Shown here: piece after piece, positions 1-64,000 of the stretch
How the letters are laid out: every line of letters begins with the position of its first letter
How positions within the stretch are numbered: the stretch's first letter is position 1
Assembly (NCBI GenBank): GCA_017535315.1
Contig: JAFXUD010000002.1
Coordinates: 310,001-374,000, forward strand
From: Victivallales bacterium
Lineage (GTDB): Bacteria; Verrucomicrobiota; Lentisphaeria; Oligosphaerales; Oligosphaeraceae
Direction of reading: 5' to 3'
Length of the DNA stretch: 64,000 nucleotides
The notes under the pieces: model-generated
Database searches by the model: none
What the model was told of the DNA's origin: nothing
What the model saw: only the letters and a program-made list of their open reading frames with translations
Position numbers and translations under genes: made by a program

Positions 1-2477
1 TGGGAGGCCTTTTCGCCAAAGCTGGTGTAGAAATCCTCATATTCCTTGATGGCCTCTTCTGTTTTGTCCTGGCAGTTCAACGTGAACGCGAGGAAATAGC
101 GTGCCATGATGTTGAGGGGATGATAAAGTCCCTCCTGGCGGATGATTTCACGGAAGCACTGTTCGGCGTCCCTGAAGTAGTCCGTATGTTCGCTGATGGG
201 GCCTTTGCGCGCGATTTGGAGGAGCATTTCGCCGCGTCGTCCAAGTGCGGAGTATTTCAGGTTGGAATCCTGCGCCTCCCTGAAGCAATTGCTGAAAGCA
301 TCTGCAGCATTTGCATAATCAAGGAGTTTTGCATGCGCATCCCCCTTAAGAAAAAACGCCCTAGCGAGCAGATTTTGGTCATATTGCGCAGGGAGAGGCT
401 GGTCTTGCGAGGTAAGAGTAGCGATGAGGGTGGTGAGATGGTCAATTGCATCGTTGAACCTTTCCAAATGAAAGGCTGCGTTGGCTGATTCATAGCGGGC
501 GTATGGTGTAATGAGTGGGTTGCGGACAGGGGTGGTGTTCAACGGGGTGATATAGTATTTGGCGGCCAATTCCCAATTGCCCTCGTTGGCGTATGAGTCT
601 CCTATCATGATGCAAAGCTCGTCAGAGAGTGGGTCTGCGGGATACTTTTCAAAGAAGTTCTCTGCGTTTTTGCGTGCATCCTCGTCATCCGATGCATTGA
701 ATTGAAGCATGGAGAGGCTGAAGAGCGCAACTTTGTTCTTTTCAGATGTTCCGTTGCTGGCGACGCCCATGAGCATAGTTTCGGCGAGTTTGACATTGCC
801 CGCTTCTTCGGCTGCCTGGGCTGCCTCCAGATTTGCCCAGTCAATGAAGGGACTGTTCGGCGTCATTTTGGTGGCACTTTCAGCAAGAAAATGGTTGGCT
901 GCCGTTTTTTCGGCAGGAGAGGCGGCATATCGTCTCATGCACATTCCCTGAAGTAGAAGCGCCTCCTCGTATTTATCGCTTGTCTGATAGTTATTTGTGA
1001 GGATGGCATATTCGCCCGCCGCCTTTTTGAATTCGTTCAAGGCATAGAGGATATTGGCTTCTTTGAAAAGGGCCATCGGAGCATTGTCGGTCTTTGGGTA
1101 TTGTGTGGCAACTTTTTTAAAGATTGTGATGGCAGTGGTGGAGTATGGCTTAATTTTCTCAGCATCCTTGGAGTTTTGAAGGGAGTTGTGGAAAAAAACC
1201 GCTGCCATGTCTGCGGCTTGGAAAAGGGCGTCGGCGCGTTCTTCCTCATCTTTCCCGAATGGTTCCGCTTTTTCAAAGGCCTCTATGCTGTTGTTGGTGT
1301 CTCCTTGGAATCTGTAGCATTTGCCAATGTTCATGTAGGCTGCATAGAGTTTATCCTGTTCTGGATTGAGGAGGCAGAGCTTTTTGAAGCGTTCAATAGC
1401 CTCATAATAGTTTTTTTCGCTGTAAAGAGACTGGGCATAAAGTTCGGTCAGCTCGATTTCCTCCTGGGAGGCAGGGAAGGTTTGCCCGAAGCTCTCAAGG
1501 GCTTTAATAAGTTCATCTTTGTTGTACTTGACGGCAATGTAGCTGCGGATGACATATTCCATCGAGTGTTTTTTTTGTTCATCGTCGGCTGCGTAGCCGA
1601 TGGCCCTCTGGTATATTGGGATGGCCTCGTCATATCGTTTTGCCGAGTAGAGGGAATCTGCGAGGGCCACGAACATCTGCCACATCTGTAGCCGTGTGTC
1701 AGCGGAATTCGCTGAGGTGGAGAGCTTAGCATTGGCGAATTCCTCCATTGCCTTATCAACTTGATTCAGCAAGGAAAGGATGCGGATTTTGATGATATCG
1801 TATTTCAGTTTTTCCCTTTCATTCTGCTTGGGAGGCTGGACAGTGCTGATGGTGTCCAGGGCTAGCTGATATTTCTGCAGGGCGATCTGGGCTTCCGCAA
1901 GTCTGTATTGCAACTGGAAATCCCCCCTAGTGGATTCGCTGATGGCATTGATGCTGGTGATGAAAAGCTCCATTTCCTCCCATTTCCGCTGTTCCATAAG
2001 GCAGTCTGCGCAGAGAAGGGTTGCCTCTGGCGGAAGTGTGGATTGCTGGGAGGAAAGAATGACGGGCGCGAGGGTGTCGTATGCCTCCTGCCATTTGGAG
2101 AGTTTGGCTAAAGCACGTGCTTTTAGATAAAGGAAGGAGGAGGAAAGCGGCGAGGAGAGCTTTTTCTCCAATGTCGTGATGACCTCCAGCGCCTTTTGGG
2201 GATTGTCGTTCAGCAGCCAGGATTGCGCAAGATAGTCAGCTCCTTGTGTAAAGAGCTCCAGATTGTTGCCAACCTTTTCCAGATACTCGGTGAAATAGCG
2301 GATGGAGGCATCGTAGAGACGCTCGCTGAAGGCGCGTTTCCCTGTATCGAAGATGAGTTGGAGCGGGTCAGCTTTTGGAGGTTCCTGATACTGGAATGGA
2401 GTTGGCTGACCTTCCTGGGACTGCTGTGCCAGAAGCGGCAAACCGAGCAGAAGGAGAAATGTCAGAAGATATTTCAT
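1..2477 (-). CDS. Secreted tetratricopeptide-repeat protein (C-terminus off window)
   Basis: This is a large TPR protein of which about 825 codons are visible; the 3' end lies beyond the window start. The N-terminus (MKYLLTFLLLLGLPLLAQQ) is a clear Sec signal peptide, so the protein is exported. Most of the rest is helical TPR-like repeats (for example ARALAKLSKWQEAYDTLAP, YDEAIPIYQRAIGYA, FQGDTNNSIEAFEKAEPFG). TPR proteins are protein-interaction scaffolds; in PVC bacteria such exported forms often act in envelope assembly, but no specific partner is visible. The start follows the YhcH-family stop codon by 9 nt, so the two are probably co-transcribed. No strong Shine-Dalgarno motif precedes it, which may mean translational coupling. 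The family assignment is secure; the function is unknown. Confidence 0.85.
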   Translation of the reverse strand, partial: MKYLLTFLLLLGLPLLAQQSQEGQPTPFQYQEPPKADPLQLIFDTGKRAFSERLYDASIRYFTEYLEKVGNNLELFTQGADYLAQSWLLNDNPQKALEVITTLEKKLSSPLSSSFLYLKARALAKLSKWQEAYDTLAPVILSSQQSTLPPEATLLCADCLMEQRKWEEMELFITSINAISESTRGDFQLQYRLAEAQIALQKYQLALDTISTVQPPKQNEREKLKYDIIKIRILSLLNQVDKAMEEFANAKLSTSANSADTRLQMWQMFVALADSLYSAKRYDEAIPIYQRAIGYAADDEQKKHSMEYVIRSYIAVKYNKDELIKALESFGQTFPASQEEIELTELYAQSLYSEKNYYEAIERFKKLCLLNPEQDKLYAAYMNIGKCYRFQGDTNNSIEAFEKAEPFGKDEEERADALFQAADMAAVFFHNSLQNSKDAEKIKPYSTTAITIFKKVATQYPKTDNAPMALFKEANILYALNEFKKAAGEYAILTNNYQTSDKYEEALLLQGMCMRRYAASPAEKTAANHFLAESATKMTPNSPFIDWANLEAAQAAEEAGNVKLAETMLMGVASNGTSEKNKVALFSLSMLQFNASDDEDARKNAENFFEKYPADPLSDELCIMIGDSYANEGNWELAAKYYITPLNTTPVRNPLITPYARYESANAAFHLERFNDAIDHLTTLIATLTSQDQPLPAQYDQNLLARAFFLKGDAHAKLLDYANAADAFSNCFREAQDSNLKYSALGRRGEMLLQIARKGPISEHTDYFRDAEQCFREIIRQEGLYHPLNIMARYFLAFTLNCQDKTEEAIKEYEDFYTSFGEKAS

Positions 2478-2486
2478 GTATGAAAA

Positions 2487-2930
2487 TTAGATGGCGATTT
2501 TTATAACGACCTTGCGGTGCTTGCCAGTCCCGACATTGGGGGCATGTGCGTCTTCTGGGAAAAAGATGGCAAAGCAGCCAGGGCGGACATCGAACCAAGA
2601 CTGAGGCTTGTCAGTGAACAAGCCGAAATCTTTTGCGTCATCAAATGGTGTTGCATGGCCAAGTCCGCAGATAGGTGCCCAGCCCATGGTCTCATTGCCT
2701 GATACGACGAACTGGAGGTCGATATATTTCCTGTGGACTTCGAGTTTGGCGGCTTCCTGTGGCTTTCCCTCTGGTTCCTGGATCATCGCATAGAGGTCGT
2801 TGCCCTGAATATCATAGCGGTCGCAGGGGAGATTGGCCAGGTCCGCCGTCTTAAGGAACTCGAAGGCCTTTGCAAAAAGCGGGTGGGCCTTTTCATAGTA
2901 TGCGGAGTTTGCAAGTGTGTCAAGAATCAT
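2487..2930 (-). CDS. YhcH/YjgK/YiaL family protein (DUF386)
   Basis: A 147-residue single-domain cupin-like protein. The family is known as YhcH/YjgK/YiaL (also EbgC-like beta-subunits) and is usually linked to sugar catabolism such as sialic acid or 2,3-diketogulonate pathways; the exact reaction is poorly defined. Family features seen here are the N-terminal MILDTLANSAYY, the central EVHRKYIDLQFVVSGNETMG and the C-terminal FPEDAHAPNV...KVVIKI, holding the His and Glu residues expected to bind a metal. The length is normal for the family. It lies between an MmcB-like gene and the TPR gene on the same strand, so its sugar substrate cannot be read from context. Confidence 0.85.
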   Translation of the reverse strand: MILDTLANSAYYEKAHPLFAKAFEFLKTADLANLPCDRYDIQGNDLYAMIQEPEGKPQEAAKLEVHRKYIDLQFVVSGNETMGWAPICGLGHATPFDDAKDFGLFTDKPQSWFDVRPGCFAIFFPEDAHAPNVGTGKHRKVVIKIAI

Positions 2931-3016
2931 CTCTGTTTCCTTTTGGTTTTCAGTAGGCTGGTTTCAAGGGCTTTAATTGCCTTAACCCTTTAATTACCTC
3001 TATATTTTAGTGTAAT

Positions 3017-3769
3017 CTACAGTTTTTTCAAAGACTTTCTGTATTTTTTATTTAGGAGAGCGACATTGGCAGGAGTGTTGTTTTCAAGCATACGCTTCAG
3101 GATAAGGAGCTTGACTGCATCCTGCGTCTTGAGCTGCATTGGGGCGTGCTTGAGGGTGACAGTGCCGTCTTCGGCGACCCAAAGCAGCCCCCATTCTTCG
3201 CGGAAGCCTTCGGGTTGAATCATCTTTTCGGGGACGACGATATAAAGGAAGTCAGCGAGTTCCATCTCTTGGAAATGCTGCAGTTTTGTGCCATTGTAAA
3301 GGACCTCTTCATACCAGGCGATGCTTTTTTGGATTTTGCGGTAGGTCGGATTGGAGGATTTTTCATAGTTCCAGGTTGCAAGTTCCTCGAAAAGGACATT
3401 TTGGTCCTTGAGCTCTGGCTCCTCCTTTCGAATCTGCTCCTCCAGTTTGGCGCGCTCCTCGCGGAGATGTGCAATCTCCTCGGACATCTCCTGGGCGTCC
3501 GCGTACTCCAGCAGACATTCACGCTTGGTTGCACAGCAGACGAAAGCGCTGATGGAGACACGTTGTGCAAGAAGATTATCGCGCCTGTGGTCAATGGCGG
3601 TATGGAATCCCCTGAAGAAGGCAGCGGACAGGATATCTGCCCGTTCGCTGTTGATGCGGACAGGCACATCGTATGCGATGGCGGTGGGGGCTTTTTCACC
3701 TGCAAGCAACCAGTCTGTCACGGATTTTCTCAGCTTGAGGTGCGACACTTTCAAGTTATCCTTGCGCAT
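3017..3769 (-). CDS. MmcB-like protein with probably degenerate PD-(D/E)XK fold and coiled coil
   Basis: A 250-residue protein, taking the ATG before RKDNLKVSHLK as start; a longer reading from 3847 adds 26 residues with no family character. The C-terminal part (YIVVPEKMIQPEGF..EWGLLWVAEDGTVTLKHAP, residues about 176-210) resembles the end of MmcB-type PD-(D/E)XK proteins linked to DNA repair. RADIL (Asp45) matches the first catalytic Asp of that fold. Where an E-x-K pair is expected I see VCCATKRE (residues 78-84), so the active site looks incomplete. A charged coiled coil (about 92-135) is inserted between the two halves. The relationship is inferred from motif resemblance only. It follows potC on the same strand, with a gap of about 120 bp. 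Confidence 0.5.
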   Translation of the reverse strand: MRKDNLKVSHLKLRKSVTDWLLAGEKAPTAIAYDVPVRINSERADILSAAFFRGFHTAIDHRRDNLLAQRVSISAFVCCATKRECLLEYADAQEMSEEIAHLREERAKLEEQIRKEEPELKDQNVLFEELATWNYEKSSNPTYRKIQKSIAWYEEVLYNGTKLQHFQEMELADFLYIVVPEKMIQPEGFREEWGLLWVAEDGTVTLKHAPMQLKTQDAVKLLILKRMLENNTPANVALLNKKYRKSLKKL

Positions 3770-3870
3770 GATGGGGTACCTGTGTTGGGGTGGTGGGTGA
3801 AGGAGACAATGCCGAATACCATACCACCGACATGGCGAAGATACCAATGGTTTGGCACGGCTGTTTCAGG

Positions 3871-3888
3871 AGGTAATTTGAATTACCT
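3871..3888. repeat. Short AGGTAATT palindrome between potC and the next gene
   Basis: AGGTAATT and AATTACCT face each other across two bases, directly after the potC stop codon. The arms match the outer ends of the longer inverted-repeat elements near 7021, 40230 and 52219, so this may be a minimal or collapsed member of that family. On the potC transcript it could act as a weak 3' hairpin, although no strong U-tract follows. Confidence 0.5.
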
Positions 3889-3889
3889 T

Positions 3890-4858
3890 TCAGGTTTTGT
3901 TTTTTCTGTTCATGACAATCTGGTAGATGAGAATTGCGATGAACGTGATGGCGAGAAGAAGGGTGGAGAGCGCGTTGATAAGGGGCATGGAGCCGCGCTT
4001 TATCATGCTGTATATTTGGATGGGGAGGGTAGTTGACCCAGGCCCAGCCACGAAGAATGAAATGACGAAGTCATCGAGTGAGAGGGTGAATGCGAGGAGT
4101 GCGCCAGAGAGGATTCCTGGGAAGATGACGGGGATGAGTACCCGCCAGGTGGTGGTCCAGGAGCTTGCTCCCAGGTCTTCGGAGGCTTCGATGATGCTGT
4201 TGTCGAAGTCCTGCAATCGGGAAAGCACGGCCATGGTCACATAGCTTAGGCAGAAGGTGATGTGGGCGATGATGACAGTTGTCAGCCCCAGTTCGACCTT
4301 GAGGGCGACAAAAAAGAGCAGCAGACCGATGCCCAGCAGGATTTCAGGCACGATGAGAGGGGTGTAAACCAGGCAGTAGTGTGCGTTCTGGATATACCCT
4401 TTGTATTTGTGGAGGGCGATGGCCGCCAGGGTGCCGAGGATGGTGGAGGCGGCTGTGGCGATGACGGCGACGATCAAGGTGCTTCTCAGTGCATACCAGA
4501 TTTCGCGGTGCTTAAAGAGCTGGACATACCATTTGAAGGTAAAGCCATCCCAGCTGCCGCTGGTTCTGGAGGCGTTGAAGGAGTTGATGACGAGGAGGAT
4601 GATGGGTAGATAGAAGAAGAGGAGGATTCCCCAGGTCAGGATGCCAGGGAACTTGTTGAATACAGGTTGATGCCTATCAATGAAGGCGGCGATACGGCTA
4701 CGCACTGGAGAGAGCAGCACTAGCAGAAGCAGAAAGAGGATTGTCTGCGTGGTTGCCATTGGGAACGATTTCCCCAGTAGGTTCGCGACCAATCCGTATG
4801 TCAGGAACGCCAGCAGGATGGTATGGATGGCGCGGATGAATTTTTCCAGATGAGTCAT
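3890..4858 (-). CDS. potC: Spermidine/putrescine-type ABC transporter permease PotC
   Basis: Inner-membrane permease of a polyamine-type ABC importer, 322 residues. The core has the expected transmembrane helices and the cytoplasmic EAA loop (EASEDLGASSWTTTWRVLIP) that contacts the ATPase. SFNASRTSGSWDGFTFKWYVQLF is typical of PotC. The protein is longer than usual PotC (about 260 residues) because roughly 85 residues with two predicted membrane segments (LLAFLTYGLVANLLG and TILFLLLLVLLSPV) precede the standard first helix. Its start codon overlaps the potB stop by one base, showing translational coupling. No periplasmic binding protein gene follows, so the substrate (polyamine or another small cation) is inferred from the family. 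Confidence 0.88.
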   Translation of the reverse strand: MTHLEKFIRAIHTILLAFLTYGLVANLLGKSFPMATTQTILFLLLLVLLSPVRSRIAAFIDRHQPVFNKFPGILTWGILLFFYLPIILLVINSFNASRTSGSWDGFTFKWYVQLFKHREIWYALRSTLIVAVIATAASTILGTLAAIALHKYKGYIQNAHYCLVYTPLIVPEILLGIGLLLFFVALKVELGLTTVIIAHITFCLSYVTMAVLSRLQDFDNSIIEASEDLGASSWTTTWRVLIPVIFPGILSGALLAFTLSLDDFVISFFVAGPGSTTLPIQIYSMIKRGSMPLINALSTLLLAITFIAILIYQIVMNRKNKT

Positions 4859-5736
4859 CAGACGACCTCCTTCGCGGGTTTAGGTTCATTCTGCCCCTGC
4901 TTTTTACCTTTGAGGAAGTAGAGCATGGGAATGAGAAGCGCCAGGATGAGGACTGATGCAAGGGCACTTGCCGCTGGAAGGTTTCTGTCCGTGAAGGTGC
5001 GTGCAACGATGACGTTGCCAATCATTTCGGAACCCAGTCCGCCGACCACATCGGGGACCACATAGCTGCCGAAGCTGGGTATGAGCACCATCAGGCAGGC
5101 GGAGACAACGCCCGCCTTGATGCCTGGGATGAAGACGTCGAAGAAGGCCTTCAGCTTGGATGCGCCCAGGTCCAGTGCCGCCTCGATGAGAGCGAAGTCG
5201 AACTTTTCGGCTGCGGCGTAGATGGGGAGGATGGCGAAGGGGAGTTCCGTGTAGATCATGACGATGAGCACGGCTTCGGGACGATAGAGGAGGAGCGTGT
5301 CGTTGTCAATGAGATGGAGGAAGACCATGGCGTGCTTCAGGAAACCATCGGGATGGAGGACTGCCTTCCAGGCGAAGATGCGGATGAGGAAGCTCGTCCA
5401 GAATGGGATGATGGTTAGAAACAGGATGAGGTTGCGTTTCCAGGCCGCGCATCGTGCGATGTAGTATGCGATGGGGATGGAGACGGCAAGGGAGATGACG
5501 GTGGTGGCCAGGCTGAGCCAGACCGTCCGCCAGATGATCTGCGGATAATTGGGGTTCCTGAGCGAGAGGAGGGTTCGCCAGGTCCAGCCGTCGGCGACGC
5601 GTCCGTCAAAGGAGGCGGGCTTGAAGGCGATGGCGAAGATGATGAGGGTAGGGAGCAGGAAGAAGACAGTCAGCCAGACGAAGGATGGAATGGTGAGCAG
5701 AACTTCCCGCAGGGTTTTCTTGCGGGTGCTGTTCAT
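4858..5736 (-). CDS. potB: Spermidine/putrescine-type ABC transporter permease PotB
   Basis: Inner-membrane permease, 292 residues, partner of PotC. It begins with a short basic segment followed by IPSFVWLTVFFLLPTLIIF, has a periplasmic loop with the WRTLLSL..NPNYPQIIWRTVWLSL pattern, and carries the EAA loop EAALDLGASKLKAFFDVFIP followed by IPSFGSYVVPDVVGG, typical of PotB. The start codon overlaps the end of the ATPase gene by 4 bp (ATGA), and the end overlaps potC by one base, so potA-potB-potC form one transcription and translation unit. The polyamine assignment rests on family resemblance. Confidence 0.9.
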   Translation of the reverse strand: MNSTRKKTLREVLLTIPSFVWLTVFFLLPTLIIFAIAFKPASFDGRVADGWTWRTLLSLRNPNYPQIIWRTVWLSLATTVISLAVSIPIAYYIARCAAWKRNLILFLTIIPFWTSFLIRIFAWKAVLHPDGFLKHAMVFLHLIDNDTLLLYRPEAVLIVMIYTELPFAILPIYAAAEKFDFALIEAALDLGASKLKAFFDVFIPGIKAGVVSACLMVLIPSFGSYVVPDVVGGLGSEMIGNVIVARTFTDRNLPAASALASVLILALLIPMLYFLKGKKQGQNEPKPAKEVV

Positions 5737-6974
5737 TGTTCATCCTCCTGCTGGATGTTCAACATAGTGGCGTTCGGGAGTTCGGCGATGGCTGCGTCGT
5801 CGATTTCCGTTTCGCCGACGGCCTGAGGCGGGACCTGAAGCAGGTCTTCGTCTTCGACGGAGTATCTGTCCAGCATGAATCCGTCATCGGCGAACCAATA
5901 GACAAAGACATGGTCGTTCCAGGTGATGGGTTTTTCGTCGAGCATGAAGCGTGTGTGCTGCCGTGTCAGGGCGATTTTCCAGTCGTCGGCGATGGTCACC
6001 CAGTACTTGGTATGGTCTCCTTGATAGACGACATCCTCGACCTTGCCCTCAAGCACGTTGTACTTGTCGCTGACTTGTGGTTTTTCCAGAGATATCTGGA
6101 ATTTTTCAGGGCGTATGCTGAGGTGGACATTGGCGCCCAGGGCCAGCTTTTTGTCATTGAAGCAGAGGATTGGCGGGAGGTCTGGCACGTCGAGGATGCA
6201 GTATTCGGCGTCGATGACCTTGCTGATTTTACCGTCGAAGAAGTTGGTATCCCCGATGAAGGCGGCGACGAATGAGGAACGTGGCGCCTCGTAGATTTCT
6301 GCGGGAGTTCCGACCTGTTCGATGTGGCCGTTGTTCATGACGGCGATGCGGTCGCTGATGGACATTGCCTCGCCCTGGTCGTGCGTGACATAGATGAAGG
6401 TAATACCGACCTCGTCGTGGATGAGGGAGAGTTCCATCAGCATCTTCTGGCGCAGTTTCAGGTCAAGGGCTGCGAGGGGTTCGTCAAGGAGAAGGACCTC
6501 GGGCTTGAGCACAAGTGCCCTGGCGATGGCAGTGCGCTGTTTTTGTCCGCCGCTGATTTGCGAGGGTTTCTTGTTGGCGTGCTCCTGCATCTGGATCATC
6601 GTAAGCATCTGATCCACTTTTTCACGGATCAGCTCTTTCGGTTCATGCGCGATGGTCAGGCCGTAGGCAATGTTTTCGCGTACGGTCATGTGGGGGAAGA
6701 GGGCATAACTTTGGAAAACGGTGTTCACTTTCCGTTTGTTGGCGGGAACATCCGTAATATCCGTGCCACCGAGGATGATGCTCCCCTGCGTTGGCGTCTC
6801 GAATCCAGCAAGCATTCTCAAAAGGGTTGTTTTACCACAACCGCTTGGCCCTAGCAACGAGAATATCTCACCGCGTTTGATGGAAAGATTGACGTTGTTG
6901 ACGGCACGGGTGGCACCGAAGCACTTGCTTATTCCTTTGAATCTGAGAAAGTCTTCCAACTCATATACCCCCAT
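5733..6974 (-). CDS. potA: Spermidine/putrescine-type ABC transporter ATPase PotA
   Basis: ATP-binding subunit, 413 residues, that powers the PotB/PotC channel. The motifs are complete: Walker A GPSGCGKTT, signature SGGQKQRTAIARAL, Walker B VLLLDEPLAALD and switch histidine YVTHDQGEAM. After about residue 240 comes the TOBE-type regulatory domain (IRPEKFQISLE..., VVYQGDHTKYWV) expected in PotA. The last about 50 residues are an acidic tail (VEDEDLLQVPPQAVGETEIDD) beyond the usual end. It is the first gene of the operon. The leader upstream contains the 150-bp inverted-repeat element, so transcription probably starts near or within that region. Confidence 0.92.
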   Translation of the reverse strand: MGVYELEDFLRFKGISKCFGATRAVNNVNLSIKRGEIFSLLGPSGCGKTTLLRMLAGFETPTQGSIILGGTDITDVPANKRKVNTVFQSYALFPHMTVRENIAYGLTIAHEPKELIREKVDQMLTMIQMQEHANKKPSQISGGQKQRTAIARALVLKPEVLLLDEPLAALDLKLRQKMLMELSLIHDEVGITFIYVTHDQGEAMSISDRIAVMNNGHIEQVGTPAEIYEAPRSSFVAAFIGDTNFFDGKISKVIDAEYCILDVPDLPPILCFNDKKLALGANVHLSIRPEKFQISLEKPQVSDKYNVLEGKVEDVVYQGDHTKYWVTIADDWKIALTRQHTRFMLDEKPITWNDHVFVYWFADDGFMLDRYSVEDEDLLQVPPQAVGETEIDDAAIAELPNATMLNIQQEDEQ

Positions 6975-7019
6975 TCGTTGAAGCCCATACTATGCCAGGG
7001 GACTGGCAGGTGAATGTCA

Positions 7020-7171
7020 AGGTAATTTCAAAACTATCATCGAAATGCGCATCGATATGAACACATTGGCGGTGGCAACGCCTCTCGCCGCACGAGAGTG
7101 CGGCTTCGGGTCGTTGCTCTGGCCACTGCGCCCATCTTTTAGCGCATTTTGCGCCAGTTTTGAAATAACCT
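7020..7171. repeat. 150-bp hairpin-rich element bounded by AGGTWATTTCAAAACT inverted repeats
   Basis: The ends (7020-7035 and 7156-7171) are inverted copies of AGGTWATTTCAAAACT with one mismatch in 16. Inside are nested inverted repeats: GGTGGCAACG against CGTTGC..GGCC (7071-7124), GCCGCAC against GTGCGGC, and GCGCATTTTGCGC. No open reading frame fits. It sits between the divergent potA and yebC genes. I see no flanking target duplication. The same end sequence recurs at 40230 and 52219, supporting a dispersed non-autonomous repeat family. Confidence 0.65.
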
Positions 7172-7396
7172 CTGTCCAGAGTATTCCGAACGCCTAAACA
7201 CTTAAGCTAATATAATGTAACACTCCCTAATTTCCATACGGTTTAGCGGAAAAACTCTTATATGGCGATAGTCTCTTAATTTGAACCAGAGCAATTTTTT
7301 TTTATTACTGAATTGGACAATATGGCATTTGTGTAATAAATTAAGAAAAATTGCTTTTTCGACAATAGCAGAAGTCATAACCCAAGGAGTTTTCAA
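7172..7396 (+). promoter_or_regulatory. AT-rich leader of yebC with possible promoter
   Basis: This gene-free stretch holds a TATAAT hexamer (7211-7216) without a convincing -35 box, and a second AT-rich region 20-90 bases before yebC. The yebC start is preceded by CCAAGGAG, a good ribosome binding site. No small gene or known RNA element is visible. Confidence 0.35.
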
Positions 7397-8167
7397 ATGT
7401 CAGGGCACAATAAATGGTCGTCCATCAAGCACAAAAAAGGTGCGGCAGACGCAAAGCGCGGCAAGATTTTCTCCCGCATCTCGAAAGAAATCATCATCGC
7501 GGCCAAGGAAGGTGGCGGTGACCCCGACCTGAATGCGCGTTTGCGTTCGGCTGTTGCGGCGGCGAAGGCGGCGAACATGCCGAATGACAACATCGACCGC
7601 GCCATCAAGAAAGGTTTGGGTGGTGGCGAAGGCACCCAGATGGATTCCCTGACATACGAGGGGTATGCGGCGGGCGGCGTTGCCGTCATCGTCAACTGCC
7701 TGTCGGACAATCGCAACAGGACGGCGGCGGACATCCGCTCCTTCTTCACACGGCATAACTGCAACCTCGGCAACAATGGCGCCGTTTCGTGGAAGTTCCA
7801 CCGCAAGGCCCGCTTTGTCATTGAAGGGCCAGATGCCGACGAGGAAAAGCTTTTCAACCTGTTGCTGGAAGGCGGCGCGGATGTGGAAGACATCAGCGTG
7901 GATGACGGCGTGGCGGAGATCACGGCGGCCCCCGAAGCCTTCTCTGATATCTTGAAGATTTTGGAAGAGAACAAGATTCAGGCCACGGAATCCACCATCA
8001 CCCTGATTCCTGAAAACACCACGGTTGTCTCCGACATCAATGTGGCGCGCTCTGTCCAGAAGTTCCTGGATGCCCTGGAAGACTATGATGATGCCCAGGA
8101 AGTGGTCAATGACATGGAATTGAGCGATGAGGTCGCCGAGCAGTTGGCCGCAGAGGAAGAGGAATAA
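7397..8167 (+). CDS. yebC: YebC/PmpR (TACO1-like) family protein
   Basis: A 256-residue cytosolic protein of the YebC family, known in bacteria as transcriptional regulator (PmpR) or, as more recently described for some members, a ribosome-associated factor easing translation of difficult sequences. The N-terminus MSGHNKWSSIKHKKGAADAKRGK is diagnostic, followed by NMPNDNIDRAIKKG, YEGYAAGGVAVIVNCLSDNRNRT and NNGAVSWKF. The C-terminus ends in an acidic tail (LAAEEEE). The gene stands alone with a strong ribosome binding site and its own downstream terminator. In many genomes yebC neighbours ruvC, which is not seen here. Confidence 0.95.
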   Translation: MSGHNKWSSIKHKKGAADAKRGKIFSRISKEIIIAAKEGGGDPDLNARLRSAVAAAKAANMPNDNIDRAIKKGLGGGEGTQMDSLTYEGYAAGGVAVIVNCLSDNRNRTAADIRSFFTRHNCNLGNNGAVSWKFHRKARFVIEGPDADEEKLFNLLLEGGADVEDISVDDGVAEITAAPEAFSDILKILEENKIQATESTITLIPENTTVVSDINVARSVQKFLDALEDYDDAQEVVNDMELSDEVAEQLAAEEEE

Positions 8168-8244
8168 GCGGACACTGCAAAATTACAATGGCGGGAGACG
8201 GTAATGCCTCTTGCCATTGATTATGTTGATTATAGAATTAAGAA

Positions 8245-8277
8245 GGGGCACTTCGAAACGGAGTGCCCCAATTTTAT
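8245..8277 (+). terminator. Rho-independent terminator after yebC
   Basis: GGGGCACT (8245-8252) pairs perfectly with AGTGCCCC (8262-8269) over a 9-base loop and is followed by AATTTTATT. It lies 78 bases after the yebC stop and before the end of the convergent PHP gene, which it may also insulate. Confidence 0.8.
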
Positions 8278-8297
8278 TGATTTCTTGGTGTTTGGAT

Positions 8298-9206
8298 CTA
8301 TTGCTGTGGTGGGATGACAATGGGGGCTGTCCAGGCGTAACGTCCTGCCTCGTCCTTGATTTGGAGGCGGAACCAGCGTTCCTTGCCAGGCAGGGGTGGA
8401 ATCTCGATGCGGCATTCAGTGCGGATAATGGAGCCCATGCCATAGCCCTCCTTGTCCTCAACCTCGATGCAGAAGCCCCGTGAGGGGTTGGTCAAGCCGA
8501 TGACCTCCTTACAGGGAGTGAATGAAGCCTCAAACACATTGTCCTTGAAGGATAGCTTGGTGAATTCGGGGCCCATGGTGGCATAGAAATGGCCCTGCTT
8601 CAAGGCATTCATCACGGAAGGTGCGGAGTTGTCTTCGGCGGCAATGACCGTCCAGCCACGGAAGAGATCATGCGGTGAGTGCATGTCATCGACTGCTGTG
8701 GCGGGATAGACGAGCCCCTTGTCGGAAAGCTCATCCCAAAGTTGCATGTTGAACTGTCTCCCAATGTAGCGGGTACTTGTATTGTAAACCTCGATGGCGG
8801 AGAGATTTTTCAAGGAAGCCACCTCCTCGGAGGTGAAGCCGCACCAGTAGGGGTGGGCGCAAATGACCATGGCGCCGTCGGCGACGGCATAGTCAACGAC
8901 GCCCTGGGCTCCGATTGATTCATCGTACACATAATCGTCGGAGACGTTCAGGGCGACGAGGTGCCAATGGATGCCGCGGGGGCCGATGGGATGCATCTCC
9001 AGGCTTTGGATGAGAGTGAGACCTTTCCCGTCCAGTTCTCCGATTCGCGTGACAAAGCGATGGTCAGTGAAGGCAAGGACATCGTAGCCATGTTCCTTGT
9101 ACATTTCAATCACCTTTTCAGGGGTGAATCTGCCATCGGAGTTGGTGGAATGGGTATGAAGGGATGCCTTGTAGGCATTCAACTTGCGTCCATAAAACTC
9201 AATCAT
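8298..9206 (-). CDS. PHP-domain metal-dependent phosphoesterase
   Basis: A 302-residue cytosolic protein with an N-terminal PHP domain: HTHSTNSDGR (first metal motif), AFTDHRFV, LEMHPIGPRGIHWHLVAL, ICAHPYWCG and AVDDMH supply the His and Asp ligands of the usual trinuclear metal site. The C-terminal about 90 residues (from ATMGPEFTKLSF) look like a small beta-rich domain rather than PHP. PHP phosphoesterases hydrolyse phosphomono- or diesters; the substrate cannot be deduced here. It follows a second PHP gene on the same strand with a 26-bp gap, suggesting a shared transcript. Confidence 0.85.
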   Translation of the reverse strand: MIEFYGRKLNAYKASLHTHSTNSDGRFTPEKVIEMYKEHGYDVLAFTDHRFVTRIGELDGKGLTLIQSLEMHPIGPRGIHWHLVALNVSDDYVYDESIGAQGVVDYAVADGAMVICAHPYWCGFTSEEVASLKNLSAIEVYNTSTRYIGRQFNMQLWDELSDKGLVYPATAVDDMHSPHDLFRGWTVIAAEDNSAPSVMNALKQGHFYATMGPEFTKLSFKDNVFEASFTPCKEVIGLTNPSRGFCIEVEDKEGYGMGSIIRTECRIEIPPLPGKERWFRLQIKDEAGRYAWTAPIVIPPQQ

Positions 9207-9232
9207 GATATGCTCCTGTTTGCAATTGGCTC

Positions 9233-10018
9233 TTAAGGTAGTGCTCTGCAGATGGTTTCAGCCTCGTCGAAGTGCCTGGTGAGCTGGGAGACAGCATGCG
9301 CGTCAGCGGAGATGACGGTGGGAATGTGCCGCTGGCGAGCGGCCTCAAGCAGCGCATTGGAGGGGTATTGCTCCTGGCAGGGCTTGTCCCATCCAGCCGT
9401 GTTCAGCTCGATTGCCTTGCCTGTCTTTTGCGCGGCGTCAAGGACTTTGATGGCCATGGGCATGTAGTCAAATGATGGCATGTAGGCGAATTTCTTGGGG
9501 AGGTCCAGGTGCCCGATGATTTCGAAAGTTCCCAATTCGGCGGCGGCAATCATCTTTTCCCAGTAGATGGTCCAGATTTCGTCGATTTTCGCTTGGGAAA
9601 GTCCCTGCCAATCGGCTGCGTCATGGTCGATCGGGAAGATGTCGGAGTAGTGGACGGAGCCGATGATGTAGTCCAGTCCTGCGTTGTTCAGCTTGTCGAA
9701 GACCTGAGTATAGTTTTCGTGGAAATAGTCGGCTTCAACTCCAATTAGTAGTTGGAATGAATTGTCGTTCAACTCGTCCTGGAGTTTTTTCAGAGTTTTA
9801 ACATATTGTGGGAGGCGTTCCAGTTTCATGCTCCACGTCTCTTCGCGCATGTTTGGTTTTGGTGCGGCGACCCAGTGGTCACTCATGCCGAATAGACGGA
9901 GACCAGCAGCCTTTGCGCCGCGGCACATCGCCTCCAGCGTATCTTGTCCATCACTCCAGTCGCTGTGATTGTGAAGGGAAACCTTTGAATTAAATCCAGG
10001 AAAAACTATTTTCAGCAT
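9233..10018 (-). CDS. PHP-type histidinol-phosphatase-like phosphoesterase
   Basis: A 261-residue PHP protein of the HisK/histidinol-phosphatase type. Motifs in order: HNHSDWSDG (about residues 17-25), MSDHW, GVEADY, IIGSVHYSDIFP, EIIGHLDLPKKF, ELNTAGW and ISADAHAVSQL, matching the metal-binding His/Asp/Glu positions of the family. The family dephosphorylates histidinol phosphate in some species, but related paralogues act on other sugar phosphates, and no his gene is nearby, so the substrate is uncertain. It lies 6 bp after proB and is probably co-transcribed with proB and the downstream PHP gene. Confidence 0.8.
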   Translation of the reverse strand: MLKIVFPGFNSKVSLHNHSDWSDGQDTLEAMCRGAKAAGLRLFGMSDHWVAAPKPNMREETWSMKLERLPQYVKTLKKLQDELNDNSFQLLIGVEADYFHENYTQVFDKLNNAGLDYIIGSVHYSDIFPIDHDAADWQGLSQAKIDEIWTIYWEKMIAAAELGTFEIIGHLDLPKKFAYMPSFDYMPMAIKVLDAAQKTGKAIELNTAGWDKPCQEQYPSNALLEAARQRHIPTVISADAHAVSQLTRHFDEAETICRALP

Positions 10019-10024
10019 ATTACT

Positions 10025-11191
10025 TTAGAAGAATGTAGTGATGACAAGTGCGTTTCTGTGGACGACTTCAGTGGCGGCGGGCTTGTGTCCAAGCAGGTTT
10101 TCCAGCTGGGCGGTTCCCGCGCCGCAGATTTTGGAGAGGTCGGCGGTGCCGAAGTTGACAGTGCCGCGCGCAAGCTCCTTGCGGGAAATATTGGTAATGC
10201 GCACAGTTGCACCAGCGCTGAACAGTCCCTTCATCCCGATGACGCCGCTAGGCAGTAGGCTTTTGCCCTTGTGGAGAAGCGCTTCCTCGGCACCTGCGTC
10301 GATGATGAGTTCGCCCTCTGGTTCGGAGAAGAAGGCGATGAAACGCTGGCGTGCGTGCATCCGTTCCTTGTGCATTGGCATGAAGAGAGTGCCGATATCT
10401 TCGTAGGCGAAGATGCGTCTGATGACACCGAAATCGAACCCGTCGGCTATCCAGAGATATTCGCCGCAGGAGGTGGTGATGCTAGCAGCACGCAACTTGG
10501 TAATCATGCCGCCGACGGAAAACCTGTTGCCATCCGTTCCCTGTGCCTGCGCAATGACCTCTGCGCCGATTTGGTTGACCACGCTGATGCGACGGCCCAG
10601 TTCACCCGTCTCGGGATTGCGTTCGCGCAACCCGTCGATAGTCGTGAGGAGGATGGTGAGGTCTGCACGGCAGAGGCTGGAGGCGAGGGCGGCGAGGGTA
10701 TCGTTGTCGCCCACCTTGATTTCATCGGTGCAGACAGAATCATTTTCATTGATGATTGGCAGAATTTCCTGCGCCAGAAGTTCTTCCAGGCATTGGGTGA
10801 CCTTGAGGTTTCGCTCCCTGTCATGCAGGTCGGCAGCGGTCAGGAGGAGTTGTGCGCAGTGGAAACCGTATGGATTGCAGGCTTCTTCGTAGAGGGTCAT
10901 CAGATGGCATTGGCCAAGAGCGGCGTATGCTTGAAGAAGCGCCATCCGTTTTGGACGGCGCGTTGTCTTGAGCACGCGAAGGGCGGCGCCGATGGCTCCT
11001 GACGAGACCAGCACCACCTCAAGTCCTGACTTGCGCAACTCGGCTATCTCGGCTATGAGCTTTTGCACCCGCTCCTCAGGGGCCTCGCCTGGCACGTCCA
11101 TCAGCAGGCGTGTGCCGACCTTGATGACCACGCGTTTGACGCCTTTCAGATGTGTTTGGCGAAGACTGCCATCTTCAAAGAGATATTGCAT
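10025..11191 (-). CDS. proB: Glutamate 5-kinase
   Basis: Catalyses ATP-dependent phosphorylation of L-glutamate, the first step of proline synthesis. The 388-residue protein has an amino-acid-kinase domain (VVIKVGTRLL, VLVSSGAIGAAL, LPIINENDSVCTDEIKVGDNDTLAALAS, GGMITKLRAA) and a C-terminal PUA domain from about residue 290 (LIIDAGAEEALL...SLLPSGVIGMKGLFSAGATVRI), the normal full-length architecture. proA is not adjacent. It is the first gene of a three-gene minus-strand group with two PHP phosphoesterases. Confidence 0.95.
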   Translation of the reverse strand: MQYLFEDGSLRQTHLKGVKRVVIKVGTRLLMDVPGEAPEERVQKLIAEIAELRKSGLEVVLVSSGAIGAALRVLKTTRRPKRMALLQAYAALGQCHLMTLYEEACNPYGFHCAQLLLTAADLHDRERNLKVTQCLEELLAQEILPIINENDSVCTDEIKVGDNDTLAALASSLCRADLTILLTTIDGLRERNPETGELGRRISVVNQIGAEVIAQAQGTDGNRFSVGGMITKLRAASITTSCGEYLWIADGFDFGVIRRIFAYEDIGTLFMPMHKERMHARQRFIAFFSEPEGELIIDAGAEEALLHKGKSLLPSGVIGMKGLFSAGATVRITNISRKELARGTVNFGTADLSKICGAGTAQLENLLGHKPAATEVVHRNALVITTFF

Positions 11192-11311
11192 GTTTTTTAC
11201 TTGTTTTTGAGTGTGGAGTGATGTATGTTATGGGACATGTGCGACCGATGAAACTGATGAATCGGGGAAGTCGCATCGGTTCCATTACGACTTTAATGTA
11301 CCATTTCATTT

Positions 11312-11340
11312 TTGACATTCAAAGTGTGTCGTCGTAAAAT
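11312..11340 (+). promoter_or_regulatory. Sigma-70-type promoter overlapping the apbE start
   Basis: TTGACA (11312-11317), a 17-base spacer and TAAAAT (11335-11340) form a near-consensus promoter. It overlaps both candidate apbE start codons (TTG at 11312, ATG at 11339), so if it is active, apbE translation would begin further downstream. Confidence 0.5.
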
Positions 11341-12322
11341 GTCCACAAAAACAGCGATATCCAAAGGGCTGGCAACAGTCTTGATTCTGATTGTGCTTTT
11401 TTTTGTATGCAGGGGACGTCGGTTGAAGGAGGACAGTGTGACGTTCATGGTTTTCAACACTGTCTGCAAAGTCACGGTCTATGAGAATGTTAAGGTGGAG
11501 ATGGCATATAAGGAGATCATCCAGCGGATGACAGCCCTGCACAATCTCATCAACGTTTATGACCCCGAAAGCGAATTGAGCCGACTCAATTCAATCGCTT
11601 TCCAGGCGGATTTTCACTGTTCGGATGAGCTATGGGAGATTTTGTGCGCTGGGCGCCAGGCCTACACCGAGACCGAAGGTGCATTCGACCCGACAGTTGG
11701 ACCGCTAATGAAACTGTGGGGCTTCCACGGAAAGCGCAATACCATTCCGACAGACGAGGAGATTGTTTCCGCTTTGGCGAAGGTGGGGCTGGATAAAGTG
11801 GAGTTTGATGACGTGAAGCATACGGTGCGTTTTGCACGGGAGGGGGTTGCGCTGGATTTTGGCGGCATCGCCAAAGGCTATGCCTGCGACATTGTGGCGG
11901 AAGTGCTTCGTTTTAGCGGCTTTACAAGATATATGATAGACCTTGGCGGCAACATCCAGCTATCGGAACTTCCGCCCAAGGGGCAGAAGCTGTTCAGGGT
12001 AGGGATACGGGATCCAATGAACAAGGAGCAGGTACTTGAAGTGCTGGAACTGAAGGGTTGCTCCATCGCCACCAGCGGAAACTACGAGCGCAGTCGCGTG
12101 ATTGACGGCAGGCGCATCGGGCATATCATGGATCCGAAAGATGGTCGTCCAGGGGAGTTCCATGCCTCTGTCAGTGCCATCACCCCGCGTGGTGTCGATT
12201 CGGATGTTTTTTCCACCGCCGTCTTTGTGCGAGGCGAACACCTCGCCCGCAAACTGGCCGACAAGCACCCAGGCACCTCTTTTCTTATTGTCGATGAGGA
12301 TAGGACAACAAGGGTGCCATAG
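11312..12322 (+). CDS. apbE: FAD:protein FMN transferase (ApbE family)
   Basis: ApbE attaches FMN covalently to threonines of exported redox proteins such as Rnf or Nqr subunits. The motifs are clear: FDPTVGPLMKLWGF, VALDFGGIAKGYACD, YMIDLGGNI and IATSGNYERSRVIDGRRIGHIMDP. A hydrophobic segment (ATVLILIVLFFVC) near the N-terminus indicates a membrane anchor, placing the enzyme outside the cytoplasmic membrane as usual. The start is uncertain: the reading frame opens with TTG at 11312 and has ATG at 11339, but neither has a Shine-Dalgarno site and both overlap a near-consensus promoter. No Rnf or Nqr gene is in the window. Confidence 0.9.
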   Translation: MTFKVCRRKMSTKTAISKGLATVLILIVLFFVCRGRRLKEDSVTFMVFNTVCKVTVYENVKVEMAYKEIIQRMTALHNLINVYDPESELSRLNSIAFQADFHCSDELWEILCAGRQAYTETEGAFDPTVGPLMKLWGFHGKRNTIPTDEEIVSALAKVGLDKVEFDDVKHTVRFAREGVALDFGGIAKGYACDIVAEVLRFSGFTRYMIDLGGNIQLSELPPKGQKLFRVGIRDPMNKEQVLEVLELKGCSIATSGNYERSRVIDGRRIGHIMDPKDGRPGEFHASVSAITPRGVDSDVFSTAVFVRGEHLARKLADKHPGTSFLIVDEDRTTRVP

Positions 12323-12424
12323 TTGAAAGCAGAAAATACGACGCGGCGATTTGTAAAAACGACAAATACAAGCAAATTAAGGGCAAGGGGATTTCCCCAA
12401 TAGTTTTTTCCATTGAGGTATAAC

Positions 12425-13252
12425 ATGAGCAATGAATTGAGAATCGGGACGTTGTTGCGCCTGCCGCAGATGACTGCCGAGATGATTGCGTTTCTAAAAA
12501 GCGCGGGACTGGAGACGTCGCAGATTGCCCGAGCCAGCGACGATTGGATGAACGGTACCGCAGGCGTGGAGCGCTCTGAACAAAGTTTACGTCTCTTGGC
12601 TGAACACGGGATTGACTGCGTTTCGTTGTTTATGATGATGGCTCCAGGGACAGCAGGCGATGGCTTCGTTACAGAGGAATGGCGCACCTCGCGGATGCTT
12701 TTTGCCACGCGCCAGTTGCTCTGGGCGAAGAAGCACGGGATCCAATACATAACCTGCCATGTCGGCGCCCTTTCCAACATCGGGGAGGGCGATGCCTACA
12801 AAAGGCTCGTGGCTGACTTCCAGCAACTCCTTCGCTTTGCGGAGGAGAATGACCAGTATTTTCTGTTTGAGACAGGGCCTGAATCGGTTGCTGGCCTGAA
12901 GAAGATTTTTGCCGATATCGGCAGCCCCAACCTCGGCATCAACTTTGACCCCGCGAATTTCCTTTACTACAATCAGGACGATCCCGCCGTACTTGTGGAG
13001 GAGATGTGGCAGTATATCAAGGTGGTGCATTGCAAGGACGCCGTGCGCCCCGCGCCTGGCGAGCCTCACGGTCATGAGACAGTCCTGGGGCAGGGCGGCA
13101 CGAACTTTGTCCAACTGATGCACCACCTTCTGGACAAAGGCTATCGCGGACCGCTCATCATCGAACGCGAGCTGCCATACGGTCTCGAACAGCAGAAGGA
13201 TGTGGCGGAGGCCATTTGCCTTCTCCAGAAAATTAGGGAAAAATACGTCTAA
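12425..13252 (+). CDS. Sugar phosphate isomerase/epimerase (TIM barrel)
   Basis: A 275-residue protein of the xylose-isomerase-like TIM-barrel superfamily (AP endonuclease 2/IolE-like). Likely metal and substrate residues lie in TCHVGAL, LFETGPES, GINFDPANF, KVVHCKDA and LIIERELPY, the canonical His, Glu, Asp and Glu positions. The start is fixed by a ribosome binding site (TTGAGG) ending 6 bases before the ATG. Family members isomerise or epimerise sugars, inositols or sugar acids; the substrate is unknown. It is followed by a second, distantly related barrel protein, suggesting a two-step carbohydrate conversion. Confidence 0.82.
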   Translation: MSNELRIGTLLRLPQMTAEMIAFLKSAGLETSQIARASDDWMNGTAGVERSEQSLRLLAEHGIDCVSLFMMMAPGTAGDGFVTEEWRTSRMLFATRQLLWAKKHGIQYITCHVGALSNIGEGDAYKRLVADFQQLLRFAEENDQYFLFETGPESVAGLKKIFADIGSPNLGINFDPANFLYYNQDDPAVLVEEMWQYIKVVHCKDAVRPAPGEPHGHETVLGQGGTNFVQLMHHLLDKGYRGPLIIERELPYGLEQQKDVAEAICLLQKIREKYV

Positions 13253-13270
13253 CATGTTAGCACTTAATAT

Positions 13271-13289
13271 GTTCGCGCTTCGCGCGAAC
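13271..13289. repeat. Short GC hairpin between isomerase genes
   Basis: GTTCGCGC and GCGCGAAC form a perfect 8-bp stem over a 3-base loop in the 69-bp gap between the two isomerase genes. No U-tract follows, so it is more likely an RNA-processing or stability structure than a terminator. Confidence 0.6.
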
Positions 13290-13321
13290 CAGAGAAATAC
13301 AAAACAACAAAGGGAAAAACA

Positions 13322-14080
13322 ATGAAACGGAAAATCGGTCTTCAGCTTTACACGTTGCGCGCAGAAGTCAAGGAACAGGGCATGGCTGCCGTTCTTAAGC
13401 AGGTCAAAGAGATGGGCTACTCCGAAGTCGAGCCCGCTGGCTTTGGCGACCTGACCCCGAAGGAATTCGCCACGGCTTGCGCCGACAACGGCCTGACCAT
13501 TTGCTCCGCACACTCCGTCCCCTTCGACAACATCGCCGAAGCGGTCGATATTCTGGGCACCCTGGGACTCAAGTGGGCTTGCATCGGCTATGGCAAGGAC
13601 CAGTTCAAGGATCTGGATTCCATCAAGGCGACCGCCGAGAAGTCCAATAAGATCATCGACGATTTTGAGGCGAATGGCATCACCGTCTTCCAGCACAACC
13701 ACTATTGGGAATATGCTCTGCTGGATGGCCGCATCAAATACGACTACTACCTGGATCTGGTTCCGAAGGTGAAGCTGGAGCTGGACATCTTCTGGGCGGC
13801 CAATTTCGGTGCCAACGAGGCGGTTCCGCTGGTGAAGCGCTATGCTGACCGCATGGTGCTGCTGCACCTCAAGGACGGCATGTTCCCCGCCAATCCCGCG
13901 GACCAGACTGTTGACATGCGTCCCCTTGGGGAAGGCCAGCTCGACATCCCAGGTATCGCCGCCAACCTGCCCGACAGAATCTCGCAGATTATCGTGGAAC
14001 TCGATCGCTCCAATATCGACATGACGGAATCGGCGCGCCGCAGCCATGACTATCTGGTTCGTTGTGGCGTGGGCTGCTGA
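13322..14080 (+). CDS. Sugar phosphate isomerase/epimerase (IolE-like TIM barrel)
   Basis: A 252-residue TIM-barrel protein. It begins with KIGLQLYTLRAEVKEQG, the classic strand and helix of this family, and carries ICSAHSVPFDN, VFQHNHYWEY, LELDIFWAANFG, VLLHLKDGM and IIVELDRSN, covering the expected metal-binding Glu/Asp/His positions. The ATG follows AAAGGGAAAAACA, a plausible ribosome binding site. The stop is 2 bp before the start of the downstream exonuclease gene, implying an operon. The specific sugar is unknown. Confidence 0.85.
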   Translation: MKRKIGLQLYTLRAEVKEQGMAAVLKQVKEMGYSEVEPAGFGDLTPKEFATACADNGLTICSAHSVPFDNIAEAVDILGTLGLKWACIGYGKDQFKDLDSIKATAEKSNKIIDDFEANGITVFQHNHYWEYALLDGRIKYDYYLDLVPKVKLELDIFWAANFGANEAVPLVKRYADRMVLLHLKDGMFPANPADQTVDMRPLGEGQLDIPGIAANLPDRISQIIVELDRSNIDMTESARRSHDYLVRCGVGC

Positions 14081-14082
14081 TT

Positions 14083-14973
14083 ATGTCCATCGTTCTGGTA
14101 GATGCCTATTCGCAGATTTTTCGGATGTTCTATGCAGTTCCGATGCTGAACAATCCGAAAGGCGAGCCAGTGAATGCGCTGATGGGGATTGAGAGGTTGC
14201 TTCTCAGTCTCGAGAAGGGGCTTCCCAGCGAATACGGTGCCGTCGTCTTTGACAAGGGAAAGGCGACACGCCGTTGCGCACTCTGTCCTGAGTACAAGGC
14301 GCAGCGTCCTCCTATGCCAGAGGCACTGCGCCCGCAGATACCCAGGATTATGGAGCTGCTGGAGGCGTTTGGCTGGCCCATCCTCATGCAGGAGGGGCTT
14401 GAAGCGGATGACATCATTGCCGCCGTTTCACGGCACCGTGAGAATCAGGACGTCCACATCATCACAGGTGACAAGGATATTGCGCAATTGACGGAAGACC
14501 CGCATGTGCATCTTGCTACCTGTGACAAAGGGGATGCCTGGAGCTTCGGCGGTCCCGAAGTGGTGGAAAACAAGTTCGGTGTGCCACCAGCCCTGCTGGG
14601 GGATTATCTGGCTCTGGTGGGGGACACCTCCGACAATATCATAGGCATCGCGGGTATTGGTCCAAAGACCGCTTCCAAGCTATTGACGGAGTGCGGTGGG
14701 CTGGATGGCATCCTGGCGGACATCAGCGGCAAAGTCTCCAACGCGAAGCTGGCTGCCAAGCTGGAGGAATCGCGCGAGTTGATTGTCCGCAACCGCAAGC
14801 TGGTTGCCTTGGACAATGTGCTGCCCGATGGTTGGCAGGGATTGGAATCCATCCGCCGTAAGGTCCCTGACTGGGGAAAACTGGTTGCCTTGGCCGAGCG
14901 AAACGCTTTCAACAAGTTGCTGCCTGTCCTGAAAAAGCACCGCGATGAGGCCGCGCAGCCGATGCTCTTTTGA
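14083..14973 (+). CDS. Stand-alone 5'-3' exonuclease (DNA polymerase I N-terminal type)
   Basis: A 296-residue protein equivalent to the 5'-nuclease/flap endonuclease domain of DNA polymerase I, without polymerase domains. Metal-binding and helical-arch features are visible: VLVDAYSQIFRMFYA, VVFDKGKATRRCAL, LEADDIIAAV, ITGDKDIAQL and GDTSDNI followed by the helix-hairpin-helix GIAGIGPKTASKLL. Such proteins remove RNA primers and flaps in replication and repair. I chose the ATG at 14083 rather than a GTG 21 bases earlier because MSIVLVDAY is the usual N-terminus. The tight spacing to the isomerase gene suggests co-transcription. Confidence 0.88.
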   Translation: MSIVLVDAYSQIFRMFYAVPMLNNPKGEPVNALMGIERLLLSLEKGLPSEYGAVVFDKGKATRRCALCPEYKAQRPPMPEALRPQIPRIMELLEAFGWPILMQEGLEADDIIAAVSRHRENQDVHIITGDKDIAQLTEDPHVHLATCDKGDAWSFGGPEVVENKFGVPPALLGDYLALVGDTSDNIIGIAGIGPKTASKLLTECGGLDGILADISGKVSNAKLAAKLEESRELIVRNRKLVALDNVLPDGWQGLESIRRKVPDWGKLVALAERNAFNKLLPVLKKHRDEAAQPMLF

Positions 14974-14982
14974 GTTTATTTT

Positions 14983-15197
14983 TCAACTAATGTAACTATC
15001 CAGATAGGGTAAACCGCGTAGCGGCGGCAGGAATATAGCCGTGGGTGAAGCGAGCGCTAGGCGCGAGTGAAACCCACGGGCAGGCGATATCTCCCAGAAC
15101 CTTTTTGCCGTGCCGCGTAGCGAAGCGGAGCGGCACGGCGCAGAACGTCTGGTCACCTATGTCTGTTTGCTCCCTCTCTGAATAGTTATCAACTAAT
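14983..15197. mobile_element. MITE-like element with inverted termini and 9-bp direct flanks
   Basis: An approximately 197-bp non-coding element (14992-15188) carries imperfect inverted termini: TAACTATCCAGATAGGG (14993-15009) against CCCTCTCTGAATAGTTA (15172-15188), 15 of 17 matching. It is flanked by the 9-bp direct repeat TCAACTAAT (14983-14991 and 15189-15197), as expected for a target-site duplication. Inside are two strong hairpins: CCGTGGGT/ACCCACGG (15039-15079) and GCCGTGCCGC/GCGGCACGGC (15108-15140). No transposase is encoded. It fills the gap between the exonuclease gene and the SGNH hydrolase gene. Confidence 0.6.
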
Positions 15198-15208
15198 AAG
15201 GTAAAACC

Positions 15209-15841
15209 ATGTCGAAAATCAGTATTTTGTTTCAAGGGGATTCCATCACGGATTGCGGGCGTTCACGGGAGTACGCGAATCTGCGCCCAGGCGCAGGGCT
15301 AGGAGCTGGTTATCCCACGCTCATTGCGGCGCGTCTTTTCTGCGACCATCCCGAGACGGAGTGGAACATCATGAACCGCGCCATCAGCGGAAACCGCGTG
15401 GTGGACCTGTATGCCCGCTGGAAGATAGATGCGCTCAACCTGAAGCCCGATGTACTTAGCATCATGATTGGCGTGAACGATACCTGGCATGAAAAGGCCA
15501 ACGGCAACGGTGTCGAGGTGCCTCGCTATGCTCGTATTTATCGTGAGCTGCTGGAGTGGACCAAGAACACCCTGCCTGCCATCAAGTTAGTGCTGTTGGA
15601 GCCATACGTCCTGAATTTCGGGGCCGTTGGAGATGACTGGATTGCCGAGATTGACGCGCGCCGCAAGGTTGTTCGTAAACTTGCAAAGGATTTCGATGCG
15701 ATCTTGATTCCAACGCAGGAGATTCTGAACAAGGCAGCGAAGCGTTCCTCCAAGGAATATTGGCTGGCGGACGGCGTTCATCCGCTTCTCGCAGGGCATC
15801 AGTTGATTGCGGACGCCTGGCTGAAGGCCGTGAAGTTCTAG
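15209..15841 (+). CDS. SGNH/GDSL-family hydrolase
   Basis: A 210-residue esterase-type protein with the four conserved blocks: FQGDSITD (block I, nucleophile Ser), the Gly block in MNRAISGNRVVDL, MIGVNDTWH (block III Asn) and LADGVHPLLAGH (block V Asp and His). No signal peptide is visible, so it is probably cytosolic. The family includes acetylesterases, lipases and carbohydrate deacetylases; the neighbouring isomerases hint at carbohydrate ester removal, which is inference. It is followed 9 bp later by the U32 gene on the same strand. Confidence 0.88.
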   Translation: MSKISILFQGDSITDCGRSREYANLRPGAGLGAGYPTLIAARLFCDHPETEWNIMNRAISGNRVVDLYARWKIDALNLKPDVLSIMIGVNDTWHEKANGNGVEVPRYARIYRELLEWTKNTLPAIKLVLLEPYVLNFGAVGDDWIAEIDARRKVVRKLAKDFDAILIPTQEILNKAAKRSSKEYWLADGVHPLLAGHQLIADAWLKAVKF

Positions 15842-15850
15842 TTTGTTCTT

Positions 15851-18271
15851 GTGGAGCTGTTGTCACCAGCGGGCACGTTGGAGTGCGGGTTGGCCGCGTT
15901 CCAGTATGGTGCCGATGCGGTTTACCTTGGGATGAAGGAGTTCTCCGCGCGTGCGGATGCGGGCAACTTCAGCTTTGAGGATTTGTCTGTCCTGGTAGGA
16001 TTCGCCCATCAGGTTTTGGAGCGTCGTCGTAAGGTCTATGTTGCTGTGAACACCCTGGTTCGGGAAAACGAACTGGGGCGTTTGGCAGACCTTTTAGCGC
16101 ATCTTCGGGATATGGATGTGGATGCGCTGATTGTGCAGGATGTTGCTGTCGCGGAACTGGTGTCGCAGTTTGACCTAGGGTTGGAGTTGCACGCCAGCAC
16201 CCAGATGGCCATCCACAATGTGGAAGGCGTACGTCAAGCGCAGAAGATGGGCTTCACACGGGTTGTTGCCGCCCGTGAGGTGAGCATCAATGAACTGGCG
16301 GCGATGGCCGCTGTCCCAGGCATGGAGATAGAGGCGTTCATCCATGGCGCGCTTTGCTACTCCTATAGTGGATTGTGCCTGATGTCGGCCTGTACCAATG
16401 GTTGCAGTGGCAATCGGGGTGAATGCACATACGTCTGCCGCAAACGCTTCGAGATTACGAACTGTAATGGGGAACGGGTTGGGGCATGCTGTTCGATGTC
16501 CATGAAGGATTTGGCTTTGGGGGAAGCCTTGTCGGAGATGAGGCGCGCGGGAGTTGTCTCCCTGAAAATCGAGGGGCGTAAAAAGACCCCGCTTTATGTC
16601 GCTGCCGTGACAAATTTTTATAGGAAGTTGCTGGACAAGAGCTTCAAGAACGGCGAAGAACAAGATGCGAAGCTCGATGTGAAAACCATCTTCAGCCGCC
16701 CTTGGACGGAGCTTTTCGCGCACAAGGTGCGGAATACGGGGGTGACAGACCCCATGATGCTTGGTCCCCGCGGCATTGAAATCGGGCAGGTCGCTCGTGT
16801 GCGCCGAAGTGAAAGCGGCGACTGGCTACGTTTTACCGTTCGCACGCGTCCCATCGAAAAGCACGATGGTCTTCAGGTGGAGATACCTGGCGTGGATAAG
16901 CCGTATGGCTTTGGCGTTGATGAGCTGCACAGTTTCAAGCAGGGCGGCCAGGAACGCTGGGAGGCGGTCTTTGAGGCGAAGCCTGGAACCATTATCGAGG
17001 TGCCTCTGCCCGATGGACATCCAGATATACCAATTGGTGCCAAGGTGTGCTGTGCCTCCTCACAGGCCGTGAAGCGGAAGTACAAATGGCCAGAGGCACG
17101 CAATAGCTTGTGGTGCCTGCGTCATCCTGCCAGCTTTTCTGTGCATGTCAAGCCAAATCGTCTTTCAGCGGAGATGACCACGATGGTTTGTGGTCGCAAA
17201 CAGGCACCTGTTCAGGCCGTGATGGATTTGGATACGGAACTTTCGCCTGCTCGTCAGCCAGAAAAGGTTGTCGCTGAGGTAACGGATTGTTTTTCACGCC
17301 TGGGTGAGAGCGGGTTTTCATTGGAGACGGTGACATGCGACAATCCAGCCAATCTGTTTGTACCCAAAGGGATGCTCAATGAACTGCGCCGTCTGGTGGT
17401 TGCCAAGGCGCAGGATGCCTTGGATATGGCGGCAAACCATCTTTCCAGGCATATTCAAGAGGCTGTTGCGATGTGGCATGTCGATGGCGGGGACAAAAAG
17501 GAGAAATGGTTGCTGAAGATTGACAATGTCAATGTCCTGGATGCATTGAATGACAATCAATTGGAATTATACGACGAAGTAGTGTTTTCGTTGGAACGAA
17601 TCCGTTGGAATGAGTTGGACGGCACACTGGCTGCGTTGCGGAACCGCTTTGGGAGGGGTGAACGCGTGCGCCTTTCCCTGCCTGTGATATGCCGCGGACG
17701 TACCGCAGCGCAGTGGAGGGAGACAGTGAAAAAGCTGGTTGCGGAGGATTGGCACCACTGGGAGATAGCCAATGTTGGCGCATTGGAGATGTTGAGAGAG
17801 CTGGATGTCGATGTGACAGGCGACTGGCCTTTATATGCAATGAACACGCAGGCTGCGGATTTCTGGTTTGGTCAAGGCCTGAAGAGGGTTAACGCCGTTC
17901 CAGAGGATACGACCGATAATCTGCTCTTGGTTGCCGAAAAACTGGGCGACAGATTGGTGGTTCCAATATACCAGCATACGGCTCTTGCCCGTTCCGCTGT
18001 ATGCGTGATGAACAGCACCAGGGGATTCTGTCCAGGAAAGGCCAACTGCAACTTTAAGACGCTCTCAATGAAGACAAATCGTGGCGAGACGTTTACGGCG
18101 GTGAACAACGACTGTATGTCCGTGATTGTCAACAACGAGCCGTTGGACTACACCTATCTTCTGCCTGAACTCAGGAAGGCGGGGACGTGCCGCTTTCAGG
18201 TGGAACTCCTTTGGCTGGATTATTCCCTTGGCGAGATTCAACAGGTTATTAGTGGTGCCAAAAGGAGATAA
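15851..18271 (+). CDS. U32-family peptidase/RlhA-like protein
   Basis: An 806-residue protein with GTG start. The N-terminal about 300 residues are the U32 domain: MELLSPAGTLECGLAAFQYGADAVYLG, VNTLVRENE, LIVQDVAVAEL, ELHASTQMAIHN, ARE.S, and EAFIHGALCYSYSGLCLMSACTNGCSGNRGECTYVCR with its cysteines. U32 proteins such as RlhA, TrhP and UbiU/V act in tRNA or rRNA hydroxylation or ubiquinone synthesis, often with an iron-sulfur cluster, despite the peptidase name. A long C-terminal half has a second cysteine-containing region near the end (SVCVMNSTRGFCPGKANCNF), as in RlhA-type longer homologues. RNA modification is the most likely role, but this is inference. Confidence 0.85.
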   Translation: MELLSPAGTLECGLAAFQYGADAVYLGMKEFSARADAGNFSFEDLSVLVGFAHQVLERRRKVYVAVNTLVRENELGRLADLLAHLRDMDVDALIVQDVAVAELVSQFDLGLELHASTQMAIHNVEGVRQAQKMGFTRVVAAREVSINELAAMAAVPGMEIEAFIHGALCYSYSGLCLMSACTNGCSGNRGECTYVCRKRFEITNCNGERVGACCSMSMKDLALGEALSEMRRAGVVSLKIEGRKKTPLYVAAVTNFYRKLLDKSFKNGEEQDAKLDVKTIFSRPWTELFAHKVRNTGVTDPMMLGPRGIEIGQVARVRRSESGDWLRFTVRTRPIEKHDGLQVEIPGVDKPYGFGVDELHSFKQGGQERWEAVFEAKPGTIIEVPLPDGHPDIPIGAKVCCASSQAVKRKYKWPEARNSLWCLRHPASFSVHVKPNRLSAEMTTMVCGRKQAPVQAVMDLDTELSPARQPEKVVAEVTDCFSRLGESGFSLETVTCDNPANLFVPKGMLNELRRLVVAKAQDALDMAANHLSRHIQEAVAMWHVDGGDKKEKWLLKIDNVNVLDALNDNQLELYDEVVFSLERIRWNELDGTLAALRNRFGRGERVRLSLPVICRGRTAAQWRETVKKLVAEDWHHWEIANVGALEMLRELDVDVTGDWPLYAMNTQAADFWFGQGLKRVNAVPEDTTDNLLLVAEKLGDRLVVPIYQHTALARSAVCVMNSTRGFCPGKANCNFKTLSMKTNRGETFTAVNNDCMSVIVNNEPLDYTYLLPELRKAGTCRFQVELLWLDYSLGEIQQVISGAKRR

Positions 18272-18275
18272 AAGG

Positions 18276-18323
18276 AACCTAAACGACGCAAGGGAGCACG
18301 ACCTTTTTGTCGTTTAGGTTTTT
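18276..18323. terminator. Bidirectional hairpin terminator built from 9-bp repeat units
   Basis: AACCTAAACGAC (18276-18287) pairs perfectly with GTCGTTTAGGTT (18309-18320), followed by TTT on the plus strand and preceded by A/T-rich sequence on the minus side. It lies 5 bp after the U32 stop and ahead of the convergent gene's stop. Its arms contain the same units (GGAACCTAA, ACGACGCAA) as the dispersed 9-bp arrays. Confidence 0.65.
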
Positions 18324-18331
18324 GGGATCGT

Positions 18332-18772
18332 TTAAAGATTGCTTTTTTCTTTTGCAAGCTCAGAATCAGGTTTGATTGCATTGACAAAGCATTGGAAGTT
18401 GGATTCTGGTGATACCCAGTCCAAAACAGTTCCGAAAGAGTGCGGGTAGTAAGGGCTGACCAGGTAGTTGCGTCCCTTTTCACGGACAATGAGGAACTCC
18501 TTTACTGTAAAAAGCTTGTTTTCATGGATGTCCAGAAGGGTTTCCTCCATTTTGGGAACAGGCATAAAGGGGTAGTATTCCTTGAGTAGCTTTGCTTTGT
18601 CTTCCATGGGAATCTGATAGGATTCATACTCTTCTCCTTTGCTGTTTCTCAGTTTGCTCGTTGGGTAGGGCAGTGGGGTTTCATGGATTTCAATCATGTC
18701 CATCATTTCCTTTTCATTCCCACAAGAGAATCCCTGACAAGACAATTCTGGTGTGTTGACATCGTTTTTCAT
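18332..18772 (-). CDS. Hypothetical protein, 146 residues
   Basis: I do not recognise a family. The gene is supported by an excellent ribosome binding site (AGGAGGCAAC directly before ATG) and ordinary codon use. The protein is soluble and mixed in charge, with a cysteine pair near the N-terminus (LSCQGFSCGNEKE) and a central region rich in Tyr and Pro (YQIPMEDKAKLLKEYYPFMPVPKMEE). A C-terminal globular part reads LFTVKEFLIVREKGRNYLVSPYYPH. No signal peptide or membrane segment is seen. It converges with the U32 gene and shares its terminator. Confidence 0.6.
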   Translation of the reverse strand: MKNDVNTPELSCQGFSCGNEKEMMDMIEIHETPLPYPTSKLRNSKGEEYESYQIPMEDKAKLLKEYYPFMPVPKMEETLLDIHENKLFTVKEFLIVREKGRNYLVSPYYPHSFGTVLDWVSPESNFQCFVNAIKPDSELAKEKSNL

Positions 18773-19175
18773 GTTGCCTCCTTGTATTTATGTGTTGTCC
18801 ATTTATGAATCCAATTTAGATTGCTCTTTAAAATAATATGGATTTCATTAATGAATATTTCTAGTATAACACACGAAAAAATCCTGTCAAGTAGATTTTT
18901 GCAAAATAATTCTAAAAATGAAAAATCAGAAGAGGAGGGAGAAGAGTTGAAAATAGCAAAAAGAATGAGAAAACCCAAAAAAAGAAAGCATATTATGGAT
19001 AAGGGAGAAAAAGGGGGGAGGGAATTATGTTGTGAAAAAACAGCTGACTCACAGAGGGGAAAGACAACAAAAAGTGTTATGCTTTTTGTGCGTTCCTTGC
19101 GTCGTTTGGGCCCTTTAGGTTGTTTGTGTCGTTTAATAACCGTGCTTAAATACAGGGAAGAATAAGGAGAAGAAC
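18773..19175. repeat. AT-rich intergenic region with a 9-bp repeat array (19088-19132)
   Basis: Most of this 400-bp gap between divergent genes is A/T-rich and gene-free. Near its right end lie consecutive 9-bp units TTGCGTCGT, TTGGGCCCT, TTAGGTTGT and TTGTGTCGT (19097-19132), preceded by a ninth-like partial unit. In reverse complement these read ACGACNCAA, matching the arrays near 25.5 kb and 44.7 kb. The next gene is preceded by AAGGAGAAGAAC, a good ribosome binding site. Confidence 0.55.
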
Positions 19176-19715
19176 ATGGAAAAGAAGGAAACCGAAGCAA
19201 AGAAGGAAACCGAGGCGAAGAAGGAACTGACCAGAAAGAAAATCATTGCTTTCATGGAAGCGAATGATTGGAATTACGACTATGATGAAAATAGCGGGGT
19301 TATTTTTTCTGGGATTAGCCTTAAGGGATACGCCTCGTCACTTCGTTACTGCATTCTCATCAAAGATAGGATAGTCTTGAACTATGCGGTCCTGCCATTC
19401 AATGTGAAGAAGCATGTGAAGCGTGTAGTTGAATATTTATGCCGTATAAACATGCATTTGATATATGGGAATTTTGAGTTTGACTATCGTGATGGCGAGA
19501 TACGTTTCAAACTGGATACGAGCTTGGACTCCATCCTGACCGATGAGTACAATATTGGTCTTTTGATTTACAAGCCTGCCTTTACAGTGGATTCCTGTAT
19601 CAAGGGTCTTGTTCAGGTTATGACTGGTATTATGAAACCAGAGGCGGCGATCAAATTGGCTGAGAAAGAAAATGATGAAAAGCTCAAAAAAGAAAACGAC
19701 GAAAAGGAGGAGTAA
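19176..19715 (+). CDS. YbjN-like small protein with charged N-terminal repeats
   Basis: A 179-residue soluble protein. The N-terminus contains repeats of KKETEA (residues about 3-18), then a domain (residues about 20-165) resembling the YbjN/type III chaperone-like alpha-beta fold: IIAFMEANDWNYDYDENSGVIFSGIS, RVVEYLCRINMHLIYGNFEFDYRDGEIRFK. The C-terminus is again charged (EKENDEKLKKENDEKEE). YbjN-type proteins are usually assigned as sensory-transduction or chaperone-like, with no firm biochemistry. It is followed by a paralogue (NWNYDY..FEFDYRDGEIRFK against NWKYRY..FMLDFNDGELRFK), so this is a tandem gene duplication. Confidence 0.7.
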   Translation: MEKKETEAKKETEAKKELTRKKIIAFMEANDWNYDYDENSGVIFSGISLKGYASSLRYCILIKDRIVLNYAVLPFNVKKHVKRVVEYLCRINMHLIYGNFEFDYRDGEIRFKLDTSLDSILTDEYNIGLLIYKPAFTVDSCIKGLVQVMTGIMKPEAAIKLAEKENDEKLKKENDEKEE

Positions 19716-19719
19716 AGGT

Positions 19720-20190
19720 ATGGGGATCAGGAAAACTGCAAAATTGGTTCGTGAATTTTTGGACTCCGATAATTGGAAATATCGATATATCAACAATAAG
19801 GAGTATATTTCATTTGTCGGGGATGTCCATTCGTCTCATTGCTTGAGCTGCCTGCGTGTTTTTATCACCGTTACCGACAAGGAGGTGATGTGCTATTATG
19901 AATTACCTGTCAGCGCCAAGGAATGTCTTCCGCAGATGGCGGAGTTTGTCATGCGCGCAAACTATGGACTTAACACAGGAAGTTTTATGCTAGACTTCAA
20001 CGATGGCGAATTGCGTTTTAAGGTAGCCACTTCACACCAGGCCTTGGAAGGCAGTCCCACGGAGGAGATGCATCGCCTGTTGTATGTGCCCATGGGAACC
20101 ATCAAAACATACGCGCGGGGCATTGTCGGGGTGCTTTCTGGCTATGAGAGCGCCGTGGAAGCCGTAAGGAAATGTGAGGAGAACGATTGA
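19720..20190 (+). CDS. YbjN-like small protein, tandem paralogue
   Basis: A 156-residue paralogue of the preceding protein. AGGAGG lies 10 bases before the ATG at 19720, which decides this start over the in-frame ATG at 19672 inside the upstream gene. Shared features are FLDSDNWKYRYINNKEYISFVGDV, PQMAEFVMRANYGLNTGSFMLDFNDGELRFKVAT and a final helical segment YARGIVGVLSGYESAVEAVRKCEE. It lacks the lysine/glutamate repeats of its partner. The 4-bp spacing suggests co-translation and possibly a hetero-oligomer, which is inference. Confidence 0.7.
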   Translation: MGIRKTAKLVREFLDSDNWKYRYINNKEYISFVGDVHSSHCLSCLRVFITVTDKEVMCYYELPVSAKECLPQMAEFVMRANYGLNTGSFMLDFNDGELRFKVATSHQALEGSPTEEMHRLLYVPMGTIKTYARGIVGVLSGYESAVEAVRKCEEND

Positions 20191-20208
20191 GCAGGAAAAG
20201 AGACTTTT

Positions 20209-21570
20209 TCAAACTATTCTTCTTTTTGCCTTGTTGAGGCGTTTGCAGGCGTAATAAAGCAAGATGCCGTTAGTTAGCGTGGCAAGTATCCACGAGATGG
20301 GGTAGGACAACATGAGTACGGGTATCGTTCGGTGGACGCGGAATACGGTGCCAATCCAGACAACGCGCATGACGCAGACGGAGAAGAAGGTGAGGAGGAA
20401 CGGTACGGTCGAGTAGCCCAGACCGCGCAGGGCACCGCAGACGACATCCATCATGCCGCAAAGGGCATATGTGGTGAAGAGGATGCTCATGCGCTTGAGC
20501 CCCCAGATGATGACATCGGGGTCAGGGTTGTAGATACTGAGGATCTGCTTGCCGAAGAAATAGCAGCCGAGTCCCATGGTTTCGCATAGGATGCTGACAA
20601 GGATGAGGGCGTAGATAATGCATTTGCTGATTCTGGCGTATTGTTTTCCGCCGAAATTCTGCCCCACGAAGCTGAGCGAGGTAAAGTGGAAGCAAGCCGA
20701 CCCGATATAGACCATTCCCTCCACGCTCATGGCGGCTGCATTTCCTGCCATGACGATGGAGCCGAAGGAGTTGACGGAGGATTGGACGACGATGTTGGAA
20801 AAGGAGAAACAGGCGCCCTGGAGTCCCGCTGGTACGCCGATGGAAAGCATCCTCTTGAAGATGGACCAGTCCATGGCAACTTTGTGGAAATCAAGGTGAA
20901 AGGATTCATCGCCAGTGCGGATGGCGTTCCAGACGAGTACGGCGGAGATGGCATGGGAGATGACAGTGGCGATGGCGACACCCGCCACATCCATGTTCAA
21001 CCTGATGACGAAGAAGAGGTTGAGGACGACGTTGACGATGCCCGCGAAGGACAGATAGTAGAGGGGGCGCTTGGTGTCGCCAACGGCGCGCAGAATGGCG
21101 CTGCCGTAGTTGTAGAGCATCTGGAACATCATGCCGCCGAAGATAATCTGCATGTAGAGGGTGGATTTCCCTATGACGTCATCGGGCGACCCCATCTGCT
21201 TGAGCATGGCGTGTGAGAAAAGCAGGCCGAAAAGCGCCATGAAAAGGCCACCGAAAATGGCGACCAGCATGGCTGTGTGGATGGTCCTCTCCAGGGACTT
21301 GTATTTTTTCGCGCCATAGAACTGGGAGGAGATGACGCTGCTGCCGACCGAAAGCCCCAGAAGGATGTTGATGCAGAGAATGGTCAGCGAACTGGTAGAA
21401 CCGATGGCGGCCATCGCCTGGTGTGAGGCATAACGCCCGACGACAATCAAATCGGCGGCGTGAAACAGCAACTGCAACACATTGGAGCAGAAGTAGGGGA
21501 CGGCGAAGCGTATCATCTTGCCCAAAAGAGGGCCTTCGCACATGTCCATGTAGTGTTTGCTGTCGGGCAT
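20209..21570 (-). CDS. MATE-family efflux transporter
   Basis: A 453-residue, twelve-helix inner-membrane transporter of the MATE family, exporting drugs or metabolites by Na+ or H+ antiport. The first repeat begins GPLLGKMIRFAVPYFCSNVLQLLFHAADLIVVGRYASHQAMAAIGSTSSL, and the second half repeats the pattern (SIGVPAGLQGACFSFSNIVVQSSVNSFGSIVMAGNAAAMSVEGM). I start at MPDSKHY; an open frame continues 38 codons upstream through the GC-rich repeat region but with no family similarity. A later in-frame ATG (MDMCEGP) is also possible. The substrate is unknown. Confidence 0.88.
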   Translation of the reverse strand: MPDSKHYMDMCEGPLLGKMIRFAVPYFCSNVLQLLFHAADLIVVGRYASHQAMAAIGSTSSLTILCINILLGLSVGSSVISSQFYGAKKYKSLERTIHTAMLVAIFGGLFMALFGLLFSHAMLKQMGSPDDVIGKSTLYMQIIFGGMMFQMLYNYGSAILRAVGDTKRPLYYLSFAGIVNVVLNLFFVIRLNMDVAGVAIATVISHAISAVLVWNAIRTGDESFHLDFHKVAMDWSIFKRMLSIGVPAGLQGACFSFSNIVVQSSVNSFGSIVMAGNAAAMSVEGMVYIGSACFHFTSLSFVGQNFGGKQYARISKCIIYALILVSILCETMGLGCYFFGKQILSIYNPDPDVIIWGLKRMSILFTTYALCGMMDVVCGALRGLGYSTVPFLLTFFSVCVMRVVWIGTVFRVHRTIPVLMLSYPISWILATLTNGILLYYACKRLNKAKRRIV

Positions 21571-21591
21571 ATAGGTGGTAAAACAAAGTAC

Positions 21592-21690
21592 GGGGGGCTG
21601 GATGCCCCCCGCGTCCCCTATACGGGGGCTGTTGTGTGCGCCGCGCTGAAGCGCGGCGGTTTCGCGGGCAAAAGCCCCGCGCACAAGACT
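21592..21690. repeat. GC-rich hairpin cluster with GCACAAGACTGG tail
   Basis: Between the pseudopilin-like gene and the MATE gene lie a hairpin GGGGGGC/GCCCCCC (21592-21610), then CGCCGCGCTGAAGCGCGGCG (21639-21658), then GGGCAAAAGCCC followed by GCGCACAAGACTGG. The middle palindrome is identical to one at 24172-24191, and the first resembles the unit at 38296. These belong to the dispersed GC-hairpin family. Confidence 0.65.
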
Positions 21691-21693
21691 GGC

Positions 21694-22344
21694 TTACTGC
21701 TTGTTGAAGTAGCTATTTTGTTCGGGTTGGCTCTTGTGGCTGCCGACATGTCCGTCGAAATAGAGGACATTGAGGGCGTTATTGTGGCGGTAGGCGTTCC
21801 ACCAGCCCTTGCCTGCGACGTCGATGTAGTTGTCGGCGAGCATCCAGGTGTCGGCTGGCCTCTTCCACTCGGAAATAAGGCCAGGCTTGGAGTCGCTGGC
21901 GCGGGAGCCGTTGTTGTACCCAGCCTGAATGTTGAAACCATAGCCGAGGTATTGGGCGTTGTTAAGAATCGTGGCTACGGAGGTTCCCCACGTGGCCGTG
22001 ATACTTTCCCCCACCTTTGTATCTCCTTCTGCTGGGCAGTAGGGATTGGCGGCTACGGCACCGAGTTTCTTCTTGTTGAAGAGGGAAGGTTCATACAGGA
22101 AGCCTGAGTAGTACCAGTTCATATACAGGTAGATGCCCGACATGCGGGTGGCAGGAACATAGTCCTCGTAGTCGTCGATGTAGAGTTTGAAGCAGAGACC
22201 CATCTGCTTTTCAAGGTTGGTGCAACTAGTGGTACGGGCCTTGTCACGCGCCTTTGAGAGGGCGGGCAGCAACATGGCCGCCAGAATCGCGATGATGGCG
22301 ATGACGACCAACAACTCAATGAGGGTAAAAGAATGTTTTTTCAT
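21694..22344 (-). CDS. Pseudopilin-like secreted protein (prepilin N-terminal motif, DGHV C-terminus)
   Basis: A 216-residue protein with a type IV prepilin signal: [36 protein letters not shown], the processing site lying before FTLIE. The C-terminal region ([18 protein letters not shown]) matches the H-x9-DG type of pseudopilin-like proteins expanded in Lentisphaerota and Planctomycetota. They are expected to be exported and anchored by the hydrophobic N-terminal helix; a role in carbohydrate utilisation has been proposed from context but is unproven. It has its own promoter and lies 101 bp after a pair of sugar ABC permeases, suggesting a link. Confidence 0.85.
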
Positions 22345-22387
22345 GATTTTGCTCCAGCTATACTTGAAATCGTATTATCTGAACAAA

Positions 22388-22415
22388 ATTATAGCATTAT
22401 TTATGCAAAAAACAA
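22388..22415 (-). promoter_or_regulatory. Sigma-70-type promoter of the pseudopilin-like gene
   Basis: On the minus strand TTGTTT (22410-22415) and TATAAT (22388-22393) are separated by 16 bases, giving a start point about 35-40 bases before the ATG. It separates this gene's expression from the upstream permease pair. Confidence 0.6.
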
Positions 22416-22445
22416 TTTGAAAAGCCCAAATAAGTTTCTGGACAG

Positions 22446-23270
22446 CTATTCTTTGACGGCTCCAGCGGTGAGTCCTCGGATAATCTGCTTTTGTGCAAAA
22501 AGATAGACGAGAATGAGGGGGATGACGACCAGAAGCAGGGCGGCACTTGTTTGGGTTATGAGGATGTCGTGCTCGCCTTTGAAATCGTTGAGGGCAAGGG
22601 GAAGGGTGCGGACGCCTGGTCCAAGAAGGGTCAGGGCAAAGGCGTATTCGTTCCACATCGTCAGGAAATTGAAGATGAAGACCGTTGCAAGCGAGGGGCG
22701 CGAGAGGGGAAGGGCGACATTCCAGAAAACACCCCATGCTGTGCAGCCATCGACGCGAGCCGCGTCCAGCAAATCCTTGGGGAGGGCATTGAAGGCGTTG
22801 CGGAGGATAAGTATGGAGACGGGGAGTGCGAAGCCGATGTAGGGTCCTGCCAGCGCAAATAGGGTGCCTTTCATCCCCAGACCACCGCTTCCCATCAGTT
22901 GATTCAGGGGAATGAGCGTGACGTGGATGGGGATCATCATGCCAAGCAGAAAGAGGACAAAGAGCAGATTGCGTCCAGGGAAACGCATCTGAGAAAAGGC
23001 GAAGGCGGCCAGCGCGGCGAAGGCCACCGCCACCATGACAGAGACGATGCAGAGCAGCAGGCTGTTTAGGTAGGCGGAGCCGAATCCGCCGTCACGAAAG
23101 ACGGCAGTCAGGTTGTCAAGCACCCATTCTTTGGGGAGGGCAAGGGGATGCGTCTGGGCATCGCCTTCCGTGCGGAAGGCGCAGAGAGCCATCCAGAGCA
23201 GAGGGTAGGCCGTGAACAGCAGGAAGAGGAGCAGCAGGAGATGCCGCAGGATGGTGGCGGTTTTGCTCAT
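22446..23270 (-). CDS. Carbohydrate ABC transporter permease (MalG/CUT1 type)
   Basis: A 274-residue inner-membrane permease of the CUT1 sugar importer family, with six predicted helices. The EAA loop is LLDAARVDGCTAWGVFWNVALPLSRPSLATVFIFNFLTMWNEYAFAL, a hallmark of MalG-type subunits, and the C-terminus IIRGLTAGAVKE is typical. Its start overlaps the stop of the MalF-type partner by 4 bp. No solute-binding protein or ATPase gene is adjacent; CUT1 systems often share one ATPase encoded elsewhere. The transported sugar is unknown. Confidence 0.9.
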   Translation of the reverse strand: MSKTATILRHLLLLLFLLFTAYPLLWMALCAFRTEGDAQTHPLALPKEWVLDNLTAVFRDGGFGSAYLNSLLLCIVSVMVAVAFAALAAFAFSQMRFPGRNLLFVLFLLGMMIPIHVTLIPLNQLMGSGGLGMKGTLFALAGPYIGFALPVSILILRNAFNALPKDLLDAARVDGCTAWGVFWNVALPLSRPSLATVFIFNFLTMWNEYAFALTLLGPGVRTLPLALNDFKGEHDILITQTSAALLLVVIPLILVYLFAQKQIIRGLTAGAVKE

Positions 23271-24157
23271 GGTTCGTTTTCCTCCTTGAGGCCAGAGCGG
23301 AGGCGGTGCCTTTGCAGGGGGATGACCACTAGAAGCGCCGTGAGGAAAAGCAGTACGGCGGCGGAGGAGCCATAGCCGAAGCGTCCCTGTCCCTGGTCAA
23401 AGGCCAGGCGGTAGATGTAGGTGGCCAGAACTTCGCGCGATTCGGCGGGCAGTCCGCCCGACATCATATAGACCAAGTCGAAGTACTTGAGGGAACCGAC
23501 GATGGATAGCGTGGCGGAGACGATGGCGGTTGGTTTCAGCAGTGGCAGAATGATGTGCCAGCAGATTTGCCATTCGCTGGCGCCGTCGATGCGTGCGGCC
23601 TCGAAGTAGTCGTTGGGGATGCCGCTGAGGCCTGCCATGAAAAGAACCGTATGAAAACCCGTGTACTGCCAGCAGATAGTGACGAAAATCCAGAGGAGGG
23701 ACCAGCCTGGCGTCGCCAGCCACGCAAACTCGAAGTCGGGCTTGACCAGTTGTATCAGCGAGGTCAGGAGGCCATTGCCTGGCTCGTAGATGTACTGCCA
23801 CAGGATGGCGATGGCGACGGTCGGCATGATCATCGGTGCGAAGAAGGCCGTACGGAACACCGTTCGTCCCCAAGTGGGATAGTGGAGCAGTATGGCCAGG
23901 AACGCGGCTAGCGGCAGTTGGATGGCGAGCGAGCCGACCAGCAGAAGCAGGTTGTGCCATAGGCTGAACCAGAAGACCTTGTCGTGGAGCAGCTCGCTGT
24001 AGTTGCGCAGACCATAGAAGGCTGGCGCGGACATCGGGCCGTCCCAGTGGAATAGGCTCATCTGGAAGGAACGTGCGATGGGCCAGAGCACAAAGAGCCC
24101 ATAGACTAGTAGGGCTGGTACCAGAAAGAGCCAGGGGGTGTATTTTCGGGTATGCAT
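23267..24157 (-). CDS. Carbohydrate ABC transporter permease (MalF/CUT1 type)
   Basis: A 296-residue inner-membrane permease of the CUT1 family. It starts RKYTPWLFLVPALLVYGLFVLWPIARSFQMSLFHWDG, the standard MalF-type first helix, and has the EAA loop DYFEAARIDGASEWQICWHIILPLLKPTAIV followed by LKYFDLVYMMSGGLPAESREVLATYIYRLAF. The ATGA overlap with the downstream permease shows co-translation. A GC hairpin repeat lies in the gap between it and dxr. Binding protein and ATPase are absent here, so the substrate cannot be named. Confidence 0.9.
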   Translation of the reverse strand: MHTRKYTPWLFLVPALLVYGLFVLWPIARSFQMSLFHWDGPMSAPAFYGLRNYSELLHDKVFWFSLWHNLLLLVGSLAIQLPLAAFLAILLHYPTWGRTVFRTAFFAPMIMPTVAIAILWQYIYEPGNGLLTSLIQLVKPDFEFAWLATPGWSLLWIFVTICWQYTGFHTVLFMAGLSGIPNDYFEAARIDGASEWQICWHIILPLLKPTAIVSATLSIVGSLKYFDLVYMMSGGLPAESREVLATYIYRLAFDQGQGRFGYGSSAAVLLFLTALLVVIPLQRHRLRSGLKEENEP

Positions 24158-24171
24158 GGTTGTAGTGTTTT

Positions 24172-24202
24172 CGCCGCGCTGAAGCGCGGCGCACAGAACA
24201 GG
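24172..24202. repeat. GC hairpin repeat with GCACAGAACAGG tail
   Basis: CGCCGCGCTGAAGCGCGGCG (24172-24191) is identical to the hairpin at 21639-21658 and runs into GCACAGAACAGG (24191-24202). A further GC-rich stretch (24215-24260) contains GGGTGCGCTTCGTGCACCC. It lies between dxr and the permease pair. Confidence 0.65.
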
Positions 24203-24298
24203 TTACTGGCCAAGGGGGAAGGCGGGGGGCTGGAGGGGAGGGTGCGCTTCGTGCACCCCAGAAGGTGGCGCGGCACTGCTCGGGAAGCAGAGGACGTG

Positions 24299-25444
24299 CT
24301 ATGCGCGCCCCAGGAGGTGGCGTGCCGTTTCACGGGCAAAGGTATCGGCGTGGAGGATGTCGTCGAGGGTGGCGGCGGGGAGGGTGCCAAGGCGGTCGAG
24401 GGTCTCCTCGACGATGACGGGGATGCGGTCGAAGGTGATGCGGCTTTCGATGAAGGCCTGTACGGCGACTTCGTTGGCGGCATTGAAGATGCTGCCAGCG
24501 GCACCGCCACAGTTCATTACCTGTTTGGCGATGCGAAGGGCAGGGAAGCGTTCGATGTCGGGTGGCTCGAAGGTCATAGTCAGGGCTTGGGTGAAGTCCA
24601 TATTGACGGCAGTGCCAGGAAGACGCTGTGGGTAGGTGAGGCAATAGTGAATGGGAAGGCACATGTCGGGGTAGCCCATTTGCGCCAAAATGCTGCCGTC
24701 CTGGAACTCCACCATGGAATGGATGATGGATTGCGGGTGGATTACGACTTCGATGCGGGATGCGGGCTGGCTAAAAAGCCACTGTGCCTCGATCATCTCC
24801 AGTCCCTTGTTCATCAGGGTCGCGGAGTCGATCGTGATTTTGCGTCCCATGTTCCATGTAGGATGGTGGAGGGTTTGCTCCAGGGTGACGGTACTCAAGT
24901 CAAATTCTTTTCGGTCGTGGAATGGGCCGCCGCTGCAGGTGAGGATAATGCGTCGTATGTCATCGTGGGACTTGCCGTCGATGCATTGGAAAATGGCGCA
25001 GTGCTCGCTGTCAACTGGCAGCAGCATCGCCTTGCTACGACGTGCGGCGGCGGTTACCAGGTTGCCTGCCATGACAAGGATTTCCTTGGAGGCGAGCGCA
25101 ATCCGCTTGCCCGCCTCAATGGCGGTAAGCACAGGGCGCAGGCCCGCCGTGCCTACAATGGCGCAGAGCACGACATCGACGTTGGCGGAGCAGACGGCAT
25201 CGCAGAGTTCCGCATAGTCGCCCAGGAGACGGCATTGGGGCGGAATTGTCTTTAAGCGCATTCCTTCTCTGTCCTCTGCATAGATCCACTCGGGGGTGAA
25301 CTCGGCTGCCTGTTGTGCGAGAAGCGTGGTGTTTCTGCCAGCGGCCAATCCGACAATACGGTACTTTTTACCCAATGCCCTGATGACCTTCAGGGAATTG
25401 GTGCCGATGGAGCCAGTGGAACCTAGTATTGCAATGGTTTTCAT
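24299..25444 (-). CDS. dxr: 1-deoxy-D-xylulose 5-phosphate reductoisomerase
   Basis: NADPH-dependent conversion of DXP to 2-C-methyl-D-erythritol 4-phosphate, committing step of the MEP isoprenoid pathway. The 381-residue protein has the Rossmann motif ILGSTGSIGTNSLKVI, ALASKEILVMAG, the catalytic-site region PVDSEHCAIFQCIDG, LTCSGGPFHDRK, HPTWNMGRKITIDSATLMNKGLEMIEAQWLF and AANEVAVQAFIE. The length is normal. It is cytosolic. The gene is separated from mutS2 by an intergenic repeat region, so whether they share a transcript is unclear. Confidence 0.96.
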   Translation of the reverse strand: MKTIAILGSTGSIGTNSLKVIRALGKKYRIVGLAAGRNTTLLAQQAAEFTPEWIYAEDREGMRLKTIPPQCRLLGDYAELCDAVCSANVDVVLCAIVGTAGLRPVLTAIEAGKRIALASKEILVMAGNLVTAAARRSKAMLLPVDSEHCAIFQCIDGKSHDDIRRIILTCSGGPFHDRKEFDLSTVTLEQTLHHPTWNMGRKITIDSATLMNKGLEMIEAQWLFSQPASRIEVVIHPQSIIHSMVEFQDGSILAQMGYPDMCLPIHYCLTYPQRLPGTAVNMDFTQALTMTFEPPDIERFPALRIAKQVMNCGGAAGSIFNAANEVAVQAFIESRITFDRIPVIVEETLDRLGTLPAATLDDILHADTFARETARHLLGRA

Positions 25445-25468
25445 GAGGGGGCGATAACAAGAAGCTAA

Positions 25469-25581
25469 GGGACATTAGGGACATCAGGGACTTGAGCGAC
25501 ACAAGTGGCATAAAAGATGGTAGTCTTTCTATTGCTATTTGGGGGGATGTCCCCTTACGTCGTTTATGTCGTTTAGGTCCT
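25469..25581. repeat. Opposed arrays of 9-bp repeat units between mutS2 and dxr
   Basis: Array 1 (25469-25513) is GGGACATTA, GGGACATCA, GGGACTTGA, GCGACACAA, GTGGCATAA. Array 2 (25555-25581) is TTACGTCGT, TTATGTCGT, TTAGGTCCT, which in reverse complement reads AGGACCTAA, ACGACATAA, ACGACGTAA. The two arrays face each other, so a transcript across the gap could fold back. The last units of array 1 match 44762-44779 closely. Confidence 0.7.
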
Positions 25582-25590
25582 TTTAGAATA

Positions 25591-28002
25591 TTAGTTGAGG
25601 GTGACGATGGTGCAGCCTCCTCCTCCAGGGTCTTTGCCGTCCTGGCCGAGGTGGAAGCTCTTGACGGATGGGTTGTTGCGGAGCCACTGGTGGATGCCGT
25701 TGCGGAGACGTCCCGTGCCGAAACCGTGGACGATGCGGAGTTCGGGCATATGGAGGAGGACGGATCGGTCGATGAATGGGGCCAGCTCGTTGAGCGCGTC
25801 CTCGACGCGCATACCAATGAGGTTGATTTCGGCGTGGGATTCGGCGGTGGTGCGTGGACGGAAAACCTTGATGACGGGTTCGTCGGGAGCCTTGTCGATG
25901 CCATCGCGATTATGCTCCAACTCGTTGGCATTGAGGGTCACGACGATACCGTTGATGGAGACGACAACCTTGTTGCCACGTGCGGAGATGGATTCGATGA
26001 TGCCGTGTTCTTGCATCTTCTCTACCCAGACACGGAGTCCAACTGCAAGCTCTTCTGGCGTAAGCGGATGTTTCTGCTTTTCAGCGTGTATCTTCATGCC
26101 TGCCTTGAGCTTGCGTTCCTTTTCAGCGATGGCTTTTCGGATGGTCTCGTAGTCTGGTTTCTGCGCCTCTTGCGCTTTACCTGCTTTTTTTGCCTGTTCG
26201 CGAATGTCGCGGATGAGGTTTTCCATTTCGCGGCGAGTGTTGACAACGAGAGCATCTGCCTGCTGGTGTGCCTCCTGCAAGAGTTGCCGTCGCTGTGTGC
26301 GAAGGGTGTCAAGTTCGGCGGCGAGGGCGTCGCGCTTGGCTGTGAGATCGGATTCTGTTCCTGCGATTTTGCTGGCGTGATTTGCGATGCGGCGCTGATC
26401 GGCCTCCATGCGTGTTAGAATATCCTCCAGTTTCCGTTGGTCTTCCGTGAGCATCTTTTTAGCATCGGCGATGACAGCGTCAGGAAGACCAAGGCGCTGC
26501 GCGATGAGCAGGGCATGGCTGGCACCTGGCAGGCCGACGTCCAGGATGTATTCAGGGGAAAGCGTTTTCACATCGAAGCGGACGGAGGCGTTCAGCATGT
26601 TGCTTTGGCTATGGACGAAGTTTTTGACCAGGGCAAGGTGTGTGGTGGCGATGGTGAGGGTGTTGCATTTTGCTAGGTTGCCGATGATTCCGCAGGCGAT
26701 GGCGCCGCCCTCCACTGGGTCGGTGCCGCCCCCGATTTCATCCAACAGGACGAGTTTTCGCCCATGATGACTTTCCTTAAGGATGTCCGCCACGTTTTTC
26801 ATGTGGGCGGAGAAGGTGCTGAGGTTAGCGGCAATGGACTGCTCGTCACCAATGTCGGCGAGAACATCGTCGAAAATGGTGAGGGTGGTTCCATTGCTTG
26901 CAGGGATGGGAAGTCCGCTTTGCGCGGCAAGGCAGAGAAGACCGACTGTTTTCAGCACAACTGTTTTGCCGCCTGTGTTGGAGCCTGTGATGGCGATGGT
27001 TTTTGTGCCATTTGGTATCTCCAGGTTCAGGGGTATCACCTTGCGTCCCTTGGCTTCGCGTCGGAACTGCTGCTGGAGCAGTGGGTGGCGTGCATTTTCC
27101 AGTTTGAAATGACGTCCAAAGGAGACAAGCTCGCAGTTATTGAGGCCTGCCCAACGTGCGATGGCTGCTGCTGCGTCCAGCTCGGCCAAGATGCGCTGGT
27201 TCTCCATAATAATGCCCAGGCGGGTACGCAGGCGTGCGCTCAAGTCCGTGAGGATGCGGATGATTTCATCCCGTTCCTCGGAGCGCGTGCGCACGAGATC
27301 ATTTCCCCAGCCAAGCGTTTCGACGGGTTCTACAAAGAGAGTCTGCCCCGTGTTGGAGAGATCATGCACGATGCCAGGGATGGAAGCCTTTGCATCTCGT
27401 TTGACGGGAATGACATAGCGTCCATTTCGGGTCGTGACGAAACGATCCTGAAGGGTACTGTCCATCTCGTTTGAGCGCACCATTTGGTCGAGATGGCGCT
27501 GGATGCGTGCTTCCAGAGAGGCCGCTTCACGGCGGAGAGTACGGAGCTTTTCGCTGGCGCTGTCCAAAACGGAGCCGTCTCTGTCGAGGCTGCGTATGAA
27601 GAGTTGGCGGAGGTCGTTGCAGGGATCAAGAGGCTGCAGCAGGGCCTGCATGGTTCTGAATGGCTGGCAGTCACGCTGGGCGGCGAAAGCCACCACGTCG
27701 GCGGTGACATCGAGGAGCGAGAGGCATGAGACCAGCTCGGGACCATTGAGTACTGCACCCTCTGGTGCGACCTGCCGAAGCAGTTCGTCCAGTTCCTCAG
27801 TACGGAGGCCAGGGAGTTCCAACGGGTGATTACGCACGTCGATGAGATCCTGGTAGAGGCTGCGCTTGGACAGGATGACTTCCAGGTCATTGCTTGGGTG
27901 CAGCCTTTTCAACAGCGCGATTCCTCCCGTGCTCTGGGCCTGCTCGCAGACGGAGGCCAGGAGGGCATCGTATTCCAGTACTGTTAGGGTATGGGTATTC
28001 AT
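25591..28002 (-). CDS. mutS2: Endonuclease MutS2
   Basis: An 803-residue MutS homologue of the MutS2 class, which acts against homologous recombination or in ribosome rescue rather than mismatch repair. Core and ATPase motifs: DRFVTTRNGRYVIPVKRD, ITGSNTGGKTVVLKTVGLL (Walker A), LVLLDEIGGGTDPVEGGAIA (Walker B). A coiled coil follows (AKRDALAAELDTLRTQRRQLLQEA), then the C-terminal Smr nuclease domain (INLIGMRVEDALNELAPFID, RIVHGFGTGRLRNGIHQWL). The ATG before NTHTLTVLEYDALL is chosen because the 29 codons upstream come from repeat sequence. It lies 13 bp after ribF on the same strand. Confidence 0.95.
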   Translation of the reverse strand: MNTHTLTVLEYDALLASVCEQAQSTGGIALLKRLHPSNDLEVILSKRSLYQDLIDVRNHPLELPGLRTEELDELLRQVAPEGAVLNGPELVSCLSLLDVTADVVAFAAQRDCQPFRTMQALLQPLDPCNDLRQLFIRSLDRDGSVLDSASEKLRTLRREAASLEARIQRHLDQMVRSNEMDSTLQDRFVTTRNGRYVIPVKRDAKASIPGIVHDLSNTGQTLFVEPVETLGWGNDLVRTRSEERDEIIRILTDLSARLRTRLGIIMENQRILAELDAAAAIARWAGLNNCELVSFGRHFKLENARHPLLQQQFRREAKGRKVIPLNLEIPNGTKTIAITGSNTGGKTVVLKTVGLLCLAAQSGLPIPASNGTTLTIFDDVLADIGDEQSIAANLSTFSAHMKNVADILKESHHGRKLVLLDEIGGGTDPVEGGAIACGIIGNLAKCNTLTIATTHLALVKNFVHSQSNMLNASVRFDVKTLSPEYILDVGLPGASHALLIAQRLGLPDAVIADAKKMLTEDQRKLEDILTRMEADQRRIANHASKIAGTESDLTAKRDALAAELDTLRTQRRQLLQEAHQQADALVVNTRREMENLIRDIREQAKKAGKAQEAQKPDYETIRKAIAEKERKLKAGMKIHAEKQKHPLTPEELAVGLRVWVEKMQEHGIIESISARGNKVVVSINGIVVTLNANELEHNRDGIDKAPDEPVIKVFRPRTTAESHAEINLIGMRVEDALNELAPFIDRSVLLHMPELRIVHGFGTGRLRNGIHQWLRNNPSVKSFHLGQDGKDPGGGGCTIVTLN

Positions 28003-28015
28003 GGTAGTTTGGGTT

Positions 28016-28987
28016 TTATGGGCGTGCTTCGCGCAGCCCAGGCCCCGCGCACGGGAGAGAGGAATCGAGCAGGCTCCTTGCTGTTTCAATGTCCTTGGCG
28101 ATTTGCTGCTGAAGTGCGGTGGCAGATGGAAAACGGATGCTTGGGCGGATGAACTCGTGGAAGGCGACGGTCATCTGCTTGCCATAGAGATCTTCCTCCA
28201 CATCAAAGAGGTGCAGTTCCGTGACGACAACGGGGGCACCTTGGGTGCGGATGGTGGGAGCTTCGCCTACATAGACGATGCCGCTGGCCTGCTTTCTCTC
28301 CCAATGGGCGGTTGCCGCATAGACACCATAGGGTGGGAGGAGTTGCCCAGGTTCGCAGATATTGGCGGTTGGGCAGTCCAATTCGCTTTTTGCAATGCCG
28401 TTACCATGACGGACGGTTCCCGATATGGAGATGGGGTGTCCTAGCATGGCGGCTGCCTCCTTTAGGTTGCCAGCGGTGATTTCAGCGCGGATTCGTGTAC
28501 TACTGATAGGTTCGCCGTTGTGGCAGACCTGCTCGACTAGACGGCTTTGGAGACCGTACTGTCGTGTCCAGTTTGCAAGGGTGGTGGCGTCACCCGCGTT
28601 TTTGCAGCCGAACCGCCAGTTTTTGCCGACACAGAAGCCTGTGACGATAGGAGGGGCAGGAAGAAAAAGTGAGAGAAACTCATCGGGTTGTTTGGCGGCG
28701 AGTTCCTTTGTGAAGGGCATGCAGATGACTTGCTCGGCACCATATTGGCGGAGAAGCTCCGCCTTCTGAACCGTGCTTGTCAGGAAAAGAGGCGGGGTTC
28801 CAAAGAGTACTTCCTTGGGATGCGGGGCAAAGAAAAGAGCAACAGGAGTGGCCTCTGTTTCCTGCGCCAATGCAATCAGTTGTTGTATGATTTTCTGATG
28901 TCCCAGATGCACTCCATCGAAGATACCCATTGCCACGGCAATGCGCTTGCAAGAGAGTTGATGGATGGTCTGTGGGAGGGGGGACAT
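28016..28987 (-). CDS. ribF: Bifunctional riboflavin kinase/FAD synthetase
   Basis: Makes FMN from riboflavin and FAD from FMN. The 323-residue protein has the N-terminal adenylyltransferase domain (IAVAMGIFDGVHLGHQKII, ISSTRIRAEITAGNLKEAAAMLG) and the C-terminal flavokinase domain (GNGIAKSELDCPTANI, YGVYAATAHW, ELHLFDVEEDLYGKQMTVAFHEFIRPSIRFPS). The last about 14 residues (SLPCAGPGLREARP) are encoded by GC-repeat sequence rather than family-conserved sequence. It follows truB after a hairpin-containing gap and belongs to the nusA-infB-rbfA-truB-ribF cluster. Confidence 0.95.
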   Translation of the reverse strand: MSPLPQTIHQLSCKRIAVAMGIFDGVHLGHQKIIQQLIALAQETEATPVALFFAPHPKEVLFGTPPLFLTSTVQKAELLRQYGAEQVICMPFTKELAAKQPDEFLSLFLPAPPIVTGFCVGKNWRFGCKNAGDATTLANWTRQYGLQSRLVEQVCHNGEPISSTRIRAEITAGNLKEAAAMLGHPISISGTVRHGNGIAKSELDCPTANICEPGQLLPPYGVYAATAHWERKQASGIVYVGEAPTIRTQGAPVVVTELHLFDVEEDLYGKQMTVAFHEFIRPSIRFPSATALQQQIAKDIETARSLLDSSLPCAGPGLREARP

Positions 28988-29008
28988 GGCTTTGGGATGA
29001 TGTTTTTT

Positions 29009-29080
29009 CGCGGGGCTTCAGCCCCGCGCATAGGACATGTGGTATTGTGTGGGGGACTAAAGCCCCGTGCACAGGACGGG
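29009..29080. repeat. GC hairpin repeats between truB and ribF, overlapping the truB end
   Basis: CGCGGGGCTTCAGCCCCGCG (29009-29028) is followed by GCATAGGACATG, and a second copy without its left arm (AAAGCCCC, then GCACAGGACGGG at 29069-29080) runs into the last codons of truB. Both match the family at 21.6, 24.2 and 48.2 kb. On the minus strand the hairpin is followed by an A-tract, so it is not a terminator. Confidence 0.7.
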
Positions 29081-29776
29081 TGGAAGAAGGTTCTGCTGAA
29101 GCTGTTCCAGAGACCAAGCTCGTATGGTTTCAATGGGGAAGGCATCTGCGACGTTGAAATCTCCACAGGAGATTCTGCGAAGGGCAGTCATGATTCCGCC
29201 ACAGCCTAGCTTGTGGCCGATGGTTGCACAGAGAGTGCGGACATAGGTGCCTTTGGAGCAATGCACGCGAAAAGAGGCTTCAGGCAGATTCACAGAAAGG
29301 AGTTCGAAGGAGAAAATGTTGATTTCGCGTGGTTCTCGCTGGATGGTGATTCCCTGGCGTGCCAGTTCGTAAAGCGGCTTGCCATTTTTCTTGATGGCAG
29401 AAACCATCGGCGGGATTTGCTGTTGTATGCCAAGCATACTGTGGACAGCCTGCGCCAGCATCTCTTCCGTAATGGAGGCGGTATTGTATTGTGCCGTCAC
29501 TGTGCCAGTGGAATCCTCTGAATCGGTTTCAATTCCCAGGTGCAGACTCCCCTCATAGACTTTGGATTTGCCCATCAGGGTGTCCTGGAGCTTTGTCGCC
29601 TTTCCAAGGAGCAGAACCAGAAGGCCAGTTGCCATGGGGTCCAGGGTGCCGCAGTGGCCGATTTTTATGGGATGAAATGTGTGCTTAACACAGTTCACGA
29701 TATCAAAGCTAGTCCAGTCCTGTCCTTTGTCCGCCAGAAGGATGCCATTGATTTCATTTCGTATCTTCTGTGTCAT
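29057..29776 (-). CDS. truB: tRNA pseudouridine-55 synthase
   Basis: Converts U55 of tRNAs to pseudouridine. The 239-residue protein begins with INGILLADKGQDWTSFDIVNCVK and has the catalytic aspartate in GHCGTLDPMATGLLVLLLG, then the substrate-binding YEGSLHLGIETDSEDSTG, MLGIQQQIPPMVSAIKKNGKPLYELARQG and SKGTYVRTLCATIG. It is shorter at the C-terminus than E. coli TruB. The final PPVLCTGL is encoded by a repeat element, so the original end may have been replaced. Its start overlaps the end of rbfA by 23 bp. Confidence 0.95.
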   Translation of the reverse strand: MTQKIRNEINGILLADKGQDWTSFDIVNCVKHTFHPIKIGHCGTLDPMATGLLVLLLGKATKLQDTLMGKSKVYEGSLHLGIETDSEDSTGTVTAQYNTASITEEMLAQAVHSMLGIQQQIPPMVSAIKKNGKPLYELARQGITIQREPREINIFSFELLSVNLPEASFRVHCSKGTYVRTLCATIGHKLGCGGIMTALRRISCGDFNVADAFPIETIRAWSLEQLQQNLLPPVLCTGL

Positions 29777-30140
29777 TTTGGGCAGTCGTCTGGCTATCCA
29801 TGTCTAGTTCATGGAGAATAGACATGACACGGTCGGCATTGGCGGCAGTCTCATCCAGCTTGAAGTGGAGGCGCGGGGTGTTTTTGAGGACAACCTTGCG
29901 CGCCAACTCTGATTGAAGAAGAACACGCTGCCTTTCCAGGAAGGCAAATATCTCATCTTTATTGGCGTTTTTGCCGTAGATGCTGACAAAGACAGTGGCA
30001 TCACGCAGGTCAACGGACATCTTGACGCCTGTGACCGTTATCAGGCAGCCTGGCTTGGCAGGACTGACAATATAGGTGAAAATGCTTCCGAGTTCGCGCT
30101 GTACCAGCTCGTTAACTCTGGTTATTCTATCGGTTGACAT
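29754..30140 (-). CDS. rbfA: Ribosome-binding factor A
   Basis: A 128-residue 30S-subunit maturation factor. It shows the KH-like fold sequence RITRVNELVQRELGSIFTYIVSPAKPGCLITVTGVKMSVDLRDATVFVSIYG and TPRLHFKLDETAANADRVMSILHEL. I start at MSTDRITRV; an earlier in-frame ATG at 30173 adds 11 residues lying at the edge of the upstream repeat array. A repeat-filled gap of about 150 bp separates it from infB, which is long for this cluster. It overlaps truB and is probably co-translated with it. Confidence 0.93.
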   Translation of the reverse strand: MSTDRITRVNELVQRELGSIFTYIVSPAKPGCLITVTGVKMSVDLRDATVFVSIYGKNANKDEIFAFLERQRVLLQSELARKVVLKNTPRLHFKLDETAANADRVMSILHELDMDSQTTAQNDTEDTK

Positions 30141-30161
30141 GATGATTAAAAAGGGACGGGG

Positions 30162-30284
30162 GATAGGAGACACTGGACGGAGGACAGGAGATTACTGGAC
30201 GCGGGACATGGGATGCGGGACGAAGTTGTCCCATGTCCCGCGTCCCATGTCCCGCGTCCCATGTCTTACGTCCCAAGTCCGTTG
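30162..30284. repeat. Opposed heptamer arrays (GGGACRY) between infB and rbfA
   Basis: This 120-bp stretch consists of GGGAC-type units in one orientation (30162-30222) followed by their reverse complement (30227-30260). GGACGCGGGACATGGGA (30197-30213) pairs perfectly with 30229-30245 and also with 30243-30259, offering two alternative 17-bp stems in the infB-rbfA transcript. Confidence 0.7.
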
Positions 30285-30293
30285 AAATAAGCA

Positions 30294-32435
<2,142 letters not shown>

Positions 32436-32563
32436 ATGACCTCCTATGGTTTAATCCAACTGCGTTGGGTATTGTCATAAAGCGGTCATTATGCGCGTGA
32501 CTTTACATCATGGCCGCTTGGCGGAAAAAACTCCCTGATATTTGAAAAGGCGTTTCATGGCAA

Positions 32564-33994
32564 TCACTGCTTGAGAGCAGCTTTGGCTGCTTCGATGACA
32601 GCTATAGCACGAGCATTGTCAAACCCTTCCAGATCTGCAATGTCCTTTTCATCTTCGACGGCTGCAATCCCCTCCAGACTGGAGAAGCCGTTTTTGACAA
32701 GTACCTCTGCGGCTTCGGGGCCAATTCCCTCCACCGCGCCAATAGTCTCGATTGCTTTGCGAAGGCCACTTTCAAACTCGTTTTCTTCAACGGGTTTTTC
32801 GGATTTGCGGACTTCGATTCTCCAGCCCGTGAGCGTGGAGGCCAGTCTGGCATTTTGCGCCCGTTTCCCGATTGCAAGGGAAAGCTGGTCCTCGGGGACT
32901 TCGACTGTGGCTTTCTTGGAAGTCGCATCAAGAGTCATGTTGATAATCTTTGCGGGTTTCAAGGCATTTGTGATGAATGTGACGGGATCGGCGCTCCATT
33001 CGATGATATCGACCTTTTCGCCGCCAAGTTCACTGACCACGTTTCGTACCCTGCTTCCGCGCTGTCCGACACAGGCACCGACAGGATCAACGCGAGGTTC
33101 TGAAGAAGTGACCGCGATTTTGCTTCTGAATCCAGGATCGCGTGCAATGGATTTGATCTCCACGGTACCATCGCTGATTTCACTGACTTCGCGCTCAAAA
33201 AGTTTGGTGACAAACTCGGGTTTGGAGCGGGAGATGACCATGGCTGCGCCTTGGCGTTCTGGGTTAACCTCTATCAGCACGGCTGTGACCAGATTGCCTA
33301 TTTCAAAGCTCTCGCCAGGAATTTTTCCTTCGCGAGGCAGAACAGCCTCGTCATCTAGGTGGCGCGGGTTTTCTGCGGACGAATGGATGGAAGCATTGCC
33401 CAGTTGGAAGCCCACCATGACTCCTTCGCGGTCAATGCTGCGGACTTCGCCTGTAACAAGTTGGTTGAGCCTTTCCTGGTACTGGAGGCAGATTTTCCTG
33501 CGCTGTGTCTGGCGGATGCGTTGACAGAAGAGGTTCCAGGCGGCCTGTGCAACGATGCGGCCAAAGAAATCGGGGGAGAACTCTAGCTCCAGTTCAGTGC
33601 CCAGATCGATCTTGTCCGTCTCGTTGTCGGATGAATCCTTCGAAAGGGGTTCCTCGCCTGGGGTTGATACAACCCGAACCGTGAACTGTGGATTGCTGAA
33701 CAACTCCTGCACCTTGTCAAGGGCAATCTCATCCCCAGGGTCTTCGACCTTATTGACGACATACAGCTTAACGATGCATTTGATATTGCAGGTGGCGCGG
33801 TCGATAACAACTTTGATGTTTTTGTTGTATTTAGTCGCTTTACGTGCGGCAGACTGCATAGCCTCTTCGAGAAGAACCAGCAGCGTTTCCCTCGGAATGT
33901 CATATTCTCTTTCCAAAACATCCAGTTGATTAATCAACTCTTTGTTTTTGGGCTCTTTGCTCTTCTTTTGCTGAGTAAATGAATCCTTGTCCAT
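32564..33994 (-). CDS. nusA: Transcription termination/antitermination factor NusA
   Basis: A 476-residue RNA polymerase-binding factor. The N-terminal domain (ELINQLDVLEREYDIPRETLLVLLEEAMQSAARKATKY) precedes an S1 domain (VTGEVRSIDREGVMVGFQLGNA), two KH domains (RDPGFRSKIAVTSSEPRVDPVGACVGQRGSRVRNVVSELGGEKVDII; SLAIGKRAQNARLASTLTGWRIEV) and a C-terminal helix-hairpin-helix segment (VEGIGPEAAEVLVKNGFSSLEGIAAV). I start at MDKDSFTQQ because GGTGG lies just upstream; a longer frame from 34039 lacks family similarity. It heads the nusA-infB-rbfA-truB-ribF cluster. Confidence 0.96.
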   Translation of the reverse strand: MDKDSFTQQKKSKEPKNKELINQLDVLEREYDIPRETLLVLLEEAMQSAARKATKYNKNIKVVIDRATCNIKCIVKLYVVNKVEDPGDEIALDKVQELFSNPQFTVRVVSTPGEEPLSKDSSDNETDKIDLGTELELEFSPDFFGRIVAQAAWNLFCQRIRQTQRRKICLQYQERLNQLVTGEVRSIDREGVMVGFQLGNASIHSSAENPRHLDDEAVLPREGKIPGESFEIGNLVTAVLIEVNPERQGAAMVISRSKPEFVTKLFEREVSEISDGTVEIKSIARDPGFRSKIAVTSSEPRVDPVGACVGQRGSRVRNVVSELGGEKVDIIEWSADPVTFITNALKPAKIINMTLDATSKKATVEVPEDQLSLAIGKRAQNARLASTLTGWRIEVRKSEKPVEENEFESGLRKAIETIGAVEGIGPEAAEVLVKNGFSSLEGIAAVEDEKDIADLEGFDNARAIAVIEAAKAALKQ

Positions 33995-34164
33995 TTTGCC
34001 ACCAATATTCCGAAGTCTAAATAACAAAAAACTTCCCATGCAGTGTGACGTGCCAAGGAAGCTCGAATTCTCACTTAATATTCTAAAAGTAATATATCAT
34101 TGTTTCCAGTAAACACAAATAGCCAAGGTTAATTTTGCAAAAAAACTGTTTTGCAATTACCTCT

Positions 34165-36855
34165 TTAGAAAAGAATGGGGGCAGCGCCAGCTACAGGCTT
34201 GCATTTGAGGATGCGCACGGGATGCTTTGTGGGAAGATAGTAGTATTTTTCCAGATTTGCACAAACGGCGTCGATGGCGTCATTTTGTGCGAGGATCATC
34301 ATGCAACCTCCAAGACCCGCACCTGCGAGCTGTGCCCCGACCACGCCAGGCGTGCGCCGCGCGATATCGACCATCAGGTCGATTTCAGGAATAGAACATG
34401 CGTATGCTCCCGTCTGCCACTCCAGTTGTGCGCGTGTGACCCGTTCCACGTCGCCGCTTTCTAGGTCGTCCAGGAGCGCCATGATGGTGCTGTTGCCCGT
34501 ATTGGGTGTGAATGGAATTGGTTTCCATTTCTCATCGTATGCTACAATTCTGTCGCCGTCATGGGAGTAGCGGAACATTTCGCCGATGGCATGGATGTCA
34601 TTGCGCTTGAAGGCATCGGCCAACTTGGCTGCACGTCTCATTTCTCCCAGACCGTAGAGAACGACACCGCGGATGGGGTACTTTCTGTCAGGCGAACTGT
34701 CATGTCCGCTGAATGTTCGTGACAAATCGATATCGGGAAGCATCTCCTCCACTTCGGTCCGAGTAGGATTTTCAGGGAGCATAAGCAGGATTTTGTAAAT
34801 GTCCCTTAGCGGAACATGCAGCGTGGAGGTGTTGAGATCCCGCAGGTGTTTCAGGAGTGGAGCATATTGGGGGCAGAACTTGCGAATGAGTTCAAGTCCT
34901 ATGCGGTAGCAAGCGACACGGTGGTTGTACTGGTCCTTTGCATTGGAGGATTTACGTGCCTTGATGCCCGAGTCACAAACGAGCATGGAATAGCCTTCTG
35001 GAAAAGGAACGACCTCCTCGATGTCGAAGTCGAAGAAGCGCACCTTGATGATGGAGCCGCAGGCACCCATCTTCACGGCAGCATGGTCGGCGCTGCCGCC
35101 ATGCGTGCCGACAAACCATTCTCCCTCGCCGCAGAGGGTGATGAATTGTTTTGGGAAGGTGGAGAGGCCATTGATGTGGATAGTTGCGTCCGTCGCGCAT
35201 ACTACCAGACTAGAAGAAGAGGAAAGTCCTGCTGCCTGTGGGATGTTGCCATGCACCAGCATGTCCATTCCGCATAGCATCGCTTCTGAAAACTGCTTCT
35301 GGATTCGCAGAATGGCGGCCTTGATGTAGTCCGTCCAGCCGATGCCGCCATGCTGTTTGATGAGAGTGGCGAGCTGGGGGCTGCTGATAAGGGTTTCCCA
35401 GTCGTCCCAGGGAAGTTCAGCGAGGAGTTCGCTGATTCGGAAGGAGGAGGCGGGATAATCCTGTCCATCGCAGTGGACCATGTTGACGGTGTCGTCATCG
35501 CGTGCGGCAACGAACATCATGGTTTCGAAGCTGATGGTCATCAGATTACTGTTGCCACCCTGATGGTCGATATGTCGTCCCATGGCGTTGAGTCGTCCAG
35601 GTGCGCGGACGAACATGAGGGGTGTGTCAGGCTTGAAGTGCTTTTCCGCTACGCTGGCCAGTTTCTGCATTTCACAGACCTGTCGTTGAATGATTTCTGG
35701 ATTGTCGCCATAGATGCCTTGCATGACGGCGTGTCCTTGTGTGCCTGGCGTAATTGCCTCCCTGAAAAGGGTTTTCCATTCGGCGAGAGGATGTAGGAGG
35801 CCTGGTTCGCATTTGCGAGCGTTTTTAGCGTTGCTTAAAATCTTTTCCACTTCCAGAAGTTCAGATGGGTTGTTGAAGCCGAGTATTTTGGTGCTGTCCT
35901 TGACCATGAATAGGGTTGTGGAGGGGACTTTCTGGTGCATGTTGGCACGGTAAACCGCATTCAAAAGGTCGGAGAGGTAGATTTCTTTTTGCGCATTGTC
36001 GCGGGTGAATGTTTTGAGGGCATTTCGCAGCATGCCGCATTTCAGGAGATAGACGGAGACGTTGCGGAGTGGGGATGCCTCCGCTTGGTCTGGTGAAACG
36101 GAGAGCTTGCCGTCAGGGGTCTCAAAAACAAAACTTGTGGGGGCCTGCTCGATTTGCTGTCTGACGGTTTCTGGAATGTTTTCTGGGCCATTGGCGAGGA
36201 GGTCCCAGAGCGTGTCGAAGGCCTTGCGGCCTTTGGTTTCATTGATGGAGGCCTCTGGAGGGAAGAATGTGTGGCAGAGAAGGTCAAAAAGCGGCTGGCG
36301 GCGCGTTTCACCGCCTTTGAGCGCTTGCTGGAGCTTCATGTATGCACGGTGCTGGCGTATGTCTGCCATTTCGACGATGGCCATTGGATTGCTCCGTTTG
36401 TCTAGCAAGATGCGTCCAGAAGAGCTGGGGGAGGTAGTATTCAGCGTAAGGAGGGAGAAAAGGGCCTTCTGGGAGTAGTATCCGTCGTAGAACTGTTCCA
36501 GGATGCCGCAGTCAATGAGGCGGTCGCCTGCGACGACAAGGATATCTTCGTCATCAGAGATGGAAGGCATCCCCTTCATGGCGCAATCGACGGCGCCAGC
36601 CGTGCCGTTTTGCTCTGGCTGATAGGCGAATATGGCGTTTGAGAACTCGGAGTTGACTGTTTTTACCACTTTTTCCGCCAGACTACCGCCGACCACCACG
36701 ATGAACTGGGGGATGCCAGTCGATGAGTAGGTGCGCAAGGCGCGGAGAATTGCGGGCACGCCATTCACCTCAAAGCAAACCTTTGGCGTAAGCTCCGATT
36801 TCATGCGGGTGCCTTTCCCCGCCGCAAGAATGACACAGTATTTTGGTGATGCCAT
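34165..36855 (-). CDS. Fused sugar nucleotidyltransferase and GHMP (galactokinase-type) kinase
   Basis: An 896-residue two-domain protein. Residues about 1-340 are a GlmU-like nucleotidyltransferase: CVILAAGKGTRMKSELTPKVCFEVNG, EQNGTAGAVDCA, DILVVAGDRLID, and YLSDLLNAVY as in GlmU pyrophosphorylase domains. Residues from about 410 are a galactokinase-type GHMP kinase: FVRAPGRLNAMGRHIDHQGG, the ATP-binding PQAAGLSSSSSLV (about residue 537), GGSADHAAVKMG (catalytic Asp) and AGAGLGGCMMI near the end. Carrying kinase and nucleotidyl transfer on one chain suggests direct sugar to NDP-sugar activation, as in fucose-salvage FKP but with a different kinase family. The sugar is unknown. It has no co-directional partner upstream. 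Confidence 0.85.
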   Translation of the reverse strand: MASPKYCVILAAGKGTRMKSELTPKVCFEVNGVPAILRALRTYSSTGIPQFIVVVGGSLAEKVVKTVNSEFSNAIFAYQPEQNGTAGAVDCAMKGMPSISDDEDILVVAGDRLIDCGILEQFYDGYYSQKALFSLLTLNTTSPSSSGRILLDKRSNPMAIVEMADIRQHRAYMKLQQALKGGETRRQPLFDLLCHTFFPPEASINETKGRKAFDTLWDLLANGPENIPETVRQQIEQAPTSFVFETPDGKLSVSPDQAEASPLRNVSVYLLKCGMLRNALKTFTRDNAQKEIYLSDLLNAVYRANMHQKVPSTTLFMVKDSTKILGFNNPSELLEVEKILSNAKNARKCEPGLLHPLAEWKTLFREAITPGTQGHAVMQGIYGDNPEIIQRQVCEMQKLASVAEKHFKPDTPLMFVRAPGRLNAMGRHIDHQGGNSNLMTISFETMMFVAARDDDTVNMVHCDGQDYPASSFRISELLAELPWDDWETLISSPQLATLIKQHGGIGWTDYIKAAILRIQKQFSEAMLCGMDMLVHGNIPQAAGLSSSSSLVVCATDATIHINGLSTFPKQFITLCGEGEWFVGTHGGSADHAAVKMGACGSIIKVRFFDFDIEEVVPFPEGYSMLVCDSGIKARKSSNAKDQYNHRVACYRIGLELIRKFCPQYAPLLKHLRDLNTSTLHVPLRDIYKILLMLPENPTRTEVEEMLPDIDLSRTFSGHDSSPDRKYPIRGVVLYGLGEMRRAAKLADAFKRNDIHAIGEMFRYSHDGDRIVAYDEKWKPIPFTPNTGNSTIMALLDDLESGDVERVTRAQLEWQTGAYACSIPEIDLMVDIARRTPGVVGAQLAGAGLGGCMMILAQNDAIDAVCANLEKYYYLPTKHPVRILKCKPVAGAAPILF

Positions 36856-37032
36856 TTTGTTCCTTGGGTTTGAACTGTTTCTATTGATTTCTACAATATA
36901 TCTTCTCTTTCATTTTTCAAATGAGTCTAAAGCATTTCACGGATAGCTCGCAGGGATTTTAAACTTTTTATAAGCGTATTCCCACGATGCCTATAAGAAA
37001 ATAAAAAGTTTTTTGAATGGCCTTAAGTTCAT

Positions 37033-37061
37033 TTGTTAATTTCAATAATTAGCATTATAAT
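37033..37061 (+). promoter_or_regulatory. Sigma-70-type promoter of the second pseudopilin-like gene
   Basis: TTGTTA (37033-37038), a 17-base spacer and TATAAT (37056-37061), 65 bases before the start codon. The rest of the 36856-37126 divergent gap is AT-rich with no other recognisable feature. Confidence 0.65.
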
Positions 37062-37126
37062 ATTGCATATAGAGAATAATAAAATATTATTTGTGGCAAA
37101 GATCCGAAAGAATGGAGGTTGCGTGT

Positions 37127-37843
37127 ATGAGGAATGAGAAGAGTGCGAAAGAGGCAAAGGGATTCACGTTGATTGAATTGATGGTGGTGATAATGCTCAT
37201 TGCGATTTTGAGTTCAATGCTTTTACCTGGGCTTATGAAGGGGCAGGCAAAGGCGCATCAAACCGTGTGCGCGGGAAATCTACGCCAGCTGGCGATTGCA
37301 TTTCAGATGTACGCCATTGATTTTAAGATGCGATTGCCTCCGTATGTAAGCAATAGCAAGTACCTCCATGGGGGAACCAATTGGAGTTATTATATTCTGC
37401 CGTACTATGATGACGCCAACCTGTTGGACTGTCCGACCAGTCCGCAAGGCGCGCCAGAGGCAACGCGGGAGGCGTTGCATCTCTATGATGGAAACTACGG
37501 CTGGAATTTTGACGGAACCCAGACAAACCGAGGCCCGATAACCTCATTTAGCAGGCCATCGCGGTGCTACCTGGTCTTTGACAGCGGGGACCAATGCGTC
37601 ATCTACGGCGCGAACAATTGGGAAAACCTGATGGAGGAACTGGATCTGGACTGGGAGAGTGGGGCGGAAGGTCCCAATCGCCACAACGGGCGCGTTAATA
37701 TGGCCTTTCTGGACGGCCATGTGGAATCCCTTGAACTCCATGATTTCATCGCCGCCCCTTGTCGGACCTTTACCATGCCGTGGAACATCGAGTGGGATAA
37801 TGGGATGCTTGAGGCGGGTAGCGTTCCATTTCCAGTCAGGTGA
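37127..37843 (+). CDS. Pseudopilin-like secreted protein (prepilin N-terminal motif)
   Basis: A 238-residue protein with a prepilin-type signal: a charged leader MRNEKSAKEAKG|FTLIELMVVIMLIAILSSMLLPGLMKGQAKAHQ, the peptidase site lying after KG. The C-terminal region (RHNGRVNMAFLDGHVESLELHDF) matches the H-x9-DG-type family, as does YGWNFDGTQT. The ATG at 37127 is chosen because GGAGG lies 8 bases upstream; an earlier ATG at 37112 overlaps that site. It has its own strong promoter and is followed 3 bp later by yraN, an unusual partner. The function is unknown; export and surface anchoring are expected from the family. Confidence 0.85.
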   Translation: MRNEKSAKEAKGFTLIELMVVIMLIAILSSMLLPGLMKGQAKAHQTVCAGNLRQLAIAFQMYAIDFKMRLPPYVSNSKYLHGGTNWSYYILPYYDDANLLDCPTSPQGAPEATREALHLYDGNYGWNFDGTQTNRGPITSFSRPSRCYLVFDSGDQCVIYGANNWENLMEELDLDWESGAEGPNRHNGRVNMAFLDGHVESLELHDFIAAPCRTFTMPWNIEWDNGMLEAGSVPFPVR

Positions 37844-37846
37844 GCC

Positions 37847-38281
37847 ATGTCATTCTTCTGGCAAAAAACACGGATGCAGCGTATTCAGGCGGCAAGGCGG
37901 AAGCTGGGACGTCTTGGGGAAGAGATTGCTGCATCGGTTCTGGAGGAACTGGGAATGGAGTGCCTCTGCAGAAATATCCGTTTTAGACGCGATGAGATAG
38001 ACCTGGTCTGCCGCGATGGCACGGTGCTTTGTTTCGTGGAGGTGAAAACCAGGGGGCGGCGTGGGTGGAGACGTCCTGCGGAGGCGGTCAATTCCGCCAA
38101 GCAACGCAATATCATCAGGGCTTCCCGTGGGTATTTGCGTGCAATTGGCAAGCCCAAAGTGGTATGCCGCTATGATATTGTGGAAGTGGTATTCGAGCAG
38201 GGGAGGCTAGTGGAGGTCCACCATCTGCCAGGGGCCTTCGCTCCGAAGGGGCATGCCCGTATAGGCACCATTGGGGGATAG
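37847..38281 (+). CDS. YraN/UPF0102 family endonuclease-like protein
   Basis: A 144-residue protein of the YraN family, a PD-(D/E)XK-type fold related to Holliday-junction resolvases. Visible motifs are RRKLGRLGEEIAASVLEELGMECLCRNIRFRRDEIDLVCRDG, carrying the catalytic Glu/Asp, and LCFVEVKTR, the E-x-K element, so the site looks intact. Its biochemical role is not established. The start codon follows the pseudopilin-like stop by 3 bp, implying co-translation. The end runs directly into a GC-rich repeat block. Confidence 0.9.
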   Translation: MSFFWQKTRMQRIQAARRKLGRLGEEIAASVLEELGMECLCRNIRFRRDEIDLVCRDGTVLCFVEVKTRGRRGWRRPAEAVNSAKQRNIIRASRGYLRAIGKPKVVCRYDIVEVVFEQGRLVEVHHLPGAFAPKGHARIGTIGG

Positions 38282-38285
38282 GACT

Positions 38286-38563
38286 GCCAAGGGACGGGGG
38301 GCTTTGCCCCCCGCGCCCCCTATGGTAGCATGCTTGGGGAACAGGCAAGTGGTGGGGGATAACCCTCGCTGCGGTATCACGCTTGGTGGGCAGGCCAGAG
38401 AGGGGGCCCGTGCTTTCCTTGCTACGGTAGCGAGCTTAGTGTGGGGCAGCCAAGGGACGGGGGGCCTATGCTCCCCGCGCCCCTATGGTAGCATGCTTGG
38501 TGTGCTTACAGGGAAGGGGGACTCGCCCCATGTCCCCCATTCCGCGCTTTACGCGTCGCAGGG
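38286..38563. repeat. Degenerate GC-rich tandem repeat block after yraN
   Basis: A block of about five related units of 50-60 bp lies between convergent genes. A unit of 53 bp (38286-38338) beginning GCCAAGGGACGGGGGGC and containing TATGGTAGCATGCTTGG recurs at 38449-38500, 163 bp away; between them are degenerate versions (CTGCGGTATCACGCTTGGTG, GCTACGGTAGCGAGCTTAGT). Each full unit carries a GGGGGGC/GCCCCCC-type hairpin. There is no coding signal. Confidence 0.7.
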
Positions 38564-40219
38564 TTATTTTGCGGGAGCGTTGTGGTATGGAAGCGCGACT
38601 ATCTCGTGACAAGTCCCATCGTTGTCATAGCGAATATGCTCGATGAGGTCGCCTGTATCGTTCCATGCACGGACAGTGAAGCCAGTTGGGTCGGCGTCAA
38701 TGCGGAAACAGCTGGCCTGATAGGCGCGTCTTCCTGGTCCCGCGACGGTAAGGACAGGATAGGTGTAGGTTCGTCCATCCTTCATGGGTGGATCTGGTTG
38801 CTCCAGGGAGGCTATCTTGGTGGTTTTGGGAATGGTGCGCATATAGGCGTGGACGTGCCCTGTCAGCCACATGTTAATGGAGAACAGGGGATTGTCTCCC
38901 TCGAAGACGGAATCTGTGAGGCGTTGCATGAAGAGCGGGATGGAACCGTATGAGGCATGATGGGAGAAAGGTGCTCCGTGGCAGACGACAATTCGACGGG
39001 CGGCGTTGGCCCATCTGGGGTCTTTTAGCGCCTGGTTGAACCAGTCGGTTTCCTGCTGGTAGAAGAGGTCGTCCAGATTCCACTGGCAATAGGTGTGGCC
39101 AGGGGTATGGGCTACTTTGTCCTCCCAGGAATCGATCATGAGGAAGGCAGTGTCGCCGAGGCGAAGAAGGTCGTAAGTGGTGCCGATGCTGGATGCAAAA
39201 TAGTCGAGGAACTGGTCGCCGAAATTGCCTCGCAGTTCATGGTTCCCGCGAAGGTAGAGGATGGGCCTGGAGGCAGCTCCGTTTTCGCAGAGGTGCGCGA
39301 AGGGGCCGCGTATGACGTCCTCTGGCAGGAAGGCACTGTTGACGTCGCCGCCAAGGATAAAGAAGTCGCAGGATGCTGCATCGGCGGCCTGGAGCATTCT
39401 GCCAAGGATTTCATATTGTTTGTCAAGCGGGAACTGAAGATCAGCCGTGAAGAAGAAAGAATAGTTTTGCCGAGTGGCGTCGGGCACGGTAAATGTAAAG
39501 ACGGGCGAGATAGAGACGGTGAGGAAGCTGTCTGGGTGAACGGCCAGCACCTGGTATTCATAGTCTGCACCAGGCGTGAGTTTGGCGATGGGGATGGCGT
39601 GGTATTTGCGGCGCAGGCATTGACCTTGGCGGTGGTGCCAGGCTGTCTGCCATTCATCTGTTCCCTTCATACGGTATTTTACGGCGCAGCCCAGTTCTGT
39701 TTTGCAGAGGAAAGCGATGGTCATCGTTCCAACATTTGGGTTTGTGAGCCAGGGGCCGTAGGCCAGTTCAGGTTCTGGAGGCGGGATGACTGGGCAGTGG
39801 TAGCATGCGAAATACCATGATTTCTGCCCCCGTCTGACGCGAATGGCGAGGAGGTGCTCACCAGCAGTGGCGAAGAATATGATTCGGTGGTTGCTGGGGA
39901 AGATGTAGTCTGTTCCATTGCCTGTTTCGTAGGTGGATTTGAGGAGGTGTCCATCGCAGTAGGCCTCGAAGCACCAGTCGCAGCCCATTCCCAACATGGC
40001 ATTGGTATCTTTGGAAAGGGAGATGGTGGCGTAAAGCACACCCTCGGACTGATTCGGCATGGGGGGATTCTTGCAGAGGGTGTCCAGGTTGATACAGGCG
40101 TCCAGGTGGAATGAGCGTCCATCGCGTCGTTGAAGCTGCCATCCAGGAGCAGGTGTTCCTTCGCAGAAGCACCAATCGGAGCCTCTGATACTGGTGAGAG
40201 GGAGGTTGTCGGTAGTCAT
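38564..40219 (-). CDS. Calcineurin-like metallophosphoesterase
   Basis: A 551-residue protein. Residues about 1-240 are beta-rich, with a segment like the N-terminal domain of purple acid phosphatases (VKYRMKGTDEWQ, LTPGADYEYQVLAV). The phosphoesterase domain follows: FFTADLQFP, FILGGDVN, LYLRGNHELRG, VVCHGAPFSHH and WLTGHVHAYMR. The motif blocks are complete except that the first, usually D-x-H, reads D-L-Q, which may alter metal binding. No obvious signal peptide is seen. It ends the minus-strand envelope gene group. The substrate is unknown. Confidence 0.85.
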   Translation of the reverse strand: MTTDNLPLTSIRGSDWCFCEGTPAPGWQLQRRDGRSFHLDACINLDTLCKNPPMPNQSEGVLYATISLSKDTNAMLGMGCDWCFEAYCDGHLLKSTYETGNGTDYIFPSNHRIIFFATAGEHLLAIRVRRGQKSWYFACYHCPVIPPPEPELAYGPWLTNPNVGTMTIAFLCKTELGCAVKYRMKGTDEWQTAWHHRQGQCLRRKYHAIPIAKLTPGADYEYQVLAVHPDSFLTVSISPVFTFTVPDATRQNYSFFFTADLQFPLDKQYEILGRMLQAADAASCDFFILGGDVNSAFLPEDVIRGPFAHLCENGAASRPILYLRGNHELRGNFGDQFLDYFASSIGTTYDLLRLGDTAFLMIDSWEDKVAHTPGHTYCQWNLDDLFYQQETDWFNQALKDPRWANAARRIVVCHGAPFSHHASYGSIPLFMQRLTDSVFEGDNPLFSINMWLTGHVHAYMRTIPKTTKIASLEQPDPPMKDGRTYTYPVLTVAGPGRRAYQASCFRIDADPTGFTVRAWNDTGDLIEHIRYDNDGTCHEIVALPYHNAPAK

Positions 40220-40229
40220 GTTTTTAGGG

Positions 40230-40272
40230 AGGTGATTTCAAAACTAGCCTAAAATTGCTGGTGAAATTACCT
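40230..40272. repeat. Imperfect inverted repeat of the AGGTRATTTCA family
   Basis: AGGTGATTTCAAAACTAGC at the left faces GCTGGTGAAATTACCT at the right, a small loop between them. It fills the gap between the secreted-protein gene and the metallophosphoesterase start. The left arm is the same sequence as the arms at 52219. Confidence 0.6.
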
Positions 40273-41102
40273 TATTGGAATTCCTTGATGGATTTGCGTC
40301 GTTTGTTTATTTCGTTTATCTCCTCCTTGGTGGAGCGTCGGAGGATGATGTTATCAAACCTGTATTTGCCAGACGGCCAAAAGGCGTATGGTTTGATGAG
40401 GAGGCGCTGGGGGCGGAAACGTGCCATGTCTTTGGCTGGTAGCTTGAAGCCCATGGCAAAGTGCTCCCATTTGTTTGGGACGGAAAGGCGGCACGCCAGG
40501 GTATGCCTGTAAACCATCAGGTAATCGCCTGCCTGGGAGGGGCGGTAGAGGTTGTCAGGCCCGAACATTTCAGAGTAGGCTGGGCCACCCTTGTGGTAGG
40601 TATGGAACCAAGAGGAATCCTTGCCAGCTTTTTCCTCCGTGACGATATTGAAGCCTCGGATGAGGACCATCGGGTAGAATAGTTCGCTGGATTTGGTGGA
40701 GGCCATGACGTCGCACTCGATGACGAAGTAGCTGTCTTCGGGTGTCAAGTCTATGGGAAGGGCGTATGCCCAGACACCTTCATGTGCGCCGACCGTGTCG
40801 TATTGTCCGCCTTTGGATGGACCTTTGTAGGCTGATTCATCGACTTTCCAAGTTTTTTTGTCTTTTTGTAGGACAGTTGTATCGAAGAGAAGGCAGCGGC
40901 CTGGGGTCCCGTCTGTGTCCCAGATGGCGGTCAAACCATCGATGCCTGACCAGCCGTTTGGTTCCCTGCCTTTTCCTTTTTCAATATTGCCGTTGACGAT
41001 GAGGTTGCCAGAAGAGGATGACTCGTTTTTTTTCGTGGATTTCTTCTGCTGTGCGAAAACGAGGCAGGTTAAAAGCAGAAGGAAAATGAGAGGTCTTGTC
41101 AT
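40272..41102 (-). CDS. Secreted beta-rich protein, carbohydrate-binding-like
   Basis: A 276-residue exported protein with the signal peptide MTRPLIFLLLLTCLVFAQQ. After a Lys/Ser-rich linker it starts LIVNGNIEKGKGREPNGWSG, a pattern common at the start of jelly-roll carbohydrate-binding modules, and ends with YRFDNIILRRSTKEE. The middle (YFVIECDVMASTKSSELFYPMVLIRGF) looks beta-rich. No catalytic motif is visible. It lies 21 bp after the MurJ-like gene on the same strand and precedes the metallophosphoesterase. The family call is inference from fold-like patterns. Confidence 0.6.
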   Translation of the reverse strand: MTRPLIFLLLLTCLVFAQQKKSTKKNESSSSGNLIVNGNIEKGKGREPNGWSGIDGLTAIWDTDGTPGRCLLFDTTVLQKDKKTWKVDESAYKGPSKGGQYDTVGAHEGVWAYALPIDLTPEDSYFVIECDVMASTKSSELFYPMVLIRGFNIVTEEKAGKDSSWFHTYHKGGPAYSEMFGPDNLYRPSQAGDYLMVYRHTLACRLSVPNKWEHFAMGFKLPAKDMARFRPQRLLIKPYAFWPSGKYRFDNIILRRSTKEEINEINKRRKSIKEFQ

Positions 41103-41123
41103 ATTGCCTATTTGCAGAGTCGA

Positions 41124-42803
41124 TTATTTATGCTTCACCTTGGCGATGGTCCATTCAAGCATCTGGCGCGGTTCTTTCAACTGGAGCAGGAAGGAGGCGG
41201 CGAAGAAGGTCACCAAGCCCGCAGCACCAGAGACGACGATGCGCAGGGCGATGCGGAGCCTGGAGAGGTCGGGTTTGAAATTAGACGGGGTATCTGGAGT
41301 GATGGAGTCAAGAGCCTTGGCGATTCCATCAGGCAGGATTTTGGCCCAGGCACAGGAGACCCCATACGTGATTGCCCCGACGATTAGCGCGAGGATAAAT
41401 AGTTTGAACAAAAAGACAGTTGTCTCCTTGATTGGGAACATGGGGATGTTGCGGCGCATATAGAGGGCAAGAATAAAGCTTTTGATAAAGCGTGATAGGA
41501 CAAAACCCAATGCAACGACCATGATGGCCTGCTTGGGCTGGACCTGAAGGATGATGATGAAGATATAGCTCAGTAGCACGCTGATCATGGATGTGGAAAT
41601 GCCGATGACGGTGACGGCGATTGTCCGCTGATCGGCGAAGGAGCCCTGCATGAGTACGCATTCAATGGCGGCTGCGGGCAGGACAAGGCAGTAGCAGGCA
41701 GTGGATATGCCTGCCCATGAGGCGATTTCGATACCTGTTTTGCCCCCCATGAAAAACATGATGGAGATGGGCATGGCCAGAACCGAGAGGATAATGGCGC
41801 CTGGGACAAAGACGGAGAGGAGCAAACGGCAGGAAGAACCGAGTATTTCGCCGAGTTTCTCACGGTCCTGCTTGCTGACCAGTTCGCACAGGAAGGGAAA
41901 GAGGGCGATTTGCAAGGCGTAGGGAACCAGCCACTGGATTGATGAGAAGAGCTTGCGACCAAGGTCATTTGCCATAAGCACACCCTTCTGCTCAATGTGG
42001 GTCAAGATATAGATGTTGTTGAAATTGTCGCGTACTTTGGCGAAGATGATTCCCAGGAGAAGCGGAATCATGAGGATGAGCATGCTTTTGAAAGCAGGGT
42101 TTTTCCAGTTGAAAGCAGGACGGAGGTATTTCAGCTTGGAAAGCATTCCAGCAAGGTGTGTGGCAACTTTGGCGACGCTTCCTACGACAATGCTGAAAAG
42201 CAGGACGTGGTAGTCAAGACCGAAGATACCAAAGCCGATGAGTAGCCCGATGATGATGCAAATTTTGGTAGATGCGTCGCCGAAGGCAGCAAGGAAAAAT
42301 TTCTTGTAGCCATTCAAAAGAACATAAGTGGTGCTTCCAATTGAAAGGAAGAAGAGGGAGGGGGCCATGAACTGGAGGCTCACGCGCAAGAGTTTGTATT
42401 CATCAGGGTTGTTTTCGAGCGTCCAGGTTGTGAAAAGTCTGATATAGAACTCGGGAAAGCATGTGATAGTGGCACAGACAAGCAGGAGAAGCAGGGATTG
42501 GAAAGAGAGGGTGATGTTGGTGTATTCCCAGGCTGCCTTTTCATCCTTCTGCTCCTTTTCTTTCATGAAGATGGTGAGGAAGGTGGGGCCAATAACCTCT
42601 TCCCCAATGAGGAAGAGGCTGTTGATGACACCTGTGAAAGCAACAACCATGATGGGTTCGTAGATGGAAGAATCCAGATACTGCGTTGCGACTTTTGCCT
42701 GAATCAAGCCCGCGAATTTCAGGCAAATATGCGCAAGACCCACCAAGGCGCTTGCCTTAAGGATGCGGTCAGCCAGACTTTTCTTGCTTTGAGTTTCTTC
42801 CAC
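41124..42803 (-). CDS. MurJ/MviN-like lipid flippase
   Basis: A 559-residue polytopic membrane protein of the MviN/MurJ (MOP) family, which flips lipid-linked precursors (lipid II in MurJ) to the periplasm. Features include ASALVGLAHICLKFAGLIQAKVATQYLDSS, KVRDNFNNIYI, AMPISIMFFMGG and ALQIALFPFLCEL, with a charged C-terminal stretch. It lies next to a membrane-anchored glycosyltransferase, so it may serve a surface glycan or peptidoglycan pathway; no O-antigen polymerase or ligase is visible. Assignment to MurJ rather than another MOP flippase is moderately supported. Confidence 0.75.
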   Translation of the reverse strand: MEETQSKKSLADRILKASALVGLAHICLKFAGLIQAKVATQYLDSSIYEPIMVVAFTGVINSLFLIGEEVIGPTFLTIFMKEKEQKDEKAAWEYTNITLSFQSLLLLLVCATITCFPEFYIRLFTTWTLENNPDEYKLLRVSLQFMAPSLFFLSIGSTTYVLLNGYKKFFLAAFGDASTKICIIIGLLIGFGIFGLDYHVLLFSIVVGSVAKVATHLAGMLSKLKYLRPAFNWKNPAFKSMLILMIPLLLGIIFAKVRDNFNNIYILTHIEQKGVLMANDLGRKLFSSIQWLVPYALQIALFPFLCELVSKQDREKLGEILGSSCRLLLSVFVPGAIILSVLAMPISIMFFMGGKTGIEIASWAGISTACYCLVLPAAAIECVLMQGSFADQRTIAVTVIGISTSMISVLLSYIFIIILQVQPKQAIMVVALGFVLSRFIKSFILALYMRRNIPMFPIKETTVFLFKLFILALIVGAITYGVSCAWAKILPDGIAKALDSITPDTPSNFKPDLSRLRIALRIVVSGAAGLVTFFAASFLLQLKEPRQMLEWTIAKVKHK

Positions 42804-42853
42804 TATGATAGTCCTTGTCTGATTGGAATGTCGTCAAATGATTTATTACCTGT

Positions 42854-44704
42854 TCATTTAACGAATAACTCGTCGGAAGTCTTGACGTTTGCAAGTAAAT
42901 AGGCGCGTTTTTCCGCAAGTTTTTTTGCGTCAAAGTTATATTCCATCAGTTTTCTGGCATTATTACGTCTTCTTTCTGTTTCATCTGGATGCGATGCGCA
43001 GGCCATGATGGCTGCGGCGAGAGTGACGGGTGTCAGTGATGGAACTGGCCATCCAGTTTTTTCTGTGACGACCTCGGAAATGCCGCCTACCTGCGAGGCA
43101 ACGACAGGTAAACCTGCCGCCATTGCTTCTGTAATCACATTTGGAATGCCATCTTGATCTCCATCATGGGTGACAATGCTGGGGACGCAAATACAGGTTG
43201 CAGTACTGAACAATGATGGAAGTTCTGATTGCTGAACCCGTCCTTTCCAAGTGATTGAATCATTGATTCCAAGATTGGTAGCCAGTTTTTTCAACTCGGG
43301 TTCCATAGGCCCCTCGCCGACAATAGTCAAATTGATACGGGTCAATGAACCATGAATGAGACTTGCAATGGCCTGTAATAAAATGGACAGGCCCTTTTTG
43401 GGGACTAGGCGTCCTGCAAAAAGAACGTGGATGTTTTCAGGCAAATTAAAATCCTGCATGTATTTCCACAAGTCCAAATCCACTCCGTGATGGATTAGAT
43501 GCATCTTCTGGTTCAGCCATGGGCATTTGCGGTACAATGCCTTGGCTGCGGCAAGGTTACAGGATGTGATGAAGGATACATTTGCAAAGAGCTGATGACA
43601 AGGATATTTCATTTTATGGACATCAATGGCATGAATTCCAACAGAGTAGGTACATCCTGTCAGACGGGATACTTCGCTTCCAAGCAAAGCGGCCAAATCC
43701 GCAAATTCAGCGTGAATGTGACCAATATGGTTTTTGCGGCATTCGACAAGCAATTTGTCCAATAGCCGTCTATGTTTGATAATGGAGAGTGTTGCACGTA
43801 GTTTTTTGGGAATAAGAAACAGGAGGAAAGAGTGGTTTTTTTGGAAAAAAGAGGATATGACTGGCTGGGGAGCAGTATCAGAGAGCAGATATGCTTCGGG
43901 CCACTCTTTTTGTGGAGTGCAATCCCCTGGGTATAAGGATACTATAGTTATAGGCAGTCCTCTATCCTCCAGACCCTTCAAATCAAGACGGAGGAAGGTT
44001 TCACTCCAGCGAGGATAGGAGGAGAGGAGGTACATAATGCCATTATCTGCAGGATTGTGCTTACGTTTACGTCTTGCTAAGAAGCTTTTGACTGCGATTC
44101 GGTTCAGCATAAAAGCCAATACAAGGCAGAATAGGAACAGAAGCCAAAGAATGATATAGGGAATGTGTTCTAGGAAGCACCAACCTTGTTTAAAGATAAA
44201 AGAACACTCCTTTAATTCGGGTGATGTCGCGGGAACATGTACAGATAGTTCCAGCACGTATTCTCTTTCAGGAGAGACAGTTATTAATGGAAGATAGGTA
44301 AAAGGGAGGTAGTCTTTTGTTTGTTCATCAAGAAAACGTTGTGGATACTCTGTTGCAGTGATGATGACATTGCTGATTTCGTGAAGTTCTCTTCCATTTT
44401 CACGAATGCAAAGATCAATAGAAGTGTTTTTGAGTAACTTAGCCAAAGTGGCACGAGTTAGGCTTGAGGAAGTCTTGATGTAGAGAAAGCAACCATGGTC
44501 CGAGAAGGGAAATGAGAAATGCAAGGGAGTTGTTATCTTTCCTTCTACTGTTAAATCGGCTTGGAAGGCGGCTGGCTGATTATGTTTTAGGGCTGTCAGA
44601 CCTCTGTGGCTATTGTAAAGCTTTACGCCACAAAAAAAGCAAAAAAACACAGACACCAATGCCATCACCGCCGCAGATACCCGTTTGATAGTGTGAAATG
44701 ACAT
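42854..44704 (-). CDS. Membrane-anchored GT4-family glycosyltransferase with extracytoplasmic domain
   Basis: A 616-residue protein of unusual layout. A first membrane segment (VMALVSVFFCFFCGVKLY) is followed by about 140 residues predicted outside the membrane (PLHFSFPFSDHGCFLYIKTSS...YVLELSVHVPATSPELKEC), a second membrane segment (IPYIILWLLFLFCLVLAFML) and then a cytosolic GT4 glycosyltransferase (MYLLSSYPRWSETFLRLDLKGL, HIHAEFADLAALLGSEVSRLTG, NIHVLFAGRLVPKKGLSILLQA, GIPNVITEAMAAGLPVVAS). It shares strand and short spacing with the MurJ-like gene. The donor and acceptor are unknown. Confidence 0.82.
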   Translation of the reverse strand: MSFHTIKRVSAAVMALVSVFFCFFCGVKLYNSHRGLTALKHNQPAAFQADLTVEGKITTPLHFSFPFSDHGCFLYIKTSSSLTRATLAKLLKNTSIDLCIRENGRELHEISNVIITATEYPQRFLDEQTKDYLPFTYLPLITVSPEREYVLELSVHVPATSPELKECSFIFKQGWCFLEHIPYIILWLLFLFCLVLAFMLNRIAVKSFLARRKRKHNPADNGIMYLLSSYPRWSETFLRLDLKGLEDRGLPITIVSLYPGDCTPQKEWPEAYLLSDTAPQPVISSFFQKNHSFLLFLIPKKLRATLSIIKHRRLLDKLLVECRKNHIGHIHAEFADLAALLGSEVSRLTGCTYSVGIHAIDVHKMKYPCHQLFANVSFITSCNLAAAKALYRKCPWLNQKMHLIHHGVDLDLWKYMQDFNLPENIHVLFAGRLVPKKGLSILLQAIASLIHGSLTRINLTIVGEGPMEPELKKLATNLGINDSITWKGRVQQSELPSLFSTATCICVPSIVTHDGDQDGIPNVITEAMAAGLPVVASQVGGISEVVTEKTGWPVPSLTPVTLAAAIMACASHPDETERRRNNARKLMEYNFDAKKLAEKRAYLLANVKTSDELFVK

Positions 44705-44734
44705 GAAGGTTTTAGAGAAAAACTATTTGAAGAA

Positions 44735-44779
44735 GGAACTTGAGCGACTTGAGTGACTTGAGCGACGCAAGTGGCATAA
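44735..44779. repeat. Array of five 9-bp repeat units
   Basis: GGAACTTGA, GCGACTTGA, GTGACTTGA, GCGACGCAA and GTGGCATAA are contiguous. The last two units nearly match 25496-25513, in the same order. It sits in the 240-bp gap between the beta-barrel gene and the glycosyltransferase gene. Confidence 0.7.
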
Positions 44780-44851
44780 AGAAAGCAAGATCCCAACAGT
44801 CCAATGTCCGTTGTTCAATCTTCTTACATTTAATTCCAGTAAAATAAAACG

Positions 44852-44881
44852 AAAAATGGCGCAGTTAACTGCGCCATTTTT
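44852..44881. terminator. Perfect 30-bp palindromic terminator
   Basis: A perfect palindrome centred on GCAGTTAACTGC with A-tract and T-tract outer ends, so it can terminate in both directions. It lies downstream of the beta-barrel gene stop. Confidence 0.75.
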
Positions 44882-44898
44882 CACGTTAAACATTCTTT

Positions 44899-44931
44899 GA
44901 AAACCTCAAGGGAGAAAATCTTGAGGTTTTC
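44899..44931 (-). terminator. Hairpin terminator after the beta-barrel gene
   Basis: GAAAACCTCAAG (44899-44910) pairs perfectly with CTTGAGGTTTTC (44920-44931), 14 bp beyond the stop of the beta-barrel gene. With the palindrome just downstream it makes a double terminator, suggesting a highly expressed transcript. Confidence 0.7.
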
Positions 44932-44945
44932 TCCATGTGATGGAT

Positions 44946-46184
44946 TTAGAATGTGTACTTGATACCGAGGGTCACGTCGTTGGAGAAATAGCTGTCGCGG
45001 CCAACATACTTGTAGTTGACATTGCTATACTTGTAGAGGGCGTAGCAACTAAAGTTTGCGGTGAGATGATAGGTCGCGCGGAGGTTGTAGTAGTATTCAG
45101 TGGTATCAAGGTTGCAGAGATCCTTTTCATTCTGATTCTCAATACCGATGGTGTTGCGCAGGCTGAACTTGTGAGAGGGTTTCCAGTTCAGGAAGACATA
45201 ATTGTCAAACTGATAGGATCCACCACGATGCGAGGAGATTTGAGAATCCTCGAAATCGTAGTTGCTACCGAAGCCCGTGGACCAGTAGGTGTTGGGCTTG
45301 TATTTAATGCGCAGTTTCAGCATGGGCTTCCAGTCGCCATCACCATAGGAGTCTTTGCTGCGACCTTCAAAGTCAGTACGGGAGAAACCTGCTTCCGCAT
45401 AGACATTCAGCTTCAGGCTGGGGTCATAGTTGATATAACCAGCGATGGTCTTCTTGCTGGAGTCGTCCTTATAGGGGTTAGTCTTGCTTTCCCTGTAGTC
45501 CTTTTCACGATAGGAGAGGCGGACACCGCCTTTCACCTTGCCAGAGAACTTGTAGTATGGAGCCAGGCCAATTTCCCAGCTGTCAAAGCTACGATTCTTA
45601 TAATCGTTCTTCGTGAAGTAGTCATACCTGTAATCGAAGGTGAGAACGGCACCAGCACGGCTGCTGCGGTGCAACAGGTCATAAGCAAGTCCCAGCTTGC
45701 TGTCAATATGTCTGGCTTCTCTGCGGTCAGTCTTAGAGAGCTTCTCGTATTTTGACTTGGATGAGATGGAGAGTTTCAAGCTTTGGGCAAGGGAACCTTC
45801 GGTGTCAACATTGACCAAGACCATAGGTGCGATGCTCCAGTCAAAGGCGTTCTTTTCATGGGCATCCTTTTGCCAGAACTGGTAGGAGGCATCACCGTCG
45901 ATACCATATGTCACCCAGCCTTTTGTGCGGGTAAGGGCACCGTCAATACCAGTCTTGTAGCCAACGTTCCCAGTGCGGTCGCGGCGAGGAGAGTTGTCCT
46001 GGTTGTCCTCGAAAGTGACTTCCTGGTAAATAGAGAGACTCAGTTTGTTGGGAATCAGGCCAGCTGTGGCTTCAACATAGGAGCCAAAATAGTCATAGAG
46101 GGTGTCAGATGCAGCAAAGGCTGCAGTCGCGGACAAAACGCCCATGACGGCCATTTTTGCAAGTTTGCTTTTCTTGAGTTGCAT
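44946..46184 (-). CDS. Outer-membrane beta-barrel protein
   Basis: A 412-residue exported protein. The N-terminus MQLKKSKLAKMAVMGVLSATAAFAAS is a signal peptide. The rest is a series of alternating amphipathic strands rich in Tyr, Lys and Ser (LSLSIYQEVTFED, WVTYGIDGDASYQFW, RAGAVLTFDYRYDYF, FSLRNTIGIENQ, YYYNLRATYHLTANFSCYALYKY), ending in the barrel signature LGIKYTF with C-terminal Phe. Such proteins are porins or surface barrels; transport specificity is unknown. Two terminators follow. A small secreted protein is encoded 58 bp downstream on the template (upstream in transcription). Confidence 0.85.
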   Translation of the reverse strand: MQLKKSKLAKMAVMGVLSATAAFAASDTLYDYFGSYVEATAGLIPNKLSLSIYQEVTFEDNQDNSPRRDRTGNVGYKTGIDGALTRTKGWVTYGIDGDASYQFWQKDAHEKNAFDWSIAPMVLVNVDTEGSLAQSLKLSISSKSKYEKLSKTDRREARHIDSKLGLAYDLLHRSSRAGAVLTFDYRYDYFTKNDYKNRSFDSWEIGLAPYYKFSGKVKGGVRLSYREKDYRESKTNPYKDDSSKKTIAGYINYDPSLKLNVYAEAGFSRTDFEGRSKDSYGDGDWKPMLKLRIKYKPNTYWSTGFGSNYDFEDSQISSHRGGSYQFDNYVFLNWKPSHKFSLRNTIGIENQNEKDLCNLDTTEYYYNLRATYHLTANFSCYALYKYSNVNYKYVGRDSYFSNDVTLGIKYTF

Positions 46185-46242
46185 GATTGTATCCTATTTT
46201 GAATGTGAATTACTTTTTACAGAACAACTAATCCCCTAGAAA

Positions 46243-46743
46243 TTATTTGTAGGCTTCCTTGCTGAGTGGTTGGGGTTTGGGTGGATTATATCCACCTCCT
46301 TCAACCAAATCCTTTTCGTATTTATCCTCATACTCTGGATGCTTACCCAAGAGCTCCTGGACAGAGGTCTTGTTAACATCTTTGTTGCGGAGGTTGAGAG
46401 CATCATCACCATTATCATTCAGAGAAGCAGGGGCGCTCCCGAGATGATCGCCAACGATAGGCTCATTGTCGCCGAGGATGTCAGCAAGAAGTTGGGCGTT
46501 GACACCAGAAACCTTGCTCTCACTGACGGCTTTTTCAGCAACGTTAAGGCTACGCTTGATGAGACCTTTGTCGCCCGTTTCGAGAAGAGCATTGATGTTC
46601 TCTTTCCATTCGGCAGGGGTCCAGTTTTTCATGTCACTGAGCATTTTGGCATTGGTTTTCTCTGAAAAATCGTATGCAGCAAAAGCCTGAGAGGCTGCGA
46701 GGCATACAATCATGCAGACTAGCAACGAAAACAGTTTTTTCAT
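46243..46743 (-). CDS. Small secreted protein
   Basis: A 166-residue exported protein with the signal peptide MKKLFSLLVCMIVCLAASQAFAA. The mature part is acidic and helical (EKTNAKMLSDMKNWTPAEWKENINALLETGDKGLIKRSLNVAEKAVSES...) and ends with a Pro/Lys-rich tail (EGGGYNPPKPQPLSKEAYK). An in-frame codon 45 bases earlier exists, but the start here follows AGGAG. No family is recognised. It lies just upstream of the beta-barrel gene in transcription and may be a periplasmic partner of it, which is inference. Confidence 0.7.
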   Translation of the reverse strand: MKKLFSLLVCMIVCLAASQAFAAYDFSEKTNAKMLSDMKNWTPAEWKENINALLETGDKGLIKRSLNVAEKAVSESKVSGVNAQLLADILGDNEPIVGDHLGSAPASLNDNGDDALNLRNKDVNKTSVQELLGKHPEYEDKYEKDLVEGGGYNPPKPQPLSKEAYK

Positions 46744-46910
46744 TTTTTTCTCCTTGAAGTTTGGAACACTAATAACAACAAAAAACAAAATTATTGTTCA
46801 ATTTTCAAAAAATGTTTTGTTAATTTATATCCTTTTTTTAATCTGTCAAATCAAAACTATAAAAAAAACGTTTTTTTTGCTTTTTTTGTTTTTAAGGCTA
46901 AAAGATAAAG

Positions 46911-47519
46911 TCATATTTGATGGTTTATCCTTGCCTCCTGTTCTGTGTTTGACGTTTCAAGTCTGTGTGTCACCCTGTTTGTGGTCAGATATTCTGTCAC
47001 GTCTTTTGATGTTGCCAGCATCATCGCAGCGGACAGATTTATTACGGAGAATAGCGTGATGGAAGTGATGAGTGAAAAGCCTTCATGCGTGTGAATGCTG
47101 CTGGCGAAGGTGATGCAGGCAGTCGTTGCTAGAATGCAGAGAGCCCAGCGTGTCCAGCGTGTACGCGAGAATAGTTTATATGTAATGTAGATGTCTAGGC
47201 AGAGCATGGCAAAAGGTGGGAAAACTGGAGGATGAAAGCTGTTTTCCAACGACTGGAAGAAGACCACGCCTGTCCATGCCAGCAGAGGAAGGCCAATCAT
47301 CAGGGTACAGAGCATGAGAAGGATGCGTCCATGCTTCTGGGAGACGGTCATCTCCTCTTCCAGAACCTCTGTGTAGGAGGGAAGCTTGCCGTTTGCATCC
47401 AGCAGAAAGTCTGGCTTGCCTCTTTCCTCGGGTTTGGAGGTGAGACCGCAGTTGGGGCAGATACCTCGCGTGAACAGCGAGTCCTTGCCGCAATGGGGGC
47501 ATTTACCGATTTGGTTCAT
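46911..47519 (-). CDS. Zinc-ribbon membrane protein
   Basis: A 202-residue protein. The first about 35 residues are a zinc ribbon (GKCPHCGKDSLFTRGICPNCG) of two CxxC pairs, followed by a hydrophilic linker and about four membrane segments (ILLMLCTLMIGLPLLAWTGVVFF, PFAMLCLDIYITYKLF, ALCILATTACITFASSI, FSLITSITLFSVINLSAAMML). The C-terminal tail is charged. No function is recognised; N-terminal zinc ribbons with membrane helices are common in uncharacterised proteins. Its start overlaps the aat stop by 4 bp, so the two are co-translated. Confidence 0.7.
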   Translation of the reverse strand: MNQIGKCPHCGKDSLFTRGICPNCGLTSKPEERGKPDFLLDANGKLPSYTEVLEEEMTVSQKHGRILLMLCTLMIGLPLLAWTGVVFFQSLENSFHPPVFPPFAMLCLDIYITYKLFSRTRWTRWALCILATTACITFASSIHTHEGFSLITSITLFSVINLSAAMMLATSKDVTEYLTTNRVTHRLETSNTEQEARINHQI

Positions 47520-48199
47520 GGGGTTTCCTTAGGAGGAAAGGCTGTGAGTGAGGTTGGAACGGGCGTGTTTCCACGGAGTTCTTTTAGACGTAGCAGATAC
47601 TCCTGTATGGGGATTTCGTATGCGCCGAACGATGCGGTCATATTGGTGATGACCTGTGTGTCGATGAGTTCTATGCCGTGTCGGGCAAGTACCTCTGTGC
47701 AGTGGCAGAAGGCAGCCTTTGAGGCGCCAGACTTGCGGAAGAACATGCTTTCCCCTATGAAGATTCTATTCAGAAGGATGCCGTAAAGCCCGCCTGCCAG
47801 CTTGCCATCAGTATCGAAGGATTCAAAGCTGTGGGCATAGCCCAGGCGGTGGAATCGCTTGTATTCGCGGCGTATGGAGGCGGTGATCCAGGTCCCCTCC
47901 TCGTCTTTCCGCTCAGTGAAGGCACATGCGTCAATCACGTCGTCGAAACAGGTGTCGATGCGCACTTCAAAGAGGTGTTTCTTCAACTCCCGCTGAAAGC
48001 TCTTCGGAATATGGAACTTGTCGATGGGGAGGACCCCCCGCATTTTGGGCGAGGTCCAGAGGATTGTTTGCTCATTGCATGGCCATGGGAAGATGCCGTG
48101 CCAATAGGCGTCCAGAAGGAGTTCGCAGTTCAAATCTCTGCTGTAGCATACGATACCATCTTCATCTCCGCTTTCAGGTGGTGGAAATAGGCTTTTCAT
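47516..48199 (-). CDS. aat: Leucyl/phenylalanyl-tRNA--protein transferase
   Basis: Adds Leu or Phe from aminoacyl-tRNA to proteins with N-terminal Arg or Lys, marking them for ClpS/ClpAP degradation. The 227-residue protein shows CELLLDAYWHGIFPWPCNEQTILWTSPKMRGVLPIDKFHIPKSF, EEGTWITASIRREYKRFHRLGYAHSFESFDTDGKLAGGLYGILL, GESMFFRKSGASKAAF and IELIDTQVITNMTASFGAYEI, covering the catalytic core. I start at MKSLFPPPE; a longer frame from 48229 begins inside repeat sequence. No ClpS is in the window. Confidence 0.92.
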   Translation of the reverse strand: MKSLFPPPESGDEDGIVCYSRDLNCELLLDAYWHGIFPWPCNEQTILWTSPKMRGVLPIDKFHIPKSFQRELKKHLFEVRIDTCFDDVIDACAFTERKDEEGTWITASIRREYKRFHRLGYAHSFESFDTDGKLAGGLYGILLNRIFIGESMFFRKSGASKAAFCHCTEVLARHGIELIDTQVITNMTASFGAYEIPIQEYLLRLKELRGNTPVPTSLTAFPPKETP

Positions 48200-48225
48200 G
48201 GGGAATGGTTTTCGTCGCGCGCAAC

Positions 48226-48281
48226 GCACAGGACAGGAGGCAGGCTACAGCAGCCAGGGGAGCCTGCCTCCTGTCCTGTGC
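48226..48281. repeat. 21-bp perfect inverted repeat of the GCACAGGACAGG family
   Basis: Positions 48226-48246 and 48261-48281 are perfect reverse complements, 14 bases apart, both carrying GCACAGGACAGG. It sits in the fdp-aat gap, followed by further GC-rich repeat sequence to 48357. It could fold in the fdp-aat transcript as a stabilising or attenuating stem. Confidence 0.75.
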
Positions 48282-48357
48282 ACGGCGTTAAAGCGCTGGG
48301 TGGCTGCGCTGCGCACAGGTGCTGCGAGGAAGCAGGGGCAGAAGTCCAGGCTGCCTC

Positions 48358-50148
48358 CTACTGGATTGGCTCGAAGTCCGATGCTCCATGCTTGCAGAGG
48401 GGGCAGACGAAGTCGTCGGGCAGGGTGTCACCCTCATAGACGTAGCCGCAGATTTTGCAGACAAAGCCTTTCTTGCCGCCCGTTTCGGGTTTCGGCTTCA
48501 CATTGTTCTGGTAGAAGGTATAGGTCATGGTCTGGACCTTGGAGATGACGCGCGCCTCGGTGATGCTGCAGATGAACATCCCGTGCGTACCCAGATCGAC
48601 GTACTGCTCGACCTGGAGCGACATGAAGGAATTGATGTAGCGAGAGAGGAAGACTAGCCCGTTGTCGGAGCGTAGCACCTGCTCGCCCGCGAACTTATCT
48701 ACGTTGCGTCCACTCTGGAAGCCGAAGCGCTGGAAAAGTGAGAAGGGGGCTTCCTCGGAGAGGCAGTTCAGGTTCATCTTGCCCGTCTGCTTGATGACGT
48801 AGTGGGAGTAGTTTTGCTTGTTGATGGTGACGGCAATGCGATTGGGGGTGCTGGTCACCTGTGCGACTGTGTTTACGATGAGGCCGTTGTCTTTCTTGCC
48901 GTCGTTGGAGGTGACGACATAGAGGCCATAGCCGATGTTGAAGAGTGCGGTTAGGTCGTTTTTGTTGGCAGTGGTGTCCTGCTTCGCAAGATACTCCTTG
49001 CTTAGTTCGGCAGCCAGGTCGTCCAACTGCTGACGGCTTTCCTCGTTAAGATCGGATTTGATGTGGACGGTGGCCTCGGTGAAGGTGATGTTCTTGCTCT
49101 TCTCGAAGAGTCCGCGCATGATTTTCGCCGCCAGCGGTGCCCAGCTGCCGTTTTCGATGAGGGCGATGGTGCGGTTCTGGAAGTTGCGCTCCGTCAGGTT
49201 GCGGATGAAGGTGCTCATGAACGGGTAGATTTCCGCGTTGTAGGTGGTGGTGGCCAGCACCAGTTTGCTGTATCGGAAGGCATCCGCCACGGCCTTGGAG
49301 AGGTCGCAGCGCGCCAAGTCATAGACTACCACGCTGGGGCAACCCGACGCCTTCAGCCTATCGACCAGTATCTGCACGGCCTTCTTGGTGTGGCCATATA
49401 CTGATGTATAGGCGACGACGATACCATCCTCTTCCGCCGTGTAGGAAGACCAGGCGTCGTAGAGTTTGAGGTAATAGCCGAGATTCTCCGTCAGGACAGG
49501 CCCATGGAGCGGGCAGATCTTCTGGATGTCCAGTCCTGCCGCCTTTTTCAGAAGAGCCTGCACCTGCGCCCCGTATTTGCCGACGATGCCGATGAAGTAG
49601 CGGCGTGCTTCGTCCGCCCAAGGCTCGGTTGCATCCAGGGCACCGAACTTGCCGAAGCCGTCTGCGGAGAAGAGGACCTTGTCGCAGATGTCATAGGTAA
49701 CGATGACCTCTGGCCAGTGGACCATCGGTGCCGCGACAAAGGCGAGGGTGTGCTTGCCGAGGGCAAGCGTGCCGCCCTCCTGCACGACGATGCGCCTCTC
49801 TTCGAACTGGGTGCCGAAGAAGTTCTGCATCATCGCGAATGCCTTGGTGGAGGAGACGATGGTAGTGTGCTTGAACACACCCATGAAGTTGGCGATGTTG
49901 GCGGAGTGGTCGGGCTCCATGTGCTGGATGACCAGATAGTCAGGTTCGCGGCTGCCGAGTAGCTTCTGGATGTTGTCCAGCCACTCATGCTGGAAGTGCG
50001 CGTCAACGGTGTCCATGACTGCCACCTTCTCGTCCAGGATGACATACGAGTTATAGGACATGCCGTTTGGCACGACATACTGTCCCTCGAACAAATCGAC
50101 ATTGTGGTCATTCACGCCGACATAGCGGATGTCTTCGGTTATTTGCAT
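48358..50148 (-). CDS. Flavodiiron protein fused to flavin reductase and rubredoxin
   Basis: A 596-residue fusion. Residues 1-250 are the diiron beta-lactamase-like domain, ligands H76-x-E78-x-D80-H81 in HMEPDH, H144 (VHWPE), D163 (SADGFG) and the His of PLHGPV. A flavodoxin domain starts near 252 (VVAYTSVYGHTKKAV), followed by a flavin-reductase domain (about 430-555, LIVNTVAQVTSTPNRIAVTINKQNYS) and a C-terminal rubredoxin (CKICGYVYEGD...CPLCKHGASDF). Flavodiiron proteins reduce O2 or NO. The last two domains together resemble the separate donor Hrb of Moorella, so donor and oxidase appear fused. I start at MQITEDIRY, preceded by AGGAG; a longer frame upstream overlaps the tRNA and has no family similarity. 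Confidence 0.92.
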   Translation of the reverse strand: MQITEDIRYVGVNDHNVDLFEGQYVVPNGMSYNSYVILDEKVAVMDTVDAHFQHEWLDNIQKLLGSREPDYLVIQHMEPDHSANIANFMGVFKHTTIVSSTKAFAMMQNFFGTQFEERRIVVQEGGTLALGKHTLAFVAAPMVHWPEVIVTYDICDKVLFSADGFGKFGALDATEPWADEARRYFIGIVGKYGAQVQALLKKAAGLDIQKICPLHGPVLTENLGYYLKLYDAWSSYTAEEDGIVVAYTSVYGHTKKAVQILVDRLKASGCPSVVVYDLARCDLSKAVADAFRYSKLVLATTTYNAEIYPFMSTFIRNLTERNFQNRTIALIENGSWAPLAAKIMRGLFEKSKNITFTEATVHIKSDLNEESRQQLDDLAAELSKEYLAKQDTTANKNDLTALFNIGYGLYVVTSNDGKKDNGLIVNTVAQVTSTPNRIAVTINKQNYSHYVIKQTGKMNLNCLSEEAPFSLFQRFGFQSGRNVDKFAGEQVLRSDNGLVFLSRYINSFMSLQVEQYVDLGTHGMFICSITEARVISKVQTMTYTFYQNNVKPKPETGGKKGFVCKICGYVYEGDTLPDDFVCPLCKHGASDFEPIQ

Positions 50149-50250
50149 TTGGTTTCTTGCTCCTTTTTGCAGGATCGGGTTAAATGGTTGCGGGGGAAAA
50201 GCAATAATAAAAAAGCTCCCGTCATTGGGGAGCCTTATAGATTTCATGCT

Positions 50251-50325
50251 TGGCATCTCCAACGGGAATCGAACCCATATTACCAGGATGAAAACCTGAT
50301 GTCCTAACCGTTAGACGATGGAGAC
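50251..50325 (-). tRNA. tRNA-Glu(UUC)
   Basis: The minus strand folds as a tRNA: acceptor GTCTCCA pairs with TGGAGAT, the anticodon stem TCAGG/CCTGG holds loop TTTTCAT with anticodon TTC, the T arm reads ATGGG-TTCGATT-CCCGT, and 3' GCCA is encoded. It lies about 100 bp before the flavodiiron gene on the same strand. Confidence 0.93.
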
Positions 50326-50491
50326 ACTTTTTCTTTGTTACCTTAAATAAAATACATTCGATTTGACTATTTTCAAATCAGTAGGTCGAAAAAAAAGAAT
50401 GAAGTGCTAAATTTTCGTAATGTGTCGCCGATAGAACGGTGTCCATTGCGGATTTCCCAAAAACACTCTATCCCTATTTTTGATAATCGTC

Positions 50492-52186
50492 ATGCCTGAA
50501 ACAGCTCCAGCACAAAAGATGAAGATACAGTGCCCCAACTGCGGGGTCAAGCTAGATGTCAGTGAACTAGAAGCCTTTTCACAGGTCTCATGTCCCAGGT
50601 GCGACACACGGATAACTATACCCAAATGGTTTAAGAACAATATATTGCTTGAAGAGCGTTTTTTTGATAACCCTCAAAAGGTTCTTTATCGCTCATTGGA
50701 GCCTGCTTTGGACCGCGAGGCCACGGTAAAGATAATCAAAAATGGTGGTTGCTCTCAGGAAATCCTGGATGACTTCCTGTCTAGCGCGCGCAAACAGGCG
50801 ACCATTAGCAATTCCTGCATTGCGTCAATATATGGTTGTGGCACGACAGAGGAGGGGGTTTATGTCGTTTCACAATATACGGCGCCTGTAGAGTGGCCGT
50901 CGGCGGAATGGCGCGAGAACAGTTGCTTTCTGAATTTAGCGGCCGATTTGATCGGTGCCGTCGCCGAGGCGGCCAAGGCGGGAGTCCATCACGGAAATCT
51001 TTGCCCTGCAAATATACTGATTAACCCGGAGAAGGATTTGCTGGTGACGGACTTTGGTTCGGCGGTTGCATTGGGAACGGAACCAGGAGCTTTTGCCGCG
51101 CCAGAGCGCAAGGCTGGCAGTCCCGCCACGGTGGAGGAGGATGTCTATAGTATGGGGGCCTGTATTTATTATATGGCGACGGGGGTTATTCCTGAAAAAG
51201 GTTCCATCAAGCCCATTGGCGAGCTGAAAAAGGGACTGCCTTTCAATGTTGTGGAAAGCATCATGAAGATGCTGTCGGAGGAACCTGCAAAGCGTCCCGT
51301 CAACTTGACAGAGCTCGCGAGTGTTTTTCGTGGAAGTGGAGAAGCGGTCTTGAAGCCTGTTGCAAAGAAGCGTCTGAAAAGAAGCGGTGCGGTTCATGTG
51401 AAGGTTGTTCGTGCCCCGCGTAAAAAGGTTTCTTTGCTGAATGTATTGTTGGTGATTGCGTTTGTGGCGGCTCTTTGCCTTGGGGGCATTTATATTGCCC
51501 TTGGCAAACAAGAGAGTAGCAGGTCGGGAGGCGAGATTGAAAAAAACACGGTAGCAGTAGAGAACAAGGCCAACTTGGACGACGGTGTGAATGCAGGCGG
51601 CTATGTGCTTCCAGCAGAGTGCTTGAATGCTCGTCCAAGGCCTGCGGACCTTGATTTCAAACAGATGAAGGAGAAAAACCAAAACTATCTGAAACTGGTG
51701 CCGCCTGACAAGCAGGAGATTGAAAAGGAACGGCTGCGTCTGGTGGGCGGCAGTCTGGATTTCTTGAAAGATTGCATGAAGGGGGGAGCCTACAATCGCG
51801 CAGATGATTATCCAATACGATTAAAGGATGGCAGCGTCATCAAAGGCATCATACCATACGCTCCCAACAAGGAAAATCTGGTGACCATCAGGCGCCCCAA
51901 TGATCAGGATGCCGTGAAGATTCCTTTTGCGTCGCTGGAATTTCTTCAGATGATGGATATTCTCAAGTTCTATGCGGAAAAACGCGAAGAGATGGCTTTG
52001 GGTAAGTTAAATCGACTGATGAAGGGCGAGATATACAATATTTATTTGAGGACAGCACTGCTGTGCGATTGGTACGAAAAGCCAGAAGAGGCGAAAAAAT
52101 GCATTGCGCTTGCACTCAAGTATCGCCCGCAGAACAAGAAAGAGATTTTGAAGTTTGGTCTGCCTCTTCCCGCAGAGGAGAAATAG
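50492..52186 (+). CDS. Zinc-ribbon protein-kinase-like protein, probable pseudokinase
   Basis: A 564-residue membrane protein. Residues 14-37 form a zinc ribbon (CPNC...CPRC). A kinase-like domain follows, with Lys80 (ATVKII), DFG at 187-189 and APE (AAPERK). The glycine loop is absent, the helix-C Glu is replaced (FLSSAR), and the catalytic HRD reads HGN (His167-Asn169), so phosphotransfer is unlikely. A single membrane helix (residues about 314-337) leads to a C-terminal extracytoplasmic part including LKDGSVIKGIIPYAPNKENLVTI and a final helical repeat. It lies on the opposite strand to its neighbours. I start at ATG 50492; TTG at 50480 is an alternative and neither has a clear ribosome binding site. 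Confidence 0.8.
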   Translation: MPETAPAQKMKIQCPNCGVKLDVSELEAFSQVSCPRCDTRITIPKWFKNNILLEERFFDNPQKVLYRSLEPALDREATVKIIKNGGCSQEILDDFLSSARKQATISNSCIASIYGCGTTEEGVYVVSQYTAPVEWPSAEWRENSCFLNLAADLIGAVAEAAKAGVHHGNLCPANILINPEKDLLVTDFGSAVALGTEPGAFAAPERKAGSPATVEEDVYSMGACIYYMATGVIPEKGSIKPIGELKKGLPFNVVESIMKMLSEEPAKRPVNLTELASVFRGSGEAVLKPVAKKRLKRSGAVHVKVVRAPRKKVSLLNVLLVIAFVAALCLGGIYIALGKQESSRSGGEIEKNTVAVENKANLDDGVNAGGYVLPAECLNARPRPADLDFKQMKEKNQNYLKLVPPDKQEIEKERLRLVGGSLDFLKDCMKGGAYNRADDYPIRLKDGSVIKGIIPYAPNKENLVTIRRPNDQDAVKIPFASLEFLQMMDILKFYAEKREEMALGKLNRLMKGEIYNIYLRTALLCDWYEKPEEAKKCIALALKYRPQNKKEILKFGLPLPAEEK

Positions 52187-52218
52187 GCAAAAAACTAAAC
52201 GACGTTTTCTATTGGTTA

Positions 52219-52267
52219 GAGGTGATTTCAAAACTAACGCATTCCGCGCTAGTTTTGAAATCACCTC
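52219..52267. repeat. 18-bp perfect inverted repeat (AGGTGATTTCAAAACTA family) between convergent genes
   Basis: Positions 52219-52236 and 52250-52267 are perfect reverse complements with a 13-base loop. It fills the space between the pseudokinase and the pyrophosphatase stop codons, where it can serve as a bidirectional terminator. Its arms match the ends of the elements at 7020 and 40230. Confidence 0.75.
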
Positions 52268-52268
52268 G

Positions 52269-54464
52269 TTATTTATGGAATAGAGTGCGTAGCCATGTGA
52301 TGAGATTGTATTTCCCGAAAAGGGTCACGGCGATGAGGGAGACGACCGACATGATTTTGATGAGGATGTCCAGGGAGGGACCGACCGTGTCCTTGAGTGG
52401 GTCGCCTACCGTGTCGCCGACGACGGCAGCACTGTGTGCGTCACTTCCTTTGCCGTGGCCCTGAATGGCCCCCGTCTCCACATATTTCTTGGCATTGTCC
52501 CAGGCACCGCCTGCATTTCCCGTGAAGATGGCCAGCATGATGGCGGAGATGGTGGCTCCAATAAGAATGCCACCAACAAAATTCGCGCCGAAAAGGAATC
52601 CGCAGACAACGGGGAAGACAACGGAGAGGATGGCGGGCAGCCGCATTTCGCGCAGGGCTCCTTGGGAGGAGATTTCGATGCATGTCTTGTAGTCGGGCAG
52701 CACTTTTCCTTCCAGAAGCCCCTTGATTTCACGGAACTGGCGGCGTACCTCCTCCACCATCTGCCTTGCCGCTTTGGCTACAGCATCGATCAACATGCCA
52801 GAGAAAAGATAGGGGAGGGCAGCACCGACCAGGGCACCCGCCAGGGTGAGCGGGTCGATGATGTTCAGGAGGATGTCGTCGCTTGCATCTGTGTAAGTAT
52901 AAAGGTAGGAGACCATCATGGAGAGGGCGGCCAGCGCGGCGGAGCCTATGGCGAAGCCCTTGCCGATGGCGGCGGTTGTATTGCCTACCGAATCCAGTTT
53001 GTCGGTGATTTCACGCACATTGGATGCCAGCGTGCTCATTTCGGCGATGCCGCCGGAATTGTCGGAGATGGGACCGTAGGTATCGACGGAGACGGTGGCG
53101 GAAACAAAGGAGAGCATTCCTAGGGCTGCGACTGCCACGCCGTACATGCCGCCGACTGCATACGAGCAGTAGATGGAGAGCCCCAGGACGGCGACGGAAC
53201 CCATGCAGGAGCGCATGCCAAGGGAGAGTCCTTCCGTGATAATCAGAGCGGCTCCTTCGACCGAGGCGGATGCAAGTTTTTTGGTCGGCTTAAAATCATA
53301 GCTTGTATAGTACTCGGCGATGCCCCCGATGACAATGCCTGCGATGATGCCAATGGCAGCGCTGATGCAAGGCGAATAGGCTCCAAGTGAGAAGCCTGCG
53401 CAGTAAAGCTCGTCAGCGGAAAAGCCCTGAACTTTAAAGAGAAAGAAAGTGGCGACGAATGAGAGGAGTATGGTCAGTCCTGCCGAAATCCAAGTCGCCA
53501 GATTCAACTCGAAATGCGGATTGGCGGAGAGTCTCTTCTTGACGAGGATGGAGCCTATGCCAATGACGCAGGCTATTAGCCCGCAGGCGGCGATAGTCAG
53601 GGGATAGTAGAGCATGGTGTTGAGCATTCGGTCGGAAAGCGTGGTTTTCGAGCTGCGGAAAAGCTCAGATGCGAGGATGGCGGCGGCTAGCAGTGCACTG
53701 ACATAGCTTTCAAGCAAATCGGCGCCGAGGCCAGCGACGTCACCGACGTTGTCGCCCACATTGTCCGCAATGGTGGCAGGGTTTCGCGGGTCGTCCTCTG
53801 GGATGTGCGCTTCAGTCTTGCCGACCAGGTCTGCGCCCATGTCGGCTGCTTTGGTATAGATGCCGCCGCCGACACGGTTGAACATGGCGATAATGGAGCA
53901 GCCAAGGGCATAGCCAGAGATGGTCATGGTGAAGGGGGCCTCCAGACCAAGCCAGTTTACGGAACGGGCGCCTTCAATGGTTAGTTGTCCAATCTGGCCA
54001 AGCAGATGTCCGAAGATGACATAGACGATAAAGACACCCAATAAGGCAAAGCCTCCCACGCACAGCCCCATTACCGAGCCGCCGCGGAATGCGACTTGAA
54101 GGGTCTGCCCCAGGTTGGCAGTGATACGTGCCGTATTTGCCACGCGCACATTGGCGTATGTCGCGATTTTCAAGCCAACCCAACTGGCGGAGGCGCTCAT
54201 GGTGGCGCCTATCAGGAAGGCACAGGCCGTCTGCCAGGAAATCAGGATGCAGAGCACCAGCGCGATGGCCAAGGCTATCATTACCACGATCTTCGTTTCG
54301 TAGGTGACGAATGCATTGGCGCCGATGCGGATTGCGGAGGCTATCTCCTTCATTCTCTCCGTTCCCTCGTCAAGCCGTTTGACCAGAAAAAAGTTGAGGG
54401 CTGCATACGCGATGGCACCGAGGGCGGCTAAAAGAACCAGACCAAGAATGACAGATGCTGACAT
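52269..54464 (-). CDS. hppA: Membrane-bound K+-dependent pyrophosphatase (H+ or Na+ pump)
   Basis: A 731-residue, 16-helix membrane enzyme that couples PPi hydrolysis to H+ or Na+ export. The PPi site is intact: GGIYTKAADMGADLVGKTEAHIPEDDPRNPATIADNVGDNVGDVAGLGADLLESY and VSVDTYGPISDNSGGIAEMS. The motif GNTTAAIGKGFAIGSAAL carries Ala at the position that is Lys in K+-independent enzymes, indicating the K+-dependent class; H+ versus Na+ specificity cannot be read confidently. I start at MSASVILG; a further 11 codons upstream lack family similarity. It is monocistronic. Confidence 0.95.
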   Translation of the reverse strand: MSASVILGLVLLAALGAIAYAALNFFLVKRLDEGTERMKEIASAIRIGANAFVTYETKIVVMIALAIALVLCILISWQTACAFLIGATMSASASWVGLKIATYANVRVANTARITANLGQTLQVAFRGGSVMGLCVGGFALLGVFIVYVIFGHLLGQIGQLTIEGARSVNWLGLEAPFTMTISGYALGCSIIAMFNRVGGGIYTKAADMGADLVGKTEAHIPEDDPRNPATIADNVGDNVGDVAGLGADLLESYVSALLAAAILASELFRSSKTTLSDRMLNTMLYYPLTIAACGLIACVIGIGSILVKKRLSANPHFELNLATWISAGLTILLSFVATFFLFKVQGFSADELYCAGFSLGAYSPCISAAIGIIAGIVIGGIAEYYTSYDFKPTKKLASASVEGAALIITEGLSLGMRSCMGSVAVLGLSIYCSYAVGGMYGVAVAALGMLSFVSATVSVDTYGPISDNSGGIAEMSTLASNVREITDKLDSVGNTTAAIGKGFAIGSAALAALSMMVSYLYTYTDASDDILLNIIDPLTLAGALVGAALPYLFSGMLIDAVAKAARQMVEEVRRQFREIKGLLEGKVLPDYKTCIEISSQGALREMRLPAILSVVFPVVCGFLFGANFVGGILIGATISAIMLAIFTGNAGGAWDNAKKYVETGAIQGHGKGSDAHSAAVVGDTVGDPLKDTVGPSLDILIKIMSVVSLIAVTLFGKYNLITWLRTLFHK

Positions 54465-54679
54465 TGGCGTAAAAGGGGGTAAAGGTTTAAAAGGCAACTA
54501 GAAGTACAACCCACATTAACATAGTGCCTTTAAGAAAAACTGCAAATCTGGAAAAACAAAACAGCTTCATGCTGTGGGACGATTGCATATGGGGAAGAAA
54601 AACGACACTGGATATTTGAAAAATTTCGATGGGATTGTTATTGTTTTAGGCAACTAAGATTTATTCAGAGCCATTTCAA

Positions 54680-54715
54680 GGGACTTGAAGGACGGGAGGG
54701 ACTTGAGGGACTGGA
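54680..54715. repeat. Four 9-bp repeat units upstream of the Gfo/Idh gene
   Basis: GGGACTTGA, AGGACGGGA, GGGACTTGA and GGGACTGGA are contiguous, in the same orientation as at 25469 and 44735. The surrounding gap (54498-54851) is otherwise AT-rich apart from the palindrome at 54788. Confidence 0.65.
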
Positions 54716-54787
54716 AAGAATCTGAAGACGTGATTATGATGTGAAAGATTTATCCCGATAATCGCGTATTTCTTTTAAAACGCTATA

Positions 54788-54806
54788 AATACTCACTTTG
54801 AGTATT
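54788..54806. promoter_or_regulatory. Palindromic operator-like site upstream of the Gfo/Idh gene
   Basis: AATACTCA and TGAGTATT form a perfect inverted repeat with a 3-base centre, 45 bases before the start codon and overlapping a TATAAA hexamer (54784-54789). This is the size and position of a dimeric repressor site. The ribosome binding site (AAAGGAG) lies further downstream. Confidence 0.5.
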
Positions 54807-54851
54807 ATCTTCAACCAAAAACACGTTCATCAACAAAGGAGTCATCAGACG

Positions 54852-56384
54852 ATGGGAAGCGTATTCAACACTGACAGACGCATTAAACTGGGAATATGGG
54901 GATTGGGACGCGGCCAGTCGTTCATAAAGGCCGCAGGTGCGCTGAACATCGATGTCGTCGCAGGATGCGACATAAACCCGATGATGCGCGAATCCTTCAA
55001 AAAGAACGTCCCTGGCGCCTATCTTACGGATGACGAGGACGATTTTCTCAGGCAGGATATGGACGCCGTCCTGATCGCCACCTTCTTCATGGACCATGCC
55101 AGGCACGCCATCAAGGCGCTGGAGGCTGGTAAGCACGTGATGTGCGAGGTCACTTCCTTCCTGACGCCAGGCGACGGCGTCAAGCTGGTGGAGGCCGTCG
55201 AACGAAGCGGCAAGGTCTATAACCTTCTTGAAAATTATCCTTTCACGAAGGAAAACATGTTTTTAAGGAAGCTCTTCCAAGATGGATTCTTCGGCGAGTT
55301 CATGTATGCGGAGTTCGAGTATCTTCATGAGTGCCGTACCCTTGCCTACGCCTACAATGTCGCCAATGGCGTGCCCATCGAGCCTGGATATGCCGTCCAC
55401 AGTTGGCGCTCCTTCCTGAACATGCACTACTACAATACACACTCGCTTGGTCCCGTGATGAACATAACTGGGTTGCGTCCCGTCTCGGTCTATGCGCCTG
55501 TGGATGATGTCATCTTGCCTGGCTATCTCGATGAATTGCGCACCGCCAGTGTATGTCCCTCCTTTGTGAAAATGAGCAACGGCGGACTTGTGCGCAACCT
55601 TATGGGGAGTTCAACTAACGACTACCATATGGGTGGACGCTTCTGGGGTACCAGGGCTGGAGCGGACAAACTCAACGGCCTGAAGATACGTGTCGGCGCC
55701 TGCGGCGGCGGACAACTGCTGAACATCAAGCCCGAATGGCCCGAGTTGGGCGAACTGGCGGAAACCACAGGACATGGTGGAGGCGACTTCTGGGAACTCT
55801 ACTATTTTGCCAGGGAGGTCCTTCAAGGAGAGCCAGCCCCGTGGAACATCTACGCCGCTGCGGATGTTACCCTGGCTGGAATCATGGCAGCCAGAAGCCA
55901 GGCCATGAATGGCATCACTCTGAATATCCCCGATTTCAGGAAGCCAGAGGACAGGGAACGCTTCAGAAACGACTTCAGGCATGAGATGAAAAAGGACTTC
56001 GATCCGATGGGACTTTTCCCTGAGGGCCATGACACCTCGATTACTGGCAACTACTCCAAGGTCATGGTGGGGTTTTACCCGAAGAACGCCAACGGCGGTC
56101 TGCCCTGTTTCAACAAGGCGTTGGATGGCATGAAACTCTATTCCTTCATCGCTGATGCCGACGGCAAACTGGCCATCGTCAAGAACGTGATGAAGGCCAT
56201 TGCGGAAATGCCTGAACTGGCGAAAATCTGCAAAATGGCCCGTCGCATAGCCGATGCATATCCTGACTGCATTCCAGGCCGTTCCCTGAAGCGTCTTCTT
56301 GCACAGCCAGACATCGCGAAGGTTGAGGACACGGAGAAGACCACTGCGGAGTTCAAGGCCTGGCTTGACGGCATCAAAGGTTGA
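54852..56384 (+). CDS. Gfo/Idh/MocA-family oxidoreductase
   Basis: A 510-residue NAD(P)-dependent dehydrogenase-like protein. The N-terminal Rossmann domain (IKLGIWGLGRGQSFIKAAGALNIDVVAGCDIN) is followed by AVLIATFFMDHARHAIKALEAGKHVMCEVTSF; the usual EKP catalytic segment reads CEVT, so the Lys is missing. The C-terminal domain includes EFEYLHECR and GHGGGDFWELYYFAREV. It is longer than average for the family because of a C-terminal helical extension. ATG at 54852 follows AAAGGAG. It precedes recC by 11 bp; co-transcription with recCBD is likely but functionally unexplained. Confidence 0.85.
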   Translation: MGSVFNTDRRIKLGIWGLGRGQSFIKAAGALNIDVVAGCDINPMMRESFKKNVPGAYLTDDEDDFLRQDMDAVLIATFFMDHARHAIKALEAGKHVMCEVTSFLTPGDGVKLVEAVERSGKVYNLLENYPFTKENMFLRKLFQDGFFGEFMYAEFEYLHECRTLAYAYNVANGVPIEPGYAVHSWRSFLNMHYYNTHSLGPVMNITGLRPVSVYAPVDDVILPGYLDELRTASVCPSFVKMSNGGLVRNLMGSSTNDYHMGGRFWGTRAGADKLNGLKIRVGACGGGQLLNIKPEWPELGELAETTGHGGGDFWELYYFAREVLQGEPAPWNIYAAADVTLAGIMAARSQAMNGITLNIPDFRKPEDRERFRNDFRHEMKKDFDPMGLFPEGHDTSITGNYSKVMVGFYPKNANGGLPCFNKALDGMKLYSFIADADGKLAIVKNVMKAIAEMPELAKICKMARRIADAYPDCIPGRSLKRLLAQPDIAKVEDTEKTTAEFKAWLDGIKG

Positions 56385-56395
56385 GGTGAACTGAT

Positions 56396-59300
56396 ATGTC
56401 TATCACTGTTCGATGGAGCGACCGCCTGGAGTTGCTGGCAGAAGGATTGTTCGACGAATGGGCCAAGGAACAGACTGTCTTTCGCCGCACCTGCGTCGTC
56501 GTTCGGGATTTGGCGACACGCGACTGGCTGAAAAGCCACTATCTACTGAGCGGCAGCCATCGGCGAATTCTTGTGAATCTGGATTTTGTCCCGCTTGAGG
56601 AGTTTGTCAACAACTGGCTCTTTGCCAAAACGCATGACGAGCCGTTGAATACGCGCGCCCCCCAGACGCATCCATACTCCAAGCCAGTTATGGCCTGGCG
56701 CATCTACCGCATCCTTGCGGATGAGGAACATCTGGAGGCGGAACTGGCTCCCCTGCTGGAGTATGTGGGAAATGAGCCGTTGAATGCCCCAAGACGGCGT
56801 TATGCGCTTGCGGAACAGGTTGCTAGGCTTTTCGATGACTACCTGAACTCCAGATTTGCCATGCTTTACAACTGGGAGGAGGGGGAGGATGCGGAAATCG
56901 AAGGGGTGCCTGCTTGGCAGCGCATCCTCTATCGACGGCTTGTACGGGAGGACAATCGGACCTACGCCAGGGATTACCACAAGGCCTTGTCAGGTGACAA
57001 TGGGCGAAAGGCAACCGAAAACGGCTTCCCCGACTATCTTTCCGTGCATCTCTTTGATATTTCCGACATGCCTGAACCAACATTTCGTCTCTTGGAAAAG
57101 ATGGCAGAGGAGATGAAAATCACCTTCTGGACATTCAATCCCTGCGGCGACTGGCTGGCGGACACTCCGACGCGGAAAAGCGCCATCCGTGAACTGCTGT
57201 CAAAGGCACGCCAGGCATTGAAAATCGGGCAGAATCCGCCTGTCCTGAAGCTGGAGGCCATTTTTGAGAATCCGCGTGAACGGCTGCTTGGCGCATTGGC
57301 CAACGGGACACGGGCCGTGTTGGGTGCGCAGGTCGATTGCGACTGGGTTTCCCCTGACAATATTCTAGGCGAGCCAGGGTATGCCTTCAATCAGCTCAAG
57401 CACTCGGCTGTTGCCGTTCACAGTTGCTATTCGCCGAGACGCGAGTTGGAGGCCGTTCGGGAGGGACTTCAGCTTTTTTTCAAGGAGCATCCTGATGCGA
57501 GACCGCATGATGCCCTCGTGCTTTGTGGCGACTGGGATAATTATGCGCCGATAGTCGAGGCGGTGTTCAACAATGTCTCGACGGAGGATGAGAAAATCAG
57601 CATCCCGATGAGCGTGGCTGGCGGAGTGTCGGGGGAAACTCCCATCTCTCGTTCCTTCAGCGATATTTTGGCTTTTCGCGAGAACCGCTTTGAGGTGAGC
57701 GCTGTTTTTGCACTGCTGGGCGTGCCTGCCATTCGAGCGCATTTTGGATTGGACGAGAAAGATGTGGATTGCCTGCAAGATATGGTGAAGAAGGCCAATA
57801 TCCACTGGGGGCTGAATGACAGGGATGTGAATGCAACTATTGGCATGGCTGAAGGGAGGAGAAACTATCCCTTTACCTGGCGCAGAGGGCTTGACCGTTT
57901 GGCAATGGATATGCTTTATGGTGAGAGTGATAACGATGAGAACCTTGTGAATGCAAATCATCTGGGCGACATACTCCCAACTGGCACCGTGGAAGGAGAG
58001 AGGGTGCAGGCGCTTAGGTCCTTGAACAGTTTCATTGAGACTCTGGCACAGGTGCGAAGTAAATTTGCCAGGGAGTGTTCTTGCACGGCGGAGGAATGGC
58101 AGAAACGCCTGTTGGATACCGTCAGGTGCTTCTATGAGGACGAAGAGGAGTATCTGCCTGAACTGAAGAAAATCCGCGCGGCCATTCAGAAGGCTTGCGA
58201 GAGCGCGATGGCAGCCAATATGGTGGATGAGATTCCAAGCGACGTGTTCGTTGTTGCCGTGCAGGCAAACATCAGAAACATGATTCCTGGAACATTCACG
58301 CCAGCGGACGCTGTGGTTTTCGCTCCACTGAAGAGCGCGTCGGCCACGCCACACCGCTTTATCTGGATATGCGGGCTCAATGACGGGAGCTTCCCCCATA
58401 TTGACTACCGTTGTTCCTTTGACGTCATTGGAAGGCATCCAAGCTTGTTTGATGTCACCTCCCGTGACAGGGATGGCTATGCACTCCTGAAAGCAGTGCT
58501 TTCCGCACGTGGGCAACTGGCCTTGAGCTATGTCGGTAGGGACATCAGGAGCAACGAGAGAATTCCGTCGTCGGTGCTGCTCAACGAGTTTGAGGAGTAT
58601 TTGCGTGTTGAGGAGAATCTTCCTATGCATTATGAACATCCGCTTCAGGCGTATAGTCCGCGCTATTTCACAGAGACAGGCGAAAAGTTGCCGCCGAGTT
58701 ATTCCATGTCTGATTATCAGGTTGCCTGTGCATTGGTCGGCAAGGAAAACGCCTCTCAGGAACAGAAGGTGAAGTCGCCTGCGTCAGAAGGGGCTTCAGG
58801 GAAGCCTGAACGTGCTTTCTGCGCCTTCACGCTTAACGACGAGGGCGAGACAATTGTCTCAACTGATGAACTGGCCGAATTCTTCGCCTGCCCAAACAGT
58901 TTCCTTATAGAAAAACGCCTGAATCTTCGCAAACTCTGGATTGGCGGCTTCAATGACGAAGATGTGCAGGCAACCCGTTTGGAGAAGCACAAGAAGACGG
59001 AGCTGATTCTGGATACGGACAGAAGTGACAAGGAAAACGAAAGCCTGGCGAAAATCTGCGTGGAAAAGGGAAGTTCTCCAAACGATTCTTCAGCCAAACA
59101 AGCCATAGATGATGTTTCCCAGGGGGACGGAACGAAAAAGCTTCGAGCCTATCCTTTGGTATTCAAGGACAAGGAGCTGAGCAGAAAGGAATACACTTGC
59201 CCAGGCGTAACGGTCGTGGATGCATACAGGGAGTTTCTCTTGCAGCATGTGGATGACCGTCTTAGTGTGGAGCTTTCCCTTGATGGCAGAACAATCCGCA

Positions 59301-59695
59301 TCCCTTTCACTTATCGAGGAGTTTCCCTGGAAACTGAGGCGGGACCATTGGAGCACGTCTTTTATTTGGAGGAGGCTGATGAGATTTACGATTCTTCTCT
59401 GGTTTATCACTGGATTAGGCATGTGGTCGGCCATGCGGCTGGAAAACGATTTGCAACTCTTCTCTTTTGCCAGAAGAGTTCGCCAGTGAGAGGGTTCAGG
59501 CCGCTGGAACCAGATGATGCAAAGGCGCTTCTGGAGAGGTACCTTTGTGCTGCCGTTGCTCCGTTGCCTCCAGAATATCCCGATTTTGACTGTACGCACC
59601 CCAAGGAGGAGATGCCGTTCGCTGATGCCACGACGGGCATGGACATTCTGAAGGAAGCGAAAAACTATTTGGTGAGTACCGATAACTCAAAGTGA
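56396..59695 (+). CDS. recC: Exodeoxyribonuclease V gamma subunit
   Basis: A 1099-residue subunit of the RecBCD helicase-nuclease. Family features include VHSCYSPRRELEAVREGLQLFF, RPHDALVLCGDWDNYAPIVEAVF, the helicase-like SFSDILAFRENRFEVSAVFALLGVP and ICGLNDGSFPHIDYRCSFDVIGRHPSL followed by RDRDGYALLKAVLSARGQLALSYVGRDIRSNERIPSSVLLNEFEEYL. The C-terminal region (LTDELAEFF... type segments around VSTDELAEFFACPNSFL) is the inactive nuclease-like domain that handles Chi in E. coli. The length is close to E. coli RecC. The start is preceded by GAGGTG at 8 bases. It is followed 25 bp later by recB. Confidence 0.9.
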   Translation: MSITVRWSDRLELLAEGLFDEWAKEQTVFRRTCVVVRDLATRDWLKSHYLLSGSHRRILVNLDFVPLEEFVNNWLFAKTHDEPLNTRAPQTHPYSKPVMAWRIYRILADEEHLEAELAPLLEYVGNEPLNAPRRRYALAEQVARLFDDYLNSRFAMLYNWEEGEDAEIEGVPAWQRILYRRLVREDNRTYARDYHKALSGDNGRKATENGFPDYLSVHLFDISDMPEPTFRLLEKMAEEMKITFWTFNPCGDWLADTPTRKSAIRELLSKARQALKIGQNPPVLKLEAIFENPRERLLGALANGTRAVLGAQVDCDWVSPDNILGEPGYAFNQLKHSAVAVHSCYSPRRELEAVREGLQLFFKEHPDARPHDALVLCGDWDNYAPIVEAVFNNVSTEDEKISIPMSVAGGVSGETPISRSFSDILAFRENRFEVSAVFALLGVPAIRAHFGLDEKDVDCLQDMVKKANIHWGLNDRDVNATIGMAEGRRNYPFTWRRGLDRLAMDMLYGESDNDENLVNANHLGDILPTGTVEGERVQALRSLNSFIETLAQVRSKFARECSCTAEEWQKRLLDTVRCFYEDEEEYLPELKKIRAAIQKACESAMAANMVDEIPSDVFVVAVQANIRNMIPGTFTPADAVVFAPLKSASATPHRFIWICGLNDGSFPHIDYRCSFDVIGRHPSLFDVTSRDRDGYALLKAVLSARGQLALSYVGRDIRSNERIPSSVLLNEFEEYLRVEENLPMHYEHPLQAYSPRYFTETGEKLPPSYSMSDYQVACALVGKENASQEQKVKSPASEGASGKPERAFCAFTLNDEGETIVSTDELAEFFACPNSFLIEKRLNLRKLWIGGFNDEDVQATRLEKHKKTELILDTDRSDKENESLAKICVEKGSSPNDSSAKQAIDDVSQGDGTKKLRAYPLVFKDKELSRKEYTCPGVTVVDAYREFLLQHVDDRLSVELSLDGRTIRIPFTYRGVSLETEAGPLEHVFYLEEADEIYDSSLVYHWIRHVVGHAAGKRFATLLFCQKSSPVRGFRPLEPDDAKALLERYLCAAVAPLPPEYPDFDCTHPKEEMPFADATTGMDILKEAKNYLVSTDNSK

Positions 59696-59720
59696 TGACT
59701 GACACGCGAATGGTTCAACG

Positions 59721-62700
59721 ATGGATAATCAGATAATTTTCAACGAAGAGATTTTCAAGCCGAATTTTCCATTGGATGGCGCACATTTGGTGGCGGCTTC
59801 CGCTGGGACGGGAAAGACCTATAATATCCAGAACATCTATGCCAGGCTGGTGATGGAGAAGGGATGGCGCGTCTCGGAAATCCAGGTGATGACATTCACG
59901 GATGCGGCCACCAAGGAGCTGCGGGAACGTCTGCGTGCGGTGCTTGTGGACATTCAGGCCTGCCTGAACCATGAGACATGCATGGGAAAGGATGAGGCGG
60001 ACGCGACACGGCGGAATGAACGGGCCGACAGGCTCATTGCGGCCTGTCAGGGAAAAACGGATGTGGAGAAGATGAACGCCATTGGGCTGGCTCTCTTGGA
60101 GTTCGACAGCGCCGCCATCTCCACCATCCACGGCTTCTGCAGCCGTGCCCTTGCAAGATTTGCGTTTGAGACGCGCATGACCTTCAATCCCGAAATCCAG
60201 GACAACAAGGCCGAGGAACTTGCACGTCTTGCCCTCGACTGGTGGCGGAAGCGTGAGGAAAACACTCCAAATGCTCTTTTGCCTCAGTTGAACCTGGGCA
60301 TTCTGCTGAACTATGTGAAAGTCTTGGGCGACAAGACCGACTGGAAAATAATCGATTCTGACGAGAACGACCCTAGTGGCTTCATGCTTGCCCGTGCCGC
60401 CGAAATCGTCCAGGCTTACGAAAACGACCGCACAAACCGCCAGACGCAGACGTATGATGATCTCCTTCGCTCCATGCGCGAGGCACTAAACGGTCCCTTT
60501 GGAGACAGTTTTGCCGCCAAGTTGCGCGAAACCTTCCATGCGGCATTGATTGATGAATTCCAGGACACGGACCCAGTCCAGTACGACATCTTCCGCAAGG
60601 TTTTTCTGGCGGACGAGAGCATCCCCGTCTTTTTGGTTGGGGATCCCAAGCAGGCCATCTACGCCTTCCGTGGCGGCGATATCTTTACCTACCGTGCGGC
60701 TGCGAAAGGGATGAAGAGAAAATACTATCTTGATACAAACTATCGCTCGACACCGAGGCTGATGGCGGCGGTGAATGCCATCTTCAGGGATGCAGGAGAG
60801 ATTGGCGCGACATTCGGCGATTCCGAAATTGGCTATCCGAACGATATCAGGGCCATCGATAAGAAGGCTCTTCAGGTCGATGGCGAAGACGATCCGTCTC
60901 CCTTCAGGTTTGTCGAGGTCGTCCCTCAGAAAAATACCAAAGTGGAGGCCTTGGACACGGTGCTGGCGCGGGAGGTCGTGAAGACTTTGACGGAGTATGA
61001 TGGGGTTCTTTCACCGAAGGATATCGCTATACTGGTTGCCAAGAAGTACCACGCGAAGACTATCATGGCTGAACTGCGCAAATGCGGTGTGCCGTGCGTC
61101 ATCCAGAACCCAGGCAATGTCTTCACAAGGGTGATAGGTGGTTTTGGAAATGCAGCCTATCTCCCATCTAGGATGCTCCGCGAGTTCCTTTCCGTCTGCC
61201 TTGCGATGGCGAAGACTGGCGGCGTCAGCCAGCTCCGCGCCGCTCTGGCCACTTCCTTCTTTGGTCTGACCCCGATGGAGATTATGGAATTGGACGAGGA
61301 ATCGCTGGCAAAGTGGATTGGTAGCTTTGATGATCTGAACCACATTTGGCTGAAGCGCGGATTGGGTGCGGCTTTGGCGAAGATGGAGGAATACGGCACT
61401 CGCCATGGCGTCGGATATCGCGAACGGCTGGCGATGCTTCCAGATGGTGAACGCTTGCTGGCAGATTGCGGACAGATCATTGAACTGGCTTTTGCTGCCG
61501 TCAAGGAGATCGGCCCCTCCCCTGAAAAGCTGATTGCATGGCTGAAGGACCGAGTGGCCAATGGAGACAAGGAGGACGATTCCGACGCATACGCGCGTGA
61601 ACTGGAGAGCGACAGTAATGCTGTCCGCATTATGACCATGCATGTCTCAAAGGGGCTTCAGTTCCCTGTTGTCTTTTTACCAGACTGCAATGTGAAGGCA
61701 AAAAAGAAGAAAAAGGGCGAGGCGGCATGCTACCACGATGAAAAACAAGACAATCAGCTTGTTTTTTCAACCGCTAGCCCTGAAAGGGAAGAAGCCGAGG
61801 AGGAACAGGAGAAGCTTCGCCTCCTCTATGTCGCCATGACGCGTGCTGAACAGCGTACCGTTGCCTTCTATTATGCTGCCACGGATAGATATCATAAGAT
61901 TAATCCGCCGCTTCAAAAACTCATGGACAACGCCGCTAAAAACGGTGCTGGCAAAGATGCCGTGGGTTCCCCAATCCAGTGGCTTCGGGACAATGGCGTT
62001 TCAGGGGAATCCTTGAAATATCTTGCCAAAAGTTCAACATTGGTTCTGAAGAAGCCCAATGCGCCTCGGATGTTTGATGCGAAGCCTTCGCGTGGAAGCT
62101 ATTCATCTGTCTCGCCATCCCTTGGTAAGGGGGATTTTTCTGCGGGCGATTGGGAAGGGAGGGATGTGGATTCCGAAGACAAAAAGGCGGCGGAAACCGA
62201 TCTTTTCAGCGAAAAACAGCCTGTCTTCCAGATTCGTGGCGGTGCGAACATCGGTTCCTGCTGGCACGAGGTTCTGGAGAATATTGCGTTTGACGCGAGC
62301 GATGAGGAAATACGCAAGGTGGCTGTTGTCAAGCTGCGTGAGTATGGCTTTGACCCGCTGGCCGCCGCTGGGAGCAAGAGCTTTCTGGAGGTTTCCTGTG
62401 AGATGATTGCAAAGACGCTGGAGCGACCGATCGCCGCGCCCAATGGGCGTCTTTTCACCCTGCGCGATGTCCATTGGCAAGAACGCATGAGCGAGCTGGA
62501 GTTCAATTTTACCTCTGCATTTTCCGCGAAAAACACGGTGGTCTTGGCGGAGACTATCCGCCGCCACTGGGGAAGCGACAGCACTAAGCAGGAGTTCCTC
62601 AAGGCTCTGGATGGCTGGAATCGGGAGATACCAAAGGGATTCATCAATGGCTTCATCGACCTGGTTTTCCAGCATGACGGGTATTTCTACGTGGTTGATT

Positions 62701-62993
62701 GGAAGTCAAACAGTCTTGGTGGCGTTCCCGAATCCTTCACGGAGGAAGGCGTACGCCGTGAAATGGCCTCTCATGGCTATTTCCTCCAGTATCTTCTTTA
62801 TTCCGCCGTCCTGCAACGCTACCTGAAGGATTTGCCTGGCTTCGGGTATAGTTGGGAAAAGCATTTCGGCGGTATTCGCTATTATTTCCTGCGTGGCATT
62901 GACGTAGGGAAGGAGGCGGCTGTCTTTGCGGACAGGTCCTGCGAAGGATTGCTTGATGAAATTGGAAAGGTCCTGGGCATGGAGGTGGAATGA
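59721..62993 (+). CDS. recB: Exodeoxyribonuclease V beta subunit
   Basis: A 1090-residue UvrD-family helicase with C-terminal nuclease. The motifs are complete: AASAGTGKT (Walker A, about residue 27), FTDAATKELRERL, ALIDEFQDTDPVQYDIFR (Walker B), FLVGDPKQAIYAFRGGDIF, TNYRSTPRLM, IMTMHVSKGLQFPVVF and LYVAMTRAEQ. The C-terminal nuclease domain carries GSCWHEVLENI and the PD-(D/E)XK site GFIDLVFQHDGYFYVVDWKSN. It supplies the 3'-5' helicase and the nuclease of the complex. The stop codon TGA overlaps the recD start region. Confidence 0.95.
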   Translation: MDNQIIFNEEIFKPNFPLDGAHLVAASAGTGKTYNIQNIYARLVMEKGWRVSEIQVMTFTDAATKELRERLRAVLVDIQACLNHETCMGKDEADATRRNERADRLIAACQGKTDVEKMNAIGLALLEFDSAAISTIHGFCSRALARFAFETRMTFNPEIQDNKAEELARLALDWWRKREENTPNALLPQLNLGILLNYVKVLGDKTDWKIIDSDENDPSGFMLARAAEIVQAYENDRTNRQTQTYDDLLRSMREALNGPFGDSFAAKLRETFHAALIDEFQDTDPVQYDIFRKVFLADESIPVFLVGDPKQAIYAFRGGDIFTYRAAAKGMKRKYYLDTNYRSTPRLMAAVNAIFRDAGEIGATFGDSEIGYPNDIRAIDKKALQVDGEDDPSPFRFVEVVPQKNTKVEALDTVLAREVVKTLTEYDGVLSPKDIAILVAKKYHAKTIMAELRKCGVPCVIQNPGNVFTRVIGGFGNAAYLPSRMLREFLSVCLAMAKTGGVSQLRAALATSFFGLTPMEIMELDEESLAKWIGSFDDLNHIWLKRGLGAALAKMEEYGTRHGVGYRERLAMLPDGERLLADCGQIIELAFAAVKEIGPSPEKLIAWLKDRVANGDKEDDSDAYARELESDSNAVRIMTMHVSKGLQFPVVFLPDCNVKAKKKKKGEAACYHDEKQDNQLVFSTASPEREEAEEEQEKLRLLYVAMTRAEQRTVAFYYAATDRYHKINPPLQKLMDNAAKNGAGKDAVGSPIQWLRDNGVSGESLKYLAKSSTLVLKKPNAPRMFDAKPSRGSYSSVSPSLGKGDFSAGDWEGRDVDSEDKKAAETDLFSEKQPVFQIRGGANIGSCWHEVLENIAFDASDEEIRKVAVVKLREYGFDPLAAAGSKSFLEVSCEMIAKTLERPIAAPNGRLFTLRDVHWQERMSELEFNFTSAFSAKNTVVLAETIRRHWGSDSTKQEFLKALDGWNREIPKGFINGFIDLVFQHDGYFYVVDWKSNSLGGVPESFTEEGVRREMASHGYFLQYLLYSAVLQRYLKDLPGFGYSWEKHFGGIRYYFLRGIDVGKEAAVFADRSCEGLLDEIGKVLGMEVE

Positions 62994-64000
62994 TGTTGGA
63001 GATGGATTCCCATGATGAGCAGAACTCCCTGCAAGGGGAGGCCTGTGATGAAATGGCCAGAAGTCTGATGGTGCGGATGGGGTGTTCGCCTGAAGCGGCT
63101 CAGCTCTGCGGAAGGGCGGTTGCCGCGCAGGCGAATGGAGATGTCTGCTTGGGGCCATTGACCCAGGACGAAATCAATGCGTTGAAGGGGATGCCTGGTA
63201 TCGAGTGCGTTGCAATGGAGGAAACTGAAATCGAGAAGCCTTTTGTCCTTTCGGGGAAGATGCTCTATACGCGGCGGAACTGGCAGTATGAGCAGAATGT
63301 CGGGAGACGGGTAAAGGAGATGGCGGATGCAGAGGCAGGCAATCCAATGGAGGTACCTTACGACGGGCCATTTGCAGGCATGGAGGCACGTCAGCGGGAG
63401 GGGGTGGAGAAGATGTGCAACCACCGCTTTGCCCTGCTGACGGGCGGTCCAGGAACGGGCAAGACCTTTACCATCGCGCGGGCCGTGAAGTTGATTCGCG
63501 AACAGGGTGGGGATGTGCGCCTTTGGTTGGCGGCGCCGACTGGCAAGGCGGCGGCCCGCGTGAAGGAGGCGATGGTGAAGGAGGCGGAACAACTGGGGCT
63601 TGGGGACATCCCCAATGCCACCACGATTCACGCGCTTCTGGAACCAAACTCTGATTTGGTGACTTTTAGGCGCAACCGCCGAAATCCATTGCCGTTGGAC
63701 TGGCTCATCGTCGATGAGGCCAGTATGATTGACTTGCCGTTGATGTCAAAGCTACTGGATGCCCTGCCTGAAGGTTGCCGACTGACCCTGGTAGGCGATG
63801 CGAATCAGCTTGCTTCAGTGGAGCCTGGGCGTGTTTTCGGTGACCTTTGCCGCATGTCGGGCTTGCCTAAATGCGTACTGAATGTCAGCCGACGCTTCCC
63901 GCAGGGGGGCGAAATCGACAATCTGGCAACCACTGTGAATGAGGGGTACGGTCAGAAAGCTTTGGAAATGCTGAAAAATCCCGAAAACAGGCTTTTGCAT
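62993..64000 (+). CDS. recD: Exodeoxyribonuclease V alpha subunit (3' end off window)
   Basis: The first 336 codons of the RecD helicase, partner of RecB and RecC. Visible motifs: LLTGGPGTGKTFTI (Walker A), LAAPTGKAAARVKEA, DWLIVDEASMIDLPLMSKLL (Walker B) and RLTLVGDANQLASVEPGRVFGDL. Two adjacent start codons (62990 and 62993) overlap the recB stop; the second is better spaced from GGAGG. The gene order recC-recB-recD with overlaps indicates one operon. The remainder lies beyond the window. Confidence 0.95.
   Translation, partial: MLEMDSHDEQNSLQGEACDEMARSLMVRMGCSPEAAQLCGRAVAAQANGDVCLGPLTQDEINALKGMPGIECVAMEETEIEKPFVLSGKMLYTRRNWQYEQNVGRRVKEMADAEAGNPMEVPYDGPFAGMEARQREGVEKMCNHRFALLTGGPGTGKTFTIARAVKLIREQGGDVRLWLAAPTGKAAARVKEAMVKEAEQLGLGDIPNATTIHALLEPNSDLVTFRRNRRNPLPLDWLIVDEASMIDLPLMSKLLDALPEGCRLTLVGDANQLASVEPGRVFGDLCRMSGLPKCVLNVSRRFPQGGEIDNLATTVNEGYGQKALEMLKNPENRLLH

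Follow-up and report, generated by a model that had tools for sequence, protein, structure and literature searches.

Reports of short-unit intergenic repeats in bacteria are scattered (heptamers in cyanobacteria, Xanthomonas, and Beggiatoaceae), and no function has been agreed on. Heptamer arrays of the types GGGNATC and GGGGA(C/T)T were described in Xanthomonas and Nostoc (Rehm et al., 2015; PMC4692102), with 70 and 75 convergent pairs reported for two Xanthomonas genomes (PMC4692102). TAACTGA heptamer repeats occur in Beggiatoaceae, Cyanobacteria, and Bacteroidetes (MacGregor, 2015; PMC4679880). REPs are single palindromes of 20–40 bp with a GTAG or CGTC tag, the GTAG types being found with a RAYT transposase (PMC3733652, PMC2817692).

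Here, arrays of a 9-bp unit were found to be scattered by hundreds through the gaps between genes of a Victivallales bacterium. The initial annotation of this DNA knew of no named repeat family with such a unit. This held for the 9-bp unit itself when Rfam and the literature were searched; the kind of repeat, however, is already represented by heptamer pairs (PMC4692102) and REP/BIME (PMC3733652). We regard the Victivallales arrays as a new and well-countable case of a type of bacterial repeat that is still poorly understood.

Arrays in the window and architecture of the elements

The window (the whole stretch of 64,000 nucleotides that was analyzed) corresponds to positions 310001–374000 of contig C78; the genome measures 4.9 Mb and is assembled in 96 contigs. 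It contains the following arrays and neighboring features:

18274–18320, no strand assigned: degenerate short opposed pair, CCTAAACGAC...GTCGTTTAGG, directly behind the stop of a peptidase U32 gene; below the array score
19088–19132, minus strand: very degenerate array, below the array score; not a stable hairpin (−5.1 kcal/mol)
25469–25513, plus strand: family A arm of five units in the dxr/mutS2 gap, GGGACATTA GGGACATCA GGGACTTGA GCGACACAA GTGGCATAA
25555–25581, minus strand: opposed three-unit arm, minus-strand letters AGGACCTAA ACGACATAA ACGACGTAA
30154–30280, no strand assigned: 7-bp-unit hairpin of the same design, GGGACAT/GCGGGAC vs. GTCCCAT/GTCCCGC
44735–44779, plus strand: solitary family A arm of five units, with the inner end GCGACGCAA GTGGCATAA as in the 25469–25513 arm
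44852–44881, minus strand: ordinary terminator-like hairpin, AAAAATGGCGCAGTTAACTGCGCCATTTTT, between the 44735–44779 array and the stop of the 44946–46184 gene
54680–54715, plus strand: solitary arm of four units, GGGACTTGA AGGACGGGA GGGACTTGA GGGACTGGA

The unit is 9 bp long and has the consensus GnGACnnnA, which can also be written AGnGACnnn. The arrays noticed initially at 25469–25581, 44735–44779, and 54680–54715 were present and scored above shuffles, while the two at 18274–18320 and 19088–19132 were present but too degenerate to reach the array score. A scan of the window for at least three consecutive units gave five matches vs. a mean of approximately 0.2 in dinucleotide-Markov shuffles; four of them were arrays that had already been named, and the fifth, at 33166–33192, was weak. 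The gene names dxr and mutS2 were correct according to Pfam. The arms at 25469–25513 and 25555–25581 fold together, the region 25460–25590 reaching −45.2 kcal/mol. The degenerate pair at 18274–18320 folds as a hairpin of −23.9 kcal/mol, and the gap holding the 7-bp-unit hairpin (30141–30293) folds to −82.6 kcal/mol. Paired arms in C78 fold to −45 to −121 kcal/mol, as expected from the earlier suggestion that opposed arrays could form hairpins.

Most arms in the window are solitary. Many arms outside it form close convergent (opposed) pairs, typically approximately 20 nt apart. Among 201 distinct arms, 109 had four units and 54 had five. The G-rich arm nearly always comes first: the order was plus–minus in 57 cases vs. 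minus–plus in 5 in the Victivallales bacterium genome, and 38 vs. 0 in other genomes; for TTAGTGG heptamers, it was 14 vs. 0. At least three families have the unit in common and differ in their inner ends. Family A, the window's own, is characterized by GCGACGCAA-GTGGCAYRA, which was found at 81 sites genome-wide with up to two mismatches and at none in the control; this is the order of units noticed initially at 25.5 and 44.7 kb. Family B (GACAGC-AAATGGCAT-loop) occupies approximately 50 loci and has 10-bp inverted ends, TAATACTCCT...AGGAGTATTA; family C is defined by GCGACGAGG-AGGGCACGA. Tandem half-elements of 63–65 bp and tandem whole hairpins were also present. Because complete arms and complete hairpins recur at many sites, in part with common flanks, they are shown to have been copied as wholes; the families with their common inner ends and flanks support what had been supposed from two arrays.

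Abundance, genomic placement, and distribution

In the 4.9-Mb genome, the four-unit pattern gave 271 matches vs. 1 in the reversed control, and the two-unit pattern gave 44 vs. 1. A position-weight scan of C78:1–390000 yielded 42 arms above the threshold, effectively all of them intergenic; the reversed sequence gave 2, and three order-2 shuffles gave none. Genome-wide statements are based on these pattern counts and on the stretches that were read, among them C78:1–390000 in full. Long perfect arrays exist, such as GGGACTTGA repeated 14 times at a contig end and GGGACGTGA repeated 9–10 times. Several contigs of the assembly end within or near arrays (C74:1–128, the end of C49, the end of C85, and the start of C93), and therefore the array copy numbers are probably underestimated.

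The arrays were strongly enriched over shuffles and essentially absent from coding sequence, and the idea therefore survived the refuting conditions set in the initial annotation. They are intergenic and mostly near stop codons. Of the 39 arms scoring at least 18, 34 were located in gaps, which total 41 kb, and 5 in ORFs, coding DNA amounting to 349 kb. The ORFs with these five arms barely exceed 100 codons and look spurious. The 53 placed elements were distributed over co-directional (28), convergent (21), and divergent (4) gaps, while the gap bases of C78 are 58% co-directional, 18% convergent, and 24% divergent; these counts carry no strict probability because the copies are related. The arrays are enriched between convergent genes and depleted between divergent ones. 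The median distance from a placed element to the facing stop codon was 48 bp. Ordinary terminator-like hairpins adjoin several arrays (44852–44881 in the window; C78 at approximately 14270–14320 and at 141030), and at those sites the arrays are therefore not simply terminators. In particular, the 44735–44779 array is dispensable as a terminator of the 44946–46184 gene since the ordinary hairpin intervenes. Array slots could not be told apart from other gaps by hairpin energy alone.

Within the class, 198 genomes were searched and 20 had the four-unit pattern, many of them using genome-specific letters at positions 6–8; the pattern was near-absent in close relatives. G042, G046, and G052 are less clear, as they gave many control matches too. 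The paired-arm pattern, searched in 388 genomes of the phylum, matched 204 times in the Victivallales bacterium genome, was also found in 7 further genomes, and never matched in a control. Exact scans of named genomes revealed opposed pairs also in Acidobacteria, Alistipes, Hydrogenedentota, and one Streptomyces. The GnGAC core was built into the first paired-pattern search as well as into the scan of named genomes, and hence its recurrence in several phyla cannot serve as independent evidence for kinship or common descent. Ruminant-gut Alistipes/Rikenellaceae carry long opposed GAGACAACA / GAGACGAGA arrays with a common loop-side motif around TGATACCCGACTTCGTTGTTGTC; these arrays are a separate repeat family. 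In Streptomyces sp. WAC05374, which is far from Lentisphaeria, two opposed GCGACNNAA array pairs are present within 400 bp (4721–5099). Further 9-bp-unit families with another core were observed in G001 (AGCTCTAGA) and G028 (TTCTGGANN / ATCCAGAAN). In viral contigs, 77 stretches carry the pattern; 43 of them have every arm inside ORFs, and paired arms were found in 0 of 77. Spread by phages was rejected on these grounds.

Slot turnover, sequence constraint, and possible explanations

In the sister species G001, MutS2 is 93% identical, and most aligned DNA stretches are 78–90% identical. Its dxr–mutS2 slot holds two GAGCTTGCGC...GCGCAAGCTC hairpins. A TTAGTGG/CCACTAA hairpin is present at the slot matching C78:154434, a longer TTAGTGG hairpin at that matching C78:195224, three copies of a 55-bp unit at that matching C78:159606, and two short hairpins at that matching window position 30154. 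At the C46:81103 slot, a GGGAC 9-mer array occurs in both species with different letters at positions 7–9. Nothing comparable was found at the slots matching window position 18274 and C78:191188. Tandem repeats were present at 5 of 7 array slots in G001 vs. 1 of 9 other gaps (Fisher p = 0.035), which is a small sample of 16 mapped gaps with automatic gene calls; the repeats at the array slots were mostly unrelated to the 9-bp unit. No empty site was recovered cleanly at base resolution, and this was counted against dispersal. G001 also has many TTAGTGG...CCACTAA heptamer hairpins replacing 9-mers, always with the TTAGTGG arm first. Among tandem repeats in the gaps of C78, periods of 9 (24 repeats) and 7 (18 repeats) and their multiples were common, and none had a period of 4–6, 8, or 10–13. 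The gap heptamers of C78 (TTAGTGG, TTAGGGA, GTCCCAT, and AATTAGC) often form opposed pairs too.

Family B was aligned using 25 distinct copies. Unit positions 2 and 6 were variable in most units of both arms, with a pairwise diversity of mostly 0.3–0.7, vs. 0–0.17 for most other unit positions (the innermost unit excepted) and approximately 0.1–0.7 for the flanks. The core AGnGAC was nearly invariant among the copies of this one well-aligned family; retrieval by similarity favors conserved arms, yet it cannot alone pick out positions inside the unit. Variation at positions 2 and 6 of one arm is largely independent of that in the other. No compensation between left and right arms was detected at the variable positions in 22 outer-aligned four-by-four elements, and swapping the right arms between elements cost only 1.6 of 65 kcal/mol. 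Strict selection for base pairing between the arms was rejected on this basis. Comparison of the arms in their best register gave a small partner excess (0.699 vs. 0.643). Pairing therefore constrains the arms weakly at best, and the core letters look constrained as such. A nearly fixed core together with largely independent variation at positions 2 and 6 suggests sequence recognition and speaks against a constraint by G-quadruplexes or by perfect pairing.

G-quadruplexes had been a leading idea for the four-unit preference and were put forward for the heptamers of Xanthomonas/Nostoc. Four or more GGG tracts are present in 133 of 201 arms, and four units is the mode here too, but the G4 motif was no more frequent than after shuffling of the variable positions between arms (0.423 vs. 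0.464). Position 2 often breaks the G-tract, and the dialects GCGACGAGA/GTGACGAGA and GAGACAACA keep the array plan without G-tracts. Selection for G-quadruplexes was rejected accordingly, and we consider it highly improbable that the arrays are G-quadruplex elements. As the 9-bp family shows a four-unit convergent plan at gene ends without G4 enrichment, this structure is also unlikely as the general reason for the four-unit preference.

Our best guess, unproven and held with somewhat less than even confidence, is that the arrays are interspersed non-coding repeat elements spread, in a REP/BIME- or MITE-like manner, by an enzyme reading the core, and surviving in gene-end gaps. A complete element would consist of two opposed arms, each usually of 4–5 AGnGACnnn units, with approximately 20 nt between them. 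A trans-acting DNA-binding enzyme would recognize the tandem cores and spread the elements as in REP/BIME or MITE. Copies would survive or be favored mainly in gene-end gaps, where they may add a stem-loop to read-through transcripts. Solitary arms, including most of those in the window, and the 63–65-bp tandem arms would have arisen from copies by decay or recombination. Dispersal of whole elements is supported by the families with common inner ends and flanks, the four-unit mode, the fixed opposed order, the position-specific constraint without compensation between arms, the convergent enrichment and divergent depletion, and the absence or replacement of arrays at sister-species slots. It is weakened by the missing enzyme, the missing target duplications, and the unpaired copies on viral contigs. 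No target-site duplication was found at any offset in 11 copies with recognizable ends. The presence of Y1 transposases does not track the arrays: G007 and G014 are array-rich and gave no Y1 match, and no arrays lay beside the Y1 loci examined, which covered two of the three Y1 genes of the bacterium's own genome. Mobilization by RAYT/Y1 was rejected for these reasons.

The arrays could instead be selected RNA structures at transcript ends, acting as two-way terminators or 3′-end protectors, for which any strong stem-loop serves and the repeats supply the stem. This is unlikely in our opinion. The position near stop codons and the enrichment in convergent gaps agree with it, as do the unrelated hairpin-forming repeats at several sister-species slots, with the association given above, and the T found at positions 1, 2, and 3 after the 3′ arm in 79, 87, and 61% of flanks. 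However, TTTT followed in only 30 of 114 flanks, ordinary terminator-like hairpins adjoin several arrays, the arms do not compensate for each other's changes, and many arrays are solitary arms lacking a partner. Binding of a chromosome-organizing protein (e.g., gyrase, as with BIMEs) at gene ends that collect supercoils would make the location functional and the spread secondary. BIMEs are binding sites for several proteins (PMC2817692), and conservation of the core as sequence, opposed arrays, and preference for convergent gaps are consistent with a putative binder. Nevertheless, the unit letters vary by genome, and with a presence in 20 of 198 class genomes and near-absence in close relatives, such a role would have to be dispensable or replaceable. 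We consider this explanation rather improbable. Simple-sequence repeats arising by replication slippage and drifting neutrally where harmless would account for the long perfect arrays and for the abundance of both period-7 and period-9 repeats in gaps; the bacterial heptamer excess has been attributed to slippage (PMC4692102). Left unexplained are the fixed polarity of opposed pairs, the common inner ends and flanks at unlinked sites, the four-unit mode, and the confinement of variation to positions 2 and 6. The slippage reading is already strained, and we find it very doubtful.

Comparison with described repeats

The fixed core with its two variable positions and the replacement of one repeat family by another at corresponding slots lead to concrete tests, namely for a binder of AGnGAC arrays and for the gain of whole elements. 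A known RNA family was rejected, as a tRNA was the only hit above the Rfam gathering score in the 139 kb searched. Integron attC sites were set aside from the layout, the hairpins being kilobases apart and beside genes of both orientations.

Like TAACTGA heptamers, the 9-bp arrays are short-unit intergenic tandem arrays with a patchy occurrence over unrelated phyla; the former, unlike them, are direct repeats (one indirect) just upstream of start codons, whereas the 9-bp arrays are opposed and near gene ends. Family B resembles MITEs as a short near-palindrome with common 10-bp inverted ends at approximately 50 loci. It differs in that no target duplication was seen in the 11 copies and no parent transposase beside the Y1 loci examined, and family A does not have such inverted ends. 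With REP/BIME, the arrays have in common the many copies, the frequent opposed pairs, the co-directional and convergent gaps, and the closeness to 3′ ends. Their arms, however, are tandem arrays of 9 bp and not palindromes of 20–40 bp, the aligned family B copies have no GTAG/CGTC tag next to their arms, and the occurrence of Y1 genes is not correlated with that of the arrays, which leaves no RAYT link. The Xanthomonas/Nostoc heptamers are likewise dispersed and intergenic, prefer four units (here 109/201 arms), form convergent pairs, lie near stop codons and rarely between divergent genes, and vary among close relatives. In contrast to the 7-bp GGGNATC type, the unit here has 9 bp and a degenerate GnGAC core, the arms have no enrichment of the G4 motif, and copied families with common flanks are demonstrated.

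The 9-bp family thus resembles both heptamer arrays and REP/BIME and has the defining features of neither: it is set apart from the former by unit length and the lack of a G4 preference, and from the latter by the lack of a tag and of a RAYT link. One could speculate, at a fairly low probability, that convergent arrays of 7- or 9-bp units form a single, general class of elements in bacteria of several phyla, with genome-specific letters, an enzyme reading the core, and unrelated unit families swapping at gene-end slots, so that the plan and the slot would be conserved and the sequence would not. Among published repeats, the Xanthomonas and Nostoc heptamer arrays come closest, followed by the REP/BIME palindromes.
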